Assembly (NCBI GenBank): GCA_013334925.1
Contig: JAAXWP010000001.1
Span: forward strand, 144,419-181,078
Direction: 5' to 3'
Source of the DNA: Chlorobiaceae bacterium
Lineage (GTDB): Bacteria; Bacteroidota; Chlorobiia; Chlorobiales; Chlorobiaceae
Length of the DNA: 36,660 bases
Made by a program: the position numbers and the translations under genes. Positions 1-36,660 of this stretch are shown in pieces; positions within the stretch are counted from its first letter, which is position 1, and each line of letters starts with the position of its first letter. Below the pieces are notes generated by a model. It was not told the DNA's origin. It was given only the letters and a program-made list of their open reading frames with translations, and made no database searches.

Positions 1-451
1 TGAGGCAGCCTTTTCTGTTTACGGGCTTGCCGTGCCCGGATTCCGCCAATCACCGGCGGGAATAATTATATTTCGATGGACACCATCGCGTTTCGGTATT
101 CCCAATCGAAAACCGGTGAATATGGATGACATTTCCCCAGATTGGCTCGATGTTTCGGAAGAGAGAAGCTGTCTCAGAGGGGATTCACCTATGTGTTTTG
201 CATTTGTCCCTGAATGTCATCCTGATCCCGACTTGTCGGGAGAAGGATCCAGAATACTTGGGACTACTTTATAAGCGGTAGATATATATAGTCTTACGAG
301 CTGCTGATGGATTCTTCGCCCGACTGTGTCGGACTCAGAATGACAGAAAAAGTGAACGAACTGGCGTCAGCAAGCGGCTTTGTTGGTGCTTTTGAGGCAT
401 CCCCCTGCAAGATCGAACACGTCAAATGAACCCTGTATCGAGGCAAACAAA
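1..451. other. Gene-free stretch at the window edge
   Basis: No convincing gene is seen before position 452. Bases 162-406 are the repeat element described separately. Bases 1-161 hold only short open frames with no ribosome binding site and no recognisable protein. The first eight bases (TGAGGCAG) match the left tip of the element at 35623, but the match stops there. Confidence 0.6.
162..406. mobile_element. Degenerate MITE-like element (copy A)
   Basis: This non-coding segment aligns over almost its whole length with the element at 35623-35845. The best shared blocks are about 211-226 (TCCCTGAATGTCATCCTGA) and about 306-355 (from GATTCTTCGCCCGACTGTG to AGTGAACGAAC). Both ends match the terminal inverted repeats of the other copy only partly (about 15/22 on the left, 13/18 on the right), so this copy looks decayed. 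Inside it are two arms in opposite orientation, 215-250 and 309-345, which could fold together. It is longer than the other copy because its left arm carries a 16-bp palindromic core in place of 7 bp. It encodes no transposase. It ends about 45 bases before the GrpB gene. Confidence 0.7.
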
Positions 452-1081
452 ATGTGCTGCATGGAAACACACGAGGAGAAACTGGCGCGGGTGCTGAGGG
501 ACCGGGTCGAGATCGTCCCGTATGATCCTGCCTGGCCCTCGCTGTTCGAGGAAGAGCGGCAGCATCTGCTCGCATCTCTTCCCGCCGGACTGATCGTCAG
601 CATCGAACATTTCGGAAGCACCTCCGTACCGTCGCTTCCGTCAAAACCGGTGATCGACATGCTCGTCGAAGTTCGGGATCTGGAGGAGGCCCGAGCACAC
701 ATCGCTCCCGTGCTCGAAGCGCAGGGGTACGACTATTTCTGGCGGCCGACGCATGGCGACGACACGCCTCCATGGTACGCCTGGTTCATCAGGCGCGATG
801 CTGCCGGAACCAGAACGCACCATATCCACATGATCGGACCCGGTCCGCTCTTTGCCGGTCACCGGGATCGGCTGCTGTTTCGCGATTATCTGGTCATCCG
901 CCCCGATCTTGCCGCCGAATACGCAGCGCTCAAACAGTCGATCGCCAGCGCCATGACTGACCGGGTTGCCTATACCCGAGCGAAGGGTTCCTTTATCGAA
1001 CGGGTCACTGCGGAAGCGAAGCGATATTTCGAACAAGAGCAGGGTGACGATCAGCAACAGCAAACCACTGAATCCGTATGA
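452..1081 (+). CDS. GrpB (UPF0157) family protein
   Basis: A 209-residue protein of the GrpB/UPF0157 family, which has a nucleotidyltransferase-like fold and no firmly established reaction. The family signature is clear: VEIVPYDPAW near residues 19-28, then FGSTSVPSLPSKPVID at 54-69. That block holds the G-S motif (55-56) and acidic residues (D69, E73) typical of nucleotidyltransferase folds. I chose ATG 452 because GAGG at 440-443 lies 8 nt upstream; ATG 461 would be too far from it. An upstream TTG at 380 would start inside the repeat element. The stop overlaps the next start (ATGA, 1078-1081), so translation of the SDR gene is probably coupled. The partner substrate is unknown. Confidence 0.88.
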   Translation: MCCMETHEEKLARVLRDRVEIVPYDPAWPSLFEEERQHLLASLPAGLIVSIEHFGSTSVPSLPSKPVIDMLVEVRDLEEARAHIAPVLEAQGYDYFWRPTHGDDTPPWYAWFIRRDAAGTRTHHIHMIGPGPLFAGHRDRLLFRDYLVIRPDLAAEYAALKQSIASAMTDRVAYTRAKGSFIERVTAEAKRYFEQEQGDDQQQQTTESV

Positions 1082-1923
1082 GCGAATTCCGCAAAGGTAA
1101 GGTGGCCCTGGTGACTGGTGCCGCTTCGGGTATCGGGTATGCCCTCTCGAAGGAGCTGGCAGGGCGTGGGCTGCGGGTCTGGATGACCGATATCGACCGC
1201 GAGAAGGTGATTGCGGCGGCGGAGCGGCTTGGCCCGCTTGTGGCGGCTTCGTATCTGGACGTTCGCGACGCGACCGCGTTCAGGGCGTGTATCGAAATGG
1301 TCGAACGGGATGTGGGCGAACTCGACTTCCTGTTCAACAATGCGGGCGTGCTCGTATCGGGCGAGACGCATGAATTCGAGCAGAGCGATTTCGACCGGAT
1401 CATCGACGTCAATATCAGGGGCGTGGTCAACGGCACGCTGGCGGCCTATCCGAGCATGGTGCAACGGAGGCGCGGCCATATCGTGAACACGGCATCACTC
1501 GCGGGCCTTGCTCCTGCACCGTTGCTCGCCGCGTACGGCATGAGCAAGCATGCTGTGGTTGGCCTGACGCGAAGCCTGCGATTCGAAGCTGAGCGATACG
1601 GCGTCGGCGTGAGCGCGATCTGCCCGGCCGGAGTCGATACGCCGCTGCTTGATGAGGAGGTCCGCGGTTCGGACGGTTCGGGCCGTTCCATATGGCGCCC
1701 CGACGTCCGGCAATACCTCACGATGCTTGCCGGCAGGCCCTGTTCACCGGAGCAGGTCGCCAGAGAGGCCATCAGGGGTGTCGAAAACAATCTGCCGGTG
1801 ATCGTGGTCCCTGCACGGGCACGGTTGACGATGATGGTTTACCGGTTCGCTCCCGGACTGGTCGAGGCCATCGGCAGGCAGGTCATGTCTCAGCAGCTCC
1901 GGAGCCGGGAAACCGCATCCTGA
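1078..1923 (+). CDS. Short-chain dehydrogenase/reductase (classical SDR)
   Basis: A 281-residue NAD(P)-dependent oxidoreductase of the classical SDR family, expected in the cytosol. It shows the Rossmann motif TGAASGIG at 13-20, NNAG at 87-90 and the catalytic tetrad N112, S140, Y153, K157 (YGMSK). An aspartate at the end of the second strand (D38 in MTDID) suggests a preference for NAD over NADP. After the core, about 80 residues form a substrate-binding tail with a mildly hydrophobic end (about 240-265) that could touch the membrane. Its start overlaps the GrpB stop by four bases. The substrate cannot be told from sequence. Confidence 0.92.
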   Translation: MSEFRKGKVALVTGAASGIGYALSKELAGRGLRVWMTDIDREKVIAAAERLGPLVAASYLDVRDATAFRACIEMVERDVGELDFLFNNAGVLVSGETHEFEQSDFDRIIDVNIRGVVNGTLAAYPSMVQRRRGHIVNTASLAGLAPAPLLAAYGMSKHAVVGLTRSLRFEAERYGVGVSAICPAGVDTPLLDEEVRGSDGSGRSIWRPDVRQYLTMLAGRPCSPEQVAREAIRGVENNLPVIVVPARARLTMMVYRFAPGLVEAIGRQVMSQQLRSRETAS

Positions 1924-1977
1924 ACAGCATCGTATCTGACAGGCAATTCTTCTTTGTCTGTTCTGGAATGTTAACGA

Positions 1978-2005
1978 TTGTGTATATTTGCTGATATGGT
2001 AAAAT
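1978..2005 (+). promoter_or_regulatory. Candidate sigma-70-type promoter for the Met-rich protein
   Basis: TTGTGT (1978-1983) and TAAAAT (2000-2005) are 16 nt apart and sit about 45 bases before ATG 2052. A short perfect hairpin, GTTCCG-gtat-CGGAAC (2008-2023), follows at the expected start of the transcript. This is a pattern match only. Confidence 0.4.
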
Positions 2006-2051
2006 TGGTTCCGGTATCGGAACATGCTCATTAACACGAAACGGAGGCTTC

Positions 2052-2411
2052 ATGAAACGTTTGTTACTTGTCTTTGTCGGTCTTGTGGTTCTTGGCGGAT
2101 CTGTCAATGCGAAAACGAAGCAGAAAGATGAGCCGAAGCCGGCTCTGCCGATGCAGACCATGAACATGAACAGCGGCGCGATGGGGCCGATGTGTCCCAT
2201 GATGGATACGATGCCCGTGATGCTGCAGGTGATGAAGCTTCAGCAGAAACTCGATGAAGGTGTGTCCGGCTCCGAGAGGAAGGAGATCATCGCGGATAAA
2301 GCCAAATTGATTGCCGTGCTCGATTCGGCGACGGTAAGAATGCAGAGCACCCCGATGCCTTGCATGTCCATGCAGATGCCCTGCGCTCCTGCTCCGGCAA
2401 ATAAGAAATAG
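2052..2411 (+). CDS. Small exported methionine-rich protein
   Basis: A 119-residue protein with a standard signal peptide: KR, a hydrophobic core at 4-17, and a likely cut after SVNA near residue 20. The mature part carries 14 Met and 3 Cys, in two clusters: residues about 34-57 (MNMNSGAMGPMCPMMDTMPV) and about 100-112 (MPCMSMQMPC). A charged helical stretch lies between them (about 58-95). Met/Cys clusters of this kind in exported proteins often bind Cu(I) or other soft metals, so metal binding is a reasonable but unproven guess. GGAGG at 2043-2047 precedes the ATG. A perfect terminator follows at 2444-2485. I do not recognise a named family. Confidence 0.75.
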   Translation: MKRLLLVFVGLVVLGGSVNAKTKQKDEPKPALPMQTMNMNSGAMGPMCPMMDTMPVMLQVMKLQQKLDEGVSGSERKEIIADKAKLIAVLDSATVRMQSTPMPCMSMQMPCAPAPANKK

Positions 2412-2443
2412 TGTTTAATCAGGGGTCATCACCATGGGTGACT

Positions 2444-2485
2444 ATAAACGAGCAAAGCGGGCAAGTGCCCGCTTTGCTCGTTTAT
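2444..2485. terminator. Bidirectional hairpin terminator between convergent genes
   Basis: A perfect 20-bp stem (2444-2463 pairing with 2466-2485) closes a 2-nt gap. The stem runs from A/T-rich ends into a GC-rich core (AGCGGGCA). It sits between the plus-strand Met-rich gene and the minus-strand bchJ operon and can serve both. Confidence 0.88.
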
Positions 2486-2498
2486 GAGAACTCTCCCG

Positions 2499-3071
2499 TC
2501 AGAAGGTGCAGGCGTACTTGCAGACGATGGTGTTGCCCTCTTTGCGGATATCGGGTCTGATGGTGGTCTCCTTGTCGACCAGCTCCCTGAGTAGTGCCGA
2601 GAAGGTGCCGAGGTAAAAGTTGCCGACCACCGGATGCGTGGGGTAGGTGACTTTTACCGTGATGTTCGGATAAGGTTTCGACCCGTAGCCGAACTCGCCG
2701 CTGCCGGCGAAGGTCCAGGCGTTCTTGCTGATCGCAAAGAGGAATACCTTGAAGGCGAGGCCTGAGGGCAGCAGCTTGACGATTTTCTGGAACGGCCCGG
2801 GGATGCGGACCTTGAGCAGGTAGGCGGCTGTGCGTTCGCCTGAATCCCTCAGGATGCTTGCCGTTACCTTTTCTCCGATCTCCTGCTGGAGTGCGATGAC
2901 CAGTGCGTGGAATTTGGACTCTTCCACCATTTCGGTGGGCAGGTTGCCGATCCAGTGGCCCTGTCCGATTTTTCTCAGGATATCTTCGGCTTGTCGTTTC
3001 CCGAAAGCGGTTTCAAGGGATCCGACGGTCTGGATAATGGAGTTGGGGCCAATTCTGGATGGTGTGCTCAT
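2499..3071 (-). CDS. bchJ: BchJ-like V4R-domain protein (bacteriochlorophyll biosynthesis)
   Basis: A 190-residue protein that matches BchJ: RIGPNSIIQTV at 6-16, a helical middle, KNAWTFAGSG at 115-124, and a C-terminal V4R (4-vinyl reductase) domain ending in CKYACTF. BchJ was first proposed to reduce the 8-vinyl group of divinyl chlorophyllides. Later work in green sulfur bacteria assigned that activity mainly to BciA or BciB, leaving BchJ in an accessory, perhaps substrate-handling, role. It begins 22 bases after the stop of the lipoprotein gene upstream on the same strand, so the two probably share a transcript. No good ribosome binding site is visible. The two C-terminal cysteines are potential metal or thiol ligands. 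Confidence 0.85.
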   Translation of the reverse strand: MSTPSRIGPNSIIQTVGSLETAFGKRQAEDILRKIGQGHWIGNLPTEMVEESKFHALVIALQQEIGEKVTASILRDSGERTAAYLLKVRIPGPFQKIVKLLPSGLAFKVFLFAISKNAWTFAGSGEFGYGSKPYPNITVKVTYPTHPVVGNFYLGTFSALLRELVDKETTIRPDIRKEGNTIVCKYACTF

Positions 3072-3093
3072 TGAATGACTGGTGTTCTTGTTT

Positions 3094-4875
3094 TCAGCGT
3101 TTTCTGGGTTTCTTTTTTGCCGGTGGCATCGGTTTCACTGGTGCCGGCTGCTTGCCAGCTACGGGGAGCCTGAATGACGGTACCTGGGTGGTCCAACCCT
3201 GGCGGACATTCGCTTCGACGGCGATGAACGGGTCGGCAGGCCTGAACGGGTCGATCGATCCGGCATTCCATTCAGGGGTCTGAAGTGAAGCAGGTCCGGG
3301 AGCCGGGGCAAAAGCGAAAATGGTATAGTTGCCCGGAGGAAGTCCGGTGAACGAGTAGCTGAAAGCGCCTCCGGCCGATGGGCGGACGATGCGCCTGAAA
3401 ACCATGTTCGTACCAGATCTACGGGCTTCGATGACGGTGACCGCTCCCGAGGAGATCCCGGTACCGGTGATCTCGCCATACTGCGCGGAAATCGCCGCGC
3501 TGAATCGGGACACCACCAGGGTATCTTTGCCTTTTGATCCAAGAAGTGTGGTGACGAGTGAGGGGTGTACGGATACTTTGTAATCGGTACCGGATTCGAA
3601 GCCGGAGACCGGCCTGACTGTCCAGGTTCGGCTGTCGTATCTCGAAACGGTCACCGGCACCGTCTGTTCTCCTCCATTGCGGATGGCTTTCAGGTTGACG
3701 GCTCTCCTGATTGACGCCTCTTCGACTGGCAGGTTGCACTGCAGCTCGATGCAGGGGCCGGCATCCGGTCTGACCATGTCGAGCAGGGCATTGATGGCCT
3801 TGTCGGGCGGGAAGATGCTGATCGTAAGTGGTGGCCAGTTCGCCGGGCGCAAGCCTCCGAGGAAGGTCAGCTCCTCGGGAGTGGTTTTTGCTCCTTCGGT
3901 CTGGAATGCAATTGTGTACTGCGATTTCGGATTCATGACCCCGGTCTGCAACCTGAAGGTCTGTTCCTCTTCGGCGCGGGTCACACTGTAGTAGCCAGGC
4001 ACCGGAAGCGACGAGCCGGTCGAGAGGTCGCGGATGGAGATTGCCGAAAGGTTCAGGGTACGCGTCGGAACGGGACGGCTGAACTGGATTTCGATTTCAC
4101 TTGTGCTGACAGGTTTTGCCGAGCGGATAGAAACCGGGGTGGTATCTCCCGAAGCGAGGCGGAACGTCAAACCATGCTCCCCGGTGTGGACAGATGACAC
4201 GGCAGAGACGCCGAACTCCTCTTTGAGTCGGTCGAACCGGAGGTTTGAGTTCCGGTCATCGACAGCAACGAGACGGTAGTCGCCGGGGGCCAGGCTTTCG
4301 AAACTGAAATTTCCGTTTGCGTCAGTCTGTGTGGCGTAGTCGGGGGCTGCATTCAGCGAGTCGGCGGCAGACGCCTGCATCTGGCCCGTCGCATATGCCA
4401 TGACCGTGATGTTCGGTGCCGGTGCGAGCTTTCGAGTCCATACCCTTCCATCGAGCGTGCCTCGATCGATTACCGGGCCGGTTGAAAAGGGAAGCGACCA
4501 GCTTGAAGCAAGTTCGTTGCCAAAAAAGCCCTTCAGGGACCTTTTGAGCGTGATCGTGTAGGTTTTTGCCGGATCAAGTGGCGAAAGAAAACGGATCTCT
4601 GCCACCCTGCCATGCATGGTGATCTCGTAGTTTCTGACGACCGGAGAAAATATCAGAGCTTTTCTCACCGCCGGCGAGGTGACATACCGGTTGAACTCGA
4701 TACGGATCGTCCGGGTGGTGACATTGACCGAGCCGGGTTCCGGAGACGATGCGGTAACGGTGAGTGGTTCCTTATCCGGGGGGCCGCCCGTTGGTGGACG
4801 GTCGACGGCGCATGCGGTCGTAAAAAGCGAAATACAGAGAATAGCCAGAGTTTTCAGGCCGGGAAATCGTTTCAC
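3094..4875 (-). CDS. Lipoprotein with Ig-like (Big_5/SbsA) and carboxypeptidase-regulatory-like domains
   Basis: A 593-residue envelope lipoprotein. A signal peptide ends in a lipobox at LFTTAC, with lipidated Cys22. The next residues, VDRPPTGGPPDKEP, are typical of a family common in Bacteroidota and Chlorobi. Residues about 37-132 form an SbsA-type Ig-like domain. Residues about 138-230 look like a carboxypeptidase-regulatory or collagen-binding B-type fold (NGNFSFESLAPGDYRLVAVD). Further Ig-like segments follow, with a second B-type fold near 500-545 and a basic, proline-rich tail (KKKPRKR). The start is GTG, supported by GGGAG 7 nt upstream. It is first in an operon with bchJ. The function is structural or unknown. 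Confidence 0.85.
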   Translation of the reverse strand: MKRFPGLKTLAILCISLFTTACAVDRPPTGGPPDKEPLTVTASSPEPGSVNVTTRTIRIEFNRYVTSPAVRKALIFSPVVRNYEITMHGRVAEIRFLSPLDPAKTYTITLKRSLKGFFGNELASSWSLPFSTGPVIDRGTLDGRVWTRKLAPAPNITVMAYATGQMQASAADSLNAAPDYATQTDANGNFSFESLAPGDYRLVAVDDRNSNLRFDRLKEEFGVSAVSSVHTGEHGLTFRLASGDTTPVSIRSAKPVSTSEIEIQFSRPVPTRTLNLSAISIRDLSTGSSLPVPGYYSVTRAEEEQTFRLQTGVMNPKSQYTIAFQTEGAKTTPEELTFLGGLRPANWPPLTISIFPPDKAINALLDMVRPDAGPCIELQCNLPVEEASIRRAVNLKAIRNGGEQTVPVTVSRYDSRTWTVRPVSGFESGTDYKVSVHPSLVTTLLGSKGKDTLVVSRFSAAISAQYGEITGTGISSGAVTVIEARRSGTNMVFRRIVRPSAGGAFSYSFTGLPPGNYTIFAFAPAPGPASLQTPEWNAGSIDPFRPADPFIAVEANVRQGWTTQVPSFRLPVAGKQPAPVKPMPPAKKKPRKR

Positions 4876-5011
4876 GAATTGTCTCCCTTCGGTGAGTTGA
4901 AGGATAGGGTGCCCCTAAATTGTTTCTCAGCGTGAAAATTCTTAAATTAAAAACTGATGGTATTCTATGAAAGCCTTTTGTTGAAAAAAATATAGCTCCA
5001 CTGTGCAATAG

Positions 5012-6478
5012 ATGGCCAGAAGAAATTTTAAGGTTCTTTATGTCTCTGGCGAAGTTTCTCCTTTTATAAGGGTCAGTTCGCTGGCCGATTATATGGCGTC
5101 CTTTCCCCAGGCTCTTGAAGAAGAGGGCTTCGAGGCGCGGATCATGATGCCCAAATACGGCATCATCAACGACAGAAAGTTCCGACTGCACGACGTACTT
5201 CGCCTCTCTGACATAGAGGTTCGTCTGAAAGAGAAAAGCGACATGCTGCATGTGAAGGTTACGGCCCTTCCCTCCAGCAAGATTCAGACCTACTTTCTCT
5301 ACAACGAGAAATATTTCAAAAGGAACGGTCTCTTCTCCGACATACAGCTCGGAGGAGATCACAAGGCCAGCGCCGAAAAGCTGAGCTTCTTCAGCCTGGG
5401 TGTGATGGAAACGCTCGTTCGCCTTGGCTGGCAGCCCGACATTATCCACTGCCATGACTGGCATGCCGGTCTCGTGCCACTGCTGGTGAAGACCAGATAT
5501 GCCCAGCACGAGTTCTTCAGGAAGGTTAAGGTCGTCCAGACGATCCACAATGCCTATCGTCAGGGAATCTTCCAGGCCAAGGTTCTGCAGAAATATCTTC
5601 CCGACGAGGTTTTCGCAGGTCTTGAAGTGAAGGATGATGAGGTCAACCTGCTCGCCACCGGCGTGAAATATGCCGATCTGGTGACCACGACCTCGAAAAG
5701 TTATGCCCAGGATCTCACCCGTGATGGAAATTTCTCCTGGGGGCTCGATGAGTTGCTCAACGCACGTGGAACGAGCTTCCACGGTATTCGCAACGGCATC
5801 GACACCAGGCAGTGGAACCCGTCGACCGACAAGCTGATCAAGAAGCGCTACAGCGTCGAGCAGCCTGAAATCAAGCTCGAGGACAAGAAGGTGCTGCTTG
5901 AAGAGCTGGGACTGCCGTTCGAGGAGGAAAAACCGGTTGTCGGTGTGCTCGCCAACTTCAATACGATCCAGGGTGGCGAACTCCTTAAGGAGAGTCTTGC
6001 CCGGTTGCTCGAACTCGATATCCAGCTTGTGGTTTTCGGTTCCGGGGAGAAGGAGTATGAGCAGATTTTCAAGGATGCCGCCGAGGAGAATCCCGAAAAG
6101 TTGGCGCTCAGGACCGAGTTCACGGATGCCTTCTATCATCAGATGATGTCAGGTCTGGACATCCTGATTCTGCCCGCGCAGATCGAGGCTTGCGGTATGG
6201 CCCAGATGTTCGCCATGACCTACGGTACCGTTCCGGTGGCCTATGCCGGTGGCGGTATCGTCGAGACGATCGAGGAGATCGATGGCGAAAATGGAACCGG
6301 TTACGTGTTCCGTGACTACACTTCCGATTCCCTCATCGCAAAACTTTCCGAAGCGCTGGCCCTGTATGAGGACCGTGAGCGCTGGGGACGTCTCGTGCTT
6401 GAATGCATGGGCCGTGATTTTTCGTGGAAGAGCTCTGCCGAGGAGTACGGCGAGCTGTACCGGCAACTTCTCGGGTGA
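5012..6478 (+). CDS. glgA: Glycogen synthase-like glycosyltransferase (GT5), Chlorobi type
   Basis: A 488-residue GT5 protein, the usual length for glycogen synthase, which extends alpha-1,4-glucan from ADP-glucose. Fold motifs are kept: SGEVSPF at 12-18, HCHDWHAG at 146-153, RNGIDTRQWNP in the middle, and an acidic active-site loop IEACGMAQMFAM with E392. Several residues normally needed for ADP-glucose binding differ. KTGGL reads RVSSL (20-24), and the R-x4-K pair of the SRLTSQKG loop reads N315 and Q320 (ANFNTIQGG). I recall similar changes in annotated Chlorobium GlgA proteins, so this looks like a lineage trait. No strong ribosome binding site precedes ATG 5012. The gmhB-like gene follows after 5 bases. 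Confidence 0.85.
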   Translation: MARRNFKVLYVSGEVSPFIRVSSLADYMASFPQALEEEGFEARIMMPKYGIINDRKFRLHDVLRLSDIEVRLKEKSDMLHVKVTALPSSKIQTYFLYNEKYFKRNGLFSDIQLGGDHKASAEKLSFFSLGVMETLVRLGWQPDIIHCHDWHAGLVPLLVKTRYAQHEFFRKVKVVQTIHNAYRQGIFQAKVLQKYLPDEVFAGLEVKDDEVNLLATGVKYADLVTTTSKSYAQDLTRDGNFSWGLDELLNARGTSFHGIRNGIDTRQWNPSTDKLIKKRYSVEQPEIKLEDKKVLLEELGLPFEEEKPVVGVLANFNTIQGGELLKESLARLLELDIQLVVFGSGEKEYEQIFKDAAEENPEKLALRTEFTDAFYHQMMSGLDILILPAQIEACGMAQMFAMTYGTVPVAYAGGGIVETIEEIDGENGTGYVFRDYTSDSLIAKLSEALALYEDRERWGRLVLECMGRDFSWKSSAEEYGELYRQLLG

Positions 6479-6483
6479 GTGAG

Positions 6484-7080
6484 ATGGCTCGGAAAACCAG
6501 GGTGCTGTTTCTTGACCGCGACGGGACGATCAACCAGGATCTGGGGACCTATGTCAAATCCCGCGACGAGTTCGTCCTGATCGATCGTGCCGACGAGGCT
6601 ATCGCCGATGCGAGGGCGGCCGGGTTCATGATCGTGATCATCACCAATCAGGCCGGAATCGCGCGAGGCATCGTGACCCCCGAGCAGGTCGAGGACCTGA
6701 ATCGTTATCTCAACGAACTGCTTTCGGTGAAAGGCACGTTCTATGACCGCTGCTATTATTGCCCTTCCCATCCGGATTACCCGCATCCCGAGTACGACCG
6801 TTTCATCGAGTGCCGAAAACCTTCGCCACGCATGGTCGAGCAGGCGATCGAAGATTTCAGGAGTGAAGGGATCGAGGTCGACCGTTCGGGCTCTTTTTTC
6901 ATCGGTGACAAGCTGGTCGACGTCGAGTGCGGACTTCGTGCCGGATTGCGGACGATCCTGGTGCGCACCGGCCATAATGAGGAGGCGCTCTGCATCGAAC
7001 GGGGAGTCCTTCCTGAGCACGTAGCCGACGACCTCTACCAGGCCATAGCCGGCTATGTCCTGCCCTCGGTATCCCGCTGA
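6484..7080 (+). CDS. gmhB: HAD phosphatase, GmhB-like (heptose bisphosphate phosphatase family)
   Basis: A 198-residue HAD-superfamily phosphatase of the HisB-N/GmhB type. GmhB removes the 7-phosphate of D-glycero-manno-heptose 1,7-bisphosphate on the way to LPS core heptose. The catalytic motif is DRDGT (D11, D13), followed by ITNQAGIARG at 53-62, CRKPSPRM at 110-117 and GDKLVDVECG at 141-150. The usual zinc loop CPHHP...CxCRKP reads CPSHP (93-97) and I108-E-C110, so not all zinc ligands are present. I start at ATG 6484, five bases after glgA, because the frame upstream of it only reads glgA out of frame. It forms a short operon with glgA and hemW. Confidence 0.82.
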   Translation: MARKTRVLFLDRDGTINQDLGTYVKSRDEFVLIDRADEAIADARAAGFMIVIITNQAGIARGIVTPEQVEDLNRYLNELLSVKGTFYDRCYYCPSHPDYPHPEYDRFIECRKPSPRMVEQAIEDFRSEGIEVDRSGSFFIGDKLVDVECGLRAGLRTILVRTGHNEEALCIERGVLPEHVADDLYQAIAGYVLPSVSR

Positions 7081-7089
7081 GGGCGGTCG

Positions 7090-8217
7090 ATGTTTTCCCT
7101 TTACGTCCACATTCCCTTCTGCCGCGAACGCTGCCTCTATTGCGATTTTTTCCTGGTAAGCCGTCTTGATCATGTCGAACGCTTTTTCGATGCGCTTGCC
7201 GGAGAGACTCGCGCAAAAGCCCCGCTGTTTGCCGGTAAAGAGATAGGGGCTATCCATTTTGGCGGCGGCACGCCATCCCTTGTCCCGGTCTCCCTGATCT
7301 CGAACTGGCTGTCACAGGTGGCCGGCACCGCCAGCCTTGCGGAGGAGATCGAGATCACTCTCGAAGCGAATCCTGAAGACCTTTCGCAGGTGAAGTTCGA
7401 TGAACTCAGACAGGCGGGCGTGAACAGGCTCAGCATCGGCGTTCAGTCCTTCACCGGCAGGAAGTTGCGGGCGCTCGGAAGGGCGCATTCCGAGGTGGAT
7501 TCGTTCCGAACGGTCACCATGGCCATGGAGCGTTTCGGATCGGTGGCGATCGATCTCATGTGCGGTGCCGAGGGTGAGACGCTCGAGGAGTGGGAGGGCG
7601 ACCTGGCGCATGCCATCGGGCTGCGACCCCAGCATGTCTCGGTCTATATGCTGACGCTGGAGGAGAGGACGCGGCTCTGGCGTGAGGTTCGCCGGGGGGT
7701 TGTCGATCTGCCGGGGGAAGAGATCCAGGCAGCCATGTACCGGCAGGCGCAGGCCATGCTCACCGTCGCCGGATATCGCCAGTATGAGGTCTCAAATTAC
7801 GCCCTTGACGGGTATCATTCCCGGTATAACCTGTCGAGCTGGAAGCGCGAACCCTATCTCGGATTCGGACCGTCGGCGCACAGTTTCATGGTTTCAGGCG
7901 ATGAGGAGGTACGGTTTTCGAATGTCTGCAGTCTGACCAGATATCTTGCCGATCCTGCCGGTTCCGTCGATTTCCGTGAAGTGCTGAGTCCGGAGCAGCG
8001 TTTCGACGAAGAGGTGTTCCTTTCGCTTCGGATCAACCGGGGACTGCCGCTCTCCTTTCTGCGGAGTGGCCGCGAAGCGGGTGATGGAAATCTCGATGAG
8101 GCGCTTTCAGGTTTCGCTGAAAAGGGGTGGGTCAGGATCGAGGACGATATTCTGACGCTTACCGGGGAGGGGTTTCTGTTTGCCGATCTGATCGCCGCCG
8201 ATCTGATTCACGGTTGA
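7090..8217 (+). CDS. hemW: Radical SAM heme chaperone HemW (coproporphyrinogen oxidase-like)
   Basis: A 375-residue radical SAM protein. The cluster motif is C11-x3-C15-x2-C18 followed by DF, and the SAM-binding glycine motif GGGTPS is at 58-63. The short N-terminus that begins directly at YVHIPFC is characteristic of HemW rather than HemN, which has an N-terminal extension. HemW binds heme and delivers it to acceptor proteins; it is often mis-annotated as oxygen-independent coproporphyrinogen III oxidase. The C-terminal HemN_C domain (about 290-375) is complete. The start lies 9 bases after the gmhB-like gene. Confidence 0.9.
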   Translation: MFSLYVHIPFCRERCLYCDFFLVSRLDHVERFFDALAGETRAKAPLFAGKEIGAIHFGGGTPSLVPVSLISNWLSQVAGTASLAEEIEITLEANPEDLSQVKFDELRQAGVNRLSIGVQSFTGRKLRALGRAHSEVDSFRTVTMAMERFGSVAIDLMCGAEGETLEEWEGDLAHAIGLRPQHVSVYMLTLEERTRLWREVRRGVVDLPGEEIQAAMYRQAQAMLTVAGYRQYEVSNYALDGYHSRYNLSSWKREPYLGFGPSAHSFMVSGDEEVRFSNVCSLTRYLADPAGSVDFREVLSPEQRFDEEVFLSLRINRGLPLSFLRSGREAGDGNLDEALSGFAEKGWVRIEDDILTLTGEGFLFADLIAADLIHG

Positions 8218-8320
8218 GCTTTGCGCTCTTGTGTACAGCGGTTACCCTGTTGTCGGTGATGCGGAAATGAGCGTCCGGGCATCGGTCGGGAGCGATACCG
8301 ATTTTGCCGCGTTACTTTAA

Positions 8321-8376
8321 AGAGGAGCCGAAATGATTATATTTCCCGGCCTGCCTCTTCTGGAGGTGGCCGGGAA
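8321..8376 (+). promoter_or_regulatory. Leader with strong RBS, out-of-frame ATG and hairpin
   Basis: AGAGGAG (8321-8327) sits 5 nt before ATG 8333, a textbook initiation site. The frame it opens (to 8626) is out of phase with the DUF2723 gene that starts at 8415. Just after it, TTCCCGGCC (8343-8351) pairs perfectly with GGCCGGGAA (8368-8376), with an inner CCTC/GAGG stem. The hairpin lies between this decoy site and the true start. Leader control of the membrane protein is possible; a relic is also possible. Confidence 0.4.
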
Positions 8377-8414
8377 TCCCCTTGTCCCGAGGGCCAAAGT
8401 TCAAAGGAAACCGC

Positions 8415-11054
8415 ATGAACCACAGGAAACTCAACCGGATCATTGCCGCTATCATGTTCCTCGTCGCAGAGGTCGTTTATCTCGCGACGATGGCCCCGAC
8501 GCTCTCATTCTGGGACTGCGGAGAGGTGATCGCCACTTCGTACACTCTCGGTATTCCTCATCCGCCAGGCGCACCGTTCTATCTGCTGTTCGGTCACCTG
8601 TTCTCCATGCTGCCCTTTTTTCATGATATCGGTGCCAGGGTCAACCTGCTGAGTACGCTCGAAAGCTCGGCGACCGTCATGCTGACCTACCTGATCACCG
8701 TCCGTATGATCATCGCCTACCGGGGTTCCAATCCCGACAAGTGGGCTGCGGGAGAAAAGATTTCGGCATATGGTGGCGCGGCTATCGGTGCCCTCGCTCT
8801 CGCCTTTTCCGAAAGCTTCTGGTTCAACGCGGTCGAAACCAGCCTGTGGGCCGCCTCCTCGTTTTTCACGGCAACCGTGATCTGGATGGTGCTCTGCTGG
8901 CATGAGGAGGACCCTGCACCCGGCAACGAACGCTGGTTCCTTGCCGTGATGTACCTGATCGGCCTTTCGATAGGCGTGCACCTGCTCTCCCTTCTCGCGC
9001 TGTTTTCGGTTATCCTGGTCTACTATTTCAAGAAGTACGAGGTCAATGTCCGCTCGTTCGGCGTGATGCTGCTGGTCAGCCTCGCTCTGTTTTTCCTGAT
9101 CTACCGGGTGATCATCAAGGAGCTGCCGGTGTTTCTGGTCAACGCTTCCTGGTGGGGTCTTCCGGTGCTGGTCGCTGTGCTGGCATCCGGAATCTGGTAC
9201 ACGCACCGGAATCGTCAGGTGCTGGCCAACACCGTACTGCTTTCCATCCTGCTGCTCGTCCTGGGATATACCACCTATCTGCTCATCTTTGTGCGTGCCC
9301 ATGCAGGGCCTCCGATCAACGAAAACGATCCTTCGACGATCAGCGCTTTCTTCTCCTACGTCAACCGCGAACAGTATGGCGAGTGGCCGCTATGGCCCAG
9401 GAGATGGTCCCCTGAACCGGTGCATCAGTATTTTTACGATCGCTATTCGAGCGATCTCGACTACTTCCTGAGCTACCAGCTCAACCACATGTATTTCCGC
9501 TACTTCGGATGGCAGTTCATCGGTCGCCAGCATGACATGGAAGGGGCTCTGGTAGACTGGGGAATGCTCTGGGGGCTGCCGTTCATCACGGGTCTGGTCG
9601 GCATGGTTTCGCATTTCCGCCGCAACTGGAAGATGGCCACCGTGGTGGCCGCGCTGTTCGCCATGACTGGCGTTATTCTGGTGCTCTATCTGAACCAGCC
9701 TCAGCCTCAGCCTCGTGAACGGGATTACAGTTATGTCGGCAGCTTTTTCGCGTTCGCTCTATGGATCGGTATTGGCATCGAAAGCCTGTTCAGCCAGCTG
9801 TCGGAACGGCTCAAACAGGGGAGCGGCTCGAAAAGTACCGGACTGGCTATCGCCATCGTCTGTGCCGGCCTGCTGCTGGTCAATGGCCGCATGCTCCAGG
9901 CCAATTACCGCACCCATGACCGTTCAGGAAACTTCGTCCCCTGGGACTGGGCATGGAACATCCTGCAGAGCTGCGACAAAGACGCTATCCTCTTCACCAA
10001 CGGTGACAACGACACCTTCCCGCTCTGGTATCTGCAGGAGGTCGAACGTATCAGAACCGATGTACGGGTGGTGAACCTCAGCCTGGCCAACACGGGCTGG
10101 TACCTGCTTCAGCTGAAGCACGAGAGCCCCAGAGGTGCGATGCCGATCGGCTTCAGTATTGGCGATGCCGAACTGGCAGACATCAACTACATGCCGGCAG
10201 ATTCGATGCAGGTCGCCGTTCCTGCGGGACCCGAGCAGCGCCGACTATTTGACGACGCAAGACGGTCGGGAGTGCCGCTTCCGTCAGCTCCGTCCGACTC
10301 ACTTCGCTGGACGCTCGTTCCGGGTCTGAAATACAAGGGACAGGGCTATCTGAGGCCGCAGGATATCGCCGTGTTCGAGATCGTGGCCAGCAATTACGGA
10401 CGGCGTCCCATCTATTTTGCGCTTACGGTCGATCCCGAGGGTATGATAGGACTGGACAAGAGTCTGCGTCTGGACGGCATGGCTTACCGGGTGGTGCCGA
10501 TGCACAGTGCATCGCCGATGAGTTTCGTCGATCCGGGAACTCTGTACGGCAATCTTTTCAGAACCTACAGGTATCGCAACCTGAACAATCCAGATGTCTA
10601 TATCGAGCAGACCGGACGGGACCTTGCGGGCAACTACCCTCCGCTTTTCACACGTCTCGCCATAGATCTGGTGGCGTCACCAGCCGGTCAGGTCATGGTT
10701 CCCGGGCCATCGGGAACGCGGGTAGCCATGAATCGTGGTCAGCTGGCTGTCGAAGTGCTGGACCGGGCCTCGAAACAGTTTCCGATCGACCGTTTTCCGG
10801 TCACTCCCGAACTGGCGGGATCGGTGGTTTCGATCTATTCCGGCCAGGGTGCAAAGCAAAAGGCTTATCCTTATATTAAATATCTGGAAATTCTGGCGAG
10901 CCAGAGCGACGAACAGCGTGATCCCGCAATGTTCATCACGCTTGCCCGCGCCTACAAGGCCATGGGCAGGCAAGAGGATGCGGATGCAGTGTTCGAACGT
11001 CTCAAACGGGCGCTTCCCGACATGGGCAGGCAGCTGGATTCCCTAAAGCAATAG
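8415..11054 (+). CDS. DUF2723 membrane protein (GT117, TMEM260/PMT-like)
   Basis: An 879-residue membrane protein of the DUF2723 family. It is related to protein O-mannosyltransferases and classed with TMEM260 as GT117. The hallmark is the first loop after TM1: W33-D-C-G-E37, then GIPHPPGAPFY, with the acidic pair expected at the active site. About ten to twelve membrane segments fill residues 8-500. A large soluble C-terminal half begins with TNGDNDTFPLWY and ends with a TPR-like helical stretch (about 800-879). I chose ATG 8415 because AAAGGA lies 6 nt upstream and TM1 follows at once. It leads a five-gene run to rsmE. By family it probably glycosylates exported proteins, but the substrate is unknown. 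Confidence 0.88.
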   Translation: MNHRKLNRIIAAIMFLVAEVVYLATMAPTLSFWDCGEVIATSYTLGIPHPPGAPFYLLFGHLFSMLPFFHDIGARVNLLSTLESSATVMLTYLITVRMIIAYRGSNPDKWAAGEKISAYGGAAIGALALAFSESFWFNAVETSLWAASSFFTATVIWMVLCWHEEDPAPGNERWFLAVMYLIGLSIGVHLLSLLALFSVILVYYFKKYEVNVRSFGVMLLVSLALFFLIYRVIIKELPVFLVNASWWGLPVLVAVLASGIWYTHRNRQVLANTVLLSILLLVLGYTTYLLIFVRAHAGPPINENDPSTISAFFSYVNREQYGEWPLWPRRWSPEPVHQYFYDRYSSDLDYFLSYQLNHMYFRYFGWQFIGRQHDMEGALVDWGMLWGLPFITGLVGMVSHFRRNWKMATVVAALFAMTGVILVLYLNQPQPQPRERDYSYVGSFFAFALWIGIGIESLFSQLSERLKQGSGSKSTGLAIAIVCAGLLLVNGRMLQANYRTHDRSGNFVPWDWAWNILQSCDKDAILFTNGDNDTFPLWYLQEVERIRTDVRVVNLSLANTGWYLLQLKHESPRGAMPIGFSIGDAELADINYMPADSMQVAVPAGPEQRRLFDDARRSGVPLPSAPSDSLRWTLVPGLKYKGQGYLRPQDIAVFEIVASNYGRRPIYFALTVDPEGMIGLDKSLRLDGMAYRVVPMHSASPMSFVDPGTLYGNLFRTYRYRNLNNPDVYIEQTGRDLAGNYPPLFTRLAIDLVASPAGQVMVPGPSGTRVAMNRGQLAVEVLDRASKQFPIDRFPVTPELAGSVVSIYSGQGAKQKAYPYIKYLEILASQSDEQRDPAMFITLARAYKAMGRQEDADAVFERLKRALPDMGRQLDSLKQ

Positions 11055-11064
11055 TGAGCAGTTT

Positions 11065-11862
11065 ATGAGCAGCAGTATTCATGCGACAGCCGTCATCGGT
11101 TCCGGAGCGCAACTCGGCGAAGGCGTGGTGGTTGGCCCTTACACGGTCATCGAGGACGACGTCATCATCGGTGACGGAACGATCATCGGTCCCCAGGTGC
11201 ATATCGCCGACGGTGCCCGGATTGGTAACGAGTGCCGGATTTCGACCGGCGCGGTGCTTTCGACCGCCCCGCAGGACCTGAAGTACGAGGGGGAGAAGAC
11301 CTACCTGCACATTGGTGACCGGACGGTGATTCGCGAGTGCGTGACCCTGAACCGGGGAACCAAGGCCAGTGGCAAGACCGTCGTTGGTTCGGACAACCTC
11401 ATCATGGCCTATGTTCACGCAGGTCACGACTGTGTTATCGGCAGCCATGTCGTCATTGCCAACTCGGTCCAGTTCGGAGGGCATTGCGAAGTCGGCGACT
11501 ACGTCGTGGTCGGCGGGCTTGCAGGTGTGCACCAGTTTGTCCGCATCGGCAGATATGCCATGGTCGGCGGAATTTCTCGCGCGGCTCTCGATGTTCCGCC
11601 CTTTGTCATGGCCGGCGGCCATGCCTCGTTCAGGTATGAAGGACTCAACGTGATCGGGCTGAAGCGCCGTGGATTCACCCCGGAACAGCTTGCCACCATC
11701 CGTGACGTCTACCGGGTGATTTTCCAGTCTGGCCTCCTGCTCAACAATGCGCTCGAAACGGTCAGACGCGATTTCGAGATGACTCCCGAGGTCGAGGAGA
11801 TTCTCGGATTTTTCGAATCCAGGAAGTACGGCCGGAAGTTTATCAAATCGTTCAAATCCTAA
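11065..11862 (+). CDS. lpxA: UDP-N-acetylglucosamine O-acyltransferase LpxA
   Basis: A 265-residue LpxA, the first enzyme of lipid A synthesis, which transfers a 3-hydroxyacyl chain from acyl-ACP to UDP-GlcNAc. The N-terminal two thirds is a left-handed beta helix with hexapeptide repeats. Family motifs are PQDLKY at 69-74, IRECVTLNRGT at 89-99, HAGHDC at 118-123 with catalytic H121, and GGLAGVHQF at 150-158. G169 corresponds to E. coli G173, the acyl-chain ruler, which suggests a relatively long hydroxyacyl chain. The C-terminal helices (EGLNVIGLKRRGFT onward) are complete. It starts 10 bases after the DUF2723 gene. Confidence 0.95.
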   Translation: MSSSIHATAVIGSGAQLGEGVVVGPYTVIEDDVIIGDGTIIGPQVHIADGARIGNECRISTGAVLSTAPQDLKYEGEKTYLHIGDRTVIRECVTLNRGTKASGKTVVGSDNLIMAYVHAGHDCVIGSHVVIANSVQFGGHCEVGDYVVVGGLAGVHQFVRIGRYAMVGGISRAALDVPPFVMAGGHASFRYEGLNVIGLKRRGFTPEQLATIRDVYRVIFQSGLLLNNALETVRRDFEMTPEVEEILGFFESRKYGRKFIKSFKS

Positions 11863-11874
11863 ACTTCCGCTACT

Positions 11875-12885
11875 ATGCCTTCATGGGCTATCGGCATCGA
11901 TCTCGGCGGAACCAACATCAAGACGGCGGTCGTCGATGAAGCACGGGGCATCCTGTTCGAAGAGACCCAGGCTACCGATACGGCCTCGGGACCCGAGGGT
12001 GTCGTCATGCAGCTTGCACTGCTGGCTTCCGAGAGTTATCAGCGCGCGTCGGAGCTGGTCGATACCGGAACGTTCGCAGGTATCGGGGTCGGGGCTCCGG
12101 GTGCGGTTGACCAGGTGAAGGGTATGCTCTCTTACCCGCCCAACCTTCCCGGATGGGGCTGTTTTGCCCTGCGTGACGCGCTCCAGTCGAGGCTTGAAGA
12201 GGTGTATGGTCTCTCCGTGCCGGTGCTGATCGAAAACGACGCCAATGCCGCAGCTTACGGTGAAGCCATGTTTGGCGGAGGGAACTCCTTCAGGGATTTC
12301 ATGCTCGTAACTCTGGGTACCGGGGTTGGCGGGGGCATCATACTCGATCGCAAACTCTATCGCGGACCGAACGGCACCGCTGGCGAGATCGGTTTCACGA
12401 TCATCGATTTCGAGGGGGAGAGCGTGCATGCCGGAGTGAGGGGGACGATCGAAAGCCTTATCGGCAAACAGAAGATCGTCGAGCTCGCCTGCAGCATGCT
12501 TCATGACCCGAAATCTTCACCTCGGCTGATGGATCTCTGCAGCCATGATCTGAACAGGTTTTCACCGCGTCATCTCGAACGGGCTGCTCATGAGGGTGAC
12601 CCGGTCGCCCTTCGTGCATGGCAGCGGGTTGGCACCATTCTCGGTGTCGGGCTGGCCAACGTCGTGGCGCTCATGGACATTCGCAAATTCGTGATCGGCG
12701 GCGGTATCGCCGCTGCGGGCCCACTGATTTTCGAACCGGCCCTGATGCAGATTCACCGTTCGACTCTGCCGTCGATGCATGAAGGTCTCGAGATCGTGCC
12801 AGCCATGCTGGGCAACAAGGCCGGGGTATGTGGCGCGGCCGCGCTGTGCTTTGCCTCAGGCCATCCCCTTCGCAGCGATGATTGA
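11875..12885 (+). CDS. ROK-family sugar kinase lacking the usual zinc site
   Basis: A 336-residue ROK protein, probably a glucokinase-like sugar kinase. It has the ATP-binding DLGGTNIK (9-16), a sugar-binding PNLPGWG loop, ENDANAAAYGE with the catalytic aspartate, and LGTGVGGGI. The GE-x-GH histidine is replaced: G170-E-I-G-F174. The CxCGxxGCxE zinc motif reads V184-H-A186-G-V-R-G-T191-I-E193, with all three cysteines gone. That removes the structural zinc found in most ROK kinases, though the catalytic core looks intact. It starts 12 bases after lpxA without a clear ribosome binding site and overlaps the comF-like gene by 8 bases. It is a kinase, not a ROK repressor: no HTH domain is present. 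Confidence 0.87.
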   Translation: MPSWAIGIDLGGTNIKTAVVDEARGILFEETQATDTASGPEGVVMQLALLASESYQRASELVDTGTFAGIGVGAPGAVDQVKGMLSYPPNLPGWGCFALRDALQSRLEEVYGLSVPVLIENDANAAAYGEAMFGGGNSFRDFMLVTLGTGVGGGIILDRKLYRGPNGTAGEIGFTIIDFEGESVHAGVRGTIESLIGKQKIVELACSMLHDPKSSPRLMDLCSHDLNRFSPRHLERAAHEGDPVALRAWQRVGTILGVGLANVVALMDIRKFVIGGGIAAAGPLIFEPALMQIHRSTLPSMHEGLEIVPAMLGNKAGVCGAAALCFASGHPLRSDD

Positions 12886-13564
12886 AGGTCTCCGGCACAT
12901 TCTTTACCCTGAAGTGTGTGTCGCCTGCAGGAGCCTGCTTCAGCCAGGGGAAGCGTTTATCTGCCCGTCATGCTTTACCGAATTCAGTCAATACCCCGGA
13001 ACGGAGGCGGGTGGTTCTGCCCTGCGCCGTGTGATTCGTGACCATTTCGGTGAGGAGGCGGCGCCTGCTGAGGCCTGGAGTCTCTATCCCTATCGGCACA
13101 GCGGGAGATTGCATGACGCCATGCATGCGCTCAAGTACGAAGGCATTTTTCACCTTGGTGCCCTGTTCGGCCGACGTCTTGGCGAGCTGGTCAGGAGCGG
13201 CGGCGCAGCGTTCGATGCCATTGTACCGGTGCCGCTTCATTCCCTGAAACTGATCGAGCGGACCTACAACCAGTCTCATCAGATAGCCGAAGGTATCGCT
13301 GCCGTGCTGGGTATACCCGTCCTTGACCGGGTGATCGTCCGGCAAAAGTCCACCGGTTCTCAGACCGGTCTCTCTTCGGCTGCTCGCAGGAAGAATGTGC
13401 AGGATGCTTTCCGCCCTGGGCGCATCGCCAGCCCGCGGCGCGTGCTGCTCGTCGACGACGTGGTGACCACCGGTGCGACCATGGTGTCCGCGGCGTCGGT
13501 ACTCCTGGAAAACGGAGCTTCGTCGGTGGCGTTCGCTTCGGTTGCCCTAACCGAAAAAGAGTAG
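12878..13564 (+). CDS. ComF family phosphoribosyltransferase-like protein
   Basis: A 228-residue ComF-family protein. It begins with a four-cysteine zinc finger, C14-x2-C17 ... C29-x2-C32, and ends with a type I phosphoribosyltransferase fold whose PRPP motif is VLLVDDVVTTGAT at 189-201. ComF proteins are linked to DNA uptake and transformation (ComF/GntX), but many bacteria without known competence carry one. The start at ATG 12878 overlaps the ROK stop by 8 bases; a longer upstream frame would just read the ROK gene out of phase. rsmE follows after 5 bases. Confidence 0.88.
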   Translation: MIEGLRHILYPEVCVACRSLLQPGEAFICPSCFTEFSQYPGTEAGGSALRRVIRDHFGEEAAPAEAWSLYPYRHSGRLHDAMHALKYEGIFHLGALFGRRLGELVRSGGAAFDAIVPVPLHSLKLIERTYNQSHQIAEGIAAVLGIPVLDRVIVRQKSTGSQTGLSSAARRKNVQDAFRPGRIASPRRVLLVDDVVTTGATMVSAASVLLENGASSVAFASVALTEKE

Positions 13565-13569
13565 CAGAG

Positions 13570-14316
13570 ATGGATCTTTTCTACGTTTCACCCCGTCAGC
13601 TCGATCTCGTGCAGAACCGTGCCGTGATCGATGGCGATGAGTTCCATCACCTGACCAGAGTTCTCAGAACCCGGGAGGGCGATCTGATCGACATCACCGA
13701 TGGTGCAGGCCTGTCGGCCTTGATGAAGGTCGACAGCATCGGCAAACGATTCCTCGAAGGTTCGCTCACGAACATCACTCGCATCTCACGTCCGGCGACA
13801 AGGGTGTCGGTGGCGATCTCTCTGCTCAAGTCCCAGCACCGGTTCGACTTTTTTCTCGAAAAGGCTACCGAACTCGGTGTGGACCGGATCATTCCGATGA
13901 CGACGAGGCGCACCGTCTCCACCCCGTCAGCTGAAAAGTTCGGTCGCAAGGCGGACCGATGGCGCAGCGTTGTCCAGTCTGCCGCCAGGCAGTGCCGGCG
14001 CTATTACCTTCCGGAGGTGACCGAACCCATGGCGTTTACCGAGGTTCTCCGCCTTCCCGGGTATGACCTTCGTCTGATGCCCTACGAGTCGGAAGAGCGA
14101 CTTCCGGATGTCGATCCGGCGGGTAAAAACATCCTGTTCCTGGTTGGGGGCGAGGGTGGATTTACCGACCAGGAGGTTGCCGGGGCCGAGGCTGCCGGTT
14201 TTTCGCCGGTGACGTTCGGCACCACCATTCTCCGGGCCGAAACGGCAGGCATCTTCGCTGTTGCCATGGTGAGAGCGTTACTGCTCGGCGAAACCGATCC
14301 GGCTCAAAGGCTGTGA
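13570..14316 (+). CDS. rsmE: 16S rRNA (uracil-1498-N3)-methyltransferase RsmE
   Basis: A 248-residue SPOUT-class methyltransferase that methylates N3 of U1498 in 16S rRNA. Family motifs are FHHLTRVLR in the N-terminal PUA-like domain, FFLEKATELGVDRIIP, and the knot residues LVGGEGGF (about 191-198) and LRAETA (221-226), which bind S-adenosylmethionine. It is last in the run that starts at 8415. Confidence 0.94.
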   Translation: MDLFYVSPRQLDLVQNRAVIDGDEFHHLTRVLRTREGDLIDITDGAGLSALMKVDSIGKRFLEGSLTNITRISRPATRVSVAISLLKSQHRFDFFLEKATELGVDRIIPMTTRRTVSTPSAEKFGRKADRWRSVVQSAARQCRRYYLPEVTEPMAFTEVLRLPGYDLRLMPYESEERLPDVDPAGKNILFLVGGEGGFTDQEVAGAEAAGFSPVTFGTTILRAETAGIFAVAMVRALLLGETDPAQRL

Positions 14317-14636
14317 CATCGTATTCAAGGTTTTGCAGTGTTTACTGTCGAGGTGTAACTTAGTTATGACTCCGGCAATTAAAAGTATCAATCTGGTTTA
14401 TTATGGGTTGTCATTCTGATCCCGACTTGTCGGGAGAAGAATCCATAACGTATTGTCAAGAATGAAGATGGATCCTTCACTTCGTTCAGGATGACAGATA
14501 GTGTCTGGCATTTATATGCGACTTATTGTTGCCGAAATAATAATATCGTCTTTCGGCAGGATGCGCCACTGAAACGAAGGAAACACCTGTAAACACCGGC
14601 CGATCGGTGTCGCAGGGTTTCCAAACGACTGAATCG
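14317..14636. other. Intergenic region downstream of rsmE
   Basis: About 320 bases with no gene. It contains the palindromic repeat at 14409-14496 and a small hairpin (CACCG-gccgat-CGGTG, 14594-14609) just before the permease start. No convincing promoter or RNA gene is seen. Confidence 0.6.
14409..14496. repeat. Palindromic intergenic repeat with two different core modules
   Basis: Two arms in opposite orientation: 14409-14444 begins TGTCATTCTGA and ends GAAGAATCC, and 14470-14496 begins GGATCCTTC and ends TCAGGATGACA. The outer 11 and inner 9 bases of the arms pair with each other, with one mismatch or wobble in each. The left arm holds a 16-bp core that is itself palindromic (TCCCGACTTGTCGGGA). 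The right arm holds a 7-bp core (ACTTCGT). The same ends occur inside the elements at 162-406 and 35623-35845. It lies between rsmE and the permease gene and can form a large hairpin. Confidence 0.8.
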
Positions 14637-15728
14637 ATGAACCCCAACAATACCCTGAACATCAACCGGATCGTGGTGCTGCTTGCGGTCATCCTGATCT
14701 CCGGGCTGTTTCTTTCCATGGTCCGTCCGTTCCTGCTGACCATCCTTCTTGCAGGGATCTTCGCAGGCCTCCAGGTTCCTTTGTTCAACCGTTTTCTGGC
14801 ACTTTCCGGTCAACGCCGAAGCCTGAGCGCTGCCATGACGCTTGTGGCTTTTCTGCTGAGTTTCATTCTGCCTCTTGCGGGGCTGGTGACGGTCGTGGCA
14901 ACTCAGGCCATATCCCTGAGCCGGACGGCCATACCACTGATCCGCGAGCAGCTCAAAGGGTCCGCGGGATTCAACAACCTGCTCACCCAGTTGCCATTTT
15001 ATCATGATATCGAGTCTTACAGCGATCTGATCCTGCAGAAGGCGGCTGAATATCTCGGACGTCTCGGGTCGGCTGTGTTCGACAGCATATCGGCCATAAC
15101 CTATTCGGCGGCATATGACCTGTTTCTCTTTTTGATTTTCTGTTATACCATGTTTTTTTTCCTCAAAGACGGTCAGCGTCTCATGGAGAAGATCCAGGCC
15201 TACGTTCCGCTGAACGAGAGCGATCAGCAGCGGCTCCTCGACAGGTTTCTTTCGGTTACCAGAGCGACGATGAAAGGAAGTCTGGTCATCGCACTTCTGC
15301 AGGGCTCGCTTGCCGGTCTGGCATTTTATGTGGTCGGCATTGAAAGTGCGGTTTTCTGGGGAACGGTGATGGCCGTTCTGTCGATCATGCCGCTCGTCGG
15401 TTCACCGATCATCTGGATTCCGGCGACGATTGGTATGGCAATTTCAGGCCATTACCTGCAGGCAGCCGGGCTGGCGCTCTTCTGCAGCCTCGTTGTCGGC
15501 CAGATCGACAACATTCTCCGTCCCATCCTGGTTGGCCGCGATACCCAGATGCATGAACTCTTCATCTTTTTCGGAACGCTTGGCGGACTTGGGATGTTCG
15601 GCATACCCGGAATCATCATCGGGCCGGTGATTGCCGCTCTGTTCGTGACGGTATGGGAAATTTACGGAGAGACCTTCAGCGAAGCGCTCGTCGATATCCG
15701 GAAGGCAAAGGGAGGGGGTTCGGAGTAG
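14637..15728 (+). CDS. AI-2E/PerM-family membrane permease
   Basis: A 363-residue membrane protein of the AI-2E transporter (PerM/UPF0118) family. It has about eight membrane segments: a pair near 10-55, one near 65-95, a long loop, then [19 protein letters not shown] at about 160-178 and a C-terminal group of four or five. The typical [19 protein letters not shown] end is seen as [14 protein letters not shown]. Members include the putative AI-2 exporter TqsA and Na+/H+ antiporters, so the substrate is open. ATG 14637 is preferred, but GTG 14607, ten codons earlier and in frame, is also possible; neither has a good ribosome binding site. Confidence 0.88.
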
Positions 15729-15742
15729 AGTTGCGGAGTTCC

Positions 15743-15819
15743 GGGGGAATGGGAGAATGGGAGAATGGGGGAATAGGACGAATGAGTCGTATAGGTCATA
15801 TGGGTCGTATAGGACAAGA
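15743..15819. repeat. Short tandem arrays of 8-bp and 9-bp units
   Basis: Four copies of an 8-bp unit, GGGRGAAT (15743-15774), run directly into five copies of a diverged 9-bp unit, RGGTCRTAT or AGGACGAAT (15775-15819). They lie between the permease stop and the larger minisatellite. No gene is implied. Confidence 0.8.
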
Positions 15820-15830
15820 ATAATATTATA

Positions 15831-16080
15831 GCCCATCGGCCCCATCGGCCCCATCGGCCCCATCGGCCCCATCGGCCCCATCGGCCCCATCGGCCCCATC
15901 GGACCCATCGGCCCCATCGGCCCCATCGGACCCATGGGACCCATCAGACCCATCGGACCCATCGGACCCATGGGACCCATCAGACCCATGGGACTCATCG
16001 GACTCATCGGCCCCATGGGACCCATCGGACTCATCAGTCCCATCGGCCCCATCAGACTTATCGGCCCCATCGGCCCCATA
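15831..16080. repeat. 9-bp minisatellite, about 27.8 copies of CCCCATCGG
   Basis: Twenty-seven 9-bp units plus a partial one. Units 1-11 are almost identical (CCCCATCGG); units 12-27 drift (ACCCATGGG, ACCCATCAG, ACTCATCGG). Because the unit is three codons long, both strands stay open. The minus strand would read Met-Gly-Pro repeats, but there is no start signal or non-repeat coding partner, so I treat it as a non-coding repeat. It fills the gap between the convergent permease and ndk genes, just before their shared terminator. Confidence 0.95.
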
Positions 16081-16092
16081 ACCCCCGGAATC

Positions 16093-16145
16093 GCCTATAA
16101 AAAAAGCAGCCTTCGTTCCACACGAAGGCTGCTTTTTTTATAGGC
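16093..16145. terminator. Bidirectional terminator with a perfect 24-bp stem
   Basis: 16093-16116 pairs perfectly with 16122-16145 around a 5-nt loop. The GC core (GCAGCCTTCGT) is flanked by seven A on one side and seven T on the other, so it works as an intrinsic terminator on both strands. It lies 16 bases from the ndk stop and serves ndk and the convergent permease. Confidence 0.95.
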
Positions 16146-16160
16146 TTCAGCTCCGATCGA

Positions 16161-16583
16161 TCAGTCGACCCTGACGACCTCTTCTGCTGCGAAGAAGAAT
16201 GCGCCTTCGATGGCGGCGTTTTCTGCAGAGTCCGAACCATGGATGATGTTTTCACCCTTGCTGTCGGCGTAGAGCTGGCGGATGGTGCCCTCGTCGGCCT
16301 GAGCCGGATCGGTGGCGCCGATGAGCGTCCTGAAGTCGGCGACGGCGTTCTCTTTCTCGAGGATCATGGGAACGCAGGGGCCGGAGGACATGAAGTCGAC
16401 CAGCTCGCCGTAGAACGGGCGCTCTTTGTGCACGGCGTAGAATGCACCAGCGGTCTCTTTGGTCAGGCGGGTCTTTTTCATCGCTACGATGCGGAACCCG
16501 GCGCGTTCGATCTTGTCGGTAACGGCGCCGATGAGCTGCTTGCGTACGCAATCGGGCTTGAGGATGGTGAGAGTTCTTTCCAT
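16161..16583 (-). CDS. ndk: Nucleoside diphosphate kinase
   Basis: A 140-residue nucleoside diphosphate kinase, which balances NTP pools by phosphate transfer through a histidine. It begins [10 protein letters not shown] with K9. Y49, R85 and T91 line the nucleotide site, and the phospho-histidine is H115 in NIIHGSDS. The length is the bacterial norm. No ribosome binding site is obvious upstream of the ATG. It stands alone, with a terminator directly downstream and a 248-base upstream gap. Confidence 0.96.
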
Positions 16584-16831
16584 TGAATTAGCTGCATTAT
16601 GTTGCTGAAATGTGCGCCAAAACCTGGCGGATGCTTGCGAAGTTACAAAAAAAGATCCGGATTCATGAGATCACCCTGAAAATCTTGTGCTGCGATCCTG
16701 TCTCTGCATGGGGTCGTGCCCGATACATTCCTGACCATGTCGGCAAGTAGCCGGTCAGCAGTTCCATTCAGGTTTCCTTGCTGTTTCCGACACGTGTTCG
16801 TGATGCTGTTGCAACGGTTTCCTGTTACGGC

Positions 16832-17278
16832 TCAGGCAGCGTCGATACGTGCCAGCAAATCTTTCATGGGCTGATAGGTGATCGGAAGAAAGTCGCTGTA
16901 AGAAAGCAGCACCGTCCCTTCTTCGTCAAGCAGCACATAGGCTCTTTGAGACATGCCCAGAAACCCGAGGGCATCGTAGTCCCTGGCGGTCGATCTGGAT
17001 ACGTCGCTCAGGAGAAGGAATGGGAGTTCGTGCTTTTCTGCGAAACGCTGGTGGGAATCGGGGCTGTCGGCACTGATGCCGATGACCGTGATGCCTCTCC
17101 TGGTGAATTCCGTCACGTTGTTGCGGTAATCACACAGCTGTGCCGTGCAGACCGGAGTATCATCTCCCGGGTAGAAGATCAGGAGGACCTTCTTTCCTTT
17201 GAAATCCGACAGCGATACCTGGTTTCCTTTCCCGTCGGGAAGGGTAAACTGTGGAGCTTGCCTGCCTTCCTGTATCAT
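16832..17278 (-). CDS. Peroxiredoxin of the BCP/PrxQ type
   Basis: A 148-residue thiol peroxidase of the AhpC/TSA family, BCP/PrxQ subgroup, which reduces hydrogen peroxide and organic peroxides with thioredoxin. The peroxidatic cysteine is C44 in FYPGDDTPVCT. C49, five residues on, is the resolving cysteine of atypical 2-Cys PrxQ enzymes. An AAAGGGG site (17283-17289) precedes the ATG. It follows the CorC/HlyC-like gene by 13 bases on the same strand, so they are probably co-transcribed. Confidence 0.9.
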   Translation of the reverse strand: MIQEGRQAPQFTLPDGKGNQVSLSDFKGKKVLLIFYPGDDTPVCTAQLCDYRNNVTEFTRRGITVIGISADSPDSHQRFAEKHELPFLLLSDVSRSTARDYDALGFLGMSQRAYVLLDEEGTVLLSYSDFLPITYQPMKDLLARIDAA

Positions 17279-17291
17279 GGTTCCCCTTTTT

Positions 17292-18629
17292 TTATTTTGT
17301 TAACTTCGCGGCGGCTTCGTCGGTCAGCTCGACCAGCAGTCTCGCCACGCGCTGCCCATCCATCTTGATGACCTTGAAGAGCATGTTCTGCCATTGCAGC
17401 GTGTCGGTGACGGCAGGGACTTCACCCAGCTTGCTCATCATGAAGCCGCCCATGGTTCCGTACCGGGGCTCTTCCTCGCCGGTGAAAACATCTGGATCGA
17501 TCTGGAATGCGGTCGCGAACTCGTCAACCGGCAGCATTCCGTCGACAATCCAGGTGCGACGGCTTCGCCTGGCAATTTTACTGCTGAAGTCAAGATCGTC
17601 GGTGGGGACATCCCCCACGATGCTCTCAAGCACGTCGGTCAGGGTGATCGCCCCCTGGATCGAGCCATGTTCATCGATGACGAGGGCCATCTGTGCACGG
17701 TTTTTTCTGAATACTTCGAGAACCCTGAACGCAGGTACGGATTCCGGGACAAAGAGCGGCGATTTCATCGATGCCCGGATGGTCTCCTTCACGCTTTCCG
17801 GTTTCGAAAGCTGAAGTCTGACCAGGTCGAGCGAACGGACGACTCCCAGCAGGTTATCGAGGTTTCCCTCTGCCACCGGGAAGCGCGATCGTCCACTTGC
17901 CTTGATGCGCGAGATGAGCTTTTCGTCGGGATCTTCGAGGTCGAGCCATTCTATTTCGTTACGAGGCGTCATCATGGCGTTCGCCCGCTTGTCGCTCATA
18001 CGGAAAATGCGCGAGATCATCTCGTATTCCACCGATTCGAACACCCCTTTCTTGGCGCCCTGCCGGATCATCAGCATGACATCCTCGTCGCTGACCGCCG
18101 GTTTTTCCTGCTCGTCGATGCCGAGCCCTTTCATGATGAGGTTCGTCGTGCCGTTGACGAGGGCGACGGCCGGAGAGCTCAATCGGCAAAGCTGGTCGAT
18201 GAAAGGAGCGATTCTGACCGATATCGCTTCGGGGTGTCTGAGCGCGATTTTCTTGGGAATGAACTCTCCGGCGACCATGCAGAGCCAGGTTATCACGACA
18301 ACGACGAAACCGAGGGCAATCCTGCTGCTGTATGGTTGCAGTGCAGGTAGCATATTCAGTGAGCTGGCAATCCGGGGTGCAAAGCTCAGTGCGCTGTAGG
18401 CGCCGGCAAAGATGCTGCTCAGTGCGATGCCGATCCTGAGCGTCGAAAGCAGTCTTGTCGGGTTGTCGAGCAGTCTGAGCACCAGCGCCGCCGAATCATA
18501 TCCGGCATCCCTGAGTTCATGCAGCCGGGTTGGCCTCGAGGAGATGATGGCAAATTCAGCCATCGAGAAGAGGGCGTTGACCAGGACGAGCAGGATGATG
18601 ACCAGTGCCTCGATACCGTGAGGATTCAT
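17292..18629 (-). CDS. CNNM/CBS-domain membrane protein (CorC/HlyC-like)
   Basis: A 445-residue membrane protein of the hemolysin C/CorC-CNNM class, linked by family to magnesium or cobalt transport. A DUF21/CNNM domain fills residues 1 to about 190, with an N-terminal membrane segment (8-27) and further segments near 70-130. A conserved VAGEFIPKKIAL motif is at about 118-129. Two CBS domains follow (about 205-325), including MMTPRNEIEWLD and VIDEHGSIQGAITLTDVLE. A CorC_HlyC domain is at about 350-435. Although often called hemolysin, a toxin role is not implied. It heads an operon with the peroxiredoxin. Confidence 0.9.
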   Translation of the reverse strand: MNPHGIEALVIILLVLVNALFSMAEFAIISSRPTRLHELRDAGYDSAALVLRLLDNPTRLLSTLRIGIALSSIFAGAYSALSFAPRIASSLNMLPALQPYSSRIALGFVVVVITWLCMVAGEFIPKKIALRHPEAISVRIAPFIDQLCRLSSPAVALVNGTTNLIMKGLGIDEQEKPAVSDEDVMLMIRQGAKKGVFESVEYEMISRIFRMSDKRANAMMTPRNEIEWLDLEDPDEKLISRIKASGRSRFPVAEGNLDNLLGVVRSLDLVRLQLSKPESVKETIRASMKSPLFVPESVPAFRVLEVFRKNRAQMALVIDEHGSIQGAITLTDVLESIVGDVPTDDLDFSSKIARRSRRTWIVDGMLPVDEFATAFQIDPDVFTGEEEPRYGTMGGFMMSKLGEVPAVTDTLQWQNMLFKVIKMDGQRVARLLVELTDEAAAKLTK

Positions 18630-18771
18630 GTCAGGGGAGCTGTGCCGTTATTGATGTTGTGGTTTTCAGTTCGACCTGGGTTTTCCGGCAAGATATTTAA
18701 AAAAATCGAGAGAGGGGCTCTTTCGAACGTTCAGTGATCGCCCGATGTTTTTTCAAAAAGTACCGGATCTC

Positions 18772-18800
18772 TTGTCCTTAGCGGAATTTATGGGTAAAAT
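18772..18800 (+). promoter_or_regulatory. Candidate sigma-70-type promoter for the lipoprotein gene
   Basis: TTGTCC (18772-18777) and TAAAAT (18795-18800) are separated by exactly 17 bases and lie 37 bases before ATG 18837. The -10 hexamer is the same as in the candidate at 1978-2005. Confidence 0.5.
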
Positions 18801-18836
18801 TACCTTCAGGACCGAACAACTCACCCCGGATCATCG

Positions 18837-20912
18837 ATGAGACCTTACCGCCTTTCTTTCGTTCTTATGCTGTCCCTTGCCGGAATTCTGCCACTGCTCA
18901 CTTCGTGCACCCGGACAGTCGATGAGAACGATCCTGTCTCTCTCTATGAAGAAGCTTCGCGACTCAACCGGCACAACAAGTTTCCCGAGGCATTGGCTGC
19001 TTACAACCACGCCCTCGCGCTCGATACCCTGAAAGGATTCCCGAAGCGTGCCATCGACGCCCTTGTGCAGAAAAACCGGATCGAGTACATGACCGGGGAG
19101 TATTACGAGGCGTTTCATACCATGAATGTTCTGGGGCGTCATGCGGACCGGATGCTGCCAGACTCTCTCTATTCGGAGATGCAGTACAGGCGGGCGAGGA
19201 TGTTCGCCGAGCTTGGCAACTACGGACAGGCAGCGCAAGCCATGTCCGGGATTTCGCAGCCAGATGTCTGGCAGCAGCTGCAGCAGGCATCGCTCTGGAA
19301 GAGGTCGGGGGATTTCGTCCGAGCTGCCGATCTGTACAAGCGGTTTGCCGGTTCCGAAGAGCCTGCTGTGCGCATGGCAGCACTTGCCGGTCTGCTGGAC
19401 TGCTCCCTGGCCAAAAAGGAACTGCGACTTGAATCACCCGACATCTATGCGGCCAGGATAGCGGCCGTTTCGGCAAAAGTCATGTCAAAGACCGTGGATC
19501 CCGAGATCCGTATCCGTGCGTTACGTATTGCGGCGCGCAGCCTCATGCAGCTCGAAAAGCAGCGCCCCAATGCCAGTTTTTTTCTCTTCAAGGCTCTTTC
19601 AGCCGCCCAGCAGGCGGGGTTCGCACGCCTCGATCAGATCCTGCAGTACGAATCGAATGCCGTCATTGTCAGGAAGCCTGAAGTGTACCGGAGCGTAGTC
19701 GAATATTTTTCCCAGCGGAATATGCCGTATGCCCGTATGGCCGCATTGTTCAGGTTGGGGATGAGCCAGGAGAGCGACGATGCGGAGCGGATCGATGCAC
19801 TGAAACGAGCCCTGCAGATCGGGCAGTATTATGGCATTCCGTATACGGCAGCCGAACTTGTCCGGCTTGAAAACGAAGCGGTGGGATCTCTGGAGGATCT
19901 GCTGATCGCCAACGGTCGCTACTTCGAACTTTTCGAGGTGAGCGAGCAGGCCAAGCTTCTCAATCTGCAACGTGAAGTGCAAGCATCAATGTCTTCGTTC
20001 AGGCTCCCGGCGGGGCACGAGCCGCTCGAGCGTGAAATCATCGAGCTGAACCGGGAGATTTCCGGTCTTCAGCAAAGAAAGATCACCATGTTCGACGAAG
20101 GCAGCGGTTTTGAACTCGCGGGTATCGCCGACAAGGCGATAAGCCGCAAACAGGGCCGCTTGATCGAACTGGAGGCAGAGGTGGCGGGCATTGACAAAGG
20201 GCTTGCTTCGAGACTGAGACCCACACCCGTCACCATGATGACCGTTCAGAAGAGTCTGCATCCCGACCAGGCGCTCGTCAGGGTGTTTGTCAGGGACAGT
20301 CTTGCGACTGCCATGCTGATCAGCAGTAAAGAGATGCAGATTGCCGCGTCAGCGGTTCCTGGTTTTCAGATTCACGCTACCATCGACGGCGTCACCAGAA
20401 CTCTTGCCACCGGCGATGAACGGACCGCCGATCGTCTTGCCTTCGATCCGCTGCGCCTGTGGCTGACCGATGCACTGCTTCAATCTCTGAATGACCGCCT
20501 TGCAGGATATGGGCATATTATGTTTGTTGCCGACACTCCGGTGCCATTTCATCTTCTTGGCCACGATCGACTGCTTGGCGCCGAAAAGCAGGTCTCTCTG
20601 CTCGGTTCAGCCAAGGAGGCTGTTATGTATAAGGGCAATTATACCGCTTCAGGCAAGGTGCCGGGAGTGGCGTTTTTCAATGCGTCACGCCCCGATCTTG
20701 CTCGAATGCACAAGATGTTTCATGCAACTGATCGCGTGTTTCTGCTATGGAAACCCATGTCAAAAGATGAGTTGTCCCGGTTGGAAAAGTCTCTCGAGCC
20801 GCTGCTGAAACGTGATGGCTCCGGCTCCGGAAGCCTGAAAACAATGGCTGGAGGGACTGGAGGAGAACCTGATTCCCGCTGGGTCTACCTTTCGTCGTAC
20901 GGTATCGATTGA
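18837..20912 (+). CDS. TPR-type lipoprotein with a degenerate CHAT-like C-terminus
   Basis: A 691-residue predicted lipoprotein: the signal peptide ends in LLTSC with Cys24 as the lipid site. Residues about 35-400 are helical, TPR-like repeats (for example EALAAYNHALALDT). A coiled region follows at about 385-455. Residues about 480-600 resemble the front half of a CHAT (caspase-like) domain: IMFVADTPVPFHLLG at 561-575, then LLGSAKEAVMY, which match the usual 'vpdg-l-lPf' and 'pS' segments. The histidine (HFATHG-like) and cysteine blocks that a CHAT protease needs are not seen. It ends in a Gly/Ser-rich stretch. A non-proteolytic binding role is likely; this assignment is an inference. Confidence 0.7.
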   Translation: MRPYRLSFVLMLSLAGILPLLTSCTRTVDENDPVSLYEEASRLNRHNKFPEALAAYNHALALDTLKGFPKRAIDALVQKNRIEYMTGEYYEAFHTMNVLGRHADRMLPDSLYSEMQYRRARMFAELGNYGQAAQAMSGISQPDVWQQLQQASLWKRSGDFVRAADLYKRFAGSEEPAVRMAALAGLLDCSLAKKELRLESPDIYAARIAAVSAKVMSKTVDPEIRIRALRIAARSLMQLEKQRPNASFFLFKALSAAQQAGFARLDQILQYESNAVIVRKPEVYRSVVEYFSQRNMPYARMAALFRLGMSQESDDAERIDALKRALQIGQYYGIPYTAAELVRLENEAVGSLEDLLIANGRYFELFEVSEQAKLLNLQREVQASMSSFRLPAGHEPLEREIIELNREISGLQQRKITMFDEGSGFELAGIADKAISRKQGRLIELEAEVAGIDKGLASRLRPTPVTMMTVQKSLHPDQALVRVFVRDSLATAMLISSKEMQIAASAVPGFQIHATIDGVTRTLATGDERTADRLAFDPLRLWLTDALLQSLNDRLAGYGHIMFVADTPVPFHLLGHDRLLGAEKQVSLLGSAKEAVMYKGNYTASGKVPGVAFFNASRPDLARMHKMFHATDRVFLLWKPMSKDELSRLEKSLEPLLKRDGSGSGSLKTMAGGTGGEPDSRWVYLSSYGID

Positions 20913-20928
20913 GGTGCCCGATAGAATT

Positions 20929-20959
20929 ATCGCGTACAGAATGCCTGTATCGACGCGAT
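20929..20959. terminator. Hairpin downstream of the lipoprotein gene
   Basis: ATCGCG (20929-20934) pairs with CGCGAT (20954-20959), and TACAG pairs with CTGTA inside, with a 4-nt bulge. No T-run follows, so termination is uncertain. Confidence 0.35.
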
Positions 20960-21054
20960 GATTTACTGTTTAAGGTTGCTCTGAAGGATGATATTTGATT
21001 AACTTATAGATGACGTTCATTGGTATTGTCGCAACTTTAATCTGATCCTGTAAA

Positions 21055-21480
21055 ATGGCAGATGAAGTTTCCCCTGGCGGTGCTCTTGGCCGACTGCTGC
21101 AGGAGCTTAAAAACGAGCGGATCAAGAGACATATGTCGATTGACGACATGAGCCGTTTCGTCAACGTGAGCTCCTCACATATCGAAAAGCTCGAAGCGGG
21201 CGATTTTTCCTTTCTTCCTCCTCTGTATGTTTTTTCCATTGTGAAGAAGTATGCCGGTGAGGTAGGGATTGGAGACGAGCAGCTCCTCGCACTTTGCCGA
21301 GCGGAGCTTCATACGCCCGCTATTCCGGCACTTGCCTCTTCTGCAGCGTCGCGCGGCGATGAGCACCGTGTTGCCGATGATGCCAGACGGTCACCCGCAC
21401 ATCGCTCGAGGATCTATCTGTTTATCGCATTGCTCGTTCTCCTCTCCTTTGCCGCCCTGCTTTATTATTTCCCGTTCTGA
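21055..21480 (+). CDS. RodZ-like HTH protein with a C-terminal membrane segment
   Basis: A 141-residue protein. Residues about 11-75 form a Cro/C1-type HTH of the RodZ (HTH_25) kind, with SSSHIEKLEAGDFSFLPPLYVFSIVKKYA matching the conserved helix-turn-helix and the 'EALE-GD-F--LP' block. A variable linker follows, then a single membrane segment (119-139) at the extreme C-terminus. Full RodZ, which links MreB to the cell wall, has a periplasmic domain after its membrane segment; this one has none. It may be a reduced RodZ or a membrane-anchored regulator. No ribosome binding site is obvious. Confidence 0.75.
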   Translation: MADEVSPGGALGRLLQELKNERIKRHMSIDDMSRFVNVSSSHIEKLEAGDFSFLPPLYVFSIVKKYAGEVGIGDEQLLALCRAELHTPAIPALASSAASRGDEHRVADDARRSPAHRSRIYLFIALLVLLSFAALLYYFPF

Positions 21481-21652
21481 GCTTGTCACGCTTGTCCGCT
21501 GGCATGTTTCTCTTGGAACTGAGAACAAATAAGACTATTTTTATCCAAGTTTGATGATATCAGGAACCTTATGTTTGTTCGTGGTTGTTCATTAGGAATA
21601 ACCTTATATTCTCCTGCTTGCGGCAAGAATCACCGAAATTCAGAAAGAAGTT

Positions 21653-22855
21653 ATGGCAGCACGACAGATATACTTCGATAATAACGCTACCACCCCGTTG
21701 CATCCGGAGGTCAAGAAAGAGATGGTGGCGGCTATGGAGATGTTCGGCAATCCGTCGAGCATGCATGCTTACGGGCGTGAAGCCAGGGCAAACGTCGAGG
21801 ATGCCCGCAGAAGGGTGGCCGGGTTCATGGGCGCCGATGAAAGCGAGATCGTCTTCACGGGCAGCGGTTCCGAAGCGAACAATACCGTCCTTTCGCTCTT
21901 TGTCTGCAGCTCGGCACTCTGCATCCCGGGCTCACGCCAGACGATTATCACCAGCAAAATCGAGCACCCCTGCGTTCTCGAGACCTCGCAATGTCTCACG
22001 CACCGGGGAATCGATGTGAAGTACCTCGAGGTGGACCGGTACGGTAAAGTTGATCTGCAGCAGCTCGAAGAGCATCTGAAGGCCGGCAGTGTCGGACTCG
22101 TTTCGGTGATGATGGCCAACAACGAGATCGGTACGCTTCAGGACATTCCCGCAATATCCGAAATAGCCCACCGTTACGGCGCGCTCATGCACACCGATGC
22201 CGTTCAGGCGTTCGGCAAGGTGCCGGTGAACGTCGATGACCTCGGTGTGGATTTCCTGACCATATCCGGCCACAAGATCTATGGTCCGAAGGGCATCGGC
22301 GCGCTCTATGTGCGCAAGGGGATGCCGTACTGTCCCTTCATCAGGGGTGGGCACCAGGAGAAAGGGCGCAGGGCTGGCACCGAGAACACCCTTGGCATCA
22401 TGGGGCTCGGTATGGCCGTGGATATGCGTGCCATCGAGATGGAGGCAGAGGAGGTTCGTCTGCAGGGGCTCAAGGATATGCTTAGAAAAGGTATCGAGGA
22501 GCGTATCGACGACGCACTGTTCAATGGCCATCCGACCGATTCGCTTGCCAACACGCTCAACGTTTCGTTCCCCGGCGCGGAGGGTGAAGCCATCCTGCTG
22601 TACCTCGATCTGGCGGGCATCGCCGTATCGACCGGTTCGGCATGCGCTTCGGGATCGCTCGATCCGTCCCATGTGCTGCTCGCTACCGGCGTCGATGCCG
22701 AACGTGCGCACGGTTCGATCAGGATCAGCCTTGGAAGGGATAACACCGTCGAGGATGTCGAGTACATGCTCGATGTGCTTCCGGGGGTCATCAGCCGTAT
22801 CAGAGACATGTCAACAGCTTATATCAAAGGAGGAGTTCATGCTTCAGCCAGGTGA
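21653..22855 (+). CDS. nifS: Cysteine desulfurase NifS
   Basis: A 400-residue PLP-dependent cysteine desulfurase of the NifS/IscS group, which takes sulfur from cysteine and passes it to the Fe-S scaffold. YFDNNATTPLHP opens the protein. The PLP lysine is K208 in SGHKIYGPKG, and the persulfide cysteine is C331 in STGSACASGSLDPSHVL. The end overlaps the nifU start by 17 bases, so the two are made together. In green sulfur bacteria this pair probably serves general Fe-S assembly as well as nitrogenase. An A-rich AAGAAG lies just before the ATG. Confidence 0.95.
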   Translation: MAARQIYFDNNATTPLHPEVKKEMVAAMEMFGNPSSMHAYGREARANVEDARRRVAGFMGADESEIVFTGSGSEANNTVLSLFVCSSALCIPGSRQTIITSKIEHPCVLETSQCLTHRGIDVKYLEVDRYGKVDLQQLEEHLKAGSVGLVSVMMANNEIGTLQDIPAISEIAHRYGALMHTDAVQAFGKVPVNVDDLGVDFLTISGHKIYGPKGIGALYVRKGMPYCPFIRGGHQEKGRRAGTENTLGIMGLGMAVDMRAIEMEAEEVRLQGLKDMLRKGIEERIDDALFNGHPTDSLANTLNVSFPGAEGEAILLYLDLAGIAVSTGSACASGSLDPSHVLLATGVDAERAHGSIRISLGRDNTVEDVEYMLDVLPGVISRIRDMSTAYIKGGVHASAR

Positions 22856-23450
22856 ATGGGCATATACAGAAAAACTCAAAGAGCATTTCGAAAAGCCTAA
22901 AAATATCATGCAGGGTGAAAACCCCGACAGCTTCGATGGTGTCGGTATGGAGGGCAACCTGCAGTGCGGCGACCAGATGCTGGTGGCGATCATGGTCGAC
23001 AAGGAGAAAGAGGTTATTACCGATTGTCAGTGGAAGACCTATGGTTGTGCCAGTGCCATCGCGAGTACCTCCATACTGTCGGAAATGGTCAAGGGAATGA
23101 CTCTCGACCAGGCGTTCAACGTCTCACCCAAGGATGTGGCCAAAGAGCTCGGCGGTCTGCCCGATCACAAGATCCACTGCTCGGTGCTGGGTGACAAGGC
23201 CCTGCGTGCCGCGATCAACAACTATTTCGTGCGCAACGGCATGGACGACCGTGTCAAGAAGGAGCAGGTCAAGATTGTCTGCCAGTGCATGAACGTCACC
23301 GATCACGATATCGAGGATGCCGTGCTCGAGGGTGCAAGAACCTATTACGAGCTGCAGGAGCGCACCAAGCTCGGCACCGTCTGCGGTCAGTGCAAGGATG
23401 AGGCCGAGGCGCTACTCGAAAAGTTCAAGCATATCCATTTCGGCGCCTGA
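22839..23450 (+). CDS. nifU: Fe-S scaffold NifU (IscU domain plus BFD-like [2Fe-2S] domain)
   Basis: A 203-residue NifU-type scaffold. The N-terminal IscU-like domain (1 to about 130) carries the three ligand cysteines C43 (NLQCGD), C70 (YGCASA) and C114 (KIHCSV). The second domain is BFD-like, with C148-x-C150 and C182-x2-C185 for a permanent [2Fe-2S] cluster. The third, Nfu-like domain of Azotobacter NifU is absent. The start is fixed by a perfect AAAGGAGGAG (22826-22835) five bases before ATG 22839, inside the end of nifS; the longer frame upstream only reads nifS out of phase. Confidence 0.93.
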   Translation: MLQPGEWAYTEKLKEHFEKPKNIMQGENPDSFDGVGMEGNLQCGDQMLVAIMVDKEKEVITDCQWKTYGCASAIASTSILSEMVKGMTLDQAFNVSPKDVAKELGGLPDHKIHCSVLGDKALRAAINNYFVRNGMDDRVKKEQVKIVCQCMNVTDHDIEDAVLEGARTYYELQERTKLGTVCGQCKDEAEALLEKFKHIHFGA

Positions 23451-23491
23451 CCTGAGGAGCGTGCCTATGGGGCTTATCGTTTACGGAAGGA

Positions 23492-23508
23492 GGCAGGCCC
23501 GGCCTGCC
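23492..23508. terminator. GC-rich hairpin after nifU
   Basis: GGCAGGC (23492-23498) pairs with GCCTGCC (23502-23508) around a 3-nt loop. TTCTCTG follows rather than a clean T-run, so it may be a weak terminator or a processing site between nifU and the membrane protein gene. Confidence 0.4.
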
Positions 23509-23549
23509 TTCTCTGTTCCGGGAGCTGGACTGAATCCGGGACCATTGAG

Positions 23550-23996
23550 GTGACCAGCACCATTCGACAGCGTGCGTACTTTTTCCTGGTGCTGTACGCA
23601 TCGGTTTTCATGCTCAACTTCTGCTGGGAGTCCTGGCATGGGCTTCTCTACGATGCTCATCAGACACTTCCCGCCTCGACCTATGTGCCGATGATGGTGC
23701 AGATGGCGCTGCTCGATGCGCTTTCGGTCATCGGTATGTATCTTTTTGCCGCACTGGTCGATCGCAGCCTCATGTGGCTGCCTGGCGCCCGAACCATGAT
23801 CGCATTCTGTCTTGCAGGAGCACTTCCCGCCTGGGTCGTCGAGTTCGTGTCGGTCGATATCCTGCACGCCTGGGCGTACACCTCGTCCATGCCGCTGCTT
23901 TTCAGGGTAGGCATCAGCCCTTTGCTGCAGTTGCCTGTCACCGGTCTTGCGGGTATCTTCATAGCCCGTGCGGTCGCGGGTGATGCAAGACCCTGA
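23550..23996 (+). CDS. Small four-helix membrane protein, unknown function
   Basis: A 148-residue protein with four predicted membrane segments (about 9-27, 47-69, 80-104, 118-140). The first loop has conserved-looking [15 protein letters not shown] do not recognise the family. The start is taken as GTG 23550; the next Met is at residue 21, inside the first membrane segment, so the upstream start is more likely. It overlaps the preferred miaB start by 14 bases. Codon use is like its neighbours, which argues for a real gene. Confidence 0.65.
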
Positions 23997-25362
23997 AGTG
24001 CCGCTGTATCCACATTATCGTTATGTTTGCATCGTGAACACCACTTCGACATCCTGTTTCATTCATACCTTCGGCTGCCAGATGAACCAGGCGGATACGG
24101 AGATCGTCACCTCCATTCTTCAGGATGCCGGCTATGCTCGCACCAGCAGGGAAGAGAGCGCTTCAATCATACTGCTCAACTCCTGTGCCGTTCGTGAGAA
24201 TGCCGTCGACCGTATCGGCAATTTTCTCCAGCAGCTCAAGGGACGCAAGCGCCGGCAGAAAGGTCTGGTTATCGGCGTCATCGGATGTGTGCCCCAATTC
24301 GAACGGGAAGCCTTTTTTTCTGCGTACCCCTTCGTTGATTTCGTCGCAGGACCCGACACCTACCGGGCACTGCCCTCGATGATCGGCAGTGCTTTCGGGG
24401 GACAGCGGATAGCGAGCCTCGAGTACGACCACCGCGAGATCTACAGCGGCATAGAGCCAGTCAGGGAAGGTCGGATCAGCACATTCCTGCCCGTGATGCG
24501 GGGATGCAACAATCACTGTGCCTTCTGTGTGGTTCCTGTCACCAGGGGACGTGAGCGCAGCGTTCCTCTGCGTTCGGTCGTCGATGAGGTCTCAAAGCTG
24601 GCAACATCGGGTTTTCGTGAAGTCACCCTGCTCGGCCAGAACGTGAATTCATACCGGGATTCCTCTGGCAGCGCCGATTTTGCCGCACTGCTCGACGCGG
24701 TCAGCCTTGCCGCTCCACAGCTGCGTATCCGCTTTACCACTTCGCATCCCAAGGATATTTCCGAGGATCTGGTCAGGGTCATAGCCGAACGGCCGAATCT
24801 CTGCAACCATATTCACCTGCCCGTGCAGTCGGGTTCGACAAGGATGCTCGAACTGATGAAGCGGGGGCATACCCGTGACGAGTATCTGCGCCGGATCGGG
24901 ATGATCCTTCGTCATATTCCCGATGCCGCCATCACCACGGATCTCATCGCCGGTTTCTGCACCGAGACCGAAGCGGATCACCGCGATACCCTCTCGCTCA
25001 TGAAGGAGGTCCGTTTTGACGCTTCGTTCATGTTCTATTACTCGGTGCGTCCTGGTACCTGGGCAGACCGGAACCTTGAGGACGATGTGCCGGAGGCTGT
25101 CAAGAAAGCCCGTCTGCAGGAGATCATCGAGCTGCAGAATGTCATTTCCCAGGAGCGATATCGGGGAGAGGTCGGTAACGTCGTCGAGGTGCTTGCCGAA
25201 ACCGAAAGCAAACGCTCCTCGCTACAGCTCATGGGGCGTACCGGCACAAACCGTGCCGTGGTGTTCGATCGCGGACGTTTCAATCCGGGTGACCTGGTCA
25301 GCGTGAAGATCACCGATGCAACTTCGGCTACTCTTTCTGGCACTCCAGTCGATGCTGAGTGA
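23983..25362 (+). CDS. miaB: tRNA methylthiotransferase MiaB
   Basis: A radical SAM methylthiotransferase that adds the 2-methylthio group to i6A37 of tRNAs. The N-terminal UPF0004 domain carries the second cluster's cysteines at C32 (FGCQMNQAD), C68 (NSCAVREN) and C102 (IGCVPQ). The radical SAM motif is C175-x3-C179-x2-C182. A TRAM domain closes the protein (about 385-459). The start is uncertain: ATG 23983 overlaps the upstream gene, while GTG 24034 begins right before the conserved FIHTFGCQ; neither has a strong ribosome binding site. Placement after nifSU suits an enzyme with two Fe-S clusters. Confidence 0.93.
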
Positions 25363-25461
25363 ACGACGGCTTTTATATGTGTATCGGGATTCGTAAATTG
25401 ATATTTCTTTCAGGAAATCAACTTTAACCGGCTTTTGCAGCCGATCCCGAGATCTGTACTC

Positions 25462-26463
25462 ATGCCATCAGCAGTCCCACGCACCAGAGTTGTCGATAAA
25501 ATCAAAGCCCATCTCGAACTGCTGGACCCGGTTACCTGGATCAGCGTCTTTCCCTGCCTTGCCGGTGGTGTGATGGCATCGGGAGCCATGCAGCCAAGTG
25601 TTCACGATTATCTCCTGCTGTTTGCCCTGTTCCTGCTCTATGGTCCTCTCGGTACAGGCTTCAGTCAGTCGGTCAACGACTATTACGATCTCGAACTCGA
25701 CCGGGTCAACGAACCTACCCGCCCCATTCCGTCGGGTCGCCTTACCGAGAAAGAGGCGGTCTGGAACTGGAGCATCGTACTGGTCGTCGCCGTGGTGCTG
25801 AGCTCGTTTCTCGGTCTGCATATCGGTGGCGAGCGGGGAGTGGTTTTCGTCGGCTCTCTTATTGCCGGTCTTTTCGTAGGGTACATCTACTCTGCACCTC
25901 CGCTCAAGCTGAAAAAGAATATCCTGTTTTCCGCTCCGGCTGTCGGATTCTCCTACGGCTTCATCACCTATCTTTCGGCAAACGCCCTGTTCAGCGAGAT
26001 CAGGCCGGAGGTGATCTGGCTCGCCGTGCTCAACTTCTTCATGGCCATTGCCCTGATCATCATGAACGACTTCAAGTCCAAGGAGGGGGATGCCAAAGGC
26101 GGCATGAAGTCGCTGACCGTCATGATCGGTTCGAAAAATACCTTTCTGGTTGCCTTCGTGATCATCGATTTTGTGTTCGGACTTTTCGCATGGCTCTCCT
26201 GGAACTGGGGTTTTACCGTACTCTTCTATTGCGTTCTTGCAGGACTTGCCCTGAACGTGTTTATCCAGATTCCGCTCTATCGTGACCCGAAATCAGGTAT
26301 CGCCTTCGTGCAGCACGCGGTGGACGATGGATTCGGCAACGCCATCGGTAAAAGCGAGGTTCAGGAGCACAACGCCTTCCTGCGCTTCCAGGTCGTCAAC
26401 AACATCCTGTTTCTGACCAACCAGATGTTCGCGGCAGCTCTGATCGGAATCAAATACATGTAA
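25462..26463 (+). CDS. bchK: (Bacterio)chlorophyll synthase, UbiA family, probably BchK
   Basis: A 333-residue integral membrane prenyltransferase that esterifies a (bacterio)chlorophyllide with a polyprenyl diphosphate. Motif I is N72-D73-x2-D76-x3-D80 followed by VNEPTRPIPSG. Motif II is N202-DFKS-x-EGD210. Both bind the magnesium diphosphate. About eight to nine membrane segments are present. Green sulfur bacteria have three paralogues: BchG (BChl a), ChlG (Chl a) and BchK (BChl c). I favour BchK because in Chlorobaculum tepidum, as I recall, bchK (CT1992) lies close to cruC (CT1987), matching the order here. Start ATG 25462 is preferred to an upstream TTG at 25435. Confidence 0.78.
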   Translation: MPSAVPRTRVVDKIKAHLELLDPVTWISVFPCLAGGVMASGAMQPSVHDYLLLFALFLLYGPLGTGFSQSVNDYYDLELDRVNEPTRPIPSGRLTEKEAVWNWSIVLVVAVVLSSFLGLHIGGERGVVFVGSLIAGLFVGYIYSAPPLKLKKNILFSAPAVGFSYGFITYLSANALFSEIRPEVIWLAVLNFFMAIALIIMNDFKSKEGDAKGGMKSLTVMIGSKNTFLVAFVIIDFVFGLFAWLSWNWGFTVLFYCVLAGLALNVFIQIPLYRDPKSGIAFVQHAVDDGFGNAIGKSEVQEHNAFLRFQVVNNILFLTNQMFAAALIGIKYM

Positions 26464-26474
26464 ACTGACGGACG

Positions 26475-26508
26475 CGGGTCGGAAAGAGTCTCCGGACATT
26501 CCGACCCG
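26475..26508. terminator. Hairpin between bchK and the polyprenol kinase gene
   Basis: CGGGTCGGAA (26475-26484) pairs perfectly with TTCCGACCCG (26499-26508), 12 bases after the bchK stop. There is no T-run. It could trim or stabilise the bchK message rather than end it. Confidence 0.4.
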
Positions 26509-26566
26509 GGCTGCACCGTCATGTTTCAGCTCGTCTTCTTCCAAACCATAGTAAACAGGAGGATCC

Positions 26567-27280
26567 ATGACACCGAGCGAATCGACTTTTTTCTCTCTTC
26601 CGCTGGTCTGGCACAATGCCATCGTGACCCTGATGACCTTTGCCTACGTCTTCAGTGTGCCACCGCTGATGGACTATCTGGTGACCAATCATGGCCTTCC
26701 TCGCGACATCAGCCGCAAGATCACCCATATCTGCGCAGGTTCGACGATCGTGTTCCTGCCCCTGTTCCGCGAAGGTGACTGGTCGCATTACCTGAACATC
26801 ACGGTGTTTGCTGTCTGGACGCTGTTGCTGGTTCAGAAAGGGCTGTTTGCCGCTGACGACGATCAGGCTGTCAAGACCATGACCCGTACCGGTGACAAAC
26901 GGGAGCTGCTGAAGGGAACACTCTATTTCGTTGTCGTGGCGATGCTTTGCGGTACCATCTACTACAAACAGTTCGCGGGCGTGCTCGCCATGGCCGTGCT
27001 GGGTTGGGGTGACGGACTCGCGCCGATCGTCGGTACCCGTTACGGCAGGATCAAGTACAAGATCCTCAGCGACAAGAGCGTCGAGGGAAGTCTTGCATTC
27101 CTCGTCGGCAGCCTGCTTGCAGGCCTGTTCTTCGTGAAACTGATCGTTCCCGAAGCTTACGATCCGGTGAGGATTACCATAATCGCCCTCGCGGCCACAG
27201 CCATTGAAGGCTTGAGCCCTAAGGAGGTCGACAACCTGCTCATTCCGGCGGCCGTCATCGGTCTCGCTGCGGTGATCTGA
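26567..27280 (+). CDS. Phytol/polyprenol kinase-like membrane protein (CTP-transferase superfamily)
   Basis: A 237-residue membrane protein with about seven segments, of the dolichol/phytol kinase and CDP-diglyceride synthetase-like family (VTE5/VTE6-like). Family residues are RKITHICAG at 50-58, GWGDGLAPIVGTRYGRIKY and DKSVEGSLAFL, the usual nucleotide and metal site. Plant and cyanobacterial members phosphorylate phytol released from chlorophyll. An AGGAGG lies 4 nt before ATG 26567. Next to a BChl c synthase, it is a good candidate to phosphorylate farnesol or phytol for re-use in pigment esterification; that is inference. Confidence 0.82.
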   Translation: MTPSESTFFSLPLVWHNAIVTLMTFAYVFSVPPLMDYLVTNHGLPRDISRKITHICAGSTIVFLPLFREGDWSHYLNITVFAVWTLLLVQKGLFAADDDQAVKTMTRTGDKRELLKGTLYFVVVAMLCGTIYYKQFAGVLAMAVLGWGDGLAPIVGTRYGRIKYKILSDKSVEGSLAFLVGSLLAGLFFVKLIVPEAYDPVRITIIALAATAIEGLSPKEVDNLLIPAAVIGLAAVI

Positions 27281-27294
27281 ACTCAACAGTCGAG

Positions 27295-28026
27295 ATGCCG
27301 GGACTTTATTTCGTCAGTGATGTTCATCTGGGCCTGCAGGAGCCGGAGGCGGAACGACTGAAACTCGAACGTCTCGAAGCGCTCTTTTCGATCATCCGGA
27401 AAGAGCGCGGTTCGCTCTATCTGGTCGGAGATATCCTCGACTACTGGATGGAGTACCGGCAGGTGATTCCCAAAGGATTTACACGGTTTCTCTGCCTGTT
27501 GTCGGAACTTACCCGCAGTGGCATCGAGGTCTCCTATCTTGCCGGTAATCATGATTTTCATCTTGGCCGCTATTTCGATGACGAGCTTGGCGTCCGAACG
27601 CTGTATGGACTCCAGGAGATCCGTTACGACGGCAAACTCTTCCTGGTCGCGCATGGTGACGGACTCGGCGAGGGTGATCTTGGTTACAAGCTCTTCGCCC
27701 GCTTTGTCAGGAACCGTTTCAACCTTGGCCTGCTGACCGGATTTCATCCGGACCTTGCGACGTCACTGATGAAAAAGTTTTCCCACCTCAGCCGGCATCA
27801 CAAGCCGGTGGACATGAAATCCGAACCTAAACGTCTGCTCGAATTTGCGACCTCACTGGCTCGTGAACGGGTTTTTGATTATTTTGTGTGCGGCCATAAC
27901 CATGCAGCCCGGATCGAGACCGTCAGCGAATCTGGCAGTACCTATGTCAATCTCGGCACATGGATAGAAGGACAGTTTCCCTACGGCGTTTACGACAACG
28001 GGGAGTTTCAGATACGAAAGGTTTAA
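27295..28026 (+). CDS. UDP-2,3-diacylglucosamine hydrolase-like metallophosphoesterase (LpxH-like)
   Basis: A 243-residue calcineurin-like phosphoesterase. Metal ligands are all present: D9-V-H11, GD46, GNH86D, H120 (AHGDG) and GH201NH203. The order and spacing match LpxH, which cuts UDP-2,3-diacylglucosamine to lipid X at the membrane surface in lipid A synthesis. A basic, amphipathic middle (about 130-175) resembles the LpxH insertion cap. Many Bacteroidota and Chlorobi have this divergent form. It starts 14 bases after the kinase gene and 24 before hisG. Related broad-specificity phosphoesterases cannot be excluded. Confidence 0.82.
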   Translation: MPGLYFVSDVHLGLQEPEAERLKLERLEALFSIIRKERGSLYLVGDILDYWMEYRQVIPKGFTRFLCLLSELTRSGIEVSYLAGNHDFHLGRYFDDELGVRTLYGLQEIRYDGKLFLVAHGDGLGEGDLGYKLFARFVRNRFNLGLLTGFHPDLATSLMKKFSHLSRHHKPVDMKSEPKRLLEFATSLARERVFDYFVCGHNHAARIETVSESGSTYVNLGTWIEGQFPYGVYDNGEFQIRKV

Positions 28027-28050
28027 GTCAACCATCACAGATCATTTATC

Positions 28051-28935
28051 ATGAGCAATAGTAACAATGTTTTGAAGCTTGGTCTGCCGAAGGGCAGCCT
28101 GCAGGACTCGACTCTCGAACTCTTCGCCAACGCCGGATTCCATTTTTCCGTACAGAGCCGCTCCTATTTTCCTTCCATCGACGACGATGAACTGGAAGCG
28201 ATCCTGATCCGTGCCCAGGAGATGGCCCGTTACGTCTCACAGGGTGCGTTCGACGCCGGTCTGACCGGCAAGGACTGGATCATCGAAACCGACGCCGATG
28301 TGGTCGAGGTTGCCGATCTGGTCTACTCCAAAGCCTCCATGCGCCCCGTTCGCTGGGTGCTCGCCGTGCCGGAGAGCTCCCCGATCAGATCGGTGAAGGA
28401 TCTCGAAGGCAAGCACATCGCCACCGAGGTGGTCAACATCACGAAGAAATATCTTGAAAAGAACGGTGTCAACGCATCGGTCGAATTCAGCTGGGGTGCC
28501 ACCGAAGTCAAGCCTCCGGAACTTGCCGACGCCATCGTCGAAGTGACCGAGACAGGCTCTTCGCTGCGTGCCAACAAGCTCAGGATCGTCGAGACCGTGC
28601 TCGAGTCGAACACCAAGCTCATCGCCAACCGCGCTGCATGGGAAGATCCGTGGAAGCGTGAGAAGATCGAGAGCATGGCACTGCTGCTCCAGGGCGCTAT
28701 CAATGCCCAGGGCAAGGTCGGTCTGAAGATGAACGCTCCGAAAGCCGGGCTCGACAAGATCATGTCGGTCATTCCTGCGCTTCGCCTTCCGACGGTCTCC
28801 GATCTGGCCGACAGCCAGTGGGTGGCGCTCGAGGTGATCGTTGCCGAAAAGATCGTCCGCAAGCTCATTCCGGAGCTCAAGCGTGCCGGTGCGGAAGGTA
28901 TTTTCGAGTATAACATCAATAAACTGATCGATTAA
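28051..28935 (+). CDS. hisG: ATP phosphoribosyltransferase HisG (long form)
   Basis: A 294-residue HisG, the first and feedback-controlled enzyme of histidine synthesis, which joins PRPP and ATP. The catalytic part begins [11 protein letters not shown] and includes [10 protein letters not shown] at 68-77 and [16 protein letters not shown], where the PRPP site lies. The extra C-terminal ACT-like domain (about 218-294, [16 protein letters not shown]) marks the long, homohexameric form that is inhibited by histidine without HisZ. It ends shortly before a strong terminator. Confidence 0.95.
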
Positions 28936-28948
28936 GCGCGATCTGTGG

Positions 28949-28981
28949 TTAGGCATTGAAATCTGTCGTTTGATTGCCTAA
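28949..28981. repeat. Inverted repeat after hisG
   Basis: TTAGGCA (28949-28955) and TGCCTAA (28975-28981) form a 7-bp inverted repeat with a 19-nt spacer, just before the main terminator. Its role is unknown. Confidence 0.35.
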
Positions 28982-29000
28982 TTCCGAGTAACATGATTTC

Positions 29001-29026
29001 AGGCCGCCGTTGGCGGCCTTTTTTTT
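29001..29026 (+). terminator. Intrinsic terminator after hisG, abutting the next start codon
   Basis: AGGCCGCC (29001-29008), loop GTT, GGCGGCCT (29012-29019), then a run of eight T to 29026. This is a classic plus-strand terminator. It ends three bases before ATG 29030 of the glycosyltransferase gene, leaving no room for a normal ribosome binding site. Confidence 0.92.
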
Positions 29027-29029
29027 ACC

Positions 29030-30187
29030 ATGCTCCTGTACCAGCTCTTCATTCTTACAAGCCTGCTGGTTTTTCTCGGTATCATCCTGAAAAACCTCAT
29101 CGACCTGCCGGATCTTCCGCGGGCGGGTGCCGCGGCGTCGACTGCTCCCAGGGTCTCCATACTCGTGCCGGCGCGTGACGAGGAGCTGAACATCAGGGCG
29201 TGCGTCTCTTCGCTGCTCGCTCAGGAGTACCCGGATTTCGAGGTCATCGTGCTCGACGACAACTCATCGGACGGCACCTGGCGCGAACTTGAGGGTCTGG
29301 CGGATACCCCAGCAGGAAAGAAATTGCGGATCGTGCATGGCAAGCCGTTACCTGAAGGCTGGCATGGGAAAGCCTGGGCATGTAACCAGCTGGCTTCGTA
29401 TGCAGAAGGGGCGTTGCTGCTCTTTACCGATGCCGATACCCGGCACCGGCCGGACGCACTCGGCAGAGCCGTGGCTGCTATCGATGCATCCCGGGCAGAT
29501 ATGATCTCGCTGACCCCGGCACATGAGTTCGGCTCGTTCTGGGAGGCGCTTATCGTGCCGCTGGTATACCAGATCCTGTTCAGTTATCTGCCCATCGGCA
29601 TGGTGCGGGGGAGCCGTTCACCGGCATTCTGTTATGCTATAGGCCAGTTCATCATGTTTCGGCGGGAGGCTTACGACAAAATTGGCGGCCACCGTTCCGT
29701 ATGCCGTAACATCGTCGAGGATGTCGGGTTGTGCAAGAAGGTCAAGCGGGCAGGCGGCACCGTGGCGGCATTCAACGGTCCCGATGCGGTCAGCTGCAGG
29801 ATGTACCGCGGGTTCAGTGAGATCTGGACCGGTTTTTCGAAGAATCTCTACGCAGGTCTCGGTAACAGCCCTGTTGGCCTGTTCGCCCTCATGCTGCTGG
29901 TCGTGCTGTTTTACCTCGCACCAGGGTACTTCGTCGTATCGTCAGTGCTGCAGGGTACATTCCCTGTCGACAGGTTCTGGCTGCCGCTCGTTCAGATCGG
30001 CGTTGCGATTGTCAGCCGCTTCATCATCTCGGTCAAATGCCGCCAGCCGGTGTGGCCAGGGCTGCTGCATCCCTTATCGCAGGCGATGCTGCTGCTGATT
30101 GCCATGAACTCCTTCCGTCAGACGGTTCTTGGCGATGGCCCGGTCTGGAAGGGGAGGAGCTATCGTTTTCACAAGGAGTGCGGATGA
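29030..30187 (+). CDS. cruC: Family 2 glycosyltransferase, probably chlorobactene glucosyltransferase CruC
   Basis: A 385-residue membrane-bound GT2. An N-terminal membrane segment (1-22) leads into the catalytic domain: VSILVPARDEE, D76-D-N-S-S-D-G, the metal-binding T-D134-A-D136, and E230-D231 near the acceptor base. Three to four C-terminal membrane segments follow (about 285-365). CruC glucosylates chlorobactene to the OH-chlorobactene glucoside of the chlorosome envelope. I call it CruC from the GT2 type, membrane layout and linkage to bchK, which fits my memory of Chlorobaculum tepidum CT1987. The start is odd: the hisG terminator runs to within three bases of the ATG, so translation may begin from a leaderless or read-through message. 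Confidence 0.7.
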   Translation: MLLYQLFILTSLLVFLGIILKNLIDLPDLPRAGAAASTAPRVSILVPARDEELNIRACVSSLLAQEYPDFEVIVLDDNSSDGTWRELEGLADTPAGKKLRIVHGKPLPEGWHGKAWACNQLASYAEGALLLFTDADTRHRPDALGRAVAAIDASRADMISLTPAHEFGSFWEALIVPLVYQILFSYLPIGMVRGSRSPAFCYAIGQFIMFRREAYDKIGGHRSVCRNIVEDVGLCKKVKRAGGTVAAFNGPDAVSCRMYRGFSEIWTGFSKNLYAGLGNSPVGLFALMLLVVLFYLAPGYFVVSSVLQGTFPVDRFWLPLVQIGVAIVSRFIISVKCRQPVWPGLLHPLSQAMLLLIAMNSFRQTVLGDGPVWKGRSYRFHKECG

Positions 30188-30344
30188 ATACGCGCATTTG
30201 TGGCCGTGAATCCGTGAGTCTGGATGTTAGCAGGAAAATTTATTAAATTACAGGTCAGCATTTCCGGCACCTTGAGCCTGAAAGCACCTGGTGCCGTAGT
30301 AACTACAGGCAGGTAAGGGTACCTCAATTCAAACGAATATACCA

Positions 30345-31295
30345 ATGGGTTTCTTGTCAAAGATTTTCGGGAAAAAGGAAGAAGAGCTGAAGCGTCCGAC
30401 CGTCAAAGAGGATGTGAATCTCATCAAGACCATGGAAGGGCATCTGGACCGCGTACTTGGTGTGAAATTCAGCCCCGACGGCAAAAAGCTCGTAAGTGGT
30501 GGATTCGACGAACTGGTCATGCTCTGGGATGTGGAGGCCGGCAAAGCCATCCATACCATGAAGGGGCACGATACCTGGGTCGAATGCGTCGACTACAGCC
30601 GTGACGGCAAAAAGCTCGCCAGTGGCAGTACCGACAGCACGGCAAGGATCTGGGACGCAGCGACCGGCAACTGCCTGCATCTGTGCAAAGGGCACGACAC
30701 CGCCGTGAGGATGGTCGCTTTCAGCCCGGACAGCAAGACGCTTGCCACCTGCTCCAGGGATACCACCATCCGTCTCTGGGATGTCGAAACCGGAAAGCAG
30801 ACCGCAGTGCTCCTCGGTCACAAATCATACATCGAGTGTGTTGCCTGGAGCCATGACGGCAAGAGGCTCGTGAGCTGCGGCGAAGAGCCGGTCGTCAGGA
30901 TCTGGGATGTCGAAAGCGGCAAGAACATCGCCAGCTTCCAGACCAACGACACCCTGTCGCATTCGGTGAGCTTCAGCCCGGATGACAGCCTCATCGTGTT
31001 CTGCGGTCGCGACGCCAAGGTCAAGATCATCGATGTCGCTTCCGGAAAGATCGTGAAGGTGCTCGAAGGCCACGAGGATGGCGTACGCAGCGCCTGCTTC
31101 AGCCCGGATGGGTCGGTTATCGCCAGCGCAGCCAACGACGAGCGTGTCTGCCTCTGGGACGTCAAGGGCGGGACACTGCTGCATACCTATCGCGGACATA
31201 CCCTCGAAGTGCAGTCGGTCGATATTTCACCTGACGGCAGGATTATCGCCAGCGGCAGCGACGATCGCAAGATCAAGCTCTGGGGTATCAGGTAA
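30345..31295 (+). CDS. Seven-bladed WD40 repeat protein
   Basis: A 316-residue cytosolic protein made of seven WD40 repeats of about 41 residues, each with GH near the front and a WD-like end (LWDVEAGK, IWDAATGN, LWDVETGK, IWDVESGK, IIDVASGK, LWDVKGG, LWGIR). They form one closed beta-propeller. The fifth blade is the most diverged (FQTNDTL in place of GH). The N-terminus, MGFLSKIFGKKEEELKRP, is a short amphipathic, basic stretch that could touch a membrane. Such proteins are binding platforms; no enzyme domain is attached and the partner is unknown. It seems to be a single-gene unit. Confidence 0.93.
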   Translation: MGFLSKIFGKKEEELKRPTVKEDVNLIKTMEGHLDRVLGVKFSPDGKKLVSGGFDELVMLWDVEAGKAIHTMKGHDTWVECVDYSRDGKKLASGSTDSTARIWDAATGNCLHLCKGHDTAVRMVAFSPDSKTLATCSRDTTIRLWDVETGKQTAVLLGHKSYIECVAWSHDGKRLVSCGEEPVVRIWDVESGKNIASFQTNDTLSHSVSFSPDDSLIVFCGRDAKVKIIDVASGKIVKVLEGHEDGVRSACFSPDGSVIASAANDERVCLWDVKGGTLLHTYRGHTLEVQSVDISPDGRIIASGSDDRKIKLWGIR

Positions 31296-31321
31296 GCTGA
31301 GAGGCTTCAAAATAAATGCTT

Positions 31322-31347
31322 TTCTGCCGGGTGTGAGCCCGGCAGAA
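31322..31347. terminator. Perfect 10-bp hairpin after the WD40 gene
   Basis: TTCTGCCGGG (31322-31331) pairs with CCCGGCAGAA (31338-31347) around a 6-nt loop, 26 bases after the WD40 stop. There is no clean T-run on the plus strand, so it may act with the array that follows. Confidence 0.5.
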
Positions 31348-31369
31348 CCGTTTCCGGGGCGGGAAGACT

Positions 31370-31474
31370 ATGGACGCAATGGACGAATTTGACGAAATGG
31401 ACTAAATGGACAAGAAAAGATGATGAGTCAAGTTCTTTTTTTTCAGTGTCCATTCTGTCCATTCTGTCCATCCA
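31370..31474. repeat. Inverted pair of 9-bp tandem arrays
   Basis: Five units close to ATGGACGAA (31370-31414) face three units of the inverse type GTCCATTCT (31448-31474), with a 33-bp spacer. AATGGACA and TGTCCATT pair across the spacer, and the A-rich and T-rich flanks (AAGAAAAG, CTTTTTTTT) can extend the stem. It lies between the convergent WD40 and ferredoxin genes, 11 bases beyond the ferredoxin stop. Confidence 0.85.
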
Positions 31475-31484
31475 TTTCTTTCCG

Positions 31485-31733
31485 TCAGCCGTCATCCCCG
31501 ATGGCAACCGGCGGACAGGCATCCATCTGCTCCCTGCAGAGCGATATATCGGCATCGGTTTCAGGTTGCTTCGACACATAGGCGTAACCCTCACTGTCTT
31601 CAGAGAAAAATTCCGGAGCAGCCGTGTAACAGATAGTGCACGCGGTACAGCCCTGACCTTCCGGGTCATTGTAGGTGGTAACATAAAAGGGCCCAGGGGC
31701 GTTTGCGGGATGTTTCATTTCGCTGTTGGCCAT
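31485..31733 (-). CDS. Small [4Fe-4S] ferredoxin
   Basis: An 82-residue ferredoxin with C29-x2-C32-x2-C35 and the remote C73-P, which hold one [4Fe-4S] cluster; C66 is an extra cysteine. The second cluster motif of 2[4Fe-4S] ferredoxins is absent. The protein is acidic, as expected for an electron carrier, and extends about 28 residues before the first cysteine, as in the ferredoxins of some Bacteroidota and Chlorobi. An AGGAGG (complement of 31740-31745) lies 6 nt before the ATG. Its redox partner is not indicated by neighbours. Confidence 0.9.
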   Translation of the reverse strand: MANSEMKHPANAPGPFYVTTYNDPEGQGCTACTICYTAAPEFFSEDSEGYAYVSKQPETDADISLCREQMDACPPVAIGDDG

Positions 31734-31994
31734 ACTGATCCTCCTGATTTGATTCCTTCCCTGACCGGGATTGATGCAGCCTGATGGTGTCGACTTTCAG
31801 GGAATCTGACGCCAGACGAAGGCAAAGAGTTCCTTCCGAATCTTCGATTCTTATCGATCACCCCTCTTTTTGCTGTCGTTTCAGGGAACACTATCTTGTT
31901 ACAAGGCAATGGAAGATTGAATCACGACCATACAGACCCGTCGTCCATTTCATGACTTCGGGCCTGAATCCGCATCAAGCTGAATCAGAACAAC

Positions 31995-32594
31995 ATGGGT
32001 ATCGTCCTTCTCGATATTGGCAACGTTATCGTATCGGTTGATTTCAAACCGTTCTGCAGGTCGGTTGCACGTGATGGAGCGGCGGATTACGATGCCATAC
32101 TCAGCCGATATTGCGAAGGGGCATTCAAAGATCGGGTGGACCGGGGAATGGTCGCTCCTGCTGAGTTTCTCGGCATGCTTGCCGATGATCCGATGACCGT
32201 CGACAAGTCGCCAGCCTACTTCAGGTTCGCATGGCAGAAGATCTTCACTCCGGTTCCAGGCAGTGCCGAAGGGATCAGGCGGTTGGGCGAGCACCATCAG
32301 ATCTGGATCATGAGCGACACCGATCCGCTTCATTTTGCCTATCTGCTCGACACCTATCCGGTCATGAGAGGGCATGACCGTTATTTTCTCTCATACGAGC
32401 ATGGTCTGCTCAAGCGCGAACCCGAAGCTTTTCGCCATGTGCTCGACAGCTCCGGCGTGGACCCGCAGCAGTTCATCCTCATTGACGATCGGGCAGTCAA
32501 CATCGACTCATGCCGGCGTGTCGGCATGCATGGTATTCTGTTCACCGGGTGGGAAGATGTACAGGCTTCTCCGCTGCTGTTCGGGGAGAGCTGA
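31995..32594 (+). CDS. HAD-family phosphatase (YihX-like)
   Basis: A 199-residue HAD hydrolase. Motif I is LLDIGNVI with nucleophile D7. It has the DxGN form of the YihX (glucose-1-phosphatase-like) subgroup, not the usual DxD. Motif II is SDTDP, motif III the lysine in LLKREPEAF, and motif IV IDDRAVNID. A helical cap (about 15-90) is of the C1 type. Its stop overlaps the start of the release-factor-like gene (TGATG, 32592-32596), so the two are translationally coupled. The substrate is unknown; a sugar phosphate is plausible by family. Confidence 0.85.
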   Translation: MGIVLLDIGNVIVSVDFKPFCRSVARDGAADYDAILSRYCEGAFKDRVDRGMVAPAEFLGMLADDPMTVDKSPAYFRFAWQKIFTPVPGSAEGIRRLGEHHQIWIMSDTDPLHFAYLLDTYPVMRGHDRYFLSYEHGLLKREPEAFRHVLDSSGVDPQQFILIDDRAVNIDSCRRVGMHGILFTGWEDVQASPLLFGES

Positions 32595-33022
32595 TGATGA
32601 TCGAGATCAACGAGCGCATAACGATTTCCGATGAGGAGATCGAGATACGAACCATGCGCTCCCAGGGTGCTGGTGGACAGAATGTCAACAAGGTCGAAAC
32701 GGCGGTTCATCTCCGTTTCGATATCAGGGCATCGTCGCTTGGTGATGAGGTGAAGGAGCGGCTACTGGAACTGGCTGACCGCAGGATCTCGAAAGAGGGG
32801 GTGGTGATCATACGGGCGCAACGGTTCAGGACTCAGGAACAGAACCGTGAGGATGCCATTCTTCGGTTGAAAGAACTTATCCTTGAGGCTCTGCGCAAAC
32901 AGAAACCGAGAAGGCCTACGGCACCGACCAGAACCTCCCGCCGGAAGCGGCTGGAGGTCAAGGCGCGACGGAGTTCCGTCAAATCGATGCGGGGCCGGGT
33001 GCGTGAATCAGGTAACGAGTGA
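32594..33022 (+). CDS. arfB: ArfB-like peptidyl-tRNA hydrolase (GGQ release factor-like)
   Basis: A 142-residue, codon-independent release factor of the ArfB/YaeJ type, which frees stalled ribosomes. The catalytic G27-G-Q29 lies in RSQGAGGQNVNKVETAVHLRF. The C-terminal tail (about 100-142) is rich in Arg and Lys and would enter the empty mRNA channel. No codon-recognition domain is present, and the length matches E. coli YaeJ. ATG 32594 and 32597 are adjacent; GGGGAG (32583-32588) supports either. It is coupled to the HAD gene. Confidence 0.9.
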   Translation: MMIEINERITISDEEIEIRTMRSQGAGGQNVNKVETAVHLRFDIRASSLGDEVKERLLELADRRISKEGVVIIRAQRFRTQEQNREDAILRLKELILEALRKQKPRRPTAPTRTSRRKRLEVKARRSSVKSMRGRVRESGNE

Positions 33023-33061
33023 CTCCGGGTCAGCGATATACCAGAACCGGAGTCAAAGTGA

Positions 33062-34483
33062 TCAAAGGATGACCGATGGGCGTTCCGAGACACTGGCAAC
33101 ATTGATCTGACGGCGCTCGAACTGTGCCTGGTAGAAGTCGATCCTGGCCAGCAGTCCACCAAGTTCGGCCGGAGACAGATGGCGCTGTGGCGCGTTTGAC
33201 CGGAGGGCTACCAGTGGGTCTTTTGGTTTTCCGTTCATGATGACCCTGAAATCGAGGTGTGCACCCGTCGAAGAGCCGGTCGATCCAACATAACCGATAA
33301 TATCGCCCTGACGTACGCTCCTGCCGAAGACGCCAAGAGAGGAGAATCTGCTCAGATGAAGATATTGGGTATGCATTCCGCCACCATGGACAATGGTGAT
33401 CATATTGCCGGCTCCGCCTTTCCAGCCCCTGAAAATAACGCGGCCATCGGCAGCGGCTCTGACCGGGGTGCCCAGTGGTGCGGCAAAGTCAACACCGCCA
33501 TGGAAGTGAAGTGTCCTTCGGATGGGGTGAACGCGGTAGCCGAATGTGCTTGAAATGCGTTCATAATTGCAGGGCTCGATCATCAGGTGGCCATTTTGCA
33601 GGGGCCGTCCCTGTTCATCAAAGTAAGCGCTTGAACCACGAGTGTCGGTGAACCGGTATGCCTGGTAGCGACCATTGCCATTGATGATCTCCACCGCGAG
33701 TATTTTTCCTGTTCCAGCGAACTCTTTGTCGATCCACTGCTCTTCGTACAGGATGCGATAGGTCGCGCCCCTGGCCGCTTTTCGTGCCAGATCGATCTTC
33801 GACGAAAAGATTTCGCTGATTGCCTTTGCAAGCGATGGCCGGCCCTGGAGTCGCAAAGCTTCTGCCAGTGAAGAATTGATGGTCCCCTGAAGGGTTGCGG
33901 TCCGGGTCTCTGGCTGGAGGGTTTCCTTCCAGACGCTCAGTTCACCGGTTTGTTCATCTTTTTCGAGGTGGAGAACGGATGTCTGGTTCTGACGCAGCGA
34001 AAGACTGCTGAAACTTCCGTTTGCGGTGGTTTCTATATCATAGCTTTTGCCCGCCCTGAAGTCCCTGATCGAGAACTGACCATTCAGCTTGCGGGAAAAC
34101 TCATGCGCCTCCTGGTGTGTCAGGCCGGAAGCCGTCAGGATGCTGTAGATGGACTCTCCTTTAATGACGGTTCTTGTCTGTGTGTTCCTGTTGTTTCCAG
34201 CATCGCCTTCATCGATGCTGACGGTATCTGATTCGCTTTTCAGACCGAATTCATCATCGTAAGGAATGCCGAGGGTATCGTAAACACTGCGCAGGGCAAG
34301 GTTCAGCTGATATCCGGAAGAAGTTTTCAGGGAAGAGCCGGAGGCCGGGAGGAAAAAGCTGATGATGGCGAGCAGGACAACGAGCAGGACAGACGTTGCA
34401 GGCAACAGGTGCGCTGGACTTCGGAACAGAGTGGATCGTCGCAATCGGAGCAGACGATGGAACGGGTTATTGGTACCTATCAT
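33062..34483 (-). CDS. M23-family murein peptidase with N-terminal anchor
   Basis: A 473-residue envelope protein of the MepM-like kind, expected to cut peptidoglycan cross-links. An N-terminal cytosolic stub and membrane segment (about 30-47) are followed by a LysM/OapA-like domain (about 102-150, TRTVIKGESIYSILTASGL), a linker domain, and the M23 (LytM) fold at about 305-425. Zinc ligands H328 and D332 (HGGVDF) are present, with catalytic H409. The usual HxH reads H409-L-D411, a variant known in one M23 subgroup, where Asp may take the metal. It converges with the arfB-like gene, with 39 bases between the stops. Confidence 0.9.
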   Translation of the reverse strand: MIGTNNPFHRLLRLRRSTLFRSPAHLLPATSVLLVVLLAIISFFLPASGSSLKTSSGYQLNLALRSVYDTLGIPYDDEFGLKSESDTVSIDEGDAGNNRNTQTRTVIKGESIYSILTASGLTHQEAHEFSRKLNGQFSIRDFRAGKSYDIETTANGSFSSLSLRQNQTSVLHLEKDEQTGELSVWKETLQPETRTATLQGTINSSLAEALRLQGRPSLAKAISEIFSSKIDLARKAARGATYRILYEEQWIDKEFAGTGKILAVEIINGNGRYQAYRFTDTRGSSAYFDEQGRPLQNGHLMIEPCNYERISSTFGYRVHPIRRTLHFHGGVDFAAPLGTPVRAAADGRVIFRGWKGGAGNMITIVHGGGMHTQYLHLSRFSSLGVFGRSVRQGDIIGYVGSTGSSTGAHLDFRVIMNGKPKDPLVALRSNAPQRHLSPAELGGLLARIDFYQAQFERRQINVASVSERPSVIL

Positions 34484-34699
34484 GATTACTGATCTTGTTC
34501 ACAAAACACGATGTACACACTGGTGACTTCGCGATAAAATGTCCGCTAATTTACAAAATTACTTTCAAAATAAAAGCATTGGCTTGAGTGTATCGTCGGA
34601 GTGAGGTTTTGGCGTCAGTGTCCAATGTGCTATATACCGGTTAGTCACAACGGTACCAGCCCTCACAGGCCGACATGAACACTAACAAAACGAAGTCAA

Positions 34700-35602
34700 A
34701 TGCTTGCAACCAATGAATCACGCCTGGTCGAACTCCTTCTCCAGTGCCAACCCGGTCACCCCAGAACCCGTGGAACCTGGGAGGTAGACCATCAGGGCAC
34801 TCCATTTATTCTGCCCTCCATCGGGGGTATCACACTCAACCTCCAGGTTGGCGATCCGGCCTTTGGCTGGGAGGGTGACCATATCGAGCCCGGCGTCAGC
34901 TGCACGGCTGATACGCACAAACCCTACGAACATCCCAATGTTACCGTACAGCTGCTCACCTGTGTTGGCAATACCGCCACGATCGTTTCCGGCGAGGCCA
35001 AGGGCGCGACCGGCACGGTGATCGGTCACCATGGAGGTTCGGAACATATCATCGTCGATTTTCCTCGCGACGCCAAGGAGAAGATGACCTACAGCGACTC
35101 GATCATGATCCGCTCGAAAGGCCAGGGGCTGAAGCTGATCGACTTTCCGGACATTGCTCTTTTCAACCTCGATCCTTCGCTGCTGAAGCGCATGAACATC
35201 AGGGTTGCCGGGGACGGAGTGCTCGAGGTGCCGGTCACCACCGTTGTGCCTGCTTACTGCATGGGATCGGGTATCGGATCGGCTCATGTAGCCAAGGGTG
35301 ACTACGATATCGTTACGAGTGACGCCGATGCAGTGCGTGAGTTCGGTATCGACAAGATCCGTTTTGGCGATTTCGTCGCCCTCATGGACCAGGATAACCG
35401 CTTCGGACGGGCCTATCGCAGGGGGGCCATCTCCATCGGAGTCGTCGTACACAGTGACTGCCGCGAAGCGGGACACGGGCCGGGTGTGACCACCGTCATG
35501 ACCTGTGCTACTCCGGGTATTCGTCCGGTGATCGATTCTCATGCCAATATCGCCGATCTCTGCGGAATCGGTACCCTCTGCAAGCCCTCCCATAAGGGCT
35601 GA
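34700..35602 (+). CDS. DUF4438 family protein
   Basis: A 300-residue protein that resembles the DUF4438 family, seen in Thermotoga, Chlorobi and a few other lineages. Motifs include GDHIEPGVS near the front, [20 protein letters not shown] (a small barrel-like segment), [27 protein letters not shown], and [12 protein letters not shown] near the end. The many conserved His, Asp and Cys residues suggest a metal-dependent enzyme, but no reaction is known to me. It has no signal peptide. It stands alone, with the MITE-like element 20 bases after its stop. Confidence 0.75.
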
Positions 35603-35978
35603 GCTTCTGTTTTTTACGCTCGATGAGGCAGTTTCAGAAGGGATTTACCTATGTAAGTTGCGTTTGTCCCTGAATGTCATCCTGAACGAAGTGAAGGATC
35701 CAGAACATTATAAATGATAGATATATAAAGCCTTACGAGGTGCTGACGGATTCTTCGCCCGACTGTGTCTGACTCAGAATGACAGAAAAAGTGAACGAAC
35801 GGTCCTCAGTATGCGGCTATGTTGGTGCTTCTGAAACAGCCTCATGGGCGTTGCTTACGACAGTATGTTTCCGAACAGGATGGTAATGGGGTGAAAACGG
35901 AATTTTTTCCGGGTCCCGGATGTTAATCTTGGTTGTGTTAAATGCAGTATCTCTTTCAACCTCAAGGGAATACAAACC
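35603..35978. other. Gap between DUF4438 and hsp20 genes
   Basis: About 375 bases without a gene. The MITE-like element fills 35623-35845. The rest (35846-35978) is the hsp20 upstream region, which holds two touching palindromes: CGGAA-tttt-TTCCG (35898-35911) and CCGGGTCCCGG (35909-35919). No CIRCE element or clear heat-shock sigma promoter is seen. Confidence 0.6.
35623..35845. mobile_element. MITE-like element with 18-bp terminal inverted repeats (copy B)
   Basis: A 223-bp non-coding element. Its ends, ATGAGGCAGTTTCAGAAG (35623-35640) and CTTCTGAAACAGCCTCAT (35828-35845), are inverted repeats with a single mismatch. The inside holds two hairpin arms in opposite orientation (35675-35701, 35748-35784) with an A/T-rich middle. 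No target-site duplication is clear and no transposase is present. A decayed relative lies at 162-406. It sits between the DUF4438 and hsp20 genes. Confidence 0.82.
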
Positions 35979-36407
35979 ATGACACTCAAGCTCTACGGAA
36001 GGGACCCCCTGAAAATGTTCGAAGATGTGTTCAACGAAAGGCTGACACCATTCTTTTCCTCGATGGGGTCGATGATGGCTCCGACCTTCAAGGTGGATAT
36101 CAGTGAAGATGAGAAGGCGATTTACATCTCCGCCGACATCCCTGGTGTGAAGAAGGAGGATGTGAAGGTCTCCATGGAGGACGAAGTGCTCTCCATCTGC
36201 GCTGAACGGACGCAGGAAGAGGAGGAGAAGAAGCAGAATTACCATCGTGTTGAACGCTCATGGGGCAGCTTGTCAAGAAGCTTCACCATCGGCAACAACG
36301 TGGACAGCGAAAACATCAAGGCCTCTTATGATAACGGCGTGCTGAAAATCGTAGTGCCGAAAAAGGAGCCGGAAGAGAAGAAGAGCAAGGCGATCGCGGT
36401 CAACTGA
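35979..36407 (+). CDS. Small heat-shock protein, Hsp20/alpha-crystallin family
   Basis: A 142-residue Hsp20 chaperone, which holds unfolding proteins without ATP. The alpha-crystallin domain (about 35-130) shows FKVDISEDEKAIYISADIPG, an acidic dimer loop, and the strong signature GVLKIVVPKKE at about 120-130. A short N-terminal arm begins MTLKLYGRDPLKMFEDVF. The C-terminal extension ends KSKAIAVN, where A-I-A-V stands in for the I-x-I anchor. AAGGGA lies about 9 nt before the ATG. Two touching palindromes upstream (35898-35919) could be an operator. Confidence 0.93.
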   Translation: MTLKLYGRDPLKMFEDVFNERLTPFFSSMGSMMAPTFKVDISEDEKAIYISADIPGVKKEDVKVSMEDEVLSICAERTQEEEEKKQNYHRVERSWGSLSRSFTIGNNVDSENIKASYDNGVLKIVVPKKEPEEKKSKAIAVN

Positions 36408-36412
36408 AGCGT

Positions 36413-36474
36413 CTGGGGTCAGGCCTTGCAAAACTTGCATTTTCCGATGCAAGTTTTGCAAGGCCTGACCCCAG
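36413..36474. repeat. REP-like hairpin with perfect 28-bp arms
   Basis: 36413-36440 is the exact reverse complement of 36447-36474, around a 6-nt loop (TTTCCG). The arms start CTGGGGTCAGGCCTTGC. Sequences of the GGGGTCAGG type are, as I recall, common in REP elements mobilised by RAYT/Y1 (IS200-like) transposases. It begins 6 bases after the hsp20 stop and no transposase gene is in the window. Confidence 0.85.
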
Positions 36475-36481
36475 GGTTAAA

Positions 36482-36518
36482 AACAGAAAACCCTCCGGAG
36501 CAGGAGGGTTTTTCTGTT
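36482..36518. terminator. Bidirectional terminator between hsp20 and the edge gene
   Basis: AACAGAAAACCCTCC (36482-36496) pairs with GGAGGGTTTTTCTGTT (36503-36518), with one bulged base and a 6-nt loop (GGAGCA). A and T tracts flank the GC part on either side, so it can stop transcription from hsp20 and from the minus-strand gene. Confidence 0.8.
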
Positions 36519-36535
36519 GGTATCGATGCTGAAGA

Positions 36536-36660
36536 TCAGCAGTTGCGGACGGTGGACGAGTTGCGGTCCTTGATGGTCGACTCGTCGAATTCGTCCCAGT
36601 TGTGCTCGTCGTGCTCGCGCTGGTAACCGGCTTCCTTGAGACCGAAGCTCATGTCGGCAA
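36536..36660 (-). CDS. C-terminal end of an unrecognised gene (partial)
   Basis: The last 40 codons of a minus-strand gene that runs off the window edge. The stop is the complement of 36536-36538. The tail is very hydrophilic, with EHDEHNWDEF in the middle and a final cysteine (VRNC). Its codon use matches neighbouring genes and a terminator lies 18 bases downstream, so it is probably real. I do not recognise the family from this fragment. Confidence 0.6.
   Translation of the reverse strand, partial: ADMSFGLKEAGYQREHDEHNWDEFDESTIKDRNSSTVRNC

Follow-up and report, generated by a model that had tools for sequence, protein, structure and literature searches.

The window, i.e. the whole stretch of 36,660 nucleotides that was analysed, belongs to a member of the Chlorobiaceae and carries an intact open reading frame at positions 5012-6478 of the plus strand, which starts with ATG, has no internal stops and encodes 488 residues. 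The product is a homologue of the GT5-family glycogen/starch synthases with a decayed donor site, and the gene is the orthologue of a syntenic copy in related families, which is designated copy A in the following. Full-length matches to GT5 models place the protein in this family. In profile searches, it matched TIGR02095 (glgA) with 496 bits (cut-off 328) and, over its full length, the model NF010698 ('starch synthase') with 894 bits (cut-off 754). The Pfam families PF08323 and PF00534 were recognised with 214 and 63 bits, respectively. An AlphaFold (AF2) model of the protein (pTM 0.89, mean pLDDT 87) has the GT-B fold of the solved GT5 enzymes, and the nearest solved structures, each with a TM score of 0.88, are those of starch synthase IV (SSIV; 6gne) and of E. 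coli GlgA with ADP (3cop). Thus, the GT5 fold is intact, as had been stated in a preliminary description of the locus. The gene is followed by a gene for a HAD-IIIA phosphatase resembling GmhB and histidinol phosphatase (6484-7080, plus strand), which marks the orthologous locus in other genomes. A divergently transcribed gene upstream (3094-4875, minus strand) encodes an Ig-like (Big_5) lipoprotein-type protein, a neighbour identified by Pfam and conserved in synteny. None of the neighbours of the GT5 gene, i.e. the HAD phosphatase, HemW and a TMEM260-like protein, is a glycogen gene, and the link of the 5012-6478 protein to glycogen is inherited from its family. An open reading frame of 455 codons lies on the minus strand opposite the GT5 gene (4772-6139). 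It was rejected as a real gene because the open run is not conserved in relatives (median 217 codons, wide range), and it seems to have arisen as a side effect of the codon usage.

The contacts of E. coli GlgA with ADP-glucose and glycogen have been tabulated (PMC6210743) and contacts of the same kind have been described for SSIV and GBSS (PMC6086201). The donor-site residues of the E. coli enzyme include K15, G18, R300, K305, T382 and S360 (PMC6210743), all of which are lost family-wide in the Chlorobiaceae. Alignment with GlgA of E. coli K-12 equates K15 with R20, R300 with N315, K305 with Q320 and E377 with E392, which bears out all four assignments of the preliminary description, namely the replacement of the three basic residues and the presence of E392. 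At positions 5069-5083, the KTGGL loop (E. coli K15, G17 and G18) is replaced by R20-V-S-S-L24. Among the Chlorobiaceae, for which 78-81 orthologues could be read depending on the site, K15 is replaced by Arg and G17 by Ser in 78 out of 78 sequences and G18 by Ala (35), Ser (18), Pro (18) or Gln (7), the loop reading R-x-S-x-L in 78/78. Among the three exchanges, that of K15 is the least severe because the positive charge is kept. At positions 5951-5974, A314-N315-F-N-T-I-Q320-G replaces SRLTSQKG (E. coli S299, R300 and K305), and the R-x4-K pair, which contacts the donor phosphates, has become N315 and Q320. The R300 site is occupied by Asn (63), Gly (7), Ser (6), Thr (2) or His (2) and never by Arg or Lys, while K305 is replaced by Gln in 80/80 Chlorobiaceae sequences. 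T302 is Asp in 77 of 80 relatives and Asn in the window protein. On the nucleotide side, about 80 Chlorobiaceae sequences show the exchanges of S299 for Ala, Ile, Met, Gly, Val or Thr, G354 for Glu or Asp, S360 for Phe, Leu or Tyr and T382 for Ile, Met or Leu. Moreover, P378 is replaced by Ser (55) or Ala (26) and T398 by Gly, and at positions 6248-6259 G413-G-G-I416 replaces TGGL (E. coli 398-401). Judged from these substitutions, the damage to the donor site is wider than the three residues noted at first. Misalignment was ruled out because the flanking motifs with H161, N246, E377 and G306 align without gaps and the sister-family orthologues align canonically, and chance or a local sequencing error was ruled out by the substitutions being shared across the Chlorobiaceae sequences. 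Low model confidence near residue 20 was seen equally in the control model of a canonical orthologue, and disorder of the R20 loop was dropped as evidence for decay.

The residues surrounding the glucose moiety have been retained. Among the Chlorobiaceae, H161 is present in 78/79 sequences, N246 in 80/80 and E377, C379, G380 and G400 in 81/81 each, and the window protein possesses the Glu377, His161 and Asn246 equivalents of a competent synthase. H179-N180 (5546-5551) correspond to H161 and N162 of the E. coli enzyme, and E392-A-C394 (6185-6193) to E377-P-C379, the Glu of the catalytic loop being kept and the Pro being lost. K277 is Lys in 77 sequences and Arg in three. On the acceptor side, D149-W150 (5456-5461), the equivalents of D137 and W138, are kept in 79/79 sequences each, and R183 (5558-5560) replaces Y165, which in E. 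coli GlgA stacks on the acceptor glucose at subsite +2 (PMC6210743). This site is Arg in 79/79 Chlorobiaceae sequences vs Tyr in 26/26 sister-family copies. It is well supported by these patterns that the Chlorobiaceae GT5 proteins have lost the nucleotide-diphosphate site and kept the sugar sites. The stretch comprising residues 41-104 (5132-5323) was also kept after the loss of the donor site. Its blocks 41-60 and 81-100, which sit in the N-terminal, acceptor-side domain, show 90% identity between the Chlorobiaceae and the canonical copy A, compared with about 45% overall. Because the third-base variation is normal in this stretch, the constraint acts on the protein, and selection at the DNA level was ruled out.

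It is conceivable that the protein still functions as a glycogen synthase whose phosphate site has been compensated for or relocated, which slowly uses ADP-glucose or another NDP-glucose and in which Arg20 and Arg183 provide the positive charge. The retained E377, H161, N246, D137 and K277 equivalents would fit such an enzyme, as would the invariance of R20 and R183 and the strong purifying selection described below. However, the nucleotide pocket has changed too (S360, T382 and G354), the R300 site varies freely and the Asp that prevails at position 302 adds negative charge near the phosphate site. Furthermore, the arginine gained at the Y165 position lines acceptor subsite +2 and not the diphosphate (PMC6210743). 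Hence, conservation gives no sign of a basic residue in the vacated space; such a residue, placed there by a structural alignment, had been named in the preliminary description as evidence against its own reading. Together with the content of the genomes (see below), these observations make a compensated synthase rather unlikely. An enzyme with a new chemistry, which has kept the glucose and acceptor subsites and uses a donor without a nucleotide, would explain why E377 and the other glucose-site residues are invariant and the nucleotide contacts are gone. To our knowledge, there is no precedent for the use of a nucleotide-independent donor in GT5. The residues R20, S22, R183 and Q320 do not vary within this diverse family, which suggests that a new site is being maintained. 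However, retaining GT-B enzymes normally need an Arg and a Lys on the donor phosphate (PMC6086201, PMC11046441), both of which are gone, and we consider a new chemistry very unlikely.

Each of the 98 genomes that were sampled in the class contains a GT5 homologue. The affected family is the Chlorobiaceae, including Chlorobium, Chlorobaculum and Pelodictyon, whereas the Chloroherpetonaceae and the Thermochlorobacteraceae are unaffected. K15, R300 and K305 are absent from every readable Chlorobiaceae orthologue, and the suspicion voiced in the preliminary description, that a lineage-wide shift is hidden under a routine label, has thus proved justified. By contrast, 26 out of 26 canonical copies in the sister families keep the Lys, Arg and Lys residues, and 19 copy-A orthologues from these families keep KTGGL, SR-x4-KG, EPCG or EPSG, and TGGL. 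The HAD phosphatase gene is the same-strand neighbour in 72/73 Chlorobiaceae loci and in 19/19 sister-family copy-A loci. In a maximum-likelihood tree, the Chlorobiaceae sequences form one clade (100/100), which is sister to the canonical copy A and whose stem measures 0.95 changes per site, the later branches being short. A mix-up of paralogues was ruled out because copy A has the HAD neighbour in all of its 19 loci and groups with the Chlorobiaceae. As the syntenic orthologues of the sister families keep all canonical residues, the donor site appears to have been lost once, on the Chlorobiaceae stem. Pairwise comparisons of close relatives (53 pairs) gave a median dN/dS of 0.074 and a maximum of 0.144. 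The long stem, the short later branches and the low dN/dS point to one burst of change, which has been followed by strong purifying selection. The gene is not freely decaying because dN/dS is about 0.07, and a pseudogene was ruled out since, in addition, the open reading frame is intact in nearly all relatives. The earlier remark that the rest of the protein is well conserved holds for the glucose-site residues, but not for the protein as a whole, given the low overall identity to the canonical orthologue, the length of the stem and the exchange of Tyr165 for Arg.

Two copy-A genes of other families in the phylum sample, both on long branches, are also altered. One of them (L228, G180:C53:26800-28500) shows the exchanges R300 to Asn, K305 to Arg and KTGGL to KWTDS, and in the other (L222, G102:C20:613350-615050) EPCG has become ETSA. 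Because both genes have been altered independently, copy A may be prone to losing catalysis, as far as the 20 sequences examined allow such a view.

The protein could also be a sensor that has nothing to do with glycogen and whose ligand is free glucose, a sugar phosphate or some other small molecule. The intact glucose subsite would suit this role, the neighbours of the gene are not glycogen genes and a sensor might account for the two hyperconserved N-terminal blocks. However, the canonical GT5 copies of the sister families have the same neighbourhood, so that the gene context is no sign of a new function, and D137 and W138 have been retained on the acceptor side. For these reasons, a sensor of this kind is improbable.

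The remaining glycogen genes of these bacteria provide the main context, which had been missed in the preliminary description. GlgC was searched for with TIGR02091 at an E-value of 1e-20 and no match was obtained in any of 86 Chlorobiaceae genomes, while 12 of 14 control genomes gave matches. The sister-family genomes G086-G097 contain only weak GlgC matches of 136-166 bits (cut-off 425) despite having a canonical GT5 protein. In the Chlorobiaceae, a divergent nucleotidyltransferase might nevertheless make ADP-glucose. Neither a second type of GT5 nor a GT3 synthase was recognised in this family, and no GlgM exceeded the cut-off. The genome of the window encodes no other GT5 protein, and its GT4 matches score as ordinary surface-polysaccharide types. 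Thus, the check for a second canonical GlgA or a GlgM-type GT4 synthase, which had been proposed earlier, revealed none, and the idea that another locus of the genome encodes a canonical synthase was rejected. Another Chlorobiaceae genome (G037) carries two GT5 copies, both of the decayed type. By contrast, GlgE was found in 80 of the 86 Chlorobiaceae genomes, and five of the six absences concern genomes that are 77-88% complete. In the genome of the window, glgE and a TreS-maltokinase fusion gene occupy L240:8400-13882 (G000:C83). The GlgE protein (L240:11750-13882) matches the Streptomyces GlgE (4u2y) with 591 bits and has conserved the motifs RVDNPH, LAEAF and NTPDILH. The fusion gene directly follows glgE and scores 885 bits with TIGR02456 and 613 bits with TIGR02457, both over the cut-off. 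The two genes were neighbours in the Chlorobiaceae glgE loci that were read. Hence, GlgE with its catalytic motifs, TreS and maltokinase are present, which are enzymes of the route that leads from trehalose to glycogen via maltose-1-phosphate. The fusion gene is followed by a small gene (L240:7679-8458) that belongs to no family; its counterpart in the genome G019 is a weak Abhydrolase_2 match. GlgE alone does not cause the decay of the GT5 protein because canonical copy A and GlgE co-occur in some sister genomes.

As far as it was recovered, the GlgE route has a gap, since the genome of the window yielded no recognisable branching enzyme, neither a TIGR01515 match for GlgB nor a GH57 enzyme nor another clear GH13 branching enzyme. 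The one weak GH57 match is a deacetylase-like protein and was rejected. Two GH13 proteins of unclear type (L241:7528-9504, 659 aa; L242:7612-9138, 509 aa), which have similarly sized counterparts in other Chlorobiaceae and adjoin riboflavin synthase and dxs, are candidates for the missing branching activity. A GlgB-like match of 255 bits, under the cut-off, occurs at G037:C43:10029-11786 (L099), and this is the sole such genome among the 86. A distantly related alpha-glucan phosphorylase scored 886 bits with TIGR02094, GH77 was found in none of 25 Chlorobiaceae genomes searched and no trehalose source was located. Reviews describe the green sulfur bacteria as accumulating glycogen and as using ADP-glucose for it (PMC11269200, PMC7947596). 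As far as gene content can tell, glycogen accumulation is compatible with the genomes, but the ADP-glucose route is unsupported by them. The genomes also bear on the compensated synthase. That glycogen has been reported in Chlorobium and that the protein is the sole GT5 of the genome would speak for it, while glgC was not found and GlgE would be another polymerase. A nucleotide-independent glucan enzyme, for instance a glucosyl or maltosyl transferase that works with the GlgE system and has formed a new site from R20, S22, R183 and Q320, may be envisaged as well, but is highly improbable.

We regard it as quite likely that the 5012-6478 protein is not an NDP-glucose glycogen synthase. Synthesis from an NDP-glucose is unlikely because the R300 and K305 equivalents, the glycine loop and several contacts to adenine and ribose are lost. 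Catalytic Lys, Arg and Glu residues are conserved across the retaining alpha-glucan GT-B families (PMC11046441), and even GlgM, a GT4 enzyme, keeps the equivalents of R300 and K305 (PMC7137382). Three alternatives had been proposed in the preliminary description. Of these, regulation or binding agrees best with the observations. The alterations extend over the entire nucleotide pocket and even GlgM has kept the equivalents of both residues, which speaks against a switch to another nucleotide sugar as well as against a compensated phosphate site. With a probability somewhat better than even, the protein would be a GT5 pseudoenzyme that binds alpha-glucan, is unable to use a nucleotide sugar and acts as a regulatory or initiation factor. 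Its ancestor would have been an ordinary nucleotide-sugar glycogen synthase, which survives as the syntenic copy A in the Chloroherpetonaceae and Thermochlorobacteraceae. The nucleotide and diphosphate site would have been lost on the Chlorobiaceae stem, while the glucose pocket (H161, N246, E377, C379, G380 and G400), D137/W138 and the two N-terminal blocks were kept. TreS-maltokinase would make maltose-1-phosphate, to which GlgE would owe the maltosyl units that it adds, so that glycogen would be polymerised by the GlgE route. By taking over the job of the synthase, GlgE would have relaxed the selection on the donor site, and the GT5 protein would have been kept for binding the ends of alpha-glucan and would serve the glucan machinery in initiation, targeting or regulation without being a catalyst itself. 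The kept glucose subsite, D137/W138 and the N-terminal blocks suggest the binding of glucan ends and of partners. In short, we infer from the substitutions, their family-wide extent, the purifying selection and the presence of GlgE and TreS-maltokinase that the protein lacks synthase activity, binds glucan and has a regulatory role, and that the glycogen is made by GlgE. However, selection has preserved E377, K277 and, in the form of Arg, K15, although a protein with a purely structural role would not need them. The exchange of Y165 for Arg, which may weaken glucan binding, also counts against a non-catalytic glucan-binding factor, as do the ADP-glucose route described in the reviews, the missing branching enzyme and the trehalose source, which was not located.

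The label glycogen synthase is attached to the proteins of all green sulfur bacteria sampled, and the activity that it implies is not supported by the residues. These bacteria, which carry the GlgE route, probably possess a selected, family-wide GT5 pseudo-synthase. If this is true, a major group of anoxygenic phototrophs is represented in metabolic models with an incorrect storage route. Moreover, an intact and selected bacterial pseudoenzyme of the glycogen synthase type would be a simple counterpart of the plant STARCH SYNTHASE 5 (SS5), and the role of a synthase fold in glycogen metabolism without catalysis would become directly testable. The Chlorobiaceae and their canonical sister families offer a clean natural comparison for this purpose.

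The window protein resembles E. coli GlgA (GT5; 2qzs, 3cop) in the GT-B fold, in aligning over the full length and in the equivalents of E377, H161, N246, D137, D21 and K277. It differs from it in that K15, G17, G18, R300, K305 and most of the nucleotide contacts are replaced and that the genome lacks glgC. The protein is also a full-length member of NF010698 (PRK14098, NCBIfam), but the name 'starch synthase' asserts an activity that is unsupported by its residues. The Arabidopsis SS5 is reported to have no enzymatic activity and to promote granule initiation (PMC10801857, PMC11772324). The likeness to this GT5-type protein is one of logic, as both would be kept without catalysis. However, SS5 acts beside active synthases and MRC, whereas the Chlorobiaceae protein, which has lost its donor site, is the sole GT5 that the cell possesses. 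The Waddliaceae and Criblamydiaceae are similar in that they lack glgC, have a classical route that is regarded as inoperative and possess the GlgE route (TreS-Mak, GlgE). In Waddlia and Estrella glgC has been lost, Estrella has also lost the GlgA activity and the GlgE route is present (PMC7935935). In these families, GlgA is fused to GlgB, being active in Waddlia and truncated by a stop in Estrella (PMC7935935), whereas the Chlorobiaceae GT5 protein is intact, under selection and altered in its donor site across the whole family. Finally, the GT4 maltose-1-phosphate synthase GlgM is another GlgA homologue of bacteria with the GlgE pathway that is not a glycogen synthase. In contrast to the window protein, which belongs to GT5 and lacks both basic residues, GlgM keeps the R300 and K305 equivalents and uses ADP-glucose.
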